From contig JAGTXO010000016.1 of NCBI GenBank assembly GCA_019448385.1, forward strand, positions 558,001-622,000: a stretch of DNA of 64,000 nt. The letters are read 5' to 3'. Source of the DNA: Diacronema lutheri (Eukaryota; Haptophyta; Pavlovophyceae; Pavlovales; Pavlovaceae). Under the pieces are notes generated by a model that did not search any database, had not been told where the DNA came from, and worked only from the letters and a program-made list of their open reading frames with translations. Of this stretch, positions 1 to 64,000 are shown one piece after another; position 1 is the stretch's first letter; each line of letters begins with the position of its first letter. The translations under genes were made by a program, and so were the position numbers.

Positions 1-1
1 C

Positions 2-1237
2 AACGGCGGCGGCGGCGGCGGCGCTGGCACGCCCGGTGCGCACGCCATCGCCGATGCCGAGCGCATCCCGTTCCAGTGCGTCCTCCTCGAATTGCTCTTC
101 CTCCGTGTTACCGCGCGCATCGAGCGGCAGGTCGCCGACCTTGCCCACGCGATCGCAGTGGCGCTCGGCTCGCTGCGCGCGCACGTCGACATGGGCTCGA
201 TCGACGGTGTGCGCTTCGTCAAGGGCCAGCTCGCAACGCTCGACATCCGCATCGCCGAGCTGCACGGCGCGACGCAGCGGCTGCTTGACGACGAGATGGC
301 GCTCGCCGGCATAGTCGGCACGCACCCGGCTGCGCTCGCGCTCGACCGGCCCGAGCTGCGCTCGCGCACGTCGACGCGCATGACCGAGAGCGCGGCGCAG
401 CCGCACGTGCACTCACCATGCTGCGCGCCGATCGGTGCGCAGCTCGGCGCGGACGGCAGCGGCGGCGCGGCGAGCGGCGGCGGCGCGCGTCGCTCAGTTG
501 GCGCGGCTGGTCGGCGCGAGGCTGTTGACTCGCAGCACGATGGGGGTGGAGGCGGCGCGGCGGACTTTGCCGCGCCGTGCGACGGCTGCGGGTTGCAGCT
601 GCGCGTCGGCTCCGTCAGCTCGTCCGTGCAGGGCTGCTCGCCGCGCGCCGCGCAGCTCAACTCACCCGTGCCGCACCTCACCTCACCCGTGCCGCTGGGC
701 GGCGGCGGCGGCGGCGGCGCGAGCGCGCCAGCGTGCGGCAGTCTAAGCAGCGCGTACGGAGGCGGCGCCGAGCCGCACACGGGAGGGCGGCTGCCCATGC
801 TGCTCTCGCGCGGCGACTCGCACCTTGGCGCCACTTCCGACGGCCGCATGCCGTACGAGGAGGACGCGAGGCGCACGATGGCCGCACGGCATGCGCGGCT
901 GGTCGGCGACATGCTCGAGGTGGTGCTCAAGAACATCGTGCAGACCAAGGCGAAGATCGACAAGCTCGGCCGCACGATCGAGGACACCGAAGTCCTCATC
1001 AGGCTGCAGCTCGACCTGACGCGCAACGAGATGCTCAAGCTCGAGATGCTTTTGACGATTGGCACCTTTTGCGCGGGCATCGGTGCGGTGATCGTGGGCA
1101 TCTTTGGGATGAACCTCGCGTCGCACTTTGAGGAGCACCCGTCCATGTTCTACGTCGTCTGCACCGTCCTCGCGCTCGTCCTCTCGCTCACGTTTGCGAT
1201 CCTCTGGGCCTTCGCGCATAGCAGAGGCCTGCTTTAG
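2..1237 (+). CDS. MRS2/CorA-type magnesium transporter, 3' part
   Basis: This is a Mg2+ channel of the CorA/MRS2/Alr1 family, 5'-truncated by the window edge; the frame is open from base 2 and no credible ATG precedes the conserved region. The first ~85 codons match the MRS2 soluble domain, with a segment starting IPFQCVLLE and ending in a Q-R-L-L-D-D-E stretch. A helix of about 90 residues (codons near 885-1040) leads to membrane segment 1. The signature Gly-Met-Asn lies at 1106-1114, and a second membrane segment ends at the C-terminus, the topology expected of the family. Between the two soluble parts sits a ~170-residue Gly/Ala/Ser-rich insertion (about 340-850), unusual for MRS2. Residence in plasma, vacuolar or mitochondrial membrane cannot be told without the N-terminus. 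Confidence 0.85.
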   Translation, partial: NGGGGGGAGTPGAHAIADAERIPFQCVLLELLFLRVTARIERQVADLAHAIAVALGSLRAHVDMGSIDGVRFVKGQLATLDIRIAELHGATQRLLDDEMALAGIVGTHPAALALDRPELRSRTSTRMTESAAQPHVHSPCCAPIGAQLGADGSGGAASGGGARRSVGAAGRREAVDSQHDGGGGGAADFAAPCDGCGLQLRVGSVSSSVQGCSPRAAQLNSPVPHLTSPVPLGGGGGGGASAPACGSLSSAYGGGAEPHTGGRLPMLLSRGDSHLGATSDGRMPYEEDARRTMAARHARLVGDMLEVVLKNIVQTKAKIDKLGRTIEDTEVLIRLQLDLTRNEMLKLEMLLTIGTFCAGIGAVIVGIFGMNLASHFEEHPSMFYVVCTVLALVLSLTFAILWAFAHSRGLL

Positions 1238-1367
1238 GTGGGTCGACCCCCCCAACCCCCTGTACCTTTCACTGCCTATTGTGCATCATGCATGCGCATG
1301 CTGCGCGGACTCTCGCAGACTCTGGCTCGAAAACGAGGCCCGAGGCCGAGCGTGCCTATGTGCGCGC

Positions 1368-3615
1368 CTAGAACTGGAGCGCCGCGAACATGGCGTCGAG
1401 CACCCGCGCCGCCTCGCCGCCGCCTCGCGCCCCCTGCGTGCGCGTGGGGTGCGCTTGCCGTCCGTCGCCCTGCTCCGCCTCGTTGCCCACGCCGCTCCCG
1501 GACTCGCCGTCCGAGTCAGAGCTCAGCAGCTCGATCACGCCGGACTCGCCCCCGCTCTCGCGCGCGCCGCGCGCTGTGCGCACAGCCGCCGGCGACCCCT
1601 CCGACCCTCCGTCGCTCGCGCCATTCGCCAGCGTTGCAGGGACCACCGCCTTGCGCGCGCGCCACTCCTCGCCAAGCGCAGCCATCACCGCCGCGTGCGA
1701 CGCGCCCGCACCCGCCTGCCGCTTTGCGCGCGCAAAGTGGTCGGCGACGAAGCGCGCGAACGCGCTTGGCGGGCGCGCGCGCACGGGCGTGCCGTCCTGC
1801 TCAAAGGCGCCCGCATAGCGCAGCGCGCCGAGGCAGCGGCCACACCGCTGCTTCGCCACGTCGAGCGATTTTGAGTGCCTCCCGTACACCTGTGCGCGCG
1901 AGCGCGTGAGCGCTCGTTGTGTGAGCCGACTGACTGCCGCACGCGCGTCACTCACCCGCCGCACGCGCACGCGCAGTGGCGCGCACCTGGTCGCATCCGG
2001 TGCACTCAAAGCGGTGCTTGCAGTGGATCTCGTAAGAGTGGCACGTGCTCACGCTCGCGCCGGGCAGCGCGGCAGCCGCGCGTCGCGCCCACGCCCAGAA
2101 GTGCGGCCCGTGCGGGGGCCGCGCCTGCCCGTCGAGTAGCCACGCGGCCGCGTGGCACAGCTCGTGCAGCAGCGTGGCTTCGAGGCGCTCGGGCGTGTCG
2201 AGCACCTTCGCTGCCAGCTCGATGCTCGCGACGCGCGCCGGCGCGGCCCCGCCGTGCGCGCGCAGCGTCGAGAAGCGCGTGAGCCCCGCCGTGCGCCGCA
2301 GCGTGCTCGACCAGCTGATTGGCAGATCGGTCGGCAGCCGGCCATCAAAGGCCGCGCTGTTGAGGCGCGCGAAGAGCGCGGGCACGCTGTCGATCAGCTG
2401 CCGACGTGCGGCCGCGCGCGCCCGCGCCGACGCGGGCGGCGCGGGTGGCGCGCCGGTGGGCGCTGGCGACGCCGCGGGCGTAAGGCCCCGCGGGCTTTCC
2501 AGCAGTGCGTGTGGCGTCGACGATGCTGTCGGCGCTGGCGAGCGCGCGGGCGTGGATGACGGCGGCGACGTGGACGGCAACGACGTGGGCGAGCGCGTGC
2601 GCAACAGCTGCGGCGGACGTGCGCGCGTTGGCGGTGCGCGCCCCGGCCGGCGGCGCGGCACGGCAATGGGCGGAGAGCAGGGTGGGGGCGTGCTGCCGCG
2701 CGTGCCTCGGCGCGGTCGGCCGCCGTCGGCGTCGTCGTCGCCATGCGCCGTGATGGCGGCCGGGTTAGGCGTCCACGCTGCCTCGGGCTCGCTCTCTCCG
2801 CCGCCATCCTCGCTCGGCGACGAGGCGAGATCGATGGCATGCGCAGCGTCCGCGCCCTCGTCGCGCCTGATCTCGGCACGCCTGATCTCGGCACGCCTGA
2901 TCTCGGCACGCCCACGCGCGGCGCGCGGCGGCGCGCGCTCCACTTTTGCGCCGCCGCGCCTCCAATCCAGTGCGCCGCCTGTCCCTCCAGCGCCAGCAAA
3001 CCCGCTGTCCTCCGCCTCCTCCTCGCCACTGCTGAGCACGAGCACCGCGCGTGTGGGGGGGCGACGGCCAGCGCCGGGCGCCGAGCCGCTCAGGCCGGGG
3101 CGGGCCTCTATGCTGCGGGGCGATGAGGATTGGGTTGTGGACGGTGAGGAGGTGACAATGCGCCGGGCGCTACGCGCGCCAGTGGCGCGCACGGGCGTGG
3201 CTGTCGCCGCCGCCGCGACGGTGCCCCGGATGCCCGCCGCCGCGTGCGCGTCCGGGCTGTCCGACGCGGGCGACGCGGGTACGACTCGACGAACGCCGCC
3301 GCCGCGCCGTTGGCGACGAAGAACTGACGCGTCACAATCCGCGCCACCACGCTCACCATCATCGTCCTCGATCACCACACCGCGCACGCGGCGCAGCAGC
3401 GCGCCGTCGAGCTCCGCGTCCGCGCGCGCGCCGCTGCCGTCGCTGTCGTCATCGTCCGCGAGCGTGAGGATGCGCGGGCGCCGCCTAGCCTGCGTCGTGG
3501 GTGCTGCGTCGTCATCCGGCGACGAGAGGACGACGGCCGTGCCGCGCGGCGTCCACAAGCACTGCGGTGGTGCGAGTGGCGAACAGGCGGGCGGGTTGAA
3601 GTTCCCAAGCACCAT
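1368..3615 (-). CDS. SprT-like zinc metallopeptidase (Spartan/GCNA type)
   Basis: Exons are complement(1987-3615) and complement(1368-1889), with a 97-bp intron (GTGCGC...ACAG, phase 0), giving 716 residues. The last third of exon 1 is an SprT domain. HELCH at residues 484-488 supplies the catalytic Glu and two zinc His, followed by PPHGPHFWAW with the third His. The intron splits a zinc ribbon: CTGC ends exon 1 and CGRC follows in exon 2. Family members cleave DNA-protein crosslinks during replication. The first ~400 residues are acidic, Ser/Pro-rich and probably disordered, as in GCNA, and hold a 15-bp tandem repeat (about 2868-2915) coding RAEIR three times. The ATG at 3613-3615 lies 38 bp from the divergent neighbour's ATG. 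Assignment to the SprT domain is firm; Spartan versus GCNA is open. Confidence 0.85.
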
Positions 3616-3653
3616 TTTGAATTTGCACCGGGGCGGGCGTGAAAGCGAGCGAA
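3616..3653. promoter_or_regulatory. 38-bp divergent spacer
   Basis: This is the whole distance between the start codons of the SprT-like gene (minus) and the small membrane protein gene (plus). No TATA box is seen. Core promoters or 5' leaders of the two genes must overlap each other or lie inside the opposite coding region. Confidence 0.5.
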
Positions 3654-4202
3654 ATGCGCGCGAGGCGGACGGGCGCTGGCGGGGCGCAGCAGGAAGAGGA
3701 GGAGGATGTGCTCCTCGACTCGGCCGAGCAAGACCGAGTGATCGAGAGTCTGCACGCGCGAAATGAGCGCGACTCCAAGTCGATTCGGCTCGTGCTCGCC
3801 GCTGCGCTCGTCGCGAGCGCCGCCTTCTTTGCGCGCCTCGGCTTCAGCGAGCTCGCGCCAAAGGCTCAGGCAGGCGCGTACGCGAAGGCGGCGCACGTGT
3901 GCTCAGTGGCTTCGCTCCTCGGCGCGCTATACTTCCTGTGGTACCGCCTGCGCGCAGGCCACGCGCGCGCGGGCCGCGCGCGCGCGGTCGTGGCGCTCTC
4001 GCTTGGCCTTTCGCTCGTGCCGCTCGCCGTGTGGGCGACGGCGCTGCACGCGAACGGCGCGCTCATCTCGACGCGCGCGTTGCTGCCCATCGGCCCGTCG
4101 CTGCTCGTCGGTCTCAGCTGGCATCTGGAGGCGGAACACGACAGGTGCGCACGGCAGATTTGCGAGCTGCGCCAGGCCCGCTACCGCTACAAGGCGATCT
4201 GA
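3654..4202 (+). CDS. Small four-helix membrane protein, unknown family
   Basis: This 182-residue reading frame starts at the ATG at 3654; the frame is open to 3639 but only with GTG. An acidic N-terminus (EEEED) is followed by four hydrophobic segments: about residues 45-65, 78-100, 109-130 and 137-155. It ends with a short charged tail (RYRYKAI). I do not recognise the family. The topology suggests a small integral membrane protein of an internal membrane, and no signal peptide is evident. Its stop lies 7 bp from the stop of the convergent AIM24 gene, so the 3' untranslated regions must overlap. Codon bias matches its neighbours, which supports a real gene. Confidence 0.65.
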   Translation: MRARRTGAGGAQQEEEEDVLLDSAEQDRVIESLHARNERDSKSIRLVLAAALVASAAFFARLGFSELAPKAQAGAYAKAAHVCSVASLLGALYFLWYRLRAGHARAGRARAVVALSLGLSLVPLAVWATALHANGALISTRALLPIGPSLLVGLSWHLEAEHDRCARQICELRQARYRYKAI

Positions 4203-4209
4203 TCTGCAC

Positions 4210-5049
4210 TCAGGCGGCCGACACAGCCGCGCCAACAATGCCGCCGGCGGCGCCGGCGGCAGCCGCGTGCTTGGTGACGTGCACGGTCATCGCGCGTTTG
4301 AACTTGCCGTACGACATGCTCTGAAAGTAAACGGTGCCAGGGCCGGTGAGCGTCGAGTTGAACAGGCCTTCGCCGCCGCAGCAGCACGTGATGCAGCTGC
4401 CGGCGCGCCTGATGCCGAGCTTTGCGGTCGACTGCCACGCGACGACGGACTCGGTGTCGACGACGATCACCTCGCCCTCGGCGAGCGTCTTGGACATCAG
4501 CGTGCCCATCGCCGCGAGGAAGGCGGTGCCTTCGCCTTGGATCGTCTGGTTGCAGCAGCCCTGCCCCGAGAAGCAGCAATTGACAAAGGTGTTGAGCTCA
4601 AAATTGACGCGGATGTCGCCCGTCGACGCCATGAAGGCGCCGCTCTTCGTGCGGTACTGGTCCTCGCCGCGCATGTGCAACGGGATCACCTTTGCGGGGA
4701 AGTTCGGCGTCAGCCCGATTGTCGCGGGCGCGTCGCCGTGGTTGGTGTAGTGGTCCATCAGGCAGCCCTCGCCGGAGCAGCAGCGGCCAAACATGTTGTC
4801 AAAGTTGACCTTGGCCCTCATCGAAGGGTCCATCATCATCATGCCGCCTCGCTCGGAGATGACCTTCTCGCCGGCGGGCAGCGTGATGCTCACGAGCTGC
4901 ATGTCCGAGCCGAGCACCTCGTACTTGATGGGCAGATCAGCCCCGGTGCGCGTGGCGGCTGCGTTGAACTCGACCATGCCGAGCGCATTCTTCTTCAGCG
5001 GCGCGCCGCCCACGGGCGTGACGCTGGTACCAAAAATGCCTCCCAGCAT
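4210..5049 (-). CDS. AIM24 family protein (paralogue 1)
   Basis: This is an intronless gene of 279 residues starting at the ATG at 5049; upstream codons in frame lack an ATG. The protein belongs to the AIM24/TIGR00266 family, a beta-sandwich fold related to TRAP. Family members are linked to mitochondrial inner-membrane organisation in yeast, but the biochemical role is unknown. The repeating family motif GEG...GPGTV is present near the C-terminus. Cys-rich loops occur three times: RCCSGEGC, NCCFSGQGCC and TCCCGGEG. The last ~15 residues are Ala/Gly-rich. It is head-to-head with a paralogue at 5206, and the two share an inverted 5' leader. No targeting peptide is obvious. Confidence 0.85.
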   Translation of the reverse strand: MLGGIFGTSVTPVGGAPLKKNALGMVEFNAAATRTGADLPIKYEVLGSDMQLVSITLPAGEKVISERGGMMMMDPSMRAKVNFDNMFGRCCSGEGCLMDHYTNHGDAPATIGLTPNFPAKVIPLHMRGEDQYRTKSGAFMASTGDIRVNFELNTFVNCCFSGQGCCNQTIQGEGTAFLAAMGTLMSKTLAEGEVIVVDTESVVAWQSTAKLGIRRAGSCITCCCGGEGLFNSTLTGPGTVYFQSMSYGKFKRAMTVHVTKHAAAAGAAGGIVGAAVSAA

Positions 5050-5205
5050 TGGTAGTGGCGCCGAATGCACAAAACTTGAGACCCTGACGTCCACGAACTG
5101 TCAACGCTCGTTCCTGCTTTACAGAGGACTCTTCCACACCCGTATTTTACCATTCCACGACGTTGGGCAACCAAGCGTCTCAAGTTTTGGGGCTGCGGCG
5201 CCACC
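5050..5205. promoter_or_regulatory. Divergent AIM24 promoter with inverted leader repeat
   Basis: This 156-bp spacer separates the start codons of the two AIM24 paralogues. CAAAACTTGAGAC at 5070-5082 is matched exactly in inverted orientation at 5177-5189. GGCGCC follows at the same 7-base distance on each side (5057-5062 and 5197-5202). Read toward each gene, both leaders therefore run GTCTCAAGTTTTG, 7 variable bases, GGCGCC, then the ATG within 3-7 bases. The symmetry suggests an inverted duplication that included the leader, or a kept regulatory element. Confidence 0.7.
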
Positions 5206-5964
5206 ATGTCGAAGGCCGAGGTCGTCAAGGAGCAGGTGTTCCCGAACGGATACACGGTGATTGGGGAGCGCTACTGTATCTTGGACAAGTCGCTCGAGCC
5301 GGGCGAGGTCGTGCAAGCCGAGCGGGGCACGATGATGTACATGACGCCGAACGTGGAGATGTCTACCAAGTTCAACGGGACGGCCATCCTCTCGGGCGAG
5401 CCGATCGCAAAGGTGCACTTCACCAACAAGGGCACCGCAACGGAGCGCGTGGGGCTGGCGACCAACATGCCGATGGCGGTCGTCGTCCCCATCGAGATGG
5501 ACCGCCACGCGGGCATTCTCAACTGCAAGCGCGGCGCCTACATGGCATCGGACACGACGGTGCGCGTCATGCCCAAAATGCTGCCCTCCAGATCGTGCAC
5601 GGCGTGCTTGTGCGGCGGCATGCCGCCGGTCATCCAGGAGCTGCGCGGCACGGGCTTTGCCGTCATCAACGCGGGTGGCACCATCGTCAAGCAAGTGCTC
5701 GCCCCCGGGCAGGAGCTCATCGTTTCGAGCGACTCGATCGTCGCGTTCACCGACACCGTCGGCTTTGACGTTCGGCAGGTGGGCAGCCTGCTCACGTGCT
5801 GCTGTGGCGGAGAGGGCTTCTTCAACACTGTGCTCACCGGCCCCGGCACCGTGTACTTGCAGACGCTCTCGTACGAGCGGCTGGCCCGCCAGCTCGTGGT
5901 CGTGCACGAGGCGAACTCGTCGGGCGCCAGTGCGGGCGCGCTGGCCGCGGCGGCCAGCCAGTGA
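5206..5964 (+). CDS. AIM24 family protein (paralogue 2)
   Basis: This is a single-exon gene of 252 residues starting ATG in a good context (GCGCCACCATGTC). It shares the AIM24 fold with the minus-strand neighbour. The middle reads like paralogue 1 (GEVVQAERGTMMYM; GAYMAS) and the C-terminal TCCCGGEGFFN...LTGPGTVYLQ is nearly the same. A Cys-rich loop (SRSCTACLCGG) lies near residue 130. It lacks the N-terminal extension of paralogue 1 and the first Cys-rich loop. The pair is divergent around a symmetric spacer, which argues for an inverted tandem duplication and perhaps co-expression. The function of the family is unproven. Confidence 0.85.
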   Translation: MSKAEVVKEQVFPNGYTVIGERYCILDKSLEPGEVVQAERGTMMYMTPNVEMSTKFNGTAILSGEPIAKVHFTNKGTATERVGLATNMPMAVVVPIEMDRHAGILNCKRGAYMASDTTVRVMPKMLPSRSCTACLCGGMPPVIQELRGTGFAVINAGGTIVKQVLAPGQELIVSSDSIVAFTDTVGFDVRQVGSLLTCCCGGEGFFNTVLTGPGTVYLQTLSYERLARQLVVVHEANSSGASAGALAAAASQ

Positions 5965-6033
5965 TCGGCTCGGTCGCGATGGTGCTCGTGCCTCACTGCG
6001 GAAGCGGGCTGGCCACTCTCAACAGACTACATT

Positions 6034-7812
6034 TCATATTGACAATGCAGGGGGCGCGCGCTTTGCGCCCAGCCGCGTCGCGCCTGGCGCTATGCGAGGC
6101 GCCGCTGCGCGCAGGTGGCGATGCAACGCCGACGCCCACGAGCCGAGCGTGCAGGTGCAGAGCGCGAGCGCGACGAGAGCGGAACAGACCGTCGCCCACG
6201 CGAGCCGCCGGCCCGACACGCGCCTGCGCCACACACGCACGCCGATCGGCGGCCAGCGGCCGGCGGCCGCATCGACGACGAAGCTGAGGACGAGCGCTGC
6301 CTCGCCCGCCACGCTTCGCGGTGGCGCGGGCTGGAGCGGGTGCATCCCGCACGCGCGCGCGGGCGCTGGCCCGCAGTCGTCCACGACGCGCGCGCGCTGC
6401 ACGCGCTCGGCGTACGCGCGCACGAGTTGGCGCAAAAAGCAGCGCGAGCCAGCGGCGGACGCGTACGTGTTGGCGAGCGCCGCGCCGCGCGCGGCGATCG
6501 CCGCGCACTCGGCCTCGTGCTCGCCGCACCAGCGCATGCGCCTGCTCAGGTCGGACAGGTCTGCCGCGACCGGAATGTAGTGCACCCACGGCCGCAAGTA
6601 GGGCTGCAGATAGTCTGTGCTGCCGTGCGGGCGCGCGACCACCAACAGCGTCGCGCCCGACGCGAGGGCGCGCGGCAGCCGGTCCGACCACGTGACGCCC
6701 GCCACGTCGATCAGCATGCGCGCGCGGCCCGCCTGCTCCTCGAGGGATTCGAACGGCGCGACGCGGCAGCTCGACGCGCGCGCGTCGCGCACCGCCGTGA
6801 GCGCGACGTCGAGCGCGGCCGGCGCGGCCGCCGCGAGCGCGCACAGCCGCTCGCGTTGCTCGTTAGCCCAGCCGCCGCGGAAGACGGCGACGTGCGCTCG
6901 CGCTTCCCATGGCAGCGCGTGCGCGACACCACACCACGGCGCCGCGCCGTCGCGCGGGTGCACGACCGGTGCGGCCTCGGCCGCGGCGGCGCGCGGCGCG
7001 GTGAGCGCGCGCAGCGGCGCGCCGAGCAGCGCGCGCGCAGCCTCTCGCGCGCCGAGCGCCGCACAACCGGCCGCCGCGACCCTCACATAGTCGTAGGGCA
7101 CGCGCACCGTGCGCGCGCCGCCCACAGGCGGAGCAGCCGCCGCAGGGCCGCCGTCCACTCGCACGCGCGCCGCTGGCGCGAGCGTGCGCGAGAAGGCGAT
7201 CGGCGGGACGGGCAGCGCGGCGGCGGCGTCGTCGCAGTCGTCGGCGAGGCACAGCACCAGGTCAACATCCGGCGCCGACCCCTCGTCGCCGCCGGCAGGC
7301 GCGAGTGCCAGCTGCAAGCCGTCGAGGAGCGCGCGCGCTCGGAACCAGCAGCGGCCCCAACGGCCGCACCACGGCGCCGTCGCGTGGTGCACGTGAATGC
7401 GGCCGGCACGAGCGGAGAGAAGGATGAGCGGCGCGCCGCGCGCGCGCTGCGCGTTCACCGCGTGGAGGATCGCGCGCGTCGACGTGTTGCCGCGAGCACC
7501 CGCCGCCGCGTGCGCGAGGTCGGCGCCAATGACGTTGTCCCACGCGTAGGACGCACACGAGGGCTCGGCGCGTGCGCCGGCCGGCGCCGCTTCGATGGTC
7601 GGCAGCGCGGCCAGCGGCGCCGGCGTCCACGCAGGCACGAGCTGCACGCGCGGCTGGAACAGCATCAGCGCCATGCACGCACCAGCGAGCGCTGGCCACA
7701 CAAGGCGCGCGCCGCAGCAGCCATCGACGCGCCGCGCCGTCGCCGGCTTGCGCTCGGGGGCGTGAGGCGTCGGCGGGGCGTCCGCACACAGCGTGTCCAG
7801 CGTGCTCGTCAT
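6034..7812 (-). CDS. GT90 (CAP10-type) glycosyltransferase
   Basis: This single exon encodes 592 residues from the ATG at 7812; the frame is open further upstream without an ATG. An N-terminal hydrophobic segment (residues about 38-58, PALAGACMALMLF) looks like a type II signal anchor, placing the catalytic part in the Golgi or ER lumen. The C-terminal half carries the CAP10 pattern: an R-M-L-I-D-V-A-G...W-S-D-R-L core, a Leu-rich S-G-A-T-L-L-V-V stretch, then LRPWVHYIPV with DLSDL and an E-A-E-C-A-A-I-A-A-R-G segment. Related enzymes transfer glucose or xylose to glycans or proteins. A second hydrophobic segment near residues 550-570 followed by a basic tail is unusual and suggests a second membrane anchor. 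Donor and acceptor cannot be told. Confidence 0.75.
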   Translation of the reverse strand: MTSTLDTLCADAPPTPHAPERKPATARRVDGCCGARLVWPALAGACMALMLFQPRVQLVPAWTPAPLAALPTIEAAPAGARAEPSCASYAWDNVIGADLAHAAAGARGNTSTRAILHAVNAQRARGAPLILLSARAGRIHVHHATAPWCGRWGRCWFRARALLDGLQLALAPAGGDEGSAPDVDLVLCLADDCDDAAAALPVPPIAFSRTLAPAARVRVDGGPAAAAPPVGGARTVRVPYDYVRVAAAGCAALGAREAARALLGAPLRALTAPRAAAAEAAPVVHPRDGAAPWCGVAHALPWEARAHVAVFRGGWANEQRERLCALAAAAPAALDVALTAVRDARASSCRVAPFESLEEQAGRARMLIDVAGVTWSDRLPRALASGATLLVVARPHGSTDYLQPYLRPWVHYIPVAADLSDLSRRMRWCGEHEAECAAIAARGAALANTYASAAGSRCFLRQLVRAYAERVQRARVVDDCGPAPARACGMHPLQPAPPRSVAGEAALVLSFVVDAAAGRWPPIGVRVWRRRVSGRRLAWATVCSALVALALCTCTLGSWASALHRHLRAAAPRIAPGATRLGAKRAPPALSI

Positions 7813-7966
7813 ACAGCGCGTGTCGGGCGGGTCATGCGCCCGTGCCCGTCGAGTGCCCGAACGGATACGGTTATGAGAAAATTTCGGAAGTCCAGGGTTG
7901 GTGGGCACTTCCCACAGGTGCCGCCAGGGTACCCGAACATTTGGCGACGTTGTTCATCGCGTCGGC

Positions 7967-9247
7967 ATGTCGGGCGTGCTTGAGATTGGAGTCATCGCGA
8001 TCTTCGCGCGCGAGTTTTTGGAGGTGCACCCGCCCGCCCGCGACGGCGCGCCTGCGCCTCCCCATCGCCGCGCTCGTCGTGCGCGCGCGCGCGCGATCGC
8101 GCCGTTGGCCCGGGGTCGGCGTCCGATGCGCTCGCTCGCGCACGCGCGCCGTGTGCACCGCTCGCTCGGCAGGCGGCGATCATCATCGGCCAGTTCCGCA
8201 CGATCATTTTCAAGTCAAGCCTCGACGGCGAGCGGCAAAAGAGGGCCAACAAGATTGTGTGGGCCTCGGCGGCCGTCGCGTTTATGATCGCGTTTGTCAT
8301 GATCCTCATCACGGGCATCGCGCTTGGCGCCGCCAACAAGAACTTTTCGATGGTCGCTGCCGAGATCATTGAGGGTGTCTCGAAGGTGGTCGCGGCCTTT
8401 GCCATCCTGCTGCTCAGCCTCAAGGTGCCCAAGTGGCTCGGCCTGTACGACGCGACGCCGGACGTCGAGGCGGAGGAGCACGCCAAGCAGGGCGCCTTCA
8501 TCGCAGCGTGGGTCGGGTGCATCAAGATGTTCGACCCCAACGACCCGCTCGAGCCGAGCGCACTCAAATTCAACGTCGGCTGGAACATTTGGCGCGAGAT
8601 GGCTGAGATTGGCGCCTTCCTCTTCCCCTACTTTTTGCGGGACAACCAAAACCCGCTGCTCATCCCCGCGAGCGCGGCGGTCGGCATCGCCGTCGCGCTC
8701 GTGCTCGGCGGCTTCATCTACTGGGCAAACGGGCGCTTCTCCAACAAGGTGCCGCTCGCCGTCTTCATGGCGACGCTCACCGGCTGGCTCGCGACGGGCC
8801 TCTTCACCGGCGGCTGCCACGAGTTCGAGGAGGCCGTCTACTTTGACTGCCTGGAGAAGAGCGGCGTGGACTGCCGAATGACGCCCGTCGTTTTCGAGAT
8901 CGGCGCGAAAGGCAGCTCGGGCCGATTCTGGCGTCATTGGGAGCTGCCGAGTGAGCGCCTTGCCGCGCGAGCGCGCCGCGCAGCAAGGGGCACGCGCTGC
9001 CTGCAGCATCTCACTGAGCCATCCGCCGCCCCAATACCCCCGCCCTTCTTCTCCTTGGCGCGCAGTGACCATCTTCAAGCCATTCGGCTATTCCAAGTAC
9101 CCGACCGCGCTGATGATCGCCGCGTTCTGGTCCTTTTTCGTCGTCGCGTGTGGCACGCACTACTGGCAGTACTGGCAGAACAAGAAGGCCAAGCTGGCGC
9201 AAGGAGCGAGCGCGGACGAGCCGGTGAAGTCGGTCGCCACCGCCTGA
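7967..9247 (+). CDS. FTR1: FTR1 high-affinity iron permease
   Basis: Exons are 7967-8023, 8173-8950 and 9066-9247 (introns 149 and 115 bp), giving 338 residues. Splicing creates REFLEAAIIIGQF at the N-terminus, the REXXE iron-binding motif of FTR1 in membrane helix 1. The second junction (codon ATG split after A) rebuilds P-M-T-I-F-K. Six to seven hydrophobic helices follow, with another acidic motif (EIIEG) and an acidic GCHEFEEAVYF loop. Family members import ferric iron in the plasma membrane together with a multicopper ferroxidase; no such oxidase gene is in this window. The ATG at 7967 is the first in frame. The gene diverges from the GT90 gene across 154 bp. Confidence 0.9.
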
Positions 9248-9518
9248 GCGTGAGCGACGAGAAGCTGGCGCCTAGTCGCCCACCTGGGGCGTCGCGCGAG
9301 ACGATCGCTTGCGGCTTCGGGCTTGCGCTCGGAGCGCACAGCCTTTTGAACACAAAGTGAACACGGAGCGCGAGGCCTCTGCCGCGCTGTGAACTCCGCC
9401 GCCCTCGAGCATCGTTGCGCACGCGCTGTCCGTGTGCGCTGCGTCGGGGCGCTTCGGCCTCACACCCCTCGCAAGTCGCAGACACACAGACCGACAGACG
9501 GCGACGCCCAGTCATCAA

Positions 9519-11903
9519 ATGTACCCCTTCAAAATGGCCGACGATTCTCGCGCCGCGCTCCTCACGGAGCTCTTCCGCGTCGGGGCCGCGCACGAGAGCC
9601 CGAGCGCGGGCGCGGCGGTGGCCCCACGGAATCTGTGCGACATGGTCGATCTCAGCCTGCACGACCTCGCGCCCGAGCCTGTCAACGCGGCCGCGGCCGC
9701 GGATGACGCGCCCGCCACGCTGGCCGCGCTGCCGCCGCCGCCGCCGGCCGCGCCGGCCGCACCGACGCCGCGCGCGGTCAAGGGCAGCGCAGCAGCGCGC
9801 GCCGGCGATGACTCGGATTCGGACGTCGACGATGCATCCGGCCGTCGCGCGCCCACCGGCGCGCACACGCTGTCCGACGACGACTCAGACTGCCCGTCCG
9901 AACCGGACGAGCTCGCCGCGCGCACCGTCGAGCTCGAGGCGCGGCTGCGACGCGCGCGGAGCACGTGGGCGCTCGACGACGAGCGTACGCTGGCCGTCGT
10001 CTTCAAGCTGCTCGACGCCCTCGTCGCGCAGTACCAGCTCAACCGGATGGACGAGCTCTTCGCAGAATTTGTGCCCATCTGCGCAAAGGCGCGCGCGCAC
10101 CCGCCGCCGGCTCACACCCGCCGCTCGCTCCCACTCGCCACCGCCGCCGGACCCGAGTGTTGCGCGCGCGCGCCGCGCACGCCGCGCCGCGCCGCTCTGC
10201 CTGCCCGTTGTCCCCACGAGTGCCACGTCATCGCGCCGCGTAACGGTCGCGCTTTGGAGGGGGCGCGCGCGCCCGAGCCTCTGCGCGCGCGCCAGCCCGC
10301 CTCGCCGTCGGCAAGACGTTTGGCCTCTTGCCGCGCGCCTGCATCCCCCCGCTCCTCTTTGCGCGCGCAGGTGCGCGGCAAGTGGCACCTCAAGGCGATC
10401 CAGTCAAAAGCCTTTTGCTGTTTCAAGCAGTACCGCTTCCGCGAGGCCCTCGCGCTCTTCAAGGAGCAGGAGCAGCTGATGGGCCCGTCCGCGCCCCTCG
10501 CTGAGAACATCGGGCACGTCTGCTCGTCGCTCTCCGAGTACGACGAGGCCGAGCGCTACTTCCGCCTCGCCACGCGGCTGCTCCCCGACGGCAGGCAGCA
10601 CGCCAAGAACTCGGGCGGCGTCTACCTCGGCCTCGGCCTGCTCCTCGACCGGCGCGAGCGGCCGCGCGAAGCGCTGCCCATCCTCTACCAGGCACTCGAG
10701 CTCTACGTCGACTCGTGCCACATGAGCGGCAGGTTTGTCGAGTCGTCCCTCGTCGCCAAGGCGCGCATGTCCCTCGGCCACGCGCACGAGCATGCGGGCG
10801 AGCTGAGCAAGGCGGAGGAGCACATGCGCGAGGCGGTCGGCATCTTCAGTCGCACCGTCGGCGAGCAGAGCCCGCTCCTCGCCGGAGCGCTCGGCTCGCT
10901 CGGCAAGCTGCGCGTGCGGCAGGGCGCGCTCGCAGACGGCGCGCGCCACCTCGTCCGTGCGCTCGGCATCGAGGTGGACAAGGACGCCTTCCATGCGAGG
11001 ACGGTCTGGGAGCTGCTCGAAGACATCAAGGTGCGCGCGCGCGCCGCGCGGTGCGCCGTCGCGCCCGCGCAGCGGCGCCCCCCCCCCCCCCCCCCCCCCC
11101 CCGGCCGAGCGCTGCCCCAGCGGCGCCCCTCCGGCCGAGCGCTGCCGCAGCTGGGCGCCCCCCGGCCGAGCGCTGCCGCAGCGGGGCGCGAGCACTGCGC
11201 GGCAGGCCGTGTGGCCGCTGCGTGCGCGGCCGCGCGCAGCGGGGTTTACCCTTGAGAGCCCTGTTTCATCCTCGCCCGCTGCTTCCCGCCCACCAATCCA
11301 TTCTCCTCCTTCGCTGCCGCTGCCGCGCCGCCCGCCTCCGCCTCCGCCTCCGCGCTTGTCCCTCCCCCCCCCCCCCCCCCCCCTCCCCTCCCGGCCCTCG
11401 CAGAGCGTGCACGAGAAGGAGCTGCTGCAACGCACCGAGCCCAAGAAGCCGCTCGACATTGCGGGCACCTTCGCGCCGTATGCGCCCGTCGTCGGCCGCG
11501 CCGTGCGCAGGATCGACGCGCTCGGCATCGACGCGTCCGAAGGCGACACGACCTCCGTGCTGCGCAAGACCGCGGGCGAGATGCTCCTGCTCGGCGGGCA
11601 GAACGAGGAGGCGCTGGCACAGCTCACCGTGCGCGCGCGCCAAGGTGGCCCGCCGCGGGGCAGAAGGCTGCCGCTCCAATCTCACGACGCCTCCGCCCGC
11701 CTGCCCGCCGCCTGCCTGCGGCGCACGCATCTGCGCACGACTGCGCGCAGAAAGCCGCGGGCATGTTCCGCGGCTTCACGCACTGCGACGTCTCGTCGCT
11801 CGTGCGCGCGTGCGAGGAGCTCATCGCCGTCGCGCTCGAGAGGCTCCGGCCCATCGGCAAGCCGCCGACTCCAGCCATGCTGCCGCGCTTCTCCGACTTG
11901 TAA
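9519..11903 (+). CDS. Tetratricopeptide-repeat protein, algal type
   Basis: Exons are 9519-10088, 10371-11030, 11404-11628 and 11751-11903, all phase 0, giving 535 residues. A second ATG at 9534 is possible. The first ~150 residues are Ala/Pro- and Asp/Ser-rich and look disordered. The rest holds helical pairs of TPR type, for example FKQYRFREALALFKEQEQL, a Y-D-E-A-E-R-Y-F-R-L-A segment and SKAEEHMREAVGIF. The first intron appears to use a GC donor (CAAAG|GCGCGC): the family pattern joins FVPICAK directly to VRGKWHLKA. Intron 2 contains two poly-C runs. TPR proteins are scaffolds, and no partner is evident. Similar TPR proteins are multiplied in algae; no named orthologue is recognised. Confidence 0.75.
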
Positions 11904-11942
11904 CCCCAGTTTTCCCCAAGGCGCATGTAGTTTTTTCACAAT

Positions 11943-14012
11943 TTAGGATAAGAGCGGCGTCACGTCCAGGTGACCGACAGCGAGGCCGCACAGAGCGCGC
12001 TGCGGCGGCGGCAGCAGCGCGCTCGTCGCGCGCAGCTGCGCGAGCGCAAGCGCAAAGTCGGCGTCGAGGACGCGTAGCCGACGGACAGCGCCCGCGCGCG
12101 CGCGCCAAGCAACGAGGGCTGGCGGAGGAGGCTGCGCGCGCTCGTGCTCGGCGTAGAGCACGCGGAGCGAGTCGCGCCAGCTGTCGGATGCTGCGTCAAC
12201 GGTGCGCACGCCCGCGTTTGCGTGGCGCGCGCGCGGCTGCTCGTCGACAGCGGAGGAGCGCGCGACGCACGACCCCGCCCCGCGTAGCACCGCGCAGTAG
12301 AGGTTGAGCGGCTGCACGACGAGCAGCGAGCAGCCGCGCGCGCCGTGCGCATCGTCACCGTCCTCGGCGGCAGGCGCCGCGCCGCGCGCGCCGCCCAGCC
12401 CGCGCCAGCGCTCGGCCTCGTCGCCTGCCGCCCAAATTTCAAAGTGGCCGCACCCGTCACCCTCGACAAGCGCGAACAGCGCGGCGCCGAGGCCGCCGGC
12501 CGCGCACCCGCCGCCGAGCGGCGCGTTCGGCGCGCCGCACACGCGCCACTCAATCAACAAGACGTGCGCGCCTCCCTCAGCGCCCGCGCCGCCGTCACCG
12601 TCGCCGTCACCGTCGCCGTCACCGTCGCTGCCGCTATCGTCGTCGCCGTCGTCGGCGCCGTCGGCGCCGCCGCGCGTGCGTTTGGCGCGCCGCGCGCGCG
12701 CGCGGCAGCGGGCGCGTGCGCCGGGACGGCCTCTGCCGCCGACGATGCCGTCGCCATCGCCGACGGCACGTGCGGTGTGCGCCGTGAGCTCGGGCTCAAA
12801 CCAGGAGAAGGGCGGCGAGTCCTTGGCGATGAGCGAGCCCGCGGCCGTGCCGCGCAATTCCGAGGTCGGCCGCGCCGATCGCGCGGGCGCGGTCGCGGCC
12901 GGCAGCATCGCGTAACCGTCGAGGCCGAGCGCGGCGCTCGTCTCGCCTCCCGCGCCGAGCGCGGCGCGCACACGCGGTGCCGCGCTCGCGTGCGCGGCGC
13001 CGACGACGGTGCGGCAGCGCGCGCATCGTGCAAGGACCCATCGCTGCACGTCCACGCGCGGCTTGGCCAACGGCCGGCCGCGCGTGCGCGGCGCGCGCGG
13101 GCGCGCGAGCAGGCCGCTCGCCCAGCCGGGCGCGTGCGCGGGCCCGCTGTACACGAGCTCGGCGACTGCCGGCGCGTCGCCCGACAAGCCGTCCGCCGCG
13201 TCGTCTGCCGGCGCGCCGGCGCTCGGCGCCACGAGGGCGTGCGGCGCGAGGCGCGCGCGCGGCACGCACAGCCAGGCGTCGCCGTGCAGCGTGCGCGGCG
13301 CGGCGCGCGCGCGCGGCGGCGAGGCGCTCCCTCCGGCGCGCTTGGCGGCGCGAGCTGTGTCCATGGTCTCGCCGTCCGACGCGCCGCCGTCCGACGCGCC
13401 GCCGTCCTCATTGCGCGCCCCGCGCCGCGCGCCGGCGCGCGGCGCGCGCCGGCGGCGTGCGGGCGTAAAGTGTGACCAGTCGCAGCCCGTCACCTCGCAC
13501 GCGCACGTCACGTCGGCGAGCTCGTGCGCGGCGGCTCGCGGCAACTCAGTAAGGCGACCGTCCCACCCCGGCACGAGCACCGCGCCGCACGCGCGGCACG
13601 CGAGCTGCGCCGCCGCGGCCGCGCGCGCGCGCAGCGCGCGCCGCAGCTCAGCCGCGCGCAGGTCGAAGCGCGCGCGCTCGCGCACGGCCTCGCGGCCCTG
13701 GAGCGCGTCGTCCGGCGGCACGACGGATGGTATCCGGACGGAGAGCCAGCCTTGCCCGCGCGCGAGCTGTGCGCGCGCGAGGTCGACCGCACCGAGCCCC
13801 GCCGAGCGGGCGAGCGGCACGCGCACCTCGGCCGCGGCCGTTTCGGCGTGCGTGGGCGCGTGCCGCGCGCGGACGGCGCACACGAGCGCGCCGCCGTCGA
13901 GGTGGAGCGCCAAAGCGAGGCGCGCGTCGCCCGCCTCGGGCCATAGGTGCACGAGCAGCACGCCCGCGTGCTCGAGCCATTCCGCCAGCGCGTGGACGCG
14001 CGGCGCGGCCAT
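11943..14012 (-). CDS. E2-binding HECT-like protein (UBE3D/HECT_2 type)
   Basis: This intronless frame encodes 689 residues from the ATG at 14012; the GTG at 14027 is not a credible start. Three features match the E3D family. A paired-Cys segment LACRACGAVLV is followed by a D-V-T-C-A-C-E-V-T-G-C-D-W segment. A second pair, LARCARCRTVVG, lies in the middle. The C-terminus has a hydrophobic beta segment (LLVVQPLNLYCAVL). Human UBE3D binds the E2 UBE2C and can ubiquitinate cyclin B; that role is known only for animals. The protein is longer than usual because of Gly/Asp-rich insertions, including a (GD)n run near 12600-12625. It is divergent to RPAC1 over 36 bp. The assignment rests on motifs only. 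Confidence 0.6.
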   Translation of the reverse strand: MAAPRVHALAEWLEHAGVLLVHLWPEAGDARLALALHLDGGALVCAVRARHAPTHAETAAAEVRVPLARSAGLGAVDLARAQLARGQGWLSVRIPSVVPPDDALQGREAVRERARFDLRAAELRRALRARAAAAAQLACRACGAVLVPGWDGRLTELPRAAAHELADVTCACEVTGCDWSHFTPARRRRAPRAGARRGARNEDGGASDGGASDGETMDTARAAKRAGGSASPPRARAAPRTLHGDAWLCVPRARLAPHALVAPSAGAPADDAADGLSGDAPAVAELVYSGPAHAPGWASGLLARPRAPRTRGRPLAKPRVDVQRWVLARCARCRTVVGAAHASAAPRVRAALGAGGETSAALGLDGYAMLPAATAPARSARPTSELRGTAAGSLIAKDSPPFSWFEPELTAHTARAVGDGDGIVGGRGRPGARARCRARARRAKRTRGGADGADDGDDDSGSDGDGDGDGDGDGGAGAEGGAHVLLIEWRVCGAPNAPLGGGCAAGGLGAALFALVEGDGCGHFEIWAAGDEAERWRGLGGARGAAPAAEDGDDAHGARGCSLLVVQPLNLYCAVLRGAGSCVARSSAVDEQPRARHANAGVRTVDAASDSWRDSLRVLYAEHERAQPPPPALVAWRARAGAVRRLRVLDADFALALAQLRATSALLPPPQRALCGLAVGHLDVTPLLS

Positions 14013-14048
14013 CGTGTGCGCGGCCACGCGGACTGGCCGGCCGGCAGC
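14013..14048. promoter_or_regulatory. 36-bp divergent spacer
   Basis: This is the full distance between the ATGs of the E3D-like gene (minus) and RPAC1 (plus). It contains the palindrome GGCCGGCC and no TATA box. There is no space for two separate promoters outside the coding regions. Confidence 0.5.
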
Positions 14049-15314
14049 ATGGCGGCGACGCGACGGCCCGATGCGCTACCGCCGCATCTCTCGGACAAGC
14101 ACAAGCACGTGACGTGCGCAAGTGACGCGCCGACGTACACGTCTACGCCTGAGTACGCCGGTGTGTACGCCTCGCTCGGCATCGACAACAGTCTCGACCT
14201 CGACGAGCTGCGGCGCGAGGTGCGCATCGACGTGAAGTCGCTCACCGCGGACGAGATGGTCTTCGACGTTGTGGGGATCGACGCGCCAATCGCGAACGCG
14301 CTGCGGCGGATACTGCTCGTCGAGGTGCCCACGATGGCGATCGAGAAGGTCTGGGTGCTCACGAACACGTCCATCATCCAAGACGAGGTGCGCGCCGAGC
14401 GCGCCGCCGGCCGCGCCTCGACCCGCGCGGGTGCCGCCCTCTGCGTGCAACCGCGGCCGCCTCGCCCCGCCCCGCCCCGCGGCCCGGGCGCTTATCACGC
14501 GTGCTGTGCACCGCGCGACACGCCTCACGCCTCGCCGCGCCGCGCCGCCGCGCAGGTGCTCGCGCACCGATTGGGCCTTATCCCGATCCGCGCGGACCCG
14601 GCGCGCTTCGAGGAGCGCGGCGACAGCGAGTCGAACGAGTCGAACACGCTCTGCTTCCGCCTGACCGCAAAGTGCACGCACAACGCCGACAAGAGCACCG
14701 ACGCCGAGCCTTACACCGGAGCGCGCGTGCTCTCGTCGCAGCTCACGTGGGTGCCGCAGGGCGATCAGGCGGCCGGCTTTGCGGCCGAGCCGCCGCGGCC
14801 GGTGCACGACGACATCTTGATCGCGAAGCTGCGGCCCGGGCAGGAGATCGAGGTCGAATGCTGGTGCGAGAAGGGCGTGGGCAAGACGCACGCGAAGTGG
14901 TCGCCGGTCGCGACCGCATCGTATCGGCTGCTGCCGCGCATCACCTTCCACCAGCCCGTGCACGGCCCGCTCGCCGCCGAGCTGAAGGCGCTGTGCCCAC
15001 TCGACGTCTTCGACATCGAGGACGTCGCGGGCGTGCCGACCGCCGTCGCCGCGCGCCCGCGCTCGTGCACCGTTTGCCGCGAATGCGTGCGCGAGCCCGC
15101 GTGGGCCGAGCGCGTCAGCCTGCAGCGCGTGCGCGACCACTTCATCTTCTCCGTCGAGTCGACCGGCGCGATGCCGCCCGACCGGCTCGTGCGCGACGCG
15201 CTCGGCGTGCTCAAGCAGAAGGCGCTCGACACGGCGCAGCTGCTCAAGGACACGCGCGCGCAGGCGGACGGCGATGTGGACATGGCGGGCGCGGTGGGCG
15301 CAGCCGACGAGTGA
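14049..15314 (+). CDS. POLR1C: RNA polymerase I and III subunit RPAC1 (AC40)
   Basis: Exons are 14049-14387 and 14556-15314, with a phase-0 intron of 168 bp (GTGCGC...CGCAG), giving 365 residues. The protein is the alpha-like subunit shared by RNA polymerases I and III, which pairs with AC19 to seed assembly. The alpha signature spans the splice: N-A-L-R-R-I-L-L-V-E-V-P-T-M-A-I at the end of exon 1, then VLAHRLGLIPIRADP at the start of exon 2. Further family blocks are AKWSPVATASYRLLP and FIFSVESTGAMPPD, and a Cys cluster CTVCRECV lies near residue 285. Length is close to the family norm of about 340. The N-terminal ~35 residues are variable. This is a secure assignment. Confidence 0.95.
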   Translation: MAATRRPDALPPHLSDKHKHVTCASDAPTYTSTPEYAGVYASLGIDNSLDLDELRREVRIDVKSLTADEMVFDVVGIDAPIANALRRILLVEVPTMAIEKVWVLTNTSIIQDEVRAERAAGRASTRAGAALCVQPRPPRPAPPRGPGAYHACCAPRDTPHASPRRAAAQVLAHRLGLIPIRADPARFEERGDSESNESNTLCFRLTAKCTHNADKSTDAEPYTGARVLSSQLTWVPQGDQAAGFAAEPPRPVHDDILIAKLRPGQEIEVECWCEKGVGKTHAKWSPVATASYRLLPRITFHQPVHGPLAAELKALCPLDVFDIEDVAGVPTAVAARPRSCTVCRECVREPAWAERVSLQRVRDHFIFSVESTGAMPPDRLVRDALGVLKQKALDTAQLLKDTRAQADGDVDMAGAVGAADE

Positions 15315-15433
15315 GGGCGGCTGACTGAGCCGCGCGCCTTGCCCTTGACGAGGCGCCACGCGGGCGATGTGGGTGTTTACTCAAGTGAGAATAATTAGCG
15401 GCGAACGGGAGCATCGACCTCCAGCCGAGCGGG

Positions 15434-17284
15434 ATGGCGGACTGGTTCGTGCGCCGGCCGGCGCGGTGGCGCGGCTTGGCGCTGAGGCTCGTCACGGAAT
15501 GCGCGACGCGCGCGATCCCGGTCGAATGCGCGCTGCTCCTCCTCTGGCGGCCGCCGCTCCCGCTGCCCGCGGCTGCGCGGCTGCTGCTCGACACGTACGC
15601 ACTCGCCGAGATGCTCTTCCTCGCGCTGTACGTCATGCAGAAGGCGCGGCTTTCGCGCCGCGCGGCGCTGATCCCGCGGCAAAACCACATCGACCGCCAG
15701 CCCCTTGCCGAGCGCGCCGCTGCGCTCGACGCGATGCTCGACGCGCTCGGCGAGGCGATCGGGCCGGACGGCGACCGCGGCGCCGAGGTGACGGGCTGGT
15801 TCTTGCGCCGCGGCGCGCGCATGCACGACGAGGTGGTGCCCGAGTGGGCCGAGCTGCGCGTGGACAACGTCGCCGACTGGCTCGCTTGGGCGCTCTGGCA
15901 CTGCGAGCGTTCCGCCGTCGACCCGGACGAGCTGAGCGTCCTCGTGCGGCGCGTCGAGGCGTGGGTGCACGCCGGCGCGCGCGCGACGCGCGCGCCGCTC
16001 CCCGCTGGATGCAACACGCAGCTGTTCGCGTGCCGGCTCACGCTCGACGAGCTCCGCTGCTCCCACCGCCCGCTCATGGCGTACGTCGTGACGCACCTCG
16101 CGCTCGGCTGGCTGAACCGGCGCAACCTGCGCGCGCGCGGCTTCGCGCACCGCCAGTCCGGCCGGATCGCCTTCTGGCACCGGCGGGCGGAGCCGGCGGT
16201 GGAGCGCGCGGGCAGCGGTGGCGGCGGCGCGCCGCCGCCTACCGACGCGCACCGCCGCCCGCCCATCGTCTTCCTCGCCGGCATCGGCGTCGGCCTTGTG
16301 AGCTACCTCGCATTGATTGACGCGCTGCTCGCCGCGCAGCCCGGCCGCGAGCTGATCCTCGTCGAGCTCGAGCACATCTGCCTGCGGCTCTCGCTCGAGC
16401 ACGAGGTGGAGTCGCCCGAGCAGACCGTCCTCCGGCTGCGCGCCATCCTCGCCGCGTGCGGCGTCGACGCCGCGCACTGGGTGGGCCACTCCTTTGGGAC
16501 CGTGGTCATCTCGTGGGTCCTGCGGCTCGCACCCGCGGCCGTTGCGCCGCACGCCGACGCGCGCGCGGTGGCGAGCTCGCCCGCTGGCAGTATTGGCGCC
16601 ATCGCGTCGCCGGTGGCCGACAAGACGCCGCGCACGCGCGCCGCCGCGCGCGCCGCCGCCGCCGCCGCGCCGTACGCGCCAGCGGCGACGGCGGCGCGCG
16701 CGGGCGCGGGCGACGCCGCGCCACCGCCGCCGACCTGCATCGCGGCGTGCACGTTCGTCGATCCGATCCCCTTCTTGCTCTTCAAAGCGAATGTCGCCGT
16801 GCGCTTCTGCTACCAGCCCGCGCGCTCACCGCTCGACCAACTCGTGCGGTATGCGCGCGCGCGGCGCGCTGCCGCGCCACACCCCGCCGGGCGGGCGGCC
16901 GCGCGCGCACGCCGCCGCCACCACCGCCGCCGCGCGCGGCGCCGCGCGCCCTCACTCGCCGCGCTGCGCGCCACGCGGCGCCGCGCGTGCAGCTACTTTG
17001 TGGCTGAGGAGATCGGCGTGTCCTACTCGCTGCACCGCCACTTCTCATGGCCGCACAACGTGCTCGACCCGCGTCTGCTCGCGGGCGTGCCGACGGCGGT
17101 CGTGCTGAGCGAACTGGACGCGTTCGTGCCGAGCGAGGCGGTGCGCCGCCACCTCGCGCACCGCGCGCCGCACGCCGCCGTGCACATGCTCGCCGGGCAC
17201 GCGCACTCGCAGTTCTGCGTGAGCAAGGAGGGGCTGCGCGCGGTCGTCGATGCGATCCTTGAGACGGACGCGCGCGTGCGCTGA
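15434..17284 (+). CDS. Alpha/beta hydrolase with N-terminal membrane segment
   Basis: Exons are 15434-16848 and 16993-17284 (144-bp intron, phase 2, CG|GTATGC...GCAG), giving 568 residues. The nucleophile elbow GHSFG places the catalytic Ser at residue 353. It is preceded by a strand PPIVFLAGIGVG that should form the oxyanion part. In exon 2 the acid is likely the Asp of VVLSELDAFVPS and the His that of LAGHAHSQF. Hydrophobic segments lie near residues 27-65, suggesting membrane attachment. An Ala/Pro-rich insertion (about 390-440) separates strands of the core. The fold resembles lipase or esterase-like proteins; the substrate is unknown. The gene converges with the M41 peptidase gene, 100 bp between stops. 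Confidence 0.75.
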   Translation: MADWFVRRPARWRGLALRLVTECATRAIPVECALLLLWRPPLPLPAAARLLLDTYALAEMLFLALYVMQKARLSRRAALIPRQNHIDRQPLAERAAALDAMLDALGEAIGPDGDRGAEVTGWFLRRGARMHDEVVPEWAELRVDNVADWLAWALWHCERSAVDPDELSVLVRRVEAWVHAGARATRAPLPAGCNTQLFACRLTLDELRCSHRPLMAYVVTHLALGWLNRRNLRARGFAHRQSGRIAFWHRRAEPAVERAGSGGGGAPPPTDAHRRPPIVFLAGIGVGLVSYLALIDALLAAQPGRELILVELEHICLRLSLEHEVESPEQTVLRLRAILAACGVDAAHWVGHSFGTVVISWVLRLAPAAVAPHADARAVASSPAGSIGAIASPVADKTPRTRAAARAAAAAAPYAPAATAARAGAGDAAPPPPTCIAACTFVDPIPFLLFKANVAVRFCYQPARSPLDQLVRYARARRAAAPHPAGRAAARARRRHHRRRARRRAPSLAALRATRRRACSYFVAEEIGVSYSLHRHFSWPHNVLDPRLLAGVPTAVVLSELDAFVPSEAVRRHLAHRAPHAAVHMLAGHAHSQFCVSKEGLRAVVDAILETDARVR

Positions 17285-17384
17285 ATTTGCACGCAACGGG
17301 GGAGAGGCCATTTCGACTCTCCGATCGGAGGCCACGTGGGCCGCCTCGAGCTGGAATCCCGGAGGGAGAGCAACACACACGAAG

Positions 17385-18747
17385 TCACTTGTGCCGTCGG
17401 TGAACGACAGTCGCCACAATGTCCGGCTTTCTTTTCGACTCGTCATACGCAGCGGCGAGCAGCGAACAGCACGCGCCAAACTTTGGTGTTGGGTTGCTCT
17501 CCAACTCACTCACCAGGGTGTCCATCAATGCGCGGTGCGTGGTGAGGACGCGCGAGGCATCATGGAAGGCTGCGACGACAAAATCGGCTCGCTCGGTTGC
17601 GCTCCATGAAGGCCTGTATGTGTGCAGCAGCTTTGCGACTTGGCCAAGGTCGTTAGATCCTCCGTGGCCGTCGTGCGCGTGCATGTGCTCCGCAGCAATG
17701 CCGCCCATGCACAGGCTCGCCCGCTTGAGCAAATCGTCGTCGCTCGACCGCAACAGCTTCTCATCCAGCGCGTCGCCCATCGTCTTCACGCGCCCTCCAC
17801 ACCCATCGTTTGCCCGCAGCTGGCTGAGCAGGTCGTACACCTGCACAGATAGAATGCGCTGACCGTACACGTACCCAACGCAAAAGTGCCCGGCCTCGTG
17901 CACGCAGCTTTGAGCGAATCCGGGGCGAGGATGCAACGCCCGCGCGATGAGGAGCATGGTCCGATTGAGCAGGAAAGGCGAGCCTGTCGCAGCGCCCAGC
18001 GCATAGTCGGCGGCGGCGAGCGACAGGCCAATCGCAGAGCTCGTGACTGCTGACATGCCCGAGCCAAGCCACAGCAAAGCGGCCCCGACCGCAGCCTGCA
18101 CGGCAATGACAGCCTCGACTGGCGTCTGGCGATGCACGTTCAGGATCGCATGCACGGCGCGCAGCCGCGTGGCTGGCTCGAGGGGCTCGCGCACAGGAAC
18201 GCGTCCCGTCCCAAAGCCGCTGAAGGCGCCAGAATTGAGCACATGGTCGATCTTGACCGAGAAGAAGATGTCGCGCTCCATGCGTTTGTAAGCCGAAAAG
18301 TCGCGCAGGATGCCAATGCGGTGCAGCACTGGGTGGAGGCGCAGGATGGGCCCAACCCTGCTGCCCACGGTGGCGGCCCAAGCGTCGAGGAGTGCGGCTG
18401 CTGCTGCGCGGGTTGGCCGGTGGCCGACGGATTGGCCGGCGGCCGAGGTGGTGCTCCACGTCGTCTTTCGCCAGCCTCGGCACGTTCTTGAAATGCGCGT
18501 CCAGCGCAAGGGAGGGCAAAGTCGAGTGCCAGGAAAAGCTGGTGTCGCTTGGCTCCAGTTCGCGCAGCTTGCGCTCGAGTCGGCAAGCCGCATCATCCGG
18601 GGTCGACGAGGCGGGAGTCGAGGGTACAGCTCCGCGCAGCGAGCGCGTGGTGGCGCTCGAGAACGCGGTCGCGCGCAGCGAACGCGTGGCGGCGCCCGAG
18701 AACGCAGCCGCGCGCAGCGCGCCGGCGCCGATCGCCCGACCCGCCAT
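17385..18747 (-). CDS. M41 (FtsH-type) peptidase without an AAA domain
   Basis: The C-terminal frame (17385 to about 18403) contains CVHEAGHFC, the HEXXH zinc site of M41 peptidases, and GGSNDLGQVAKLL, which supplies the third ligand Asp. A hydrophobic double helix precedes it. No Walker A or B motif is present anywhere, unlike FtsH; plants have similar AAA-less M41 proteins. The N-terminus from the ATG at 18747 is Ala/Arg/Ser-rich with a duplicated T-R-S-L-R block and looks like an organelle transit peptide. The two parts are in different frames. They can be joined by a 25-bp intron-like segment (18404-18428, GT...AG) to give 445 residues, but this is very short, so a sequence error or a true frameshift is also possible. 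Confidence 0.65.
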
Positions 18748-18958
18748 CACGCTCGGTCGCGCCGAGCGACGCGCCGCCGCCCCTGCGCACACTGTTCCAG
18801 CCGTGTGCGGAACCGGTGCCGGTTTGACCTTCCAGTGAGGGCCGCGCAAACTGTCTCATACAGTCACACTCTCACTGTCTGTCATCTGATGAGCCAGTCA
18901 GACATGGACACATGATCCGGAGTGTCTGGGGTGGGGGGGAGGGGGGAGGGTGGGCAGC

Positions 18959-20319
18959 TCATCGCTCCGCCGCCGCCTTTGACGCCACGACCATGGCGTC
19001 GGCCCGAGCGGCCGCCGGATGCCGCGCTGCCGGCGCCACGCCGCCGCCCGCCGCCGCCGCCGCCGCGGGCTTGGCGTGCTCGCCGCCGCCGCCGCCAGTG
19101 GCCTCCCACCAGTCGAGGTATTCTTTGGGTGGCGCCGCGTGCTTCGTGCTGAAGAAGGCCGCCTGGTTCTTCTGCACAAACTTGAGAAGCTCGTGCAGCT
19201 TGGCCTGCAGCACGATCCGCTGGTCCGCGTCCATCGCCGCGCCCTCGAGGAAGGTGGGCAGCTTGACGAGCAGTCGGAGGAGGTGCTCCGCGCCGTACAC
19301 CTCATCCATCGGCCGCCCCGCGCACACGGGATGCGCCGCGAGCTCGTCGAACTGCTTCCGCTCGTAACGATAAAGCAGGGACGTCCCAAGCGCCTGCGCG
19401 GCGCGGCGCGGCGCGGCGCGGCGCGGCGCGGTGCGCGGCAGCGTACGAGTCAGCAGCGCGCGGGCTGCAGCATGCGCGCGCGCGCCGCGCGTGCCGGCCA
19501 CGCGCCGCGCGCCGTCCTCGCGCGCGGCGCGCCCGCGGCCGTCTAAAGGACACGACGGACCTGATTAAAGTAGGCGGAGACGCCGGCTCGGATCTCCGCG
19601 TAAAGGCGCTCGTGCGAGGAGCGGCGCGCCTTGGCCTGGCAAAACTCGTCGAGGATCTGCGAGACCGACGGCGTGCGCGGCAGCGGCACCAGCTTGTGCT
19701 CGCGCGTGATCGCCTCCCAATCCGTGACAAGGCGGATCTTGAGCGGCTGCGGGATTTGGACGAGGAGCTCGGCGCGCTCGCCGCCGGCGGCGGGGTCATC
19801 GACGGCGGCGGTGTCGGCGGCGGTGTCGGCGCCGTTCGCCGCCCCGCCACCGTCCATGCCAAGAGCCGCCGCGTCGGCACCGTGCTCGTCGTCGGCGCCG
19901 AGCTCGTTCGCCGCCGCCTTTGCCACCGGCGCGGCGCGCGAGCGCTCGGCCGTCGGCACGGCACGCCCGTCAGCCGCGAGCTTCTTCCTCGCGGCGGTGG
20001 CGCGCGCCCTACTTGCGGTGCGCGCATTATCCGCGTCATCGTCCGAGGGCGCCGGCGCCGGCGCGCTCTTGCGCTTGGGCACTGGCCGCCTCGTGCGCGC
20101 GATCTCGGCCGCCACGCGCTCCTTCTCAGCCAGGTTCTCCTTGGTGCGCCTGCGCAGCCGGCGCTCGGGCACGTGCTCGTCCCACGCCTTCTTCCAGCCG
20201 AGGTAATGAACGAGGTACACGGGCCCGGCCGAGCTCGGCGTCACATCCAGGACCCGCGCGTCGAAGATGCCCGTCGCGTGCGAGCACAGCACGAGTTCGC
20301 CCACCTCGAAGGTCGGCAT
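18959..20319 (-). CDS. MORF4L1: MRG15/Eaf3-type chromodomain protein
   Basis: Exons are complement(19561-20319) and complement(18959-19393), 397 residues. The start is the ATG at 20319; upstream in-frame codons include only TTG. An N-terminal chromo-barrel (residues 4-60; VGELVLCSHATGIFDARVL, then YLVHYLGWKKAWDEHVPE) binds methylated histone tails. A basic and Ala-rich linker leads to the MRG domain (I-P-Q-P-L-K-I-R-L-V-T-D-W-E, later LLYRYERKQF and GAEHLLRLLVKLP). The intron (167 bp, CAG|GTCCGT...GCGCAG) falls inside the MRG domain and contains a run of GCGCG units. Known relatives sit in NuA4 acetyltransferase and Rpd3S deacetylase complexes. The C-terminus has a Gly/Ala-rich tail beyond the usual end. 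Confidence 0.9.
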
Positions 20320-20952
20320 GCGGGCCGTTTCGCGCTGGAGATTTTGGCGGGATTCGTTCGCGCTGATTGGCAAACCGGCGCGGCAGCGCGGCGTGCGCGC
20401 ACCACGCGACAGTCAGGAGGCCCGTGCTCGTGCACGTGTCCGCCAAACGGCGCGCGGCCCATGCCCCGTAACGCGCCCAGAGCGAGCGCGTCGAGCGCAA
20501 CGGCGGCTACGTGAGGCAGACGGTTTGATGCGCGCACGTGCTCGACCGGTTTTGCGACTTGTTGATGTCGCTCGTGCGCGGGTCGAGGGGCGCGGACTGC
20601 TCGGCGGTGGTTGTCTCCGGCACGCGCGCGCTCGTGCTTACCCGCCGCGCAATCGCTCACCGCCCACTCGCTCTTACGTGCATCAACGTGCCGGTCTGAG
20701 GCACGTGGAGTTCTTGCCGCGTCGATCGGCCACGAGCTCTTCGCACGTCGCGACTGCGATCAAGAAGACGGCGGCCGCGCTGGGGCAACGCGACAGGCCG
20801 AGGCAGTCGGGAGAAAAAAACAGCGGATTCGTGTGCGTAGAACACAGCGCGCCGCGGATGCTCGCCATGTCCCGACGCTCGGGCTGGCTCGAACGTCACG
20901 ACCCGGAGAAACACAATGTGGAGCGACAACAGCGCCATCGTGCGCACCCACG
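20320..20952. other. Intergenic region, divergent promoters
   Basis: This 633-bp region lies between the start codons of MRG15 (minus) and the first Rieske protein (plus). Frames exist but show weak codon bias and no family motifs. A short purine run (GGGAGAAAAAAACAGCGG) lies near 20810-20826. I see no RNA gene. Confidence 0.4.
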
Positions 20953-21636
20953 ATGTCTCTGACCAATCCCGTCGCGCGGGAGGCGCGGCGGGTCGTCGTG
21001 TCGCGCCTCTCGGCTTTGCGCCGAGCTGTCGAGGTGGACATTGGGGTGCACGCCACCGCGGTCGTCCTGCCGCTCGCGCAGGCTCGCGCCTCCGCCGCGC
21101 CTTCCGCCGTGGCCTTCGTGAACCGCTGCCCGCACGCCGGCACGCCGCTCAACTACTTCCCGGACGCGTTTCATGACCGCTCGGGCGAGTACCTCATGTG
21201 CGCCACGCATGGCGCGCTGTTCCGACAGTCCGACGGCCTATGCGTGCATGGGCCATGCGCTGGCGACTCGCTCACGCCGCTGCACGTCGAGCTCGAGCGC
21301 GCCCCTTTGGAGGGTGGCTGCTTGTCCGGCGAGGTGGACGGCGAGCGCGGCGATTTGCTTGTGGTACTCCACGTCCCGAGCGCGCACGCGCCTCAAATGT
21401 CGCCGCCCGCGGTGCCATGCCGTTCGCGCGCCCCGCCTACCACGTTCGCCGCCGCTCCGGCCGGTCACGCAGGGCGAGCGGCTGTACCGCCACCGTCGCT
21501 CGATGCCGAGCTGGACGAGCTGCTCCGCGAGCTCGACGGTCCGCAGCGCGCGACAGGCGGCATGGACGCGTTCTACGCGCCTCGCGGCCACCCGGCGAAA
21601 CGGACGGGCCCGGACACGCCGCGCAGGCGGAAATGA
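20953..21636 (+). CDS. Rieske [2Fe-2S] domain protein 1
   Basis: This is an intronless gene of 227 residues from the ATG at 20953. The cluster ligands are visible as CPHAGTPLNYF (Cys and His) and CATHGALF (Cys and His), about 30 residues apart. The spacing C-x-H...C-x2-H is typical of soluble Rieske ferredoxin-like proteins, so an electron-transfer role is likely. The first 50 residues form the small beta domain. After residue ~135 the protein is Pro/Ala-rich with a conserved-looking end (DAFYAPRG) and a basic tail (TPRRRK) that could be a nuclear signal. No oxygenase catalytic domain follows, so it is not a complete Rieske oxygenase. Partner unknown. Confidence 0.75.
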   Translation: MSLTNPVAREARRVVVSRLSALRRAVEVDIGVHATAVVLPLAQARASAAPSAVAFVNRCPHAGTPLNYFPDAFHDRSGEYLMCATHGALFRQSDGLCVHGPCAGDSLTPLHVELERAPLEGGCLSGEVDGERGDLLVVLHVPSAHAPQMSPPAVPCRSRAPPTTFAAAPAGHAGRAAVPPPSLDAELDELLRELDGPQRATGGMDAFYAPRGHPAKRTGPDTPRRRK

Positions 21637-21674
21637 TCGGCCGCGCAGGCGGAAATGATGAGTGGGCCACGCAG

Positions 21675-23185
21675 TCAGCCATGGTAGCTCCCGCGAGCGC
21701 CGCTCGGGCCCCGCAGCGACGGAAGCGCACGGGCGTCAGCGTCAGCGCATTCGCCGCCCTCGTCGAGGTTGGAGCGGTACGCTTCGCCCTCCTCGTCCAC
21801 AAACTCCTCGTCGTCGCCGCCGGGCGCGAGCTGCGCGCGCACCGTCCCCTCGAGCATCTCCCTGTACTCGGCGAAGACGCGCGCGTACCGCGCGCACGCC
21901 GCCGTCGCCTGCCTGTGCTCGTGCGTCGGCCCGAGCGCTCGCGCCGCGTACTGCTCGGCCTGCAGCGCCACCTCGAGCGCCTCCACGTGCCGGTGGAGAT
22001 GGACGAGGGAGACTGCAAGGTTGCAGCACACCACCGCCGCTGCCGCGACGTACTCAGCGGGCAGCTCCTCGATCGCCACTTCGCGGCCGCCGTCGTTCGC
22101 CGCGCTGGTGCCAACGCCGGCGCCGTCCGCGCCGACGCCGTCGGCGTGCGCTGCGCGCTGGGGCGTGACCGTGCGCGCGCAGAGTAGCAGCGACTTCCAC
22201 GCCTGCTCGCAATGGCTGAGTGCGTCCTCGTTGCAGCTCAGGTCGGTGAGCGCGGCGGCCGTGCGCAGGTGCGTCGTGAACTCAACGCGGTCGTAGAGCC
22301 TGCGCTCGATCGCGGCGGCGCGGAAGCAGTAGTCGAGCGCGGGCCTCGGAAGGCCGCGGCGCACATAGTATACCGCCAGGTTGGAATAGGCCACCGACAG
22401 CAGCTCCTGCCGCCGCGTGCCGTCTATGGCGGCCTGCGCGCCGCCGGAGGACGCACCGCTGTCCGCCGGCGCGCGCCGGCGCGCGTTCGCGGCACGTGCG
22501 CCGCTGCCCGCCACGCCCGCAAGCTTGTTCGCGCTGAGGAGCAGCGCCTCCATCCGCTTGAGGTGCTCGAAGGCCAAGTCGAGCCGTTCAGCCGCAGGGC
22601 CGAGCTCCTCGCCCGCGCCCGCCGCCCAGCCGGCTGCCGTTTCGCCGGCGGCCGGCAGGGGCGCGGCCGGCGAGCGAATAAGCCGCCGCAGCAGCGCGAG
22701 GGCGATGCGCGAATGCGCGCGTGCGCGCTGCTCGACGAGGTTGGCCGGCACGGCCGCGATCGCGCCGCCGGCCTTCGCCGTCTCGGCCGGCGTGGCCGGG
22801 TCGGCGAGGTCTGCGAGGATAAGAATGTGACTGGGTGTCTCGAGCGTCAGCGCCGGCAGCGAGGAGAGGTTCGAATGCGCCGGTGCGAGCGAGCGCGCAA
22901 TAACCGAGCTCTGGCTGAGCTCCTGCAGCGCCTTGGGCAGGCTACGCGCCGCGAATCGACCGCGCGGCTGCGCGGCAGCGCGCGTCGTGGCGTGCAGGGC
23001 GAAAGGGGCACGCGTGAACCGACGGGCGGCGCTGCCTCCGCGACGACGCGGCGGGCGAGCGAGCGGGAGCGATAGCGCTGGTGTTTCCGTGCAGGGCACA
23101 CCATTGGCTGGTTTCGCTTCGCCGCCTCGCGCACGCGCTGCTGCGCCTTGCGCTGCGCCTCGGTGTGCATGCGCTCGTAGCGCAT
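21675..23185 (-). CDS. TPR protein with basic N-terminal helix
   Basis: Exons are complement(23102-23185) and complement(21675-22922), phase 0, 179-bp intron (ATG|GTGTGC...CTGCAG), giving 443 residues. Exon 1 encodes only 28 residues, a highly charged helix beginning MRYERMHTEAQRKAQQR; its strong GC bias at third positions supports it as coding. Exon 2 carries TPR-like helical pairs: LLSVAYSNLAVYYVRRG, RTAAALTDLSCNEDALSHCE and an A-V-V-C-C-N-L-A-V-S-L-V-H pair. The tail is acidic (DDEEFVDEEGE). I do not recognise a named family. The gene converges with Rieske 1 (38 bp between stops). Confidence 0.65.
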
Positions 23186-23473
23186 CCTGATGAACGTGGC
23201 TGGCGGATGGGGGCGCGGCGAAAGCGGGCGAGCCCAACGAGCGGGCAGGCAGAGGCGAAGTTAGACGGCCGGCGCGGGGCGGCGTGGGCTGTGCGCGCCA
23301 GCGGCCGCACCTGCGTCCATGTCACGAGCTTGTGCCGAGTGACGCTAGTCGAGGGCCTCCATGGTCGCCGTTACCTCTGGGCGCCTCCTTGTGCCGACTG
23401 ACAGTGATGAGTCAGTGACCGTCAGACGCTGACATTTGGACGATCACTCGATCACCGCCCGAACGCGCCCTCT

Positions 23474-24478
23474 TCATCCCTGCGCCGCTCCGATCTCGGC
23501 GAGGCGCTCAGCCCACGCGAGCGCGTCGCCGCCGACCACCGCCGACGCGCCGGGCGGCAGCTCGTCCGGGTCGAGCACCACGTCGCCGAAGCGCACGCGG
23601 TGGAGCGCGAGCACAGGGTGGCCCGCGTTGGCGAGCAGCCGGCGGACCATCCGATGCTTCCCCTCAGTCACGCTCAGCCGGAGCGTCGCGACGGGCTGGA
23701 TGGGCGGTGCGCCGTCGTCGCGCCGCAGCCCGGCGCTCTCAGCCGCGCGCGCCGTCTCCTCGGCCGCCGCGCGCGCGCCGTCGTTGTCGAGTACGACGAC
23801 GTCGAGCAGCGCGGCGGCATGCGTGCCTTCGGTCGTTTGCACGCCCGCCGCAAGCGTCGCGCGCAGCGCGGCGCCACCATCGTCGATGGGCGCGCCACCG
23901 ACGAGCGCGGCGTACTCCTTCTCGGTGCCGTGCCTCGGGTGGAGCAGGCGCTGCGTGAGGCCGCCGGACGAGGAGAAGAGGAGAAGACCCGATGTATCGG
24001 CGTCGAGGCGACCGACCGGGTGCAGCTCGTCCCGCCACAGCGGCGGCTGCTCGACCAGCGCGGCTGCGAGGTCGGTGCGGCCGCGCTCGTCCGCCATCGT
24101 CGAGTGCATGCCGAGCGGCTTGTGGAACGCGACGAGCAAGGGCGGCGGGCGGAGCTCGAGGGGCTCGCCGTCAAAAGTGACGCCAACCGCACCGCCGAGC
24201 GCAACTTTGCGCGCGCCGTCCCGCTCGGTCGCGCCGTCGACGTGAACCAGCCCCTTGCGCAGCGCGCGCGACACGTCCTTGCGTGACAGGCCGGTCGCGT
24301 GCGAGATGATCCGGTCGAGGCGGGCATGGCCGTACGGGTTGCGCACCTGCGCCGCGGCGGGCCCGGCGGCGAGCCTCACTTCCGTTCGGCCCGCGCGAGC
24401 GGCGAGCGCGCGCGCCTGGGGCACTCTCAGCCTCACGCCGATCCCCAACGCCGCGCACATCATCGCGACGGGCGCCAT
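23474..24478 (-). CDS. RsuA/RluB-type pseudouridine synthase
   Basis: This single exon of 334 residues starts at the ATG at 24478. The enzyme converts uridine to pseudouridine in rRNA. An S4 RNA-binding domain spans about residues 50-100 (RLDRIISHATGLSRKDVSRA). The catalytic motif GRLDADTSGLLL places the nucleophile Asp at residue 159. A later TEGKHRMVRRLLA block matches motif III of the RsuA/RluB/RluE group. The first ~45 residues are rich in Ala and Arg and poor in acids, consistent with a plastid or mitochondrial transit peptide, so organelle rRNA is the likely substrate (inference). It is divergent to the cyclophilin gene over 33 bp. Confidence 0.9.
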   Translation of the reverse strand: MAPVAMMCAALGIGVRLRVPQARALAARAGRTEVRLAAGPAAAQVRNPYGHARLDRIISHATGLSRKDVSRALRKGLVHVDGATERDGARKVALGGAVGVTFDGEPLELRPPPLLVAFHKPLGMHSTMADERGRTDLAAALVEQPPLWRDELHPVGRLDADTSGLLLFSSSGGLTQRLLHPRHGTEKEYAALVGGAPIDDGGAALRATLAAGVQTTEGTHAAALLDVVVLDNDGARAAAEETARAAESAGLRRDDGAPPIQPVATLRLSVTEGKHRMVRRLLANAGHPVLALHRVRFGDVVLDPDELPPGASAVVGGDALAWAERLAEIGAAQG

Positions 24479-24511
24479 CCTGTTCCCTCCCTCCTAGTAG
24501 CTGTTCCATCG
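24479..24511. promoter_or_regulatory. 33-bp divergent spacer
   Basis: This is the complete interval between the ATGs of the RsuA-type gene (minus) and the cyclophilin gene (plus). It is pyrimidine-rich on the plus strand (CCTGTTCCCTCCCTCC) and lacks a TATA box. Confidence 0.5.
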
Positions 24512-25498
24512 ATGGTGACCCTCACCGTCGCTGGCCGCATCAATGACGGGGGCTTCTGGAAGGCAAGGCGAGCGGCGATGAGTGTGATCGCCGACGACGC
24601 AGAGTACGCTGACGTCGATGTTAAGCCACTTCTGCCCGCTGACTACGACCTGTTCCTCGAGAAGGCGCGCACGGTGCGCCGAGCGGCGCTCGCCACGTCG
24701 CCGCGCGCTCGCTGCCGCGCGCCGCGCGCGCCGCCGCGCGCCGCCGCACGCTGCTCACGCGCACGCGCGCGCACGCGCGCGTGGGCGCGCCCGCAGGTCC
24801 TTGGCGGCGCGGCGTGGAAGCATACAGGCGGGGTGATCTGCTACGCCGACTCGACTGTCGGCTATATTGGCGACGCGGCCGCGATGGCCGAGTGGGCGTT
24901 TTCGCGCACGCGCTTCCGCGATTCGGAGCCCGACGAGGCGTACGCGCTGCACGCGCTTGACGCGTACCGCACGCACGTGCGCGAGTCGGCCGAAACGTAC
25001 GTTGAGCTTGCGCTCACGCACGGCGGCGAGCCGATGGGCTCGCTCGTCTTTCGGCTAGCCGAGGAGTCCGCGCCCAAGACGGTCAGCCATTTTCTTTCGC
25101 TCGTGCAGTCGAGCGCGTACTCTGGCTCGTCATGGCACCGCATCTCGCCCGGCGCCTTTGCGCAGGGCGGCGTGCTGCAGCAGCCGCAGCGAGCTGACGG
25201 TGCCGCCGACGGCGGCGCGGAGGCGCGGGCCGAGGTCGCACCGCTGGCGGACGAGAGTTTTGCGCTGCCGCACGATGCGCCCGGCGTACTCGGCTTCGCA
25301 AACGCTGGGCCGCACACGATCGGCACGCAGATCTACGTCACATTTGGGCCGATGCGCACGCTCGACCGCAAGTACGTGGCGTTCGGCCGGCTTGTCGACG
25401 GCCTCGGCACGCTGCGCGCGCTTGAGGCCGCTCCGACGGTGAACGAGGTGCCCGCCACGCCAATCGTGATTGCGGCCGCACGGCTCCACGAGCCGTGA
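24512..25498 (+). CDS. Cyclophilin-type peptidyl-prolyl isomerase
   Basis: Exons are 24512-24673 and 24797-25498 (123-bp intron, ACG|GTGCGC...CGCAG, phase 0), giving 287 residues. A ~115-residue N-terminal extension of unknown function precedes a cyclophilin domain: G-S-L-V-F-R-L-A-E-E-S-A-P-K-T-V, WHRISPGAFAQGG, GVLGFANAGPHTIGTQIYVT and a G-R-L-V-D-G-L end. The catalytic Arg corresponds to the R of WHRI. The motif IGTQIYVT replaces the usual S-Q-F-F-I, as in divergent, membrane-system or flagellar cyclophilins, so activity is uncertain. The stop is 12 bp from the stop of the convergent Rieske 2 gene. Confidence 0.85.
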   Translation: MVTLTVAGRINDGGFWKARRAAMSVIADDAEYADVDVKPLLPADYDLFLEKARTVRRAALATSPRARCRAPRAPPRAAARCSRARARTRAWARPQVLGGAAWKHTGGVICYADSTVGYIGDAAAMAEWAFSRTRFRDSEPDEAYALHALDAYRTHVRESAETYVELALTHGGEPMGSLVFRLAEESAPKTVSHFLSLVQSSAYSGSSWHRISPGAFAQGGVLQQPQRADGAADGGAEARAEVAPLADESFALPHDAPGVLGFANAGPHTIGTQIYVTFGPMRTLDRKYVAFGRLVDGLGTLRALEAAPTVNEVPATPIVIAAARLHEP

Positions 25499-25510
25499 GG
25501 GGCGCCTTCG

Positions 25511-26119
25511 TCACCGCGCGCCGCATTGCGCAAGAGGCCACTTCAACCCCCTCCCCCCGCGGCCGTACTTTTTGTCAAGCGCGACGCGCACCATCTCGAG
25601 CACGACCGCGTTCGACTGCTCCGCGTTGAGCACCGCGGTGCCCACGCCGCCGCCGGTGAGTGGCTCGCGCGTGAGGAACAGCTCGCCGCCGCGCATCTGC
25701 GCGCCGTACGCGGGAGCGGGCGGGCAGCGCGCAGCCGAGCCGCCCGAGAGGCACGTGCCGCGCGCCATGTCGAAGACGTACGCGTGCGCGGGGCACGAGA
25801 CAATCGGAGCGTCGAGCGGCGCGGCGTCGGCGCATGTGCCGCTCAGGTCCTCGATGTCGCCCTCGTGCAGCGGGTACCCCGCGTGCGGGCATGTGTTGCA
25901 AATGGCCCACAGCCGCCCGTCCGCGACGCGCCGCACGACGAGCACATCGTCGGCGCGCCAGCGCGCGCCGAACGGGATGACCGCGTACTCGAGGCCCGCA
26001 CCGGCGGCCTGGAAATCGGCCGCGTTGCCCACGCGCACCATGGCCGCGCGCGCGACGTGTCGCCGCACCAGCGCGGCCGCAGCCGCGGCGGCAATGCCGA
26101 GACTCACCGCCCGGTCCAT
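25511..26119 (-). CDS. Rieske [2Fe-2S] domain protein 2
   Basis: This is an intronless gene of 202 residues from the ATG at 26119, the first in frame. Ligands are CPHAGYPLHEG (Cys, His) and CPAHAYVF (Cys, His), about 33 residues apart. The N-terminal 25 residues are Ala-rich with Arg residues, perhaps a membrane or transit segment. The layout resembles nitrite-reductase-small-subunit-like Rieske ferredoxins, an electron-transfer role. It is head-to-head with a cytochrome P450 gene across 30 bp, which raises the possibility that it donates electrons to that P450 (inference only). It is not closely similar to Rieske 1 outside the ligand boxes. Confidence 0.8.
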   Translation of the reverse strand: MDRAVSLGIAAAAAAALVRRHVARAAMVRVGNAADFQAAGAGLEYAVIPFGARWRADDVLVVRRVADGRLWAICNTCPHAGYPLHEGDIEDLSGTCADAAPLDAPIVSCPAHAYVFDMARGTCLSGGSAARCPPAPAYGAQMRGGELFLTREPLTGGGVGTAVLNAEQSNAVVLEMVRVALDKKYGRGGRGLKWPLAQCGAR

Positions 26120-26149
26120 GCCGTCCACCAAACGAGGGCCGCCCGGAAG
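26120..26149. promoter_or_regulatory. 30-bp divergent spacer
   Basis: This is the whole interval between the start codons of Rieske 2 (minus) and the cytochrome P450 gene (plus). It is the shortest divergent spacer in the window and has no recognisable box. Confidence 0.5.
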
Positions 26150-27739
26150 ATGATGACGAACTTGCTTCAAGTCGCTTGGGCGCTGCCCGTCGGCCTCCTC
26201 GCCGCGGCGGTGGTCGCGCGGCTGCGCTTCCTGCGCCGGCTCGCGCATATCCCGGGCCCGCCGCACACGTTCCTCCTCGGCAACCTCACCATGATGCGCG
26301 GTCCGCCCGCCTTCCCGTTCGCCTTCTTCCCGCAGCGCCACCTCTTCCTGCGCGCGTTGCACGCGCGGTACGGGCCCGTCGTGCGGCTCGTGTTGCCGGC
26401 GGGGCGCGGCGCGCTCGTCTTCTTCGCAAAAGCCGAGCCGATGCTCGAGCCCTTCTTCAAAGATTCGCTCGCGTTCCCGATGCGCCCCTCGGCGCCGCGC
26501 GTGCTCGAGCGCGGCCTGCTCGCAGTGCCGACCGGCGACGTCTCGCGTGCGCACCGCGCGGCGCTCTCGCCCGCGCTCTCGACGCGCGCGCTGCGGCACT
26601 ACACGCCTGCGCTCAACCGTCACGCGTCTGCGTTGTGCACGCACCTCGCCGCCCGCGCCCAAGGAGGCCATGGCGACGTGGAGGTCCACCGCCCTCTCTC
26701 GGCGTCGACGCTCGACGTGATTGGCGAGATCGGGTTTGGCGCGCGCTTTGGCGCGCTCGACGGCTGCGAACCCGGCGCGGCGCCATCACCGTTCCTCGGC
26801 GCGGCCAACATGCTGCTCAGCGGCGTGATTGCGATGGTACCCTGGCCGCTCCCCGTCACGCGGCTCGTGCGCGCGCTCCCGCTCGCCCTGCAGCCGCGCT
26901 CGCAGCGCGAGCTGCGCGGCGCGCTGCGCACGTACGAAGGCGCGGCGCGCGCATTCTTCGCGGAGGCGAGCGCCGCGGCCGCGCCCACCGCCGGCGGCGC
27001 CGCCGCCCAACTCGACGGCGGCAGCCCAGCACCGTCCGAGCTGCCACCCCGCACCTTCCTCGAGGCGCTCGCGGCCGCGCGTCTGAGCTACGCCGAGGCT
27101 GTGGACGAGATCATCACGCTGCTGCTTGCGGGGCACGAGACGACGGCGAACACGCTGAGCTGGGCGCTGCACCTTCTCGCCGCTCACCCCGCCGAGCAGG
27201 CCGCCGCGCGCGCCGAGCTTGAGGCCGCGTGCCCGAATGGCGAGCCGCCGAACGTCGACTCGCTGCCGAAGCTCACGCACCTGCGCGGCTGCGTGTACGA
27301 GGCGCTCCGCCTCTTTCCGACGGTGCCCAACGTGCCGCGCCTGTGCGCGCGCGACGCGATCATCGGCGACGTCCTCGTCCCCGCCGGCACGATCTGCTTT
27401 CACGCGGTCGCGGCCGGCGCGCGCGACGGGTCCGAGTTTGCCGAGCCCGACGCCTTCCGTCCGGCGCGCCACGCGCACCTACCGGACGGCGGCAGCGCGG
27501 CGTGGCTGCCGTTCGGCGCGGGCCCGCGCAAATGCATCGGCTATCGGCTCGCCGAGCTCGAGGCCGTCACGTTCCTCGCCGCGCTGCTCCGCCGCTTCGA
27601 GCTGCTGCCGCCGAGCGCGGCCGCGCCGCTTCTTGGCGAGCACACGGACGCGACGCTGGGTCCGAAGCTGACGGGCTTGCACGTGCGGCTGAAACCGAGG
27701 GCGCTCGTCGAGGGTGGGCTGGCATCGCGTGAGTCGTAA
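26150..27739 (+). CDS. Cytochrome P450 monooxygenase
   Basis: This intronless gene of 529 residues starts with two consecutive ATGs. An N-terminal hydrophobic anchor (residues about 7-25) and the proline hinge IPGPPHTFLLGN indicate ER-membrane attachment. All P450 landmarks are seen: the I-helix oxygen motif AGHETTANTLSW, the K-helix EALR, and the heme loop FGAGPRKCIG with the thiolate ligand Cys462. Size is normal for a microsomal P450. The CYP clan cannot be given without comparison; the substrate is unknown. A reductase or Rieske partner would be needed for activity, and a Rieske gene is its divergent neighbour. Its stop is 34 bp from the end of PAN3. Confidence 0.95.
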   Translation: MMTNLLQVAWALPVGLLAAAVVARLRFLRRLAHIPGPPHTFLLGNLTMMRGPPAFPFAFFPQRHLFLRALHARYGPVVRLVLPAGRGALVFFAKAEPMLEPFFKDSLAFPMRPSAPRVLERGLLAVPTGDVSRAHRAALSPALSTRALRHYTPALNRHASALCTHLAARAQGGHGDVEVHRPLSASTLDVIGEIGFGARFGALDGCEPGAAPSPFLGAANMLLSGVIAMVPWPLPVTRLVRALPLALQPRSQRELRGALRTYEGAARAFFAEASAAAAPTAGGAAAQLDGGSPAPSELPPRTFLEALAAARLSYAEAVDEIITLLLAGHETTANTLSWALHLLAAHPAEQAAARAELEAACPNGEPPNVDSLPKLTHLRGCVYEALRLFPTVPNVPRLCARDAIIGDVLVPAGTICFHAVAAGARDGSEFAEPDAFRPARHAHLPDGGSAAWLPFGAGPRKCIGYRLAELEAVTFLAALLRRFELLPPSAAAPLLGEHTDATLGPKLTGLHVRLKPRALVEGGLASRES

Positions 27740-27773
27740 ACGTTCGAGATGAGTGCACGTTTTTTGTGTCTAT

Positions 27774-28079
27774 CTATAGCCACCCGCGCGGTGGGGGGGG
27801 GGCGTCGCCTTGCAAATGGGCGTCCGCGTCGTCGTCGTCGTCGTCGTCGTCAAGATGCCCCGCCAATTGCGAGTGCGCGCGCTGCAGCGACGCGTCGTGC
27901 TGCGCGGCGACGAGAGAAGTGAACGCGCTCTCGAGGAGGGCGCGCATGTCTCGATAGCTGCGTACGCGAGGCGCGCGGCACAAAGAGCGGGCGCGCAGCT
28001 GACCGGGCGCATGAGCGTCGGGCCACCCCCGCGCGCCGCCGCGCGCCGCGCTCGCGCCTTGCTCGCGAGCAATGGCTCG

Positions 28080-28110
<31 letters not shown>

Positions 28111-30227
28111 ACCTGACGACCATCAGGGTTGAAGCGCCGTCTCTGCCGTGGAGGAGCATGTGCTCGTCCGCACCCACGTCCAGTTTGTTCAGCCCGCTCA
28201 CCTGCACGCGAGCGGGCGCGGTCGCGCGCGCGATGCGGTCTGTGGGCGACCGCGCGCGAGGGGCGAGACGCGCGGCGCCACCAGCTCATCGCGTCCGGTG
28301 CCGCGTCCGGCGCCGCGTCCGGCGCCGCGTCCGGCGCCGCGTCCGGCGCCGCGTCCGGCGCCGCGTCCGGCGCCGCGTCCGGCGGCTCGCGCGCGCTCAC
28401 GACGTGCGCGTAGTTGACGACCGGAGCACCGTCCGCGTCGACCTGGTGGAAGAGCGCATCGCGCAGAAGCTTCAACAGGTAACGGTCGCCCGTTTCGGAC
28501 CACGCCGGGTCTGCGAGGAACTCGGGGCGCTCGTTGACGAAGCCGAGCTTGATCAGCAGGCGCGCGATGCGGCCGTGCTCCGCGTGCGCGCGCACGGCCT
28601 CGCGCAGCGCGTCGTTGTGCGCCTGCACGGCGATGGTGTGGTCGACGAGCCGCGTCGAGATGTGCGCGCACGCGTCGGCGAGCGTCGCCGATCCGGCGGC
28701 GAGGGCGGAGACGAGGTCGCAGAGCTGCGGCGAGAAACGGCCGGCAAAGAGCTCGAGCGAGCGCGCCATCGCCTTGTCCGACGCAGCGGCGGGCGAGCGG
28801 CAGCCGAGGTTGAGAAGCAGCTTGCCAAGGGACGCGAGGTCCTCGCCCTGCTGCTCGATGACAGGCCTCGAGTCCGGACGAGTGAAGTCCGGGACGCCAA
28901 CGCCGTTGAGGCGCACGCGCTGCCCGCCAGTCAGCAAAAGTCTCGCCGGTTCGAGCGCGCGCGTCGCCATCCCTGCGGCCGAGCGCGGCACGCGCGCGAA
29001 GAGGCGCGTGCGCGCGCGCACGGCGGCGCGGCGCGGGTGTGCCGCGCTCGCGGCGTGAGCGCGGCGCGAGAGCGGCGGCCGCGCCGCGCGCTGTTGCGAG
29101 CACGCTGCTGGGAGCTGATCCCAAAATTGAGCACATCAAAATTGAAATGGGCTGCTGGGAGCACGAGCGGCGGAGCTCGTGGCGCGCGCGTGCATGGGCG
29201 CCGGACGGCCGATCCGGACGGCCGATCCGGACGGCCGATCCGGACGGCCGATCCGGACGGCCAATCCGGCCGTGCACTCTGCCGCAATGTGCTGCCACGT
29301 GGCTCGCGCAAAAGCGGGCCACGCACGCGCGCCTGCCTGGCTGCGCTGGCTCTGGCAGCGGTGGCGCGACGCGTCCAACGCGGCGCGGTCCGGCGCGGCG
29401 CGGTCCGGCGCGATGCGATGCGCTGCGCGGCGCGGCGCGGTCCGGCGCGGTCCGGCTCGGTCCGGCGCGGCGCGGTCCGGCGCGATGCGCTGCGCTTACC
29501 GAGAGAGTGGACAGAGAAGAGAAGGGCCACGAGCTGCACGGCGATGTTCCACAACTCCGCCTCTGTCGGCGCGTCCGCCTGCAGCGAGACGAAGAAGGCG
29601 GACTCGACGGTGCACGCGCCGCCGCACAGCTCGTGCGCAAAAAAGGGCCTGCCCGCCGAGGCGCGCGGCGCGACGAACGCAAAAGCGACGCGGGGCATTC
29701 GGCGCGCGCGCGCGCGCGGCGCGGCGCGAGGCGCGCGCGCCGCCCGCGCGTGTCGCTCGCCGCGCACCTTGGTTGGCCGGGCGACATCTCATCGGAACAC
29801 AGGACCTCGCGCAGCTCGACAAGGTTTGGGTGCTGCACGCCCAGCCACGGCGCCGCAGCCGCCGCGAGCGCGTCCGCCGCGGCGCGCACCGACCCGTCGA
29901 CGCGCCGCAGCGCCACCGTCGCACCGTCGGCCGCACACACCGCGCGGAACACGGTGGTGGGCACGCCGTAGCAGCGCGCGGTGTGCCCGCGCGAGCGGTC
30001 ATCGAGCGGCACGAGCGAATGGTAGTGCGCGACGGACTGGCCCTCCACATCGGCGCCGCGCGCGTCCGCCTCGGCCGGCAGCGCGAGCTCGCTCGCGAGC
30101 TGCGCGCGCAGTTCTGCGACGAGGCCGCCGCCGAGCGCGTGCTCGCGCGCAGAGGAGACAAGCGTGCCGCCGCCGAGCACGCCGCCGCCGAGGAAGCGGT
30201 ACGCATGCCTCGAGCCGTCGAGAAGCA

Positions 30228-30265
<38 letters not shown>

Positions 30266-32094
30266 TCGTTGTGAGCGCCGTCGAAGACGCCGCCGGCGCC
30301 GTCGGCTACGCCGTCGGCTACGCCGCGCGCCGCGCCGCCGTCGCTTTGGTTCAATCGACTCAACGCCTCGACGCTACGCTGCGCCACGCTCGCGCCGCCA
30401 CTCGCGCCGCCACTCGCGCCGCCACCACCGCCGTCGACGGCGCCGGCGCACAGTGCGGATGAGAGCGCGGATGAGCGCCCACTGGCAACCGACGAGCCGA
30501 GGCCACCGCCGACGCCAAAGCGGCCGCGAGACGCGAGGGAGGCGGCGCTGGGGCAGAAGACAGGCGCGGCGACGGACAGCTTGAGCTCTGGAGGGCTGGC
30601 GCCGCTCATCACGAACTCTGCGGCCGTCGGCGAGAGCGCCGATGCCGACGCCGTCGCGCCCGCGCCCTGGGCGCCGGCGGGCGCGCTGCCTCCGCCGCCC
30701 GGTGGTTGCGCGCTGCACGGCGCGCCGCCGCCGCTGCCTCCGCCGCTGCCGACAGACGACACGCGCCCGAGCGCGACCGCATCCGCCGGCTGACCACCCG
30801 CACCCACGGCGCTGGCGCTCACCGGACCACCGCCGTTACAATCCGTACCCACGCCCGTCCCTCCCGCCGGCATCAGCATGGCTGCCGCCGACGCCATCTG
30901 GAATTCGCGCGCGGTGGGCGAGAGCTCCGAGCGGAGCGCGGCGGCCGCCGCCATCGTTGCGCCCGCCGCCATCGTTGCGCCCGCCGCCATCGTTGCGCCC
31001 GCCGCCATCGTTGCGCCCGCCGGGCCGAATGGCGGCTGCGGCTGTGCGAGCGGCTGCTGCGGCTGTGCCACTGTGCACTCCGCGCGCTGTTGCGACGTAG
31101 GCGACAGAGCGCCACCGCTTCCGCTCGCCGGCGCGCTCAGTGAAGGGTTCGCGCCAGCCGCTCCGCCTCCTGTGCCCGCCTGCGCTGTCGCGAACTCGCC
31201 GCCGCCGTTTCCGCCGCCACCTCCGCCTCCGTCCCCGCCTCCGCCTCCGCCTCCCGACATGACAAACTCGCGAGCGCTCGCCGAAAGCGACGCACAGCCG
31301 CCCGCGAGCGCACCACCCGCCATAGCGCCCCCGCCGCAGAGTCCGGTCACTCCCGGACCAAGCGGCCCGCTTGCGACACAGCCGTCGCCAGGCGCGCACG
31401 CCAGCTGCGCGCCCGCGCCCCTCGGCTGCGGCGCGACGGCGAGCGACGCATGCAAGGTGGCAGCGCCGTACCCGCCCGACGGCACGCGCCCCCCGAGCGG
31501 CGGCTGCACAAGCTGTTCCTGCTGCTGCTGCTGCATGTGCGCGCCGCCGGGCGCGTGCACGAGCGGCGCCGCGCCGAGGTGTGCGGCGAGCGGCCCGCCA
31601 ACATCGCTGCTGGGCTGCTTGGAGCGCGTGCCGCCATTGTGCGAGCAATGCGCATGGCTGCCGAGCGAGTGCGCGCACCCGGCCGCGCGCGCGCCCGGCG
31701 CGGCCGGGCCGCCTGTGCCGTTGGCCGCCGCCGCCGCGTGCAGCTGCAGCGCGAGGAGGTGCTGCGCGTATTGCGCGGGAAAATCGTATTGCGCGGGAAA
31801 ATCGTCACCTCCGCCGCCGCAGCCGCAGCCGACGAGGGCGGGCGGCGCGCACGCGCCGAGGCACATCGCGCCGTGCGCGCCGGGCGGGCCGCACTCACCC
31901 GGCGCGAGCTGCGCGGACGCGCCGCATGGCTGCGCCGCGCGCAGCATCGGCGCGTAGGCGTGCACGTGGCACGCCGACTGCGCGGCCGCGGACTGCGCGG
32001 CGGCTGCGGCGGCTGCGTGCGCGGCGTGCGCGGCGTGCGCGCCGCCGTGCAGGTGCCAAAAGGCCTCGGGCGTGAGCTGCGCGACCTGCGCCAT
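27774..32094 (-). CDS. PAN3: PAN3, deadenylation complex subunit
   Basis: Exons are complement of 29768-32094, ~29500-29690, 28401-28972, 28113-28201 and 27774-27957, about 1,120 residues. The pseudokinase starts with YHSLVPLDD near residue 690 and continues Y-G-V-P-T-T-V-F-R-A, ALRRVDG, and QHPNLVELREV. Later exons give LFSVHSLGMATRALEPARLL, then a run QQGEDLASLGKLLLNLGC, INERPEF-like VNERPEF, WSETGDRYLLKLLRDALFHQ, NKLDVG and SYRDMRALLESAF, which is the PAN3 knob. The PAN2-PAN3 complex shortens poly(A) tails. The N-terminal ~690 residues are low-complexity with three PAM2-like motifs. Introns carry minisatellites. The exon 1/2 junction lacks an AG acceptor, so its exact position is uncertain. 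The first in-frame ATG is 32094; no CCCH finger was found. Confidence 0.9.
28287..28386. repeat. 12-bp minisatellite in a PAN3 intron
   Basis: Units of GGCGCCGCGTCC repeat about eight times within the third PAN3 intron (28202-28400). The first copies differ by one base (GGTGCC). Confidence 0.85.
29198..29490. repeat. Two minisatellites in a PAN3 intron
   Basis: The 527-bp intron 28973-29499 holds about five copies of the 13-bp unit GGCCGATCCGGAC (near 29203-29270). It also holds a run of GCGGTCCGGC-type units (near 29380-29485). The largest PAN3 intron is thus mostly repeat. Confidence 0.8.
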
Positions 32095-33144
32095 CGGGGG
32101 GCCCTCGGGCAACCCCGCGGGCGCGACGCCCGCCTGCGGCGCCAGAGGCGTGCCCCTGCGCGTTGGCAGCGGGCAGCGCGTCGCGCGGGGAGGGCAGCGT
32201 GCACGGCGCGCGTCGCGTACGAGATGAGAGGTGGGCGGCGCGGCGTACCGTACAGGCACGCCGCGGCCGGCCTAAAGAAGCCACGCGGCCCACGCGCGTT
32301 CTCGCACGGGTGCGAGAACGCGCCCAGCTGTGGTGAGCCCCCTAGGAAGCCGCTCGGTAGGTGTCCGGTGCGCGGCGCGCGTCGCGCGGCGCGTGCGGCC
32401 GCCGCGCGGCGGACGGACGGACAGCGCGCGTGCACGCCAGGACTCCGTGCCTGGATTCTCGCGCGCGCTGCGCTGCGCGCGCGCTGCGCGCGCCGACGCG
32501 GCTGGCGGAGAGCCTCGCGACGAGCGCTCAGCGGAGCGCGGCAAGCGCGCGTGACGTCGTGGCAGGCAAGCTGAGCGTGCTGAGACGAAGCCGCGCGGTG
32601 CGCGCACCAGATGTTCTGCATAGGCACACCGGACGGCGCCTGATCCAACGAGCCGAGGCGCGCGGACGCACGTCGTCGCGCGTACAGCGCGCGTCACGAC
32701 GCGGCGCGCGGCGCGGGCGCGCGCGCGCGCACGCGGGCCGACGATCACCCTGCAGAGTGCCGGCGTGAACGGCGGCGCAGAAGCGGCACGCATGCCGACG
32801 CGCGTACCTGCCCGACCCATTCGTGCTGCCCAAACATAAAGCTTGCCCTCCTCCCCGCGCCCGCCCACCGTGACCGCAAGGAGCTTGACGGCCGGCACAG
32901 CAGCAGGGGGAGGCAGGGGAAAACCTAGCAAAAGGGTTTTGTCGGAAAATGCCGCACCTCTCGGAAGCCATCGTGCGTACCTCTGGAGCAAGGTGGTCGC
33001 CCCTACTCACTCGACCGCGGCGCGGTACGCGCACGCGCGCGCACGCGCGCCGCTCACGCGCTGCCATGCCCCGTTGGCTCGCGCACGGGCGCGCTCCCCG
33101 GCGTTACCGCGCATCCGCAGGCCAGCCACCGGGGCGCGTGCGCG
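32095..33144. other. Intergenic region with perfect hairpin
   Basis: This 1,050-bp interval separates the PAN3 start (minus) from the next plus-strand gene. No family motif was found in any frame, although an upstream non-coding or N-terminal exon of PAN3 could lie here. A 13-bp perfect inverted repeat with a 4-base loop sits at 32294-32323. The region 32700-32740 is an alternating GC run. Confidence 0.5.
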
Positions 33145-33801
33145 ATGAATCCGTTCGGCCGCTTCATGGACCCGCAGGCGGGCAAAAAGAAGGAGATGAA
33201 GAAGCAATTCATGCACAAGGTGAAGGAGACGTTTGTCAGCCTGGTTGCGCCCCGCATCGCCGCCACCTTTGATGACGTGACCGTCTCCGAGATCATCTGC
33301 GGCGACCCCGAGTGCGCGCCGGTCGACACGATCGTGCGGATTATCTTCAAGGACGCGCCAATCAAATCGTTCGGGATGCCAAAGGAGGTGGAGGACGTGA
33401 CGCTCGAAGATCTGCAGGAGTTCATGCCGACCGATGATGTCCTCGAGGGCTGGTCGCGCGGCGAAGATCTCGAGTGGCCGCCGCTGCCCGACGAGGGCGA
33501 GCCGCCTCAGGACGTTGTCCTGCGCTTCGAGCTCGGCGACCGCGTCGAGTGCCGCGTGGGCGCGACCAAATGGGCGGCGGGCGTGGTCATTAAGCAGTGG
33601 TACCGCGAACCCGGCTGGCCGACCGACCACTTCGCCCCCTACCAGATCCAGCTCGACAATGGCAAAAAGATCTTCGCGCCCAAGGACGACGTGCAGGTCA
33701 TCCGCGCCGAGCCGCCGCCGCCAGAGGCCAACGGCGCGGACAGCGCCGAGCCGGCGGCGGAGGGCGACGGAGGGGCGCACGCGCCGATGCACTCGTCCTA
33801 G
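33145..33801 (+). CDS. Unknown protein with algal C-terminal beta domain
   Basis: This single exon of 218 residues starts MNPFGRFMDPQAGKKKEM. The N-terminal half (residues 15-110) is an alpha/beta region with an E-I-I-C-G-D-P-E-C-A-P-V-D-T segment and FKDAPIKSFGMPKEVEDVT. The C-terminal half (about 125-190) holds a small beta domain: a D-R-V-E-C-R-V-G start, W-A-A-G-V-V, YREPGWP, APYQIQLDNGK and APKDDVQVIR. This last module recurs in many haptophyte, diatom and dinoflagellate proteins, to my knowledge without a defined function. The tail is Ala/Pro-rich. No signal peptide or membrane segment is seen. Codon bias is strong, so the gene is secure although its role is not. Confidence 0.75.
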   Translation: MNPFGRFMDPQAGKKKEMKKQFMHKVKETFVSLVAPRIAATFDDVTVSEIICGDPECAPVDTIVRIIFKDAPIKSFGMPKEVEDVTLEDLQEFMPTDDVLEGWSRGEDLEWPPLPDEGEPPQDVVLRFELGDRVECRVGATKWAAGVVIKQWYREPGWPTDHFAPYQIQLDNGKKIFAPKDDVQVIRAEPPPPEANGADSAEPAAEGDGGAHAPMHSS

Positions 33802-34065
33802 GCTGAGCACGCCGCGGCGTGCTGAGCGCGGCGTGCTGAGCACGGCGAGCGGGCGGGCGGGCGGCGCGGCGCTCTCTCGAGAGTTCGTTTGCCAAATGTA
33901 CGGATAGGTGGCGCCGGAAGGCGCGCTAGTGGGTGGCGTCGGAGGGCGCGCTAGTGCGGCGGGGGCAAGGGTGCGACTCGCCCATGGGGAACTGGGAAAG
34001 TCGGAACGAGCTCCTGGGCCTGGCCCGTCGTTGCGGTTGCGTGACGCGTCACCCGACCCGCCGCC

Positions 34066-36661
34066 ATGGTGCGGTGGCTGCTCGCGGCGGCGGCAACCCT
34101 CGCGCCGGCGGTGCGCGGGTTTTACCTGCCGGGCGTCGCGCCCAAGGAGTTCGACGATGGCGAGCGCGTCGAAGTGAAGGTGAACAAGCTCACCTCCACG
34201 CGCACGCAGCTGCCCTATGACTACTACTCCCTCGCGTTCTGCCGGCCGACGGACGTGGTCAACGCGGCCGAGAACCTCGGCGAGGTGCTGCACGGCTCGG
34301 TGATCAAGAACTCGCCGTACGACATCCGGATGTCTGAGACGCAGTTCAAGATCCTCTGTCGCAAGGTGCTCACCGAGGCGGAGGCCAAGGCCTTCGCCGA
34401 CAAGATCCGCGACGAGTACCGCGTGCACATGCTCATGGACAACCTGCCGGCCGCGACCAAGATGTACCGCGAGATGGCCGATGGGAAGGTGGTGACGATG
34501 TACGACCGCGGGTACGCGCTCGGCTTCGTCGGTGGCTCCGACAAGGCTGTCGCCGCCGTCGTCAACACGCACGCGCGCGCCGGCGTGCCGTACGTGAACA
34601 ACCACCTGCGGTTTGTCGTCAAATTCCACAAGGACGAGAGCTTCACCGGCGCGCGGATCGTCGGCTTCGAGGTGGAGCCGCTCTCGGTGAAGCACGCATA
34701 CAAGGGCGAGCCGAGCGCCGACGTCGCGCTCCTCTCGCTCACCACCGTCCCCGTCGGGCCTGACCTCCCGCCGCAGCCTGTTGACGTCGCTGGCGAGGTG
34801 CGCGCGCGCCCGCGCCGCTGGCGGCGCGCGGCCGCGCGGCAAGCGCCGGCGTGCGCGCCGCCACGCGCTCGCACGCGCACGTCCTCCACCCGCCGCCCGC
34901 TGCGCCCTCCACTGCTGCGGGCGCGCGGCCCGCTCGCGCCCGCCGCTCGCGCGCCGGTCGCATGCGCCCATGCCGTAGGTCATCTTCACCTACGATGTGA
35001 AGTGGGAGCATTCGGAGATCCGCTGGGCGTCGCGCTGGGACCTGTACCTGTACATGGGCGACGACCAGGTCCACTGGTTCTCCATCATCAACTCCCTCGC
35101 CATCGTGCTGCTCCTGACGGGGATTGTCGCGATGATCTTAATGCGCACGCTGCGACGAGATTTGAACAGGTACAACGCGCAGCATGGCGGCGTACAACGC
35201 GCAGCATGGCGGCGGCGGAGCGGGCCGCGTGGCGGCAACGGAGCGGGCGGCGCGCGCGCGCTCGACCCACGCCGCGCGCGCGGCGCGCCGATGCCGCGCG
35301 CCGCACGCCGCGCGCTGCGCGCCGGCCGCCCCGCCGCGCCGCGCTGGCCGCCGCGCCGCGCAGGTATAATGAGGTCGACAAGGAGGAGCTCTCTGAGGAG
35401 TCCGGGTGGAAGTTGGTGCACGGCGACGTGCTCCGGCCGCCGCCGCTGCCGCTGCTGCTCGCGAGCAGCGCAGGCGTCGGCGTGCAGCTCTTCCTGATGG
35501 CGTTCATCTCGATCCTCTGCGCGATGCTCGGCTTCCTGTCGCCGTCCAATCGCGGTGGTCTCCTCACCGCCACGGTGCTGCTCTACGTGCTGATGGGTAT
35601 CCCCGCGGGGTACCACTCGGCCTACCTGTACAAGAGCCTCAAGGGCGCCGAGTGGCAGAAGTGCACGCTCACGACCGCGCTCTTCTACCCGGCCACTGTC
35701 TTCGCCCTCATCCTCGCACTCAACTGCTTCATCTGGGCGAAGGGCTCGTCCGCGGCACTCCCGTTCGGCACGCTGCTCGCGCTGCTCGCGATGTGGTTTG
35801 GCATCTCGGTGCCGCTCGTCTTCCTTGGCGCCTTCTTCGGCTACAAGGCCAAGCTGCCCGACGCGCCCGTCCGGACGAATGAGATCCCGCGGCAGGTGCC
35901 CGAGCAGGCGTGGTACATGGGCGCTGCGTTCAACGTGCTCATGGGAGGCATTTTGCCCTTTGGTGCGATCTTCATCGAGCTCTTCTTTATCATGACGAGC
36001 ATCTGGCTGCAGCGCTTCTACTACGTCTTCGGCTTCCTCATGCTCGTTCTCCTCATCCTCGTCATCACGTAGGCGCGCACGTGACCGGAAAGGGAAAGGG
36101 AAAGGGAATGGGAAAGGGAAAGGGAAAGGGGGGGGGGGAAAGAGAGAGAGATATGCGCTCGCGCCGCGCCGCGCGCCGGCCGACACGCGCGGGCCCCCGC
36201 GCGCAACCGCGCATCGCGCGCATCGCAGCTGCTCGGAGATCTCGATCGTGCTCTGCTACTTCCAGCTATGTAACGAGGATTACCATTGGTGGTGGCGTTC
36301 CTTCCTCACGAGCGGCTCGTCGGTAACGCGCGCCGCGCGATGGCCAAGGCGACGCGCGCGTGCGCGGCGCACGGTGCGGCGTGGTCAGACGGCCGCACGC
36401 GCTCTCACCGCGCGCGTCGTCGCCGGCCCGCGCGGCGATCCGTCTCGATGGCGCGCGCGTGGGCAGGGCCTTTACCTCTTTGGGTATTCGATCATGTACT
36501 TTTACACGCAGCTCGAGATTGTGAACCCGATCCCGACGATGGTCTATTTCGGGTATATGGCGGTTGCATCCCTCGTCTTCTTCCTCGTGACGGGCACGGT
36601 CGGTTTCTACTCGTCGTGGCAATTCGTCTGGGCCATCTACTCGGCCGTCAAGGTCGACTGA
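34066..36661 (+). CDS. TM9SF nonaspanin (EMP70 family)
   Basis: Exons are 34066-34797, 34979-35169, 35364-36068, 36229-36322 and 36467-36661 (introns 181, 194, 160, 144 bp), giving 638 residues. A signal peptide (residues 1-18, VRWLLAAAATLAPAVRG) precedes the lumenal domain starting FYLPGVAPKEF, the family's classical start after cleavage. Nine membrane segments follow; family blocks include VIFTYDVKWE, MDDQVHWFSI-like GDDQVHWFSI, CYFQLCNEDYHWWWRSFLTS and the C-terminal IYSAVKVD, a KXD/E Golgi-retention type signal. TM9 proteins act in endosome/Golgi sorting. Intron 3 contains a GGGAAA repeat. Splice joins restore the family sequence exactly at all four junctions. Confidence 0.95.
36089..36148. 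repeat. GGGAAA simple repeat in TM9SF intron 3
   Basis: About eight purine hexamers (GGGAAA, one GGGAAT) lead into a run of 11 G and a short GA run. This is all inside intron 3 of the TM9SF gene, on the sense strand. Confidence 0.85.
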
Positions 36662-36718
36662 GCCCGTCGACTGAGCCCGTCGACCGAGCCTGTCGACTGA
36701 GCCCGTCGACTGGGCTTG
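36650..36718. repeat. 12-bp tandem repeat at the TM9SF stop
   Basis: GTCGACTGAGCC units, about five copies with small changes, start at the last codons of the TM9SF gene. The first copy supplies the stop codon (GTCGACTGA), and the array continues into the 3' region. Confidence 0.8.
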
Positions 36719-37279
36719 CCCGATGCAGTGTCACAGCGTCGCCGAGAATGTGCAGCGTCATCCGGGCAGCGTCGTCCGGACAGACTCGACGCTCGATACA
36801 GTGCCGGGCAGGGGCGGCCTCCACTGCGAGGTGCACCGGCCGGTCCTTGGCACTGCGCTGCAGCGCGGCGTGCACGGGCAGTGGCGCTCCATTCGGGCAA
36901 CAACCACCAGTGTCCACAGGAGGGCAAACTGGACTGAGTCACCACCGCCGTCTCGCGCCCGCGACGGGCGCATGCACCTCTGCTGGCGGAGGGCAATCAG
37001 CGCGCACGTTCGAAGTCAAGAGCTGCAGAGCTCATACGACGATGCGACGCTAGAGCTTTTTGAACCTCCCCCCCCCCCCCCCCCCCCTTTGAATATCTCC
37101 TGCCGCTCCGGCCAGCGCAGCTCGGCAGCGTGGCGCTCGCGCGCACCTACGACGAGGCCCGTTGCCGCGCGCGCGTGGCGGCGGACGCCGGCGCCGGCGC
37201 CAGCGCGCGCGGCGGCCGGCCGCGCGCGTGCCGCGCAGACGGCGCCCGCGGGCTCACGCGCGCGTCGACGGCGTCCGTT
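36719..37279. other. Convergent intergenic region
   Basis: This holds the 3' flanks of the TM9SF gene (plus) and the Myb gene (minus). It contains a run of about 20 C near 37068-37087 and no frame with family motifs. No polyadenylation signal of AATAAA type is seen. Confidence 0.4.
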
Positions 37280-38692
37280 TCAGGGGTCACCCTCGCAGCC
37301 GACGGGAGCTTTCTCCTCCGCCGCCGGGCACTGCGTGGCGGGAACCGGCGCGATGTAGCGCGAGCTGGGGACGGGCGCCGGCATATTTTGCACGCGGATC
37401 TGCAAAGCCTGCCACCTGTTTTTGATTCCGTGGCCCGTCCGGCCGGGGAGAAAGTGCGCGAGCGCCGCCCAGCGCGGCCCCATGCGCATGTACGCGGAGA
37501 TGATGCACTCGTCCTCCTCGGGCGTGTACGGCTCATGCAACACCGTCGGGTCGAGGTAGTGCAAGTAGCGCGCGTTGCACTGGCTTAGCGTGCGGCCCGG
37601 CACGCACGCGGCGATGCTCTTCCAGCATCGGTTCGGGTGGCGCGCGACCGCGTCGAGCAGAGCGGCGTCCTCCTCCTGCGACCACAGGCGGCGCGGCGCC
37701 TTGAGCGTCTTCGCCCTCGAGCCGCGCACGCGCTGGCGGTCCGGCCCGCCCTGCCCCCGGACCGCGCCGCGCGCGTCGGCGCTGCTCGCGTCGGCCTCCG
37801 TCCCGGCGTCGTCGAGAACCTCGTTGTCGACGGGCGCGTCGGCTTCGCGCGCCTTTGCGCTTGGCACGCTCGCGACCTTCACGCTCCCGCCACTGGCACC
37901 GCCAGACTCTGCGGCCATCGCGCTGCATACGGCGGCGCGCGCGCCGCACGCCGCGGCGTCCGCGCACGCGCGCCGGCGCGCCGCGTCGAGCGCCGCGGCG
38001 AGCAGGAACGCGTCGGCTGTCGCGGAGACATCGTGCTGCAACTCGCGCGGGAAGGTCATTTCCGGCGCGCAGTCCGCGAGCGACGAGGCGACGACGCTCG
38101 CCAGCACGCAGCTCTGCGTCGGCGCGGGCGCCGCGGCAGAAGGCGCCGGTGCAGCTGCCATGCGTTCGACGTCAACGTGCATGCGCGCGTCGAGCCGCTG
38201 CGTGAGGATGAGCACCCACGCGCCCGGCTCGACCGAGCACGGCTGCACGTTTGCGGTCGGCTCGCCTTGGGCGAGGCCGTCAACCGCCGACGGCCGCGCA
38301 CACGCGTCGCTCGCCGGCACGCCGCCGCCAACCGCCGCCTCCGCCGTCGCAGCCGCCGGGACCGCACACCAGCACGCGTCGAGAAGGGCGTCGAGCGCGC
38401 CGATGTGCATGGCTGGGAATGTCACGACACCCCATGCGCGCACGATCTTGCCCGGCAGCACGACGTAGAGCTCGTAGCCCGCGTCGAGGTCGTCGCACAT
38501 GGCCGCAGCGACGAGCGCCGCACCCTCGCAATTGAGATCGCACGCGAAGGCGACGTACTCGTCGCCCCACCGCTGCTCCACGCGCCTAGTTGTGTAAGGG
38601 ATCTCGCGCTTGACCGCATGCACGGGCGCCGCGGCCCGCCGACGGATGCGCGCCCCCAGCGCCCTCTCCGCCGCGTCAAGGGCGGCGTGCAT
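37280..38692 (-). CDS. Two-repeat Myb-type DNA-binding protein
   Basis: This single exon of 470 residues starts at the ATG at 38692; the frame is open to 38743 but without an ATG. Two Myb repeats lie near the C-terminus (about residues 345-445). The first is RLWSQEEDAALLDAVARH with W-K-S-I-A-A and R-Y-L-H-Y-L-D. The second is YTPEEDECIISAYMRMG with W-A-A-L-A-H-F-L-P-G-R-T and I-K-N-R-W. The tryptophan series is W..W in repeat 1 and a Tyr replacing the first Trp in repeat 2, as in plant-type R3 repeats. A conserved-looking domain fills residues 1-110 (W-G-D-E-Y-V-A-F-A). The middle is Ala-rich. A transcription factor or SNAPc-like role is possible; no target can be inferred. Confidence 0.85.
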   Translation of the reverse strand: MHAALDAAERALGARIRRRAAAPVHAVKREIPYTTRRVEQRWGDEYVAFACDLNCEGAALVAAAMCDDLDAGYELYVVLPGKIVRAWGVVTFPAMHIGALDALLDACWCAVPAAATAEAAVGGGVPASDACARPSAVDGLAQGEPTANVQPCSVEPGAWVLILTQRLDARMHVDVERMAAAPAPSAAAPAPTQSCVLASVVASSLADCAPEMTFPRELQHDVSATADAFLLAAALDAARRRACADAAACGARAAVCSAMAAESGGASGGSVKVASVPSAKAREADAPVDNEVLDDAGTEADASSADARGAVRGQGGPDRQRVRGSRAKTLKAPRRLWSQEEDAALLDAVARHPNRCWKSIAACVPGRTLSQCNARYLHYLDPTVLHEPYTPEEDECIISAYMRMGPRWAALAHFLPGRTGHGIKNRWQALQIRVQNMPAPVPSSRYIAPVPATQCPAAEEKAPVGCEGDP

Positions 38693-38993
38693 CAATCCTT
38701 GAGCCACCGGCTCGGGCCCTCCCAGCCAGCCCACTGAGCGCACAACTGACTGCCAAACGATGGCTCCATTTGCTTTGGCTTCAAATAAAAAGCGCCTTTT
38801 GAGGGTTTAATTGAAATTAAATAGTGAGCCCCCGGGGGCCCCGCCGGCGTCGGTGCACTCCATCAGCATTCCATCGCAGGGCCCCCATCACTGTTGCGCG
38901 CTCAAGCTGTCGGGTGGGCGGGATGACTGGTCAGGCGGGGCGCTCGCGCGGCTCGAAACGGAGCTCGAGCTGCTCGAGCGTGGCGCTGGACGA
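38693..38993. other. Intergenic, AT-rich patch
   Basis: This lies between the 3' end of the HSP90 gene and the start of the Myb gene, both minus strand. An AT-rich patch at 38776-38822 (with TTTAATTGAAATTAAATAG) stands out in GC-rich DNA. Read on the minus strand it lies about 85-130 bp upstream of the Myb ATG and could hold its TATA-like element. Confidence 0.4.
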
Positions 38994-41599
38994 TTAGTCG
39001 ACCTCCTCCATCTTTGAGCCCTCGCCGCCCTCGCCGCTCTCCTCGAGCGGCGGCAGGTCCTCGAGCGCGTCCGCCTCGTCCTCCTCCTCGATCGACAGCC
39101 CCAGCTTGATCATCCGGTGGATGCGGTTGGCAAAGGTACCCGGCTCCTCGAGCGAGAAGCCCGACGTGAGCAGCGACGTCTCGAAGAGGAGGTGGACGAG
39201 GTCCTTGACCGTCTTGTCGCCCTTGTCGGCCGCCGCCTTGGCCTTGAGCTCCTTCATGATCGAGTGCTTCGGGTTGATCTCCATCGTCTTCTTCGAGCTC
39301 ATGTAGCTCGACATGGACGAGTCGCGCAGCGCCTGTGCGCGCATGATGCGCTCCATGTTGGCCGACCAGCCGTACTCGCCCGTCACGAGGCAGCAGGGCG
39401 ACTCGGTCACGCGCTCGGAGACGACCGCCTTCTCGATCTTGTCGCCCAGGATCTCCTTCATCAGCGAGCAGAGCGGCGAAAAGTCGGCGACGAGCTCCTC
39501 AAACGCCTTCTTCTCCTCCTCCGTCTCATCAAACTTGAGGCCCTCCTTGGTGACGGAGACGAGCTTCTTGCCCTCGTACTCCTTGAGCTGCTGCACGCAG
39601 TACTCGTCGATCGGGTCCGTCATGAAGAGCACCTCGTAGTTGCGCTTCTTGCACCGCTCGATGAACGGCGACGACTCGACCGCCTTCTTGGTCTCGCCCG
39701 TGATGTAGTAAATGTCCTTCTGCGACTCGGGCATGCGCGCGATGTAGTCCTTGAGCGACGTCTGCTCGTCGGCGCCCGTCTTGGTCGAGTGGTAGCGCAG
39801 CAGCTCGGCGAGCTTAGAGCGGTTAGCCGAGTCCTCGTGGATGCCGAGCTTGATGTTCTTGGAGAACTGCTCGTAAAACTTCTTGAAGTCGTCGGCATTC
39901 TCATTGATCTGCGCGCGCCAGGTGAAAAGGGTGGTGGTAGGGGGGGGGGGAGGGCGGCGAGGGGAGCGGTGTGAGATGAGCGTGTGCGCGACGGCGCACG
40001 CGCGCGCGCGAAGCCCGCCGTGCCCGCCCACCCGGCCGCCCCATCGAGCGGCACCGCGCGGCGCACCTCCATGAAGAGCTCGATGCACTTCTTGATGATG
40101 TTCTTCTTGATCACCTTGAGGATCTTGTTCTGCTGCAGCGTCTCGCGCGAGATGTTGAGCGGCAGGTCCTCCGAGTCGACCACGCCCTTGACGAACGTGA
40201 GCCACTCGGGGATGAGATCCTCGCAGTTGTCCATGATGAACACGCGGCGCACGTACAGCTTGATGTGGCCCGCGTTCTTCTTCTTCGGCTCGTACAGGTC
40301 GAAGGGCGCGCGCTTGGGCACGAAGAGGATCGACGTGAACTCGAGCTGCCCCTCCACGGAGAAGTGCTTCACCGCGAGGTGGTCCTCCCAGTCGTTGGAC
40401 AGCGCCTTGTAGAAGGCGCCGTACTCGTCGCGCGTCACGTCCTCGGGCTTGCGCGTCCAGATGGGCTTCTGCTTGTTCATCACGGCCCACTCGTGCGTCA
40501 CCTCCTTGACCGTCTTCGTCTTCTTCTCCTTCTTCGCCTTGTCCTCCTCCACCTCCTCAATCTTGGGCTCGTCATCATCGTCGCCCTCCTTCTTCGCCTC
40601 CTCCTCCTCGTCGTCGTCGTCCTCGATCTCGCGGTCGACGGTCTTCTCGGTCCAGAGCGAGATGGGGTAGTTGATGAACTCGGAATGCTTCTTCACCAAG
40701 TCCTTGAGCCGCCGCTCCTCCAAGTACTCAAGCTGATCCTCCTTCATGAAGCAGACGATCTTGGTGCCGCGGCCGAGCGGCTCGCCCGTCGGGTCCTTCT
40801 TCACCGTGAACGAGCCGCCGGCGGCCGACTCCCAAATGTACTGCTCATCGTCGTTGTGCTTCGACGTGACGACGACACGGTCGGCGACGAGGTACGCCGA
40901 GTAGAAGCCGACGCCGAATTGGCCAATCATGTTGATGTCCGCGCCGGCGGTCATCGCCTCCATGAACGCCTTGGTGCCTGACTGGGCGATCGTGCCGAGG
41001 TTGGCGATGAGGTCAGTCTTCGTCATGCCGATGCCCGAGTCGATGAGCGTGAGCGTGTTGTTCGACTTGTCCGGCACGACCCGGATGTACAGCTCCGGGT
41101 TCGAGTCGAGCACCGACTTGTCGGTGAGCGACCGATGCCGGATCTTGTCGAGCGCGTCCGACGCGTTCGAGATGAGCTCGCGGAGGAAGATCTCCTTGTT
41201 TGAGTAGAAGGTGTTGATGATCAGCGACATGAGCTGGTTGATCTCCGCCTGGAAGGCGAAAGTCTCGACATTCTGCGCGGGGACGGGCCGGGCGCGGGCG
41301 GCGCGGCGCGGCGCGGCGCGGCGCGACACGGCACGGCGCGGAAAAGGCGGGGACGGTGAGCGGCGGCCGGGTGCGACGCGCGCGCGCCATCGCACCTCGC
41401 ACCGCCGTAGAACGCCCAAGCGCACGCGCGCGTGCCGCGCGCGCATCCGCGAATCTGCGGCGAGCATGCGCGCTGCGCGCCGACGGGCGCGGGGGCGCGG
41501 CGCGCGGATGCGCGGCGCGCGCCGCGCGGTGCCGATCGTACGCGCTGGCGTGCACGCGCGTGCTCCCAACGCGCGCGAGCGACGCACCTCCTCGGCCAT
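38994..41599 (-). CDS. HSP90: Cytosolic HSP90 chaperone
   Basis: Exons are complement of 41588-41599 (MAEE only), 40067-41272 and 38994-39908; introns are 315 and 158 bp; 710 residues. The N-terminal ATPase domain reads [39 protein letters not shown] and [14 protein letters not shown] charged linker of Asp/Glu/Lys follows (near residues 215-260). The middle domain has RRVFIMD and [11 protein letters not shown]. The C-terminus ends MEEVD, the docking signal for TPR co-chaperones, which marks the cytosolic/nuclear form. Intron 2 carries a poly-C stretch on the sense strand. The gene diverges from MCM4 over 204 bp. No convincing heat-shock element was seen there. Confidence 0.97.
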
Positions 41600-41803
41600 G
41601 GTGTCGGGCGGAACTGCGAGTGCTCGAGCGGTTGTGCGGGAGCGCAAGACGTGCTCGGGCGGGCGTCTGGACTCGCGTGCGTTACCGTTCTGTCACCTTT
41701 CGTTACGCGTCGGAGGCGCGGGCGCCAACGCCGCTTTTGAAAAGCCGCGGGGCCCGGGCGCGAACGTGAGTTTTGCGCGCGCTTTCACGCGGGGGCAGGC
41801 TCC

Positions 41804-44800
41804 ATGTCGTCGCCGCCGCGCTCGTCCGAGCCGCCGCAGAGCGAGCCGCCAGCCTCGCCGGCGAGCGCGCCGGCGGGCGCGAGCTTGCCGCCGTTTTCCG
41901 ACGGGCCGCACGACACGGACGTGCCCCTCACCAACTCGGACGCCGGCCCGGCGCGCGCCCGCTCGAGCCCGCTGCCGGGCTCGACGCCGTCGCGCCGCAC
42001 GCCGGCAACGCCGGGCTCGGAGCTGGCGTCCGAGCTCCTCTCCGAGCCGCTCGACTTTGCGAGCAACCCCGCCGACGGCACGCCCGCGCCCGCCGACGGC
42101 GTGCGGCCGGCGCGCACGTCCGCGTCGCCGCGCACGCTGCGCAACGGGCTCGGCAGCAACATCTCGGCCGACCTGCCGTCGCGCACGGTGATCTGGGGGA
42201 CGGACATCGACGTCGCCGTCTTTGTCAAGGCGTTCCGCCGTGCGCGCGCGCGTGCCGCGCGCGCCGCACGCGCGCGCCGCGCGCCGCGCCGCGCGCGCCT
42301 GCGCCCGCCGTGCGCATGCGGTGGCGCGCGCGCCGACCGCGACGCCGACCGCGCCGCGCCGTCCGGCGACGGCGCTCGCGCGCAGGCTTCCTCGACGAGT
42401 TCACGCTGGACGTGCTCGGCGAGCCGCTCTACCCTGCGCGACTGCTCCACCTCCTCGAGACCGGCACGCACTCGCTCAACTTGGACGGCGCGCACCTGCG
42501 CGCCTTTGACGCCGAGCCGCGCGCGCGCGGCGAGCAGGCGGGCAGTCTGTACGCGCAGATGGTGCAGTACCCGCAGGAGACGATGCCGCTGATGGACTCG
42601 GCCGCGCAGGAGCTCTTCGAGGAGCTCGCCGCTGGCAAGGAGTCGCCGGACGAGCGGGAGGTGAAGCAGCGGGTGATGGTGCGTCCGTTCAACCTGTCCA
42701 CGTCGATTGCGATGCGCGACCTCGACCCGTCGCACATCGACACGCTGCTCTCGGTGCACGGGATGGTCACGCGCACGTCCAACATCATCCCCGACCTGCG
42801 CGTCGCCCACTTCGAGTGCTCGCTCTGCCATCACGGCGTCGACGTGACGATTGACCACGCGCAGATCGAGGAGCCGAGCACGTGCGGCTCATGCGAGGGG
42901 AAGCGCTGCATGGCGGTGGTGCACAACCGTTGCTTCTTCGCGGACAAGCAGGTGGTGAAGCTGCAGGAGGCGCCCGACCGCATCCCTGAGGGCGAGACGC
43001 CGCAGACCATCACCGCGATGTGCTGGGACGATCTGGTCGACGTCGCGAAGCCCGGCGACCGGATCGTGCTCACCGGCATCCTTCGAGCGCAGCCAATCCG
43101 CGTCAACCCACGCCAGCGCACGTTCAAGGCGATCTGCCGCACGTGCGCGCACACGCGCGCCGCCGTCGCGCGCCGTCGTCGCGCGCGCGCGCGCGACGCG
43201 CGCACCCACGCGCCGCGCGCTGCGCGCGCGTGCCCGCCCCCCCCCCCCCCTTCCCCTTCCGCGTCCGCGTCCGCAGCTATTTTGATATCCAGCACGTGCG
43301 CAAGGTGGAAGCGGGGCGACTGACGGTCGAAGACGCTCGCGCCGACGAGTCCTCCGAGTACTTCACCTCGTTCGACGAGGGCGGCGCCGACGACGAGGGG
43401 CGACGCGAGACGCGGCGCGCCAACGCCGAGGCGATCGCGTCGCGTCCGGACGCGTACGCCGCGCTCGCACTCGCGCTCGCGCCGTCGATCTGGGAGCTGG
43501 ACGACGTGAAGAAGGGCGTGCTCCTCCAGCTCTTCGCCGGCACGTCAATCCAGCTCGCCGCCGCCGAGGCGGGCGGCGGCGCGCGGCTGCGCGGCGACAT
43601 CAACGTGCTCCTCGTCGGAGACCCGGGCACGTCCAAGTCGCAGCTGCTGCAGTACGTGCACAAGGTGGCGCCGAGGGGCGTGTACACGTCGGGCAAGGGC
43701 TCGTCCGCCGTCGGCCTCACCGCGTACGCCGCCGCCGCGCGCGCGCGCCGTCGGCCGCCGCCGCGCGCCGCCGCGCGCGCCGCCGCGCCGCCTCCGCCGA
43801 CACGTGCGCCGCGCTACGCCCGCGCCGGCGCGCGCAGGTACGTGACCAAGGACTCGGAGACGGGCTCGTTCGTGCTCGAGTCGGGCGCGCTCGTCCTCTC
43901 CGACCGCGGCGTCTGCTGCATCGACGAGTTCGACAAGATGAGCGACGGCGCGCGCTCGGTGCTGCACGAGGCGATGGAGCAGCAGACCGTCTCCATTGCA
44001 AAGGCGGGAATTATCTGTGCGCGCCCAAATCGGCACCGCCCTCGCCGCGGCCGCCTCATGAGCGTCGAGCAGCGGCGCGCGCCGAGCAGCCACGCAGCGC
44101 GCGCCGCGCGGCCGCTCACGCGCTCACGCGCGCCGCGCCGCGCCGCGCAGGCACGCTCAACGCGCGCACGTCGATCCTCGCATCGGCCAACCCGCGCGAG
44201 TCGCGGTACAACCCGGGGCTCTCGGTGATTGACAACATCGACCTGCCGCCCACGCTCCTCTCGCGCTTCGACCTCATCTACCTCCTCCTCGACAAGCCCG
44301 AGGAGCGGACCGACCGACTTCTCGCCCGCCATCTTGTCGGGCTCTACGCGACGCGCCCGGACGGCGCGGACGCGGGCGGCGACGGCGGCGCGCCGGGCGG
44401 TGGCGGCGTGCGCGAGGACAGCGCTGACGACCTTGCGCGCGAGGGCAGCGTCATCGGCCATCGCACGCTCACCGATTACATCTCGTGAGCCCGCCGCCGC
44501 GCTCCTCGCGTGCTCCGCAGCGCGGCGTGACGGGGCGTGCTGGCTGCGCGGCGCGGCGCGGCGTCGCACCCGCGCGCGCGCGCGCTTGGCCGACGAGCAC
44601 GCCGCGCCGCGCGCGCGCAACGCGCCGCCGCAATCTGCGCGCCACTCCCGCGCCGCCGCCGCCGCGCGCGCCAGATACGCGCGCCAGCATGTGCACCCGC
44701 GCCTGACGGACGAAGCCTCGCAGGAACTCGTATCAGCGTACGTCGAGATGCGACGAGCGGGTGCGGGGCGCAAGACGATCAGCGCGACGCCGCGCCAGCT

Positions 44801-45743
44801 CGAGTCGCTCATCCGGCTGGCCGAGGCGCACGCGCGGCTGCACCTGCGCGGCGCGGTGAACACGGACGACGTGGGCGAGGCTGTTCGACTGATGCGCGTT
44901 GCCACGCAGCAGGCGGCCACCGACCCGCTCACGGGCACGATCGACATGGACTTGATCGCGACCGGGCGCTCGGCGGCGGTGCGCGCGCCCCTGCCCCGCC
45001 CGCCATCCTCGCCTGCGCGCTCGCGCGCGCGCGCGCGCGCGCCCCCACCGTTGCGCGACGCGTGCGGATCCGGAAGGGCGTGCGGATCCGGAGGGGCGTG
45101 CGGATCTGGAGGGGCGTGCGGATCCGGAGGGGCGTGCGGATCCGGAGGGGCGTGCGGATCTGGAGGGGCGTGCGGATCCGGAGGGGCGTGCGGATCCGGA
45201 GGGGTGTGCGGATCCGGATGGGCGTGCGGATCCGGAGGGGTGTGCGGATCCGGATGAGCGTGCGGATCCGGAGGGGTGTGCGGATCCGGAGGGGTGTGCG
45301 GATCCGGAGGGGTGTGCGGATCCGGAGGGGTGTGCGGATCCGGAGGGGCGTGCGGATCCGGAGGGGCGTGCCGTGCGTGCACGCGCGCGGCGCGATGGCG
45401 CGCATCGTGCGGCGCATGGCGCACGCGAGCAAGTCTCCGCGCGCGTCCCACACTCACCCGCTGCGCGGCGCCACGCGCCCCGTCCTGCGGCACGCGCTGC
45501 TGCCCCGCCGCGCGCCATGTCCCGTCGCAGGCGCAAGGCCAAATCAACCAGCTTGCCGCGCGGCTGCTCGAGCTGCTCGGCGAAACGTCGACCGGCTCGA
45601 CGACGGTCGCCGCGCTGCACTCGGCCGTGCTCGAGACGGCGATCGTCAGCGTGTCGTACGCGCAGGTGCGCGAGGCGCTCGACCAGCTCAGGGGCGAGCG
45701 CTCGGTCACCGAGCACGCGGGCGTTGTCAGCCTCGCAAATTAG
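41804..45743 (+). CDS. MCM4: MCM4, replicative helicase subunit
   Basis: Exons are 41804-42239, 42386-43142, 43277-43723, 43838-44016, 44151-44484, 44675-44978 and 45531-45743, giving 889 residues. A Ser/Pro-rich N-terminal tail (a usual CDC7/CDK target) leads to [10 protein letters not shown]. The zinc motif is CSLCHHG...CGSC. The AAA+ core has Walker [12 protein letters not shown], the block [16 protein letters not shown], Walker [11 protein letters not shown], sensor [10 protein letters not shown] and the arginine finger LLSRFDLIY. The C-terminal part ([22 protein letters not shown]) and a winged-helix tail complete it. GLTAYVTKD and the MCM4-like [12 protein letters not shown] favour MCM4 over its paralogues. 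The last intron (552 bp) contains a long 18-bp minisatellite. Confidence 0.95.
45056..45372. repeat. 18-bp minisatellite in the last MCM4 intron
   Basis: The unit CGTGCGGATCCGGAGGGG repeats about 17 times with single-base variants (GATCTGG, GGATGGG, GGTGTG). The period is a multiple of three and both strands stay open across it, so it appears as an R-I-R-R-G-V repeat if translated. It lies wholly inside intron 44979-45530. Confidence 0.9.
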
Positions 45744-46005
45744 ATGCATGGCGATTGGCGGAGCCGCGCCACGCGTATGCCTCGCCAGCCCGGCCGGACG
45801 CGCGGCCGGTCGGTCGTCGGGGCTGTGTGCGACGCATGCGGCTCGGCGCGCGAGTGCGCACGCGCGCTCTCGCCCGGCTCCCGGTCGCCGGCGCCCGGCC
45901 GGACGGTCGGCCTAGTTGTGAGGCTGCGTAGGTCTGTGCACAGTACGATAAGTTTAAAATTATTCTGGTTGCGGTTTTTTCACGAAGTGGACAGTACTCA
46001 TAAAT
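45744..46005. other. MCM4 3' flank, AT-rich end
   Basis: The first ~190 bp is GC-rich and featureless. The last ~65 bp (from about 45940) is AT-rich and ends with TACTCATAAAT (45995-46005), the left copy of the direct repeat that flanks the retroelement array. I see no gene here. Confidence 0.5.
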
Positions 46006-47037
46006 TTTAGGGCCCTTTTTGAACAGCTGCGAGGCGCCGTGGTCCCCGTCGGCGCGGCGCGCGCCGGCGCGGCCGTGCCGGCCGGCAGCTTCGGAACGCC
46101 GGCTGCCTTGACGGCGCCTGCCTTAGCCATCCAGGCTGCGCCCTCGCGCTCTGCTGGCCGCGCTCCGCGCGCCCCGCCGCCCCTGCCCATCGACTGCGCC
46201 GGCACCGCGAACAACGTACTTTTCGCCCCGGTCGGTGGGTTTGGGGGTGGCGGGGCGCGCGCGCACGGCCGCACGAGCGACGGCGGCGTGGCCTTCTCTA
46301 CGACGAAACCTTCGCTTGCGACGGCTGCGCCCTCGCGCTCTGATGGCCGCGCTCCGCGCGCCCCGCCGCCCCTGCCCATCGACTGCGCCGGCACCGCGAA
46401 CAACGCACTTTTCGCCCCGGTCGGTGGGTTTGGGGTTGGCGGGGCGCGCGCGCACGGCCGCACGAGCGACGGCGGCGTGGCCTTCTCTACGACGAAACCT
46501 TCGCTTGCGACGGCTGCGCCCTCGCGCTCTGCTGGCCGCGCTCCGCGCGCCCCGCCGCCCCTGCCCATCGACTGCGCCGGCACCGCGAACAACGTACTTT
46601 TCGCCCCGGTCGGTGGGTTTGGGGATGGCGGGGCGCGCGTGCGCGGCCACGCGGCCAGCATCGCGGCGCTTGCCACGCTGGCGGCGGGTGGCGGTACGCT
46701 TCGCGGCGGCGGCAGGGGGCTGCGACGCGGCGGGGAGGGCGGCGGCTCGCTGGCGGCGGGCGTCGCGCTCTGCAGCGGCGGCGGGCGGCTTGGCGACGTG
46801 GCAGGCGGCGGCTCGGGGGTGGCGGTCGTCGCCGACGATCTTCGGGCCTCGGCGTGCGCGTGCGCGTCGGCCGGTGGTGTGATTGACGGCGGCCACCGGT
46901 GCGGCGGCGCGCGGGCGGCGGCGCGCGGTGGCTAGGCGCGAGTGGGCCTTTGGGCCTGCTCCGCCTGGCGCCTCGCTGCGCACTTCCTGACCCCATCTGT
47001 TGACCCGTCGGAAAGCGTCGTTAGTATATAAATATAT
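46006..47037 (+). mobile_element. Retroelement copy A, truncated, with 189-bp units
   Basis: This is the first member of a same-orientation array. It begins near TTTTGAACAGCTGCGAGG, has three 189-bp tandem units (starts 46135, 46324, 46513; the third partial), then a Gly/Ala-rich coding tail ending RGG-stop at 46935. A 3' end follows with GTCGTTAGTATATAAATAT (about 47017-47037). The open frame on the plus strand has no ATG and appears to enter from a missing 5' part. The 3'-anchored, 5'-truncated form and the A/T tail suggest a LINE-like (non-LTR) retroelement family, or a non-autonomous relative of one. It is a relic, not a host gene. Confidence 0.7.
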
Positions 47038-49319
47038 CCAGCCCGCGCTCGTGGCCCTCGACGCCGAGCTCGCCGCGGTCGGTGGGGCCGCGCGCGCAGG
47101 TCATGACGACGTCTACGCCGTCGGCCCGCCCGCTCTCGTCGCCGCTGCGCTCTCGCGCTTCGAGGCTGCGCTCGCCGGCCTCGGCCTTCACGCCAATCTG
47201 GCCAAGTCGGCGTGCTGGATCGATCCGCGCAGCGCTGATGCGCTCGAGGGCTGCCGGGGGGCCGTTTCCCTCGGCTCGGTGGCGGACCCGGCCACTGGCG
47301 CTCTCCACTACGGCCTCAACATCTACGGCGTGCCGGTGGGCTCACCTGGCTACGTGGGCAGGACACTCGCGACCAAGACCGACGAGATCGCTGGCATCTC
47401 GAACAAGCTGATCACAACGCTCGGCTCGTCGGCCAAACAGTCGCTGTGGGTCCTCACCCGCCGCTCCACCATCTTCCGCTTCTCCTACTTGATCTCCCAC
47501 TCGTACCTGTCAGACTCCCTGCAGGCCGCGGCTGCCTTCGACGACATCCTCGCCCGGCAGGCTACCGTCGCTCTCGGCGTCTCCGTCTCGACGGATGCCA
47601 TCGCGAGCCGCCGGCTGCCGCTCCCGATTGCGATGCATGGCACCGGCCTGCGCAAGCAGGTCGACCTCGCTCCCGCCCTGATCTGGAGCGCCGCCAGCCT
47701 CGCCCTGCCGCACCTGCTCGACACGCGCGCCGCGGACGGCTCGGTCCTGGAGGCGGGCGTCCTCGACCGGCCTGCCATCGCGGCGCGCGTCGGGCACGAC
47801 GCCTTCGCCGACATGGACGCGCACGGGTGGCGCTCGTTCCTCGCCTCGGGCTCGCGCCTGGGGCGCGATCTCGCCTCCGCCTGGCACGCCATGCAGGCCG
47901 AGCTCGGCGGCGGCCAGGGCGACACGGAAGTGCGCGTCCTCCGCCTGCCGCCCGGCTCCGTCGCGCCCGCCGCTCCCGCCGCCGGACGCCGGCCTAGCCT
48001 CTTGGCCGACATCACTGGCGACCGCGAGCGCTGCCGCTTCGACATGCTCAACGCTGAGCACGCCGCCATGCCGCCGGGCTCGCGCCCACGCGGCCTCTGG
48101 TTTGGCCTCGGCAAAGAGAGCGGCCTCTTCCTCGAGGCCCTGCCGCGAGCCTATGCCGCTTTCTCTCCGGCGGAGTGGGCCGAGGCGGTTGCGCGCTACT
48201 TGGGTCTGCCGAGCCCCGTGTGCGCGCAGCTCGCGGCGGCGGGCGCGCGCCTCGCGCGCAGCGGCAGCCAGCGCCCGATCCCGGTCGATGCGTTCGGCGA
48301 CGCGCTCGCGGCGGCACCGGGCGTCGCCCACGACCACGTCGCGAAGCTTCGCCACGACCCCGCTCTCAACCTGCTCGCCTCGCTGGCTCGCGGATACGCC
48401 GGGACCTACGCGCGGCGCGAGGACGCGGACATCTTTGGCTCCGTGCTCGCCGGCGTGCCGCCGGCCGGGCGCGCGGCCCTGCGTCGTCGGCGCGTGCCCA
48501 CCGTCGATCTCGTCGTAGTGCTCAACGGTGCGGGCTCGGCCCCTCAGCTCGTGCAGACACTGTGCGAGCTCAAGTCGATCTCGTACTGCCCCACGCGCTA
48601 CGGCCAGTCGGACACGCGCCGCTGCCAGGCCGCTGAGCGGCGGGCGGCGGCCGTCGGCGGCGAGCGGCGGCGTGCGTGCGCTCAACTCGACGAGGAGCTC
48701 TTCGGCATGCAGCCGGGCCAGGTGGGCCCGATGCAGGCGCGCCTCAACTCGTTCCCGCCGATCCGCGCGCTGGTCATCGGCTCGTTCGGCGAGTGGTCGG
48801 CCGGCCTCGCCGACCTGCTCGTCACCTTCTCGCACATGGGCGCGGACGCGTGGATGGCGCGCATGGGCGCGCCCTCGCGCGACGTCGCCCGCGCGGCCCT
48901 CGAGCGCCACATGCGCCTCCAGCTCGCCGCGTGCGTCGTGCGTGGGCACGCGCAGCTCCTGCTCGCGCGCGCGCAGATGGCGCGCGGACAGGCGCCGCCG
49001 CACCGCCACGCGGCTCACGGCGTCCAGGCGGATGTGGACGCCTGCGGCGGTGTGGACGGCCTCTGCTTCCGGCGCGGCGACGGCGGCGGCGGCCGGCGGG
49101 GGCCGGCGAGGGGTGGCTAGGCGTGTGTGGGTGTCCGCCCATGACGCGTCCTGCCACGTCCTTGCCGTCCCGGCCGTTCCCGCTGCCGGCGTGCACAGGG
49201 TCGACGCCCTGATTTCGGCCTGATGTTGCGTGCGCCCTTTCGCTCGCTCCGTTTGTCCAGCCTCGGCCCCGTGCGCGCCCCTCCTGCTGACCCGCCTGTA
49301 AGCGTCGTTAGTATATAAA
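47038..49319 (+). mobile_element. Retroelement copy with reverse transcriptase remnant
   Basis: This abuts the tail of copy A. The plus-strand frame to 49120 encodes the C-terminal part of a reverse transcriptase: HDDVYAVGPPALV fits the catalytic (Y/F)xDD motif, followed by the thumb-like GLGLHANLAKSACW segment, a G-V-P-V-G-S block and a long connection region with LPIAMHGTGLRKQVD. The endonuclease, the RT fingers and any upstream ORF are missing, so it is 5'-truncated. The 3' end carries AGCGTCGTTAGTATATAAAT (about 49299-49319), the same tail as copy A. Family: probably LINE-like; the exact clade cannot be named from this fragment. Confidence 0.7.
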
Positions 49320-49700
49320 TGCCACGCTGGCGGCGGGTGGCGGTGCGCTTGGCGGCGGCGGCAGGGGGCGGCGACGCGGCGGGGAGGGCGGCGGCTCGCT
49401 GGCGGCGGGCGTCGCGCTCTGCAGCGGCGGCGGGCGGCTTGGCGACGTGGCAGGCGGCGGCTCGGGGGTGGCGTTCGTCGCCGACGATCTTCGGGCCTCG
49501 GCGTGCGCGTGCGCGTCGGCCGGTGGTGTGGTTGACGGCGGCCACCGGTGCGGCGGCGCGTGGGCGGCGGCGCGCGGTGGCTAGGCGCGTGTGGGCCTTT
49601 GGGCCTGCTCCGCCTGGCGCCTCGCTGCGCACTTCCTGACCCCGCACTTCCTGACCCCATCTGTTGACCCGTCGGAAGCGTCGTTAGTGTATAAATATCG
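49320..49700 (+). mobile_element. Retroelement copy B, severely truncated
   Basis: This starts abruptly at GCCACGCTGGCGGCGGG, matching an internal point of copies A and C (46669 and 50555), and runs to the shared 3' end with GTCGTTAGTGTATAAATAT plus an extra partial tail. Only the coding tail and 3' region remain. It is fused directly to the tail of the reverse-transcriptase copy. Confidence 0.75.
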
Positions 49701-50915
49701 TTAGTATATTTTGAACAGCTGCGAGGCGCCGTGGTCCCCGTCGGCGCGGCGCGCGCCGGCGCGGCCGTGCCGGCCGGCAGCTTCGAAACGCCGGCTGCCT
49801 TGACGACGCCTGCCTTTGCCATCCAGGCTGCGCCCTCGCGCTCTGCTGGCAGCGCTCCGCGCGCCCCGCCGCCCCTGCCCATCGACTGCGCCGGCACCGC
49901 GAACAACGTACTTTTCGCCCCGGTCGGTGGGTTTGGGGGTGGCGGGGCGCGCGCGCACGGCCGCACGAGCGACGGCGGCGTGGCCTTCTCTACGACGAAA
50001 CCTTCGCTTGCGACGGCTGCGCCCTCGCGCTCTGATGGCCGCGCTCCGCGCGCCCCGCCGCCCCTGCCCATCGAGTGCGCCGGCACCGCGAACAACGTAC
50101 TTTTCGCCCCGGTCGGTGGGTTTGGGGGCGGCGGGGCGCGCGCGCACGGCCGCACGAGCGACGGCGGCGTGGCCTTCTCTACGACGAAACCTTCGCTTGC
50201 GACGGCTGCGCCCTCGCGCTCTGATGGCCGCGCCCCGCGCGCCCCGCCGCCCCTGCCCATCGACTGCGCCGGCACCGCGAACAACGTACTTTTCGCCCCG
50301 GTCGGTGGGTTTGGGGGCGGCGGGGCGCGCGCGCACGGCCGCACGAGCGACGGCGGCGTGACCTTCTCTACGACGAAACCTTCGCTTGCGACGGCTGCGC
50401 CCTCGCGCTCTGATGGCCGCGCTCCGCGCGCCCCGCCGCCCCTGCCCATCGACTGCGCCGGCACCACGAAACACACACATTTCGCCCCGGTCGGTGGGTT
50501 TGGGGGCGGCGGGGCGCGCGTGCGCGGCCACGCGGCCAGCATCGCGGCGCTTGCCACGCTGGCGGCGGGTGGCGGTGCGCTTCGCGGCGGTGGCAGGGGG
50601 CTGCGACGCGGCGGGGAGGGCGGCGGCTCGCTGGCGGCGGGCGTCGCGCTCTGCAGCGGCGGCGGGCGGCTTGGCGACGTGGCTGGCGGCGGCTCGGGGG
50701 TGGCGGTCGTCGTCGACGATCTTCGGGCCTCGGCGTGCGCGTGCGGGTCGGCCGGTGGTGTGGTTGACGGCGGCCACCGGTGCGGCGGCGCGCGGGCGGC
50801 GGCGCGCGGTGGCTAGGCGCGTGTGGGCCTTTGGGCCTGCTTCGCCTGGCGCCTCGCTGCGCACTTCCTGACCCCGCACTTCCTGACCCGTCGGAAGCGT
50901 CGTTAGTATAAATAT
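49701..50915 (+). mobile_element. Retroelement copy C with four 189-bp units
   Basis: This has the same organisation as copy A: TTTTGAACAGCTGCGAGG start, tandem units beginning at 49827, 50016, 50205 and 50394 (the last partial), a Gly/Ala-rich coding tail ending RGG-stop at 50816, and the tail GTCGTTAGTATAAAT. It is nearly identical to copy A over most of its length, so both are recent. The direct repeat TACTCATAAAT (50916-50926) follows and matches 45995-46005 before the array. Confidence 0.75.
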
Positions 50916-51019
50916 TACTCATAAATAACAACAGTAGGCGCTTTCTCCCCGGGCGGGTGGTGCAGGTTGCCCCAGGGAGGCGTGCGCCGGGAGCCCGTGA
51001 GCCCAGAGGCGCGGGGAGC

Positions 51020-51842
51020 ATGGCGCGCGACTGCTCGCCGTACGCGGATGTGCAGACGGTCTTCATCCCGTTCTTCCTCGCATGGGTGTTCGCCCTCGCC
51101 TTTTGGGTTTACAACACCTTCTTCCGCAACCGCGACGTGGCGAACAGCCTGCACAAGGGGCTTACCTGGCTGCCCGCGGTCGAGTGCGTCTACACGTTCC
51201 TGTGCATCTTCTACTACGCGGCATGCCCGTGGGAGTCCTTTGGCTCGCAGCTTGTCGCCGCCGCGCTGCTGATGGTCGTGATCCTCAAGGAGCCGCTCAA
51301 CCTCCTCTGCCTTCTTCTCGTCTCGAAGGGCTGGTGCATCACGCGCGACTCGCTCTCCTACTCGGAGAACCGGGTGATCGTCGTGACCGTGCTGCTGCTG
51401 TATGCCTCCGTCGTCTTCGAGCTCTTCGCGCCCAACAACGCCACGTCCGGTGCGGCGCGCGCGCGCCCGCCCCGCCGCCGCGCCGCGCGCGGCGTGCGCC
51501 GACCATCGCCGCCCGCCGCCCTCCGCCCGCCTGCCGCGCGCGCCTTGCCCCTGTGCGTGTGCTTCCTCCCTCCTTGCCCCCCCCTCGCCCAGTCTTCTGG
51601 ATGATTCCAATCATCGTTGCATATATCGTTATGCTCGTGAATGCCAGCATGTCTATGTGGACCAACCTGCGCATTCTCAAGTCGCAGCTCCTCGCGATGG
51701 CGCAGCTCAACATCGACGCGCTCTCCACGCCCGCCTATGCGAAGTGCGCGCCCGCGCCGCGCGCCGCGTGCCGTTCGGCAAGCGCCTACGCTGCATGGGC
51801 GCCCGACTCTTCAATCTGCGTCTTCTGTGCACGATGTGTTGC

Positions 51843-51878
<36 letters not shown>

Positions 51879-52872
51879 CGCGCACACACCCACACACCCC
51901 ACACCCCTGTGTATATAATCGTCGCGTGGCCCTCCGTAATGCGCGGCTCGCGTCGCACAGGTACGTCATGTTCAAGCGGCTGGCGATCGCGACGGCGGCG
52001 TACGTGGCGATGGAGTTGGCCATCCACATCTCCACGTCGCTCACGCGCTCGCCCGCCTACGTCTTCCTCCTCTGCCACCAGATCATGGAGCTCTCGGTCG
52101 CGGTCTTCATTGGCGTCCAGTTCCGCGCACGCCCTATCCACTCCGTCTTCCAGCAGATGCAGGCCTTTGGCATGCAGCTGGTGCGCTATGTTGCAGCCGC
52201 GCGCGCGCAGCGTCGCGCGGCGCGCGTCCACGCCGCGCCGCCGTTGGTGGCGCGGAGCCGTGCGCCGTCGGTGGCGTGGAGCCGATCCGCCGCCACGTGC
52301 CCACACCGCGCGCCCGCCCACGCCCCTCCTTCCCGCTTCTTCCAATCGCCGCTGCTTGCGATTTTCCCGCCCAGGCGGAGCAGCTCTTGCCGTCGGTTAC
52401 GACCATCTCTATTAATCGGCTCGAGTTGTCTGCGCCTGGAATGGTCGAGTGGTCCGACAAGATGGCCGCGCCGCCCGAGCATGGCGGCTCGACCGGCGAG
52501 GAGCCGATGACGCTCATCGTTGTGAACCCGGGCGGCGACGACGGCGACGGCGGCGAGCCCGGCTCACGCGTGCAGACCGCCGTCCGCTCGAACAGTGCCG
52601 CGCAGCGCAGCGATGCGAGCGCATCAGAAAGCATGGCGCCCGTCGCGAGCCCCGCCGCCGCGCTGAACAGCGCGCTCATCTCCGCCGCCTTCACCTCGAG
52701 CCCCACGCACGCCGCCGGCCGCGCGGCTGCCGACGCGGTGCGCGGCGGCGCGGCCAACCGCGCGCGGCAGGACACATCGACGCGCGAGCAAGCACCTGCG
52801 CATGCCGGCATGATTCCAGCCACGAGCGACCATGTGCCGCCGGGCTTCATGACGTCGACCTCGTCGGCGTGA
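51020..52872 (+). CDS. Polytopic 7TM-like membrane protein
   Basis: Exons are 51020-51449, 51593-51743, 51961-52180 and 52375-52872 (introns 143, 217, 194 bp), giving 432 residues. About seven hydrophobic helices occupy residues 12-265. The first starts T-V-F-I-P-F-F-L-A-W; later ones include LLCLLLVSKGWCITRDSL, a motif like the K-G-W-G-I of the GOST/GPR107/GPR180 seven-helix group. There is no signal peptide or large lumenal domain, unlike animal members. The C-terminal ~150 residues are hydrophilic, Ala/Ser-rich and probably cytosolic. Intron 2 contains a run of about 31 C. The family assignment is tentative; the topology is clear. A trafficking or receptor role is possible. Confidence 0.6.
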
Positions 52873-53129
52873 CGGTGTGACGGTGTGACGGATCGAATCA
52901 CTGGAGGGAGGGGCGGGGGGGAGAGGGGGGGGGGGGGGGGGGGGGGGTAGGGCTTAGCCCGGGTAGCTTGCGTAGCATCGGGCGAGGAGGCCTTCGCGCG
53001 GCGTGGCGCGGCACGGCGTGCGGCGCGGACGATCCCATCGATCCGCGCCGCGTCGCCTCTTGGCGCCGACTTGGCCCGCGCCACGCGGTCTGGCTGGCGG
53101 ACGCCCTTTACGCCCTTTCCTCCCGCACG
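52873..53129. other. Intergenic with long poly-G
   Basis: This is the 3' flank of the 7TM-like gene and the 5' region of GPN2. A run of about 20 G (52927-52947, after a shorter G-rich stretch) is the main feature; it could form a G-quadruplex. No gene is seen. Confidence 0.5.
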
Positions 53130-54476
53130 ATGCCGTTCGGCCAGCTGGTGATCGGCCCGCCCGGGTCGGGGAAGACGACCTACTGCGAGGCGATGCGCCG
53201 GCACCTCGCCGCGCGCGGGCGCGACGTGGCCGTCGTCAACCTCGATCCGGCCAACGACAGCCCGCCTTACGAGTGCGCCGTCGACATTGCGCGCCTCATC
53301 ACCGTCGACGACGCGGCGGCCGAGTACGCGCTCGGCCCGAACGGCGGCCTCGTGTACTGCTTCGAGTACCTGGCGGCGAATGTGGACTGGCTGGTCGAGC
53401 AGCTGCGCCCGCTTGGCTCCAAGTATGTCCTCTTCGACTGCCCCGGCCAGATCGAGCTCTACACGCACCACGAGGCCGTGCGCGCCGTCACGGACGCGCT
53501 CGCGCGCGAGCTCGACTTCCGGCTCGTCGCGCTCCACCTGCTCGACGCGCACCACTGCGCGGAGGTGTCCAAGTACGTGTCGGGACTCGTCGTCTCGCTC
53601 TCCGCCATGCTTCAGCTCGAGCTCCCGCACGTCAACGTCCTTTCAAAGGTCGACCTCGTCGAGGCGGCCGGTCCGCTAGCGCTCCCGCTCTCTTATTACG
53701 CCGACTGCGCCGACCTCAGCCGGCTGCTCCCATTCTGCGAGGCGTCGCCCGCCTTCTCGAAGAAGCACGCCGCGCTCACCTCCCGCCTCTGCGAGCTCGT
53801 CGACGACTTTGCCCTCCTCCATTTCATCCCATGCTGCGCCACAGATGACGAAACCCTCGCCGCGGTGTTGCGCGACGCCGACAAGTCGTGCGGCTACGCG
53901 TTCGGCGCGCTCGAGCGGAACAACGCGGGGCTCTTCGCGACGGCGGCTGGCGTCGTGGGTTCCGATTACGACCGGGTCGCAGCCGTTGCTGACCGTTACA
54001 CCGGACTCGGCCTGGACGGGTCGGACGCGGACGCGCTCGCGCGGCACTACCGCGACCGCCTGTACGGCGAGGGCGGCGAGGAGGGCGAGGAGGCGGAGGA
54101 GGAGGCCGGGGACGAGGGCTGGGTCGACGGCGATGCGCACGCCGCGAGCGAGCGCGCCGCCAGCGACGGGGCCGCTCGCGACGACCGGCGACGGGCCGAC
54201 GGCGAGCGCGCCACGGCCGACGGGCGCGCGCGCGCCGGCGCCGAGGCGACGCAACGCGTCGCCGAGGGCGGCGCTGTCCTGCGCGCGGGGCAGGGCACAG
54301 CGGCGAGCGCGCGTGGGACGCGGCATGCGCAGGATAGCGCCGCTTGCACGGCGGCGCGCGCGCACCCGGATGACGAGGGCGACGGCGGGCTGGGCGGCGG
54401 GCGCGACGCGCGCACGGCCAGCGATGGCGCGTCCTGCTTCGTCCCTCTCGGCGGCAGTCGGAGACGGGCCGCGTAG
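53130..54476 (+). CDS. GPN2: GPN-loop GTPase 2
   Basis: This single exon of 448 residues starts MPFGQLVIGPPGSGKTTYCE, with the P-loop at residues 9-17. Switch and family motifs follow: NLDPANDSPPYECAVDI, the GPN loop ALGPNGGLVYC, the Walker B-like FDCPGQIELYTH, and a S-K-V-D-L guanine-specificity motif. The tail of the GTPase fold ends around residue 300. GPN proteins act in cytosolic assembly and nuclear import of RNA polymerases II and III. Usual length is about 310; the extra ~135 C-terminal residues are Asp/Glu/Ala/Arg-rich and look disordered. The GPN2 subtype is chosen from the Y-E-C-A-V-D-I motif and the N-terminus; GPN3 is less likely. Confidence 0.9.
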   Translation: MPFGQLVIGPPGSGKTTYCEAMRRHLAARGRDVAVVNLDPANDSPPYECAVDIARLITVDDAAAEYALGPNGGLVYCFEYLAANVDWLVEQLRPLGSKYVLFDCPGQIELYTHHEAVRAVTDALARELDFRLVALHLLDAHHCAEVSKYVSGLVVSLSAMLQLELPHVNVLSKVDLVEAAGPLALPLSYYADCADLSRLLPFCEASPAFSKKHAALTSRLCELVDDFALLHFIPCCATDDETLAAVLRDADKSCGYAFGALERNNAGLFATAAGVVGSDYDRVAAVADRYTGLGLDGSDADALARHYRDRLYGEGGEEGEEAEEEAGDEGWVDGDAHAASERAASDGAARDDRRRADGERATADGRARAGAEATQRVAEGGAVLRAGQGTAASARGTRHAQDSAACTAARAHPDDEGDGGLGGGRDARTASDGASCFVPLGGSRRRAA

Positions 54477-54586
54477 CAGCCGTCCACTGCCAAAAAAAAA
54501 ACGTAGCCCCATCCAAGCGCCCGTGGACTACGAACGACCGCTTCCAGGGGGGCGAGTCAGCAGGGGGACGTGCACGGGGCCGTGAG

Positions 54587-57500
54587 TCAGGCCCCAGTCG
54601 CGCCAGCATGCCGGAGCTGCTCGTTGTAGGCGACAAGCAGCATCGGGTTCAGCGCGCGCACGCACGGGGCAAGCTGCGGCCACGTCTCGAGGCGCTGCAG
54701 CAGGCGCGCCGCGAGGGCACGCACCTCCGCCGCGCTGTGCAGCACGAGCAGCGCTACGGGCGTGAGCGCGCCAGTCGCGCACGTCGCGTCGAGCCCGCTG
54801 AGCAGGCCGACGAGCGACGCCTCGTCGAGCGCCGCGTCGAGCAGCGTCGCGAGCAGCTCGCACGCCTCGCCGCCGCTCAGCTCGGCGGATGCCGCGGCGC
54901 CCACCAGCACCTCGCGGCCGTCCGCTGCACCCGTCGAGACGCGCTCCGCCGCGCCCGCGCCGCCGTGCGGGGCCGCGACGCGACCGCCGCGCGCGCGCAG
55001 CCCGCGCAGGCGCTCAACCGCCGCGCGCGCGGCGCCGGGCGCGTCGGCGGCGTGGAGCTCGCCGCTCGCGGCCGCGCGGATCGCGCGCGAAAGGGCCGCG
55101 TTCGTGCGCGCCGCGCGCAGCGCGAGCCGCGCGTCCGCCGTCGAGGCGTAGGGCATCGCGGCCGCGAGCGCGACGGCGGGCGCGCGCGCCGCGGCCGCGC
55201 CGGCGCCGCCGCTCGCGACGAGCGCCGCGGCGGCGCTCGCGACGAGCGCGCGCGCGCGCTCGCGGAAGCACTCACGCACCCAACCCTCGGGCAGCTGTGC
55301 GCCGACGCCCGCAACGAGCCGCGTGCCGAGCGCCGCCTCGTCGGCGGTCTCGACCGCCCAGCCGGCGCCGTCACGCGCGTCGGCCGCGCCGCCCGCCGCG
55401 CCGCCGTCGTCGGCGCCGTGCGCGTCGCGTGCGGTCGGCTGCGTCCGGGGCGGGCGGAGCACCTGTCCGGTGTCCACGTCGCATAACAGATCCCACCAGC
55501 CTGCATGAAATCGTATTCATTGGGCAGGAGAGGGGAAGAGGGGGTGGGCTGGGCTGCTTGCGGGCCGCGCAAGATGGCAGCCACTCGCGCCGCGCGCGCG
55601 CGGGCGCGCGCGTGGGCGTGGGCGTGGGCGCGCACCCGTCCTGCACGCAAACATCGGGTTGGTTACACCCGCCACATAAGCGGGTACCTCCAAAAACGAT
55701 AGGTCGTTGAGGTTTGCATACGGGAATGTACGGCGCAGGAGGATCGGAGGAAGCGGCGGGCTGACGAGCAGCGGCGCGGCGAGCACGTGCGCGCACACGG
55801 CCGACGCGCGCTGCGCTTGGCCTGCGCGGCCACGCGCGCGGGGCGCAGGTGACCGCGTGGCGGAGGGGTGGGCGACCGACCGACCACGTGGCGGAGGGGT
55901 GGGCGACCGACCGACCACGTGGCGGAGGGGTGGGCGACCGACCGACCACGTGGCGGAGGGGTGGGCGGCCGACCGACCACGTGGCGGAGGGGTGAGGTCC
56001 ACGCGGTCAGGGCGCGGACGCGGGCAGGGCGAGCCCATGCGCCGGACGCGGGCAGGGCGCGGCCGTGCGTCGGACGCTCGGGCAGGGGGCGGCCGTGTGC
56101 CGGACGCTCGGGCAGGGCGCGCCCATGCGCCGGACGCTCGGGCAGGGCGCGCCCATGCGCCGGACGCTCGGGCAGGGCGCGGCCGTGCGTCGGACCAATA
56201 AATAATACGCGCTGGGCGCACAGGAGCGCGCGCTGGATTTGAACCGCCGCCGCGCCAAATGTGCGCACAAGCTGCGTCGCGCGCGCGTCGGCGAGCTCGT
56301 CGGCATCCAGGAAGCGCGGCACGCGCACCGCGATCGCTGAGCCGGCCCACAGTGCTGCGGTGGGCACGTGCGTCGGCGCACGCGGCGCGGCCGTGCCGGT
56401 GGCGAGCGGGCCGGCGCACGCGCCGAAGAAGCGCTCGGCCTCGCGCTCGAGCGGCGTCGGCTGCTCGAGCGCGAAAGCGGGCGCGCGAGGGGGCCGCGCG
56501 CAGGCACGATGGCGGAGGCGCGACGCCCCTTTTCAAATCGGACGGGATGGTGGAGGCGCGGCGCGGCGCGGCGGGTCGTGCACAACGCGCGCGCGCGCCC
56601 GATTTGAAAAGCGGCGGCATGCCAGCGCGCGAGGGCGGGAGCGCAGTGCGCACACGCGCACGCGCGCACGCACGCACGCACGCGTTGTTTCACCCGCCGG
56701 CCAACGCCGCGCGATGCGCCGAGCGCACGGGTGGCACCCCCGCGCTGCTCCCGCGCGGCTCCCGCGCGGCGCCCGCGCGGCGCCCGCGCGGCGCCCGCGC
56801 GGCGCCCGCGCGGCGCGAGGGCGCAGGCGCACCGGGCTGAGCGCGAGCAGGTCGACGGTGAGCAGCGAATTGTACACTTTCGCCGCGATCGCGCGCGCGG
56901 CGAGCGTGCCGCCCGCCGCACCGAGCAGCTCGCGCGCGGGCTGCGCGCCGCCGCCGGCGTGCGTGCCATTGGCCGCGGCGGGCTGCCGCACCGATTCGGT
57001 GGTCGTGCTGTCGGACACCGCGGCCGCCGAGTCGGCGAGTAACTGCTTCATCGCCTGCACGAGGACGGGCTGCCGGAAGGACACGGTGCGCGCGAGCGAG
57101 GCGCGCGCGCGCAGCGGCACGCAACGCGCGGTCGGCACACGACTGCACGGGCAGCGTGGCGGCGCGAGCTTGGCGGCGCGACGCCGTGCGCACCGCGTGG
57201 CCATGCGCGGGCGGCGCACCTTGTAGACGTGGAGGAAGCGGTCGGTAGTCGCGATGGCGATAGCCTTCACCTCGGCACCTCTCCGGATCCTCCGGTCCTT
57301 GCGCGTGCACACCAAGTTGAGCACCCACACGAGCGGGCGCGCGGCGCGCGCGCCGATGCGCTTGGGCGACGACGGCGAGAGGGACGGCGACGGCGACGCG
57401 CTCGCACGGGCGTCTACCATCCGCGCGAGCGCCGAGGCGCGATTGGCATCGTGCGTGGCGAACACGCCGTCCGAGCCCGCGCCCGCATCCGCGCCCGTGG

Positions 57501-58098
57501 CGCGCTCGTGCGCCGCGTGCGCGACGGGCGTGGAGCCGTCGTCAACGTCCGGGATCGCAGCGTCGAGCCGCTCAGAGAAAGCGACCTGGTCGAGCGCCGA
57601 ATGGAAATGGAGGCCGAGCGCGCTGCCGTCCTCGCAGTAGCATGAGGCGAACGCGTCCTGCAGCACCGTGTACTGCAGCTCGGCGTGCAGGCTCGTGCGC
57701 AGCCGCTCCGCGCGGCCGGCGGCGAGCACGAGCGCGCGCGCGCCGCCGTCGGCGACGTCGATCGTGAGTGTCAGCTGCTCGTCGGCGCAATAGGGGATCC
57801 ACGCGCCCTCGGTGCCACTTGGCGACGTGCGACCCCCATCGTGCGTGCGGAACACGTACGCGTCGACGCCGACCGGTTTGTCCGCCGCGCGGTCACGCGC
57901 GAGCATCGGCCGCAGCGCAAAGTAAGTCCAGTCGGCCTCGTGGTTGTGCGCGCCCTCCGGCAGCATGAGCTCGGCAAGCGCGTCCTCGGCCGCGTCGAGC
58001 GGCGCCGGGTGCTGCGCGCGGATCACGCTGCCCTTCTCGATGTCAAACTCGGCGACCACCACACCGACCACCGAGGGGTCGCCCCTGGGCGACGCCAT
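54587..58098 (-). CDS. AFI1/SPA-type DENN domain protein
   Basis: Exons are complement of 57220-58098, 56833-57069, 56196-56460, 55636-55821 and 54587-55500 (introns 150, 372, 374, 135 bp), giving 826 residues from the ATG at 58098. The N-terminus VVAEFDIEKGSVIRAQHP, ELMLPEGAHN and DWTYFAL match the AFI1/docking part of DENN proteins. Downstream blocks are KAIAIATTDRFLHVYK|PVL, YNSLLTVDLLALSP, AQRVLFIG, TFPYANLNDLSFLEVPAYVA, GVTNPMF and WWDLLCDVDTGQVL. The joins restore these blocks at every junction. Relatives regulate small GTPases (Arf3/Rab) in polarity and traffic. The C-terminal ~300 residues are Ala-rich and end in an ARM-like helix set (VRALNPMLLVAYNEQLR). Introns 2 and 3 carry repeats. 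Confidence 0.85.
55850..56195. repeat. Two adjacent minisatellites in DENN intron 3
   Basis: A 31-bp unit (GTGGCGGAGGGGTGGGCGAC plus CGACCGACCAC) occurs about five times at 55857-55995. A different 30-bp unit (CGGACGCTCGGGCAGGGCGC plus a CCATGCGC-type end) occurs about five times at 56040-56195. The second array ends next to the donor site of the intron. Confidence 0.85.
56524..56617. repeat. Inverted repeat in DENN intron 2
   Basis: CTTTTCAAATCGG (56529-56541) is matched perfectly in inverted orientation by CCGATTTGAAAAG (56599-56611). Arms extend to about 18 bp with one mismatch. The 57-bp spacer is GC-rich. It may be a small foldback element. Confidence 0.7.
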
Positions 58099-58139
58099 CG
58101 TGCCCTCGTTACGCGTGATCACACGTCGGGCCGGCGAAA
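58099..58139. promoter_or_regulatory. 41-bp divergent spacer
   Basis: This is the whole interval between the ATGs of the DENN gene (minus) and the BART-domain gene (plus). It includes TTACGCGTGATCACACG and no TATA box. Confidence 0.5.
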
Positions 58140-59158
58140 ATGTCGCACACGATCGAGAGCGTGCACTTCCAACGGCTCGAGGAGTTCTTCTTCGGCGGTG
58201 AGGTCGCGGTCCGCCCGATCGCGCCGCCCGCGCGATCAAGCCGCGCGGGCAGCACGTGCGCTGCGCGCGCGCGGCTCTCAGCCAATCGCGCGGGTGCGCG
58301 CCGGCGTCGCACGCGCGCGTCGCTTCGACATGAATCGACTGCGCTCGCGCTTGCGCGCGTTGCGCATGCTTCCGCGCGCGTCTCGCGATCCGTCGCAGAG
58401 GAGTTCATCGAGTCGTTTGAGAAATGGGCGCAGCCGCACGTCGCGCTCTTTGACGACGAGGCGCTGACCGGGGGCGAGCAGAAGCTTGAGTTTATGCAAG
58501 TCTACACTGTGCGCTGCACGGTCGCGCGTGACGCTGCTCGCGCCGCGCCCGCGTCCTCGCGCTTCGCGCGCGCCACGCTGTCGAGACGTGGCCCGCTCTA
58601 CGCATTGTGCCTCCCGTGCGCTCCTCCGGCCGTGAAGCGCCGCTCACGCGCCCGCGCGCACGGCCGGCGCGTGGCGCTCCGTTTCTGCCAGGCATTCATT
58701 GAGCTGGTGCGTGGGCGGCGCACAGCGGTGCACCCCTCCTGACCGGCTGTCCCGAAGCTCGGTCGCACCGCGCCCTACCACGCGCGCTGCGTCCACGCGC
58801 GCTCTCGTGCGCTCCCACGCGTAGAATCATACAACATCAGACCCCCCCCCCCCCCCCCCTTCCCAATTTGCGCGCGGAACAGTACGAGAGCAAGCTCGAC
58901 GCGTTCGTCAAGGAGCAAGGGCTCGACATGGGCGCCTTCATGGAGGCGGCCAAGGCTGAGCTGCTCAAGGGGCAGGGCTCGGACGACTGGTCCGAGCGAT
59001 CGCCGCACGGCTTCATTCTGCGGGTCTCATTTTTTTTTTTTTTTCAGGCGACCGCGGAGTATGACACGTCCTTGCAAATGATGGCTGAGGTCGCGCAGCG
59101 CGTCAAAGGTGAGGAAAACGATGCGCAGGGTGTGGCCCGTGTGGGCGAAGGAGAGTGA
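58140..59158 (+). CDS. BART-domain protein (CFAP36/ARL2BP-like)
   Basis: Exons are 58140-58197, 58399-58508, 58692-58706 and 58883 onward, with a 15-nt exon coding AFIEL. The joined protein reads FFFGGEEFIESFEKWAQPHV, an A-L-F-D-D segment, LEFMQVYTAFIELYESKLDA and FVKEQGLDMGAFMEAAKAEL. This aligns without gaps to the BART helix bundle of CFAP36, which binds ARL2/ARL3-type GTPases, so a ciliary or tubulin-folding role is likely. Exon 4 may contain a further 24-bp intron (59024-59047, GTCTCA then a T-run and CAG); if not removed it codes a Phe run. The stop at 59158 assumes no further splicing after residue ~135; a donor-like GTGAGG at 59109 leaves a longer tail possible. About 144-152 residues. 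Confidence 0.75.
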
Positions 59159-59312
59159 GGATTTTGATTTTGATTTTTCCCTTTTTGCTTTTCATTTTCT
59201 ATCCAGGAAGAATTATTAATTGTTTCTTCCCTAAATTTTTTTTGGGGGCCGTGAAGTCGGTCGGCTCGGACTACCGAGCACAACCTTGGACACTGCCGAA
59301 AGAGCAGCGTGC
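59159..59312. promoter_or_regulatory. AT-rich island upstream of the amidohydrolase gene
   Basis: About 90 bp (59159-59247) is strikingly T-rich, in contrast to its GC-rich surroundings, with GAAGAATTATTAATTG near 59208. It ends ~65 bp before the next ATG. It may be the 3' end of the BART gene, the promoter of the amidohydrolase gene, or both. Confidence 0.45.
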
Positions 59313-60717
59313 ATGCTCGGCGCGCCCATCTCGCGACGCACCGCCGTTGCTGCCCTTTCGCTCCTCGCTGCGCCGGCGCCTGGCGGCAGCATGTCGAACC
59401 TCGCCGCGCGGCCGGCGCGCATCGACGGCCACCTGCACCTCTGGTCGGATGGCGCGGACTGGGCCGAGGGCGCTTCGCCGCCCGCGGCGCTCCAGAGGTG
59501 AAGCGCGAGCGCGCGCGGCGCCGCCATTGCTGCCCGCGCCCGGGGCCTATCCGCCACACGCGCATTGCGCCGTTGGTTCGTGCCGCCAACGCGCGCGCGC
59601 GTGCGCCCTCCGTTGACGCGCGCGTGCGACAGCGTCGCGACCATCGATCGTTACGTCGCCGACGCGAAGGCCGCGGGCATCGACGGTGCCGTGATCGTGC
59701 ACCACCACTTCCCGTGGACGCGCGCCGACGCGGCGCTCGGCATCGACCACGAGTACGTGCGCGCCGCGCTCGAGCGTCACCCGGCCTTCTTCAGGGCGAT
59801 GGGTGTCGCCGACCCGCGGCTGGGCGCGACTGCGGGCTGCGCGGCCCTCGTGCGGCTCAAGGAGCTGGGCTTCAGCGGCGTGCGCTTCAGCGGCCCGCTC
59901 TTCGCGCAGGTGGAGGGCGGGCTGGGCGGATCGATCGGCCGCGCGCTCTTTGCGCGCGCCGGTGAGCTCTGCATGCCCGTCGGCGTGATGGCGTTTGGGG
60001 GCGTCGCGGCCGCGCTGCCGGCGATCCGCGCGCTGCTCGACGCGTCGACGGAGACGCGGTTGATTGTCGACCATTTTGGGTTCTTCCGCCAGCAGGGCGA
60101 GGTGCAGCGCGAGGCGATCGACGCGCTGCTGCAGCTCGCGAGGTGCGCGCAGGACCTGCGAACTGCTGTTGCTGCCCCCCCCCCCCCCCCCCCCCCAACC
60201 CCCCCCCCCCCCCCCCTAAAAGCGAAATAATCTGTCCCGCCCCCCCGCCCCGCCCCGCCCCCGCGCGCGCAGCTGCCCGCGCGTCTTCGTCAAGGCGTCT
60301 GCCTTCATGCGCGTGTCGGCGAGCGCGTACCCCGCCGTCGACCTCGCGCCGGTGCTGCGCGAGCTGCTCGACGCGTACGGCGCGGAGCGGCTGCTGTGGG
60401 GTTCCGATTTCCCGTACGCGTTGCTCGGGCAGCCGATGCCGCCAGGTGCGTCCAGCGCGCCGTCGGGCGACCGGGCCGGGCTTGTGCCGTACCACGCCGT
60501 CGCATCCGCGCTCGTGGATTGGGGAGAAACGGAAACTGCCAGTGCGAACGCCAATGGCGGTGCCGCCAGCGCGCGTGAGAGCGATTTGAATTTTGCGGGC
60601 GGCGTGATCCCGAGGCTGAGCGACGACGAGCTCCGCTGGCTGCTCGGCGGGACCGCGCTGTCGCTCTTCTGGCAGTCCAGCGCATCGCAGGCGCCTGCCC
60701 GGCCCAAGGCAGCGTAG
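59313..60717 (+). CDS. Amidohydrolase-2 family metal-dependent hydrolase
   Basis: Exons are 59313-59497, 59633-60142 and 60273-60717 (introns 135 and 130 bp, both phase 2), giving 379 residues. The TIM-barrel signature IDGHLHLWSDG at the end of exon 1 supplies the metal-binding His pair. Later motifs are IVHHHFPW, LIVDHFGFF and LLWGSDFPYALLG, the last with the catalytic Asp. Relatives include 2-pyrone-4,6-dicarboxylate lactonase and decarboxylases; the substrate here is unknown. The first ~35 residues are Ala/Arg/Ser-rich, with ATGs at 59313 and 59391, and may form a transit peptide. Intron 2 has two poly-C runs near its acceptor. Confidence 0.85.
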
Positions 60718-60804
60718 GCGTCAGGCTGCTCAGAACTCATCGGGCAAGCGGCAAGCCACAAGTCCGACCATGGCGTCGAAAAACGTCTCGTGGGCGTAGA
60801 CGGG

Positions 60805-62461
60805 ATGGCCCTTGCGCGCTCACTCCGCCTGGCGTCGGCGCAGCGCGTATCGCCGTCGCCGCGCGACACGAAGCGCGCGACGCTTGCTACACTTTCGCGC
60901 CTCCTCGCGCCCGGCAGCCCTGTCGATCCTGCCGAGCAGCAGGCCGCGTGGGAGCGCGCGTTCGAGGACCTGATCCTCGACGAGCGGCTCGTCTTCGCCG
61001 AGCGCGCGCAGCTGCTCGAGCTGCTGCTCGGCTGGGCGGCGGCGCGTGCGCGCAAGCTCGAGGAGGACGCGCGCGCGCGCGCCGACGAGGCGTGCGTGCT
61101 CCGCGCCGAGGCCGACGCGGCCGCCGCGCGCGATGGCGTGGCGGGCGGGACACTCGGCCTTCCCCCGCTGCGCGCGGCGCGCGCCGGTGACGACGGCGAC
61201 GGCAGCGGCGCGAGCGTCGAGGGCGAGGGCGCGATGAGCGATCATGCCTTCACGCGCGCGCTCGTCGGCGAGCTTGAGCGCCTCTCGCCGCACGAGCACG
61301 CGGCCGCGCTCGCCGCGCAGTTCGCGGCCGTCGCCAACGGCGAGCGCCGTCGGCTGCTGCTCGTGTCCCTCCCGCGCCGGCTGCGCGCGGACGACGCGGC
61401 GGCGCTCGCGGCGGCGGCGGCGGAGGCGCTCGAGCCAGGCGCGCTCGTTGAGCACGCTGCGAACGCCACGGCCGCCGTGCCCGCCGCGCGCCTCGAGCCC
61501 GTGGTGCGCGCGCTGCTCGCGCGCGCCGCGGAGAACCACCTCGAGGCGCACGCGCCCGGCGTCTGGGCGCGGCTCACGCTGGAGATGGTCGGGCGGATGC
61601 GGCCGATCGAGCGGCAGGTCGCGCTGCACACCGCGCTCGACGCGCTCCCCGCCGACGAGGCCGAGCGCGTCTCGCGCGAGCGCGCGCGCCGGTATGCGCG
61701 CGCGGACGCGCGGCTGCGCGCCGCGCTCGCGCGCGAGCTGCTGGCGAGCGCCGCGGCGGCGCCGGGCGAGCCGACGGTCGGGAACGGCGCGGCGGGCGTC
61801 GGGCGCGTCGAGCTGATCGGCGCGTGTGCCGCCGAGCTGCTCGCCACCTCCGACGAGCGCGTCGCCGCGCTGTGCGCGCTGTGGGACACGCACGCGCCAC
61901 CCGACGACCGGCCCACAATGCTTGCGGCGTTGGTTCGACGCTCACCCATCGGCGCACGCGGGCCGTGCGTGCACGCGGCGTTGCAGGCGCTCGCGCCGTC
62001 GGACCGGCGGCGCGGCCTCGACGCCGCGCTCGCCGGCCTCGAGTCCGCCGAACGCGTCGAGCTGCTCGCCGACGCGCTCGCGCGCGCGCCCGAGCATGAG
62101 CGGCTGCGTGCCGTCGGCCTGTGCGTGCGCCGCGCGCGCGCGGCCGACGCGCTCGCGCTCGCGCACGAGGTGCACCGGCGGCTGGGCGGGACGGGCGAGC
62201 GCAACGCGGCGCGCGCGCTCGAGGCGCTCGCCTTCATCGCTCGCGGCGCCGACGGCGAAGCGGTGACGCTCGCGTTGCGCGCGATCTACCGCGGCCTCGC
62301 GCCGCCGAGCGCGCGCGTGCGCGCGCTGCGCGCGCTGCTCGGCGACGGCGGGCAGGCGGTGACGAGCGAGGCGGAGGCGAGCTGGATCCGCGCGTCCTTC
62401 GGCCCGAGCGCGCGCGCGCGCGCCGGCGGCGGCGGCGACGGCGGCGACGACGGCGACGGCG

Positions 62462-62515
<54 letters not shown>

Positions 62516-64000
62516 GCGGCGGCGGTGGTGTGCAGGCGCGCGACGGCCGCGGCGACGCGCGCGGCGCGGCCGACGGGGCCGGCGCGGTCGCGCGGTGGAC
62601 GGATCGCGATGTCGCGCTTGTCCACGATGGCTGCCGCGAAGGCAAGTCGCTCGCCTCACCGCTTGCTGATGCGGCCAGCGCCGCCATTGCTGATGCGGCC
62701 AGCGCCGCCATTGCTGATGCGGCCAGCGCCGCCATCGCTGATGCGGCGGCGGCCGCGGTCATCGAGCCTCTGCCGCCCGTCAACGCGCACGGCGACGGCG
62801 CGTTTGCGCCGTGGCACGTGCCGCCTGCGTGGCGCGAGCGGCTGGGCGAGGAGGTGGCTGGCGCGCCGTTCTACTCGGAGGAGCTCTTCAACCACACCTT
62901 CGCCGCGATGGTCGCGCAGCGCGTCGCCGACGCGCACGCCGCCGCCGCCGCCGCCGCCGCTGGCGGCGCGCGCGCGCCGGCGGACGGCGACGGCGCCGAT
63001 GCGGCGGCCGGCGCGCCGCAGCCGATGCCTCAGCCGATGCCTCAGCCGATGCCGCAGCCGATGCCGCAGCCGATGCCGCAGCCGATGGTGAGCGGCTGGC
63101 TGCTCGGCTTTTTCTACAAACATATCGGCGCGCGCTCGGCCGCGCGGCGCCACCTCGCCGGCTGGCTGCGCGCTGCGCGCGACCTGGCGCCCGCCTCTAC
63201 GCGCGCCGCGCTCGTCGCTGAGTGGTGCGCGGCGGGCGCGCACGGCGGTCCTCCCCGCCCGCCGCCGCCGCTCGCGCGCGACGCGCCGCCGAGCGTCGGC
63301 GCGCGCGTGGCGCGCCGCTCGGCGCGCGCGCAGCGCGCGTGCGCGCCCGTCGCGTCGGCCGCGTCGGCGCCCGTCGCGCCGGCCGTGCCCGCGTGCGCGT
63401 TCGACGCCGAGGCCAACGGCGGCGCCGGCGCCGGCGCGGCGGCTGCCGGCGGTGGCGGCCATCGTGTTTTAGCCGGCGCGCGTTCGCCGCTCGACGTGCC
63501 GTCGACCGGTGACGCATCGTCACTGCCGTCACTGCCGCCGTTCCTACCCGAACAAGCGCAGTCGCCCGCGCCCGCCAGCGCGTCCGCGCCGCTCTCGCCC
63601 GCGCCCTCGGCCCCGTCGGCGGCGGCCGACGATCAGGCCCCGTCGGCGTGCGCCCCGCTCGCGGACGGCGCCGGCGTCGCGTTCGCGTTCGAGATGGACA
63701 GGGTGCTCACGTTCGTCGTGGCGCGGCTCTGGCGCTCCGCCGCCGACGCGCGCGCGGACCTCGCTCGCCCGACCGATGCCGCGCCGTGCCTCGTGGCCCT
63801 CGCGCCGACCGCGCCAGCGCCGGTCGACAGCGCGCGCACGCCTCGCGGCGCCATCGCTGACGCGCTTGCCGCCGCGGCAGGCGCCAACGTGCTCAGCAGA
63901 CAGCGGGCCAAGGAGCTGCAGACCGCGCTGCACGCGCTGCGTGCCGCCGACCTCACCGCAGAGGCGCGCGCCGACGCGCAGCCGCCTGCCGACGGCGCGC
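60805..64000 (+). CDS. Large unknown protein, 3' end outside the window
   Basis: An uninterrupted frame of 1,065 codons runs from the ATG at 60805 to the window end; strong G/C preference at third positions supports it. The first ~140 residues include a charged helix (L-E-E-D-A-R-A-R-A-D-E-A). The region 150-520 is helical and Leu/Ala-rich (E-M-V-G-R-M-R-P-I-E-R-Q-V-A-L). A Gly/Asp run (about 545-580) is followed by an I-A-D-A-A-S-A-A repeat three times (62664-62745). Then come W-H-V-P-P-A-W-R-E-R-L-G and EELFNHTFAAMVAQR, a PQPM repeat six times (63019-63087) and GWLLGFFYKHIGARS. I recognise no domain. The neighbour upstream ends 87 bp away on the same strand. Confidence 0.6.

Follow-up and report, generated by a model that had tools for sequence, protein, structure and literature searches.

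Nested Zepp elements, tandem R1 elements and the products of R2 template jumping are already in print, and the array described here resembles these known cases in its arrangement. The tail of Zepp is a poly(A), GilM and GilT form head-to-tail arrays, and in SINE/LINE partnerships the two elements have the 3' end in common. The cited passages on Zepp describe nested insertion onto existing copies, which consist mostly of 3' parts because of 5' truncation (PMC8226300, PMC3446292). For the tandem R1 elements in the 28S genes of Drosophila, the part of the source used here reports insertion into the site duplicated by the previous copy (PMC2718515). The sections cited on R2 describe template jumping by its proteins in vitro and, for endonuclease-dead R2 proteins in cells, head-to-tail tandem repeats as the main 3' junction class (PMC11371274). 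The excerpt on GilM and GilT, the telomere LINEs of Giardia, places them in the CRE clade by their RT (PMC10088271). Among the literature matches listed, no title dealt with an element of the kind described below.

An array of four copies between two genes

The array consists of four head-to-tail retroelement copies on the same (+) strand at positions 46006-50915 of the window, that is, the whole 64,000-nucleotide stretch of Diacronema lutheri DNA that was analysed, with the copy tails ending at 47033, 49320, 49696 and 50913-50915; the four copies in the same orientation that an earlier note had listed are thus borne out. The array spans 4.9 kb and occupies a single site with an ordinary gene on either side: the presumed end of an MCM-family gene lies about 250 bp before it, and the ATG of a GOST-type gene 93 bp after it. 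The flanks are gene-dense: of the 29 scanned frames, 20 matched a conserved Pfam family. The window showed no telomere-repeat array and, except for low-complexity GCG matches (62421-62584), no further copies of the array elements. Given this setting, the mere four copies over 4.9 kb and the lack of a telomere array in the window, a role as a centromere or chromosome-end marker, to which the earlier note had pointed, finds no support. The genome of the window is very GC-rich.

The whole block is bounded on both sides by a single 11-bp repeat, TACTCATAAAT, located by sequence match on the + strand at 45995-46005 and 50916-50926, in agreement with the earlier reading of this flank as a putative target-site duplication. 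No longer exact match exists between 45961-46020 and 50891-50960; an 11-mer common to both flanks occurred in 10 of 20,000 composition shuffles (0.0005), and CTCATAAAT is present in the window at 45997 and 50918 only, the two outer ends. The left flank repeat ends in CATAAAT and resembles the TATAAAT of the element tail.

Copy 1 (46006-47033, +), of a repeat-bearing family, has a TAG at 46933-46935 and the end of its tail at 47033, and about 11 nt (46006-46016) separate the flank repeat from the sequence that it has in common with copy 4. Extra nucleotides, about ATA or ATAT (47034-47037, +), lead to copy 2 (47038-49320, +), a 5'-truncated RT-like element. Copy 3 (49321-49696, +), repeat-bearing and 5'-truncated, with a TAG at 49582-49584 and the tail variant GTTAGTGTATAAAT, is separated by a partial second tail, ATCGTTAGTATA (49697-49708, +), from copy 4 (49709-50913, +), again of the repeat-bearing family, with a TAG at 50814-50816; the copy 4 tail is short of one TA, and AT then follows. 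One of the three internal joins is exact (copy 2/copy 3, at 49320/49321) and the other two have about 3-4 and 12 extra nucleotides, so that the claim of 5' ends lying exactly at the previous tail holds for copy 3 and fails for copies 2 and 4. On the other side of copy 3, positions 49305-49316 are repeated by TCGTTAGTATAT (49698-49709). By its sequence, this 12-bp repeat is possibly an inner duplication resulting from insertion into an existing tail; both its halves are pieces of the conserved tail, so the match is not independent proof.

The shared tail

All four copies end in GCGTCGTTAGTATATAAAT with 0 to 2 mismatches, and this tail is a fixed, AT-rich sequence, not poly(A). At up to three mismatches, the tail 19-mer has four matches in the window, all in the array, compared with 0 expected (100 shuffles), which confirms the shared tail reported earlier. 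On both strands of the window, ATAAAT occurs seven times, namely in the four tails, the two flank repeats and one place elsewhere. The host sequence flanking copy 1 has ATAAAT as its last six nucleotides; for this 6-mer, picked post hoc, the chance at one place is 0.0003, given the base composition of the 80 bp that precede the repeat. Two of the four copies have ATAAAT directly at their 5' boundary, namely copy 3 and, if its extra 11 nt are assigned to it, copy 1; ATAAAT is 3-4 nt away from copy 2 and does not directly precede copy 4.

All four TATAAA occurrences in the window come from the array tails and, because there is none outside the array, the host genes of the window lend no support to TATA-targeting of host promoters, a candidate that was rejected. 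So was a conserved 3' stem-loop: for the terminal 51-61 nt of the four copies, z was 0.35, -0.42, -1.41 and -1.41, with 123, 62, 21 and 20 of 200 shuffles, respectively, folding at least as well. The exact 20-nt tail has no match in genome_contigs. Thirteen viral contigs carry the tail 15-mer; they have, among the matches listed, 15-22 bp in common with the block, and neither of the array proteins is matched by any of them at E up to 1.

Two families in one stack

The copies had been taken to be of one kind; they belong to two families, copy 2 versus copies 1, 3 and 4, whose only common sequence is a 58-bp stretch at the stop codon and one of about 43 bp at the 3' end. Over the 58 bp, copy 2 is 79-81% identical to the others; over the 43 bp, identity is 86% with copy 1 and, ungapped, 63% with copies 3 and 4, which have indels there. 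The stop-codon region of copy 2 is thus common to all three repeat-bearing copies, and long open frames ending at the same stop are present in copies 1 and 4. Copy 1 contains 2.7 and copy 4 contains 3.7 of the 189-bp repeats (46134-46648 and 49826-50529, respectively). Because copies 1 and 4 have a common starting point (46017/49709), truncation need not be assumed for them, and, to judge from this start, they may be full length; the earlier description of the copies as truncated stands for copies 2 and 3, of which copy 3 begins at a position corresponding to 46672.

In their main pieces, copies 1 and 4 agree to 96-98%. For the 3' part common to copies 1, 3 and 4, the pairs 1/4, 1/3 and 3/4 differ at 13 of 359, 8 of 361 and 11 of 361 aligned positions, counts that leave out 5, 16 and 15 gap columns, respectively. 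The codon differences between copies 1 and 4 comprise 14 that change the amino acid, one of them at the 5' boundary, versus 3 silent ones, and in the last 258 bp before the stop the changing and silent differences number 6 and 0 (1/3), 4 and 2 (1/4), and 6 and 2 (3/4). Copies 1, 3 and 4 bear no sign of coding constraint, and the substitution pattern gives no support to their being part of a working gene. A coding past is possible for copies 1 and 4 because of their open frames, the multiple-of-three repeats and the weak codon phase of copy 1 (0.78/0.73/0.82). Two Pfam matches of the copy 4 frame (E 0.079 and 0.31), far below the cut-offs, were disregarded. SINEs carry a Pol III promoter derived from tRNA, 7SL or 5S. 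A classical SINE identity of the repeat-bearing family found no support either: 45700-51100 gave no Rfam match (E up to 1), the window contains no tRNA, and the array has no exact B-box consensus, a search that a diverged promoter could escape.

The RT-like element

The open frame of copy 2 runs from 47033 to 49117 and is followed by a TAG (49118-49120) and 200 nt to the tail end; with about 693 codons and a codon phase of 0.76/0.57/0.90, it is of coding type. A stretch resembling RT motifs C/D, GHDDVYAVGP...GLHANLAKS, was located by pattern match at 47099-47209 (+). It is the sole match in the six frames of the window, with 0 in 300 shuffles, for a pattern composed post hoc from the sequence, and a stricter second pattern had no match. 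RT activity of the product would be in keeping with this motif. The truncation point lies just before RT motif C, and copy 2 is without the region expected to hold an APE endonuclease. The C-terminal part contains a D-x(19)-ELK motif (48506-48574, +), possibly the core of a PD-(D/E)xK-type nuclease, and this piece had no family match in Pfam. RLE-type LINEs (R2, CRE, NeSL and relatives) carry a PD-(D/E)xK nuclease at the C terminus, preceded by a zinc-knuckle motif.

The copy 2 protein had no match in Pfam (E up to 1 for the whole, up to 10 for five pieces), found no support in PDB, and had a single match in PHROGs (0.014), to a family of unknown function that gives no support for RT. The structure model, predicted without relatives, is poor (mean pLDDT 42.3). 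In phage records, viral_contigs and genome_contigs, which are non-eukaryotic collections scanned with a reach of close relatives only, no relative was confirmed: 3 stretches in viral_contigs (whole protein), 3 in viral_contigs (C-terminal 236 aa) and 156 in genome_contigs fitted a short pattern, and all went unconfirmed. A degenerate RT-motif pattern occurred in five viral contigs; the best E against the copy 2 protein was 0.19, and the frames around the motif are unlike RT. From the first set of viral contigs, L005 came up for the repeat frame (E 7.3).

Origin of the array

The explanation that we favour, with belief and doubt about evenly matched, is retrotransposition of the LINE type, with a target that resembles the tail of the element itself and with copies stacking. 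The stack would consist of a single RT-bearing element together with three partner copies that have its 3' end, and the partner was probably copied in trans by the same enzyme, because the 3' end is in common and coding constraint is not apparent. The enzyme would favour sites that end in ATAAAT. One of these, TACTCATAAAT between the two genes, would have received the first copy, whose tail, TCGTTAGTATATAAAT, would have recreated an ATAAAT site, which later copies would have entered in turn, priming on the matching tail and producing nearly seamless joins. Each copy would leave a landing pad, so that the copies stack. Nested Zepp and the stacking of R1 into its duplicated target are precedents. 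The limitation of the 19-mer to copy ends, the single flank repeat around the block, the ATAAAT at the host flank and the repeat around copy 3 argue for the landing pad, and the RT-type motif and coding codon phase of copy 2 for a LINE-type element; the array further has the target-site duplication, constant 3' end, variable 5' truncation and lack of long terminal repeats of LINE (non-LTR) elements. Against serial insertion, an inner duplication is due at each of three insertions, and the one candidate leaves 4 nt (AAAT) unexplained; in-register priming would account for joins without an inner duplication. Against the landing pad, copy 4 lacks ATAAAT directly before it, and the target preference is drawn from one outside insertion.

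The main rival is template jumping, which we hold to be possible though not probable: after a single priming at TACTCATAAAT, copy 4 would have been copied, followed by jumps from the 5' end to the next 3' tail (copies 3, 2 and 1). The product would look almost identical to that of serial insertion, so the earlier suggestion that new copies insert at older tails survives as the favoured explanation and shares its expected outcome with this rival. All four copies lie inside one duplication, each join leads from a 5' end to a 3' tail and has between 0 and 12 additional nt, the family mix requires merely that both RNAs be present, and the in vitro jumping of R2 proteins, in the section cited, is a precedent (PMC11371274). 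Against it, template jumping gives no reason to expect that the host target has the same ATAAAT ending as the tail (locally 0.0003, post hoc), and it would require tail slippage to produce the 12-bp repeat around copy 3 and four RNAs in a single event.

One or two insertions, after which unequal exchange or replication slippage between tails multiplied the copies, would fit the common 5' start and close likeness of copies 1 and 4 and the differing repeat numbers, which indicate that slippage or exchange does occur in the repeat-bearing family. However, host DNA lies to the left of copy 1 and a tail to the left of copy 4, with nothing evidently shared before the common start, so that tail-to-tail exchange does not account for copy 4; moreover, copy 3 has a truncation point of its own and copy 2 is of the other family, and we regard this explanation as unlikely. 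An assembly artefact joining unrelated repeats is very improbable: the same 11-bp repeat bounds both ends, the flanks run into the MCM-family gene and the GOST-type frame, and the sequence differences among the copies, together with their unlike repeat numbers, argue against simple assembly duplication.

If, as in the favoured explanation, the tail copies the target, a rare-site retroelement would confine itself to safe places, stack there and spare genes, and LINE clusters of the algal-centromere type could begin as small stacks in gene-dense DNA. The 3' end of HeT-A serves as a promoter. By a bolder and rather improbable extension, the tail of the autonomous element and its partner, as the source of all TATAAA sequences in the window, would be both a copy of their own rare target and a promoter for the downstream copy, making a self-seeding, self-transcribing unit in gene-dense DNA. 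The mixed stack makes serial insertion versus template jumping testable by allele comparison.

Comparison with known systems

Like Zepp and ZeppL, the L1-type LINEs of green algae, the array has nested tail-to-head copies, and the parallel with Zepp drawn in the earlier note is apt for nested insertion as a way of working. It does not extend to the tail, which is fixed instead of poly(A), and, unlike Zepp/ZeppL with one cluster per chromosome, the array mixes two families and comprises four copies in gene-dense DNA. Unlike the telomeric GilM and GilT, it lies in a window in which no telomere array was seen. It shares stacking with tandem R1, in which a 14-bp duplicated host target separates the copies within 28S genes, whereas here the copies are separated by their own tail and lie outside any recognised rRNA gene; R1-like stacking into a duplicated host site was rejected because the flank repeat is missing between the copies. 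As in SINE/LINE pairs, an element without evident coding function has the 3' end of an RT-bearing one, although the repeat-bearing copies, unlike such pairs, are about 1.0-1.2 kb long with 189-bp repeats and have no Rfam match. Finally, the array forms a head-to-tail chain like the products of R2 template jumping but, unlike those products, which were made in vitro and in engineered cells, it is a natural locus in which two families are mixed.

Structure of the array

The block at 45995-50926, which was read directly, compared internally and against the whole window, and examined base by base at its joins, consists of four copies in the same orientation, as the earlier note had described, located at 46006-47033, 47038-49320, 49321-49696 and 49709-50913 (copies 1 to 4, all on the + strand); all results on the array come from this single locus. 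Every copy ends with the tail GCGTCGTTAGTATATAAAT (exact in two, with one mismatch in one and two mismatches in one), which has no match elsewhere in the window or in 100 shuffles. The flank repeat that had been reported to bound the whole block, TACTCATAAAT, is present on both sides; on the right AT lies between it and the last tail, and on the left it is followed by ~11 nt before the 5' start that copy 1 shares with copy 4. At the inner edge of the left flank repeat lies TTTTAGGG (46005-46012), the sole TTAGGG-containing sequence on the + strand, and CCCTAA occurs at 59229 and 60214; such single units are probably due to chance.

Instead of the one kind of element originally proposed, the array contains two families. 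Copies 1, 3 and 4, the family with 189-bp repeats (2.7 in copy 1 and 3.7 in copy 4), are 93.7-97.8% identical in the main BLAST pieces, with single repeat units as low as 92%; in the shared 3' part, the identical aligned positions number 346 of 359 for copies 1 and 4, 353 of 361 for copies 1 and 3, and 350 of 361 for copies 3 and 4 (5, 16 and 15 gap columns excluded, respectively). Copy 2 has in common with them only 58 bp at the stop codon (79-81%, E 7e-9 to 8e-8) and a 3' end that matches copy 1 over 43 bp (86%, E 8e-8) and copies 3 and 4, which carry indels there, at 63% ungapped. Other matches of the block in the window are low-complexity only (62421-62584, 74-79%, within a GCG-repeat stretch). 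Truncation holds for copy 3, whose 5' end corresponds to position 46672, and for copy 2, which begins within its reading frame, but not evidently for copies 1 and 4: these share a 5' start (46017 and 49709) preceded by different sequences, as a defined RNA 5' end would give, and thus may be full length.

Coding capacity

The copy 2 frame spans 695 codons from 47033 (~693 within the copy) and closes with a TAG at 49118. Its G+C by codon position is 0.76/0.57/0.90, like that of a real gene; the values for copy 1 are 0.78/0.73/0.82. A stretch resembling reverse transcriptase motifs C/D (GHDDVYAVGP to GLHANLAKS) is the sole match in the six frames of the window, with none in 300 shuffles, to a pattern composed after the sequence was seen, and a stricter second pattern has no match in these frames. 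A candidate nuclease core, D-x(19)-ELK, lies downstream. The protein has no match in Pfam at E up to 1 (nor do five pieces at E up to 10) or in PDB, hits a single PHROGs family of unknown function (0.014), and gave no confirmed match in phage, viral and prokaryote collections; its structure model (mean pLDDT 42.3) is unusable.

Copies 1 and 4 differ in 17 codons, 14 with amino acid changes (one at the 5' boundary) and 3 silent, the changes falling 5/8/7 by codon position. These differences fit a repeat-bearing element without coding function, moved by the enzyme of another element, although the frames are open and the repeat length is a multiple of three.

Genomic context

The window (72.4% GC) is, judging by its genes, eukaryotic: an MCM-family gene, perhaps MCM4, is readable with GT-AG introns. 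The block starts 251 bp past the stop of the frame at 45258-45743, which lacks a Pfam match of its own and which we take for the last exon of this gene; on its other side, 93 bp separate it from the first ATG of a frame that encodes a GOST-type membrane domain. An 18-bp minisatellite (17 units, 45060-45371) lies between the MCM lid-domain frame and the presumed last exon. Codon-phase selection yielded 43 frames, 28 of which were scanned against Pfam; in the combined scans (E up to 1e-5 in two, 1e-3 in the third), 20 of 29 frames matched, including CorA, AIM24 (twice), GT90, RNA polymerase Rpb3/RpoA domains, MRG, pseudouridine synthase, cyclophilin, P450, PAN3, EMP70, Myb, HSP90, MCM, GOST and amidohydrolase, and a separate scan added ATP_bind_1. 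The AIM24-domain frames are arranged head to head within 4213-5961, the - strand one at 4213-5100 and the + strand one at 5080-5961. The poly-C and poly-T runs and the AT-rich stretch amid GC-rich sequence at 58842-59260 are perhaps introns.

Origin of the array and comparison with known systems

The host site and the tails alike end in ATAAAT, which occurs only seven times on both strands of the window: in the four tails, the two flank repeats and at 56198. From the nucleotide content of the 80 bp to the left, the probability of this 6-mer at a given position is 0.0003, a value computed after the likeness was noticed. Host site and tail thus look more alike than expected by chance, which suggests that the tail serves as a target for new copies. 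The sole ATAAAT outside the array, CCAATAAATAATA, has surroundings unlike the array tail and ends a run of tandem repeats at 55851-56204 (31 bp, 4.6 units; 30 bp, 5.9 units).

We give about even chances to serial insertion, whereby new copies would enter the tails of older ones. The 12-bp repeat TCGTTAGTATAT on each side of copy 3 would be expected if this copy had entered an existing tail, but AAAT at this copy is unaccounted for, and each half of the repeat belongs to the conserved tail. No inner duplication is visible at the other joins, where it would be masked if priming on the matching tail took place in register. Template jumping, in which the whole chain is made in one event, is a less likely explanation. 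It needs fewer assumptions to explain why there is one outer repeat and why the joins are tight, but it gives no reason for the resemblance between host site and tail.

Known here from a fragment, the array cannot on that basis be filed under a named clade. In its way of working it resembles several published systems: Zepp, which forms centromeric clusters in Coccomyxa and Chlamydomonas and inserts in nested fashion, aimed at existing copies (PMC8226300, PMC3446292); tandem R1, which arises through insertion into a duplicated target (PMC2718515); R2 proteins, which by template jumping make head-to-tail products (PMC11371274); telomeric LINEs (PMC10088271); and RLE elements with specific targets, one of which occurs in tandem now and then (PMC4640811). 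Target-primed reverse transcription has been reviewed (PMC2881922), and the share of LINEs and SINEs is reported for the haptophyte Tisochrysis (PMC5963040).
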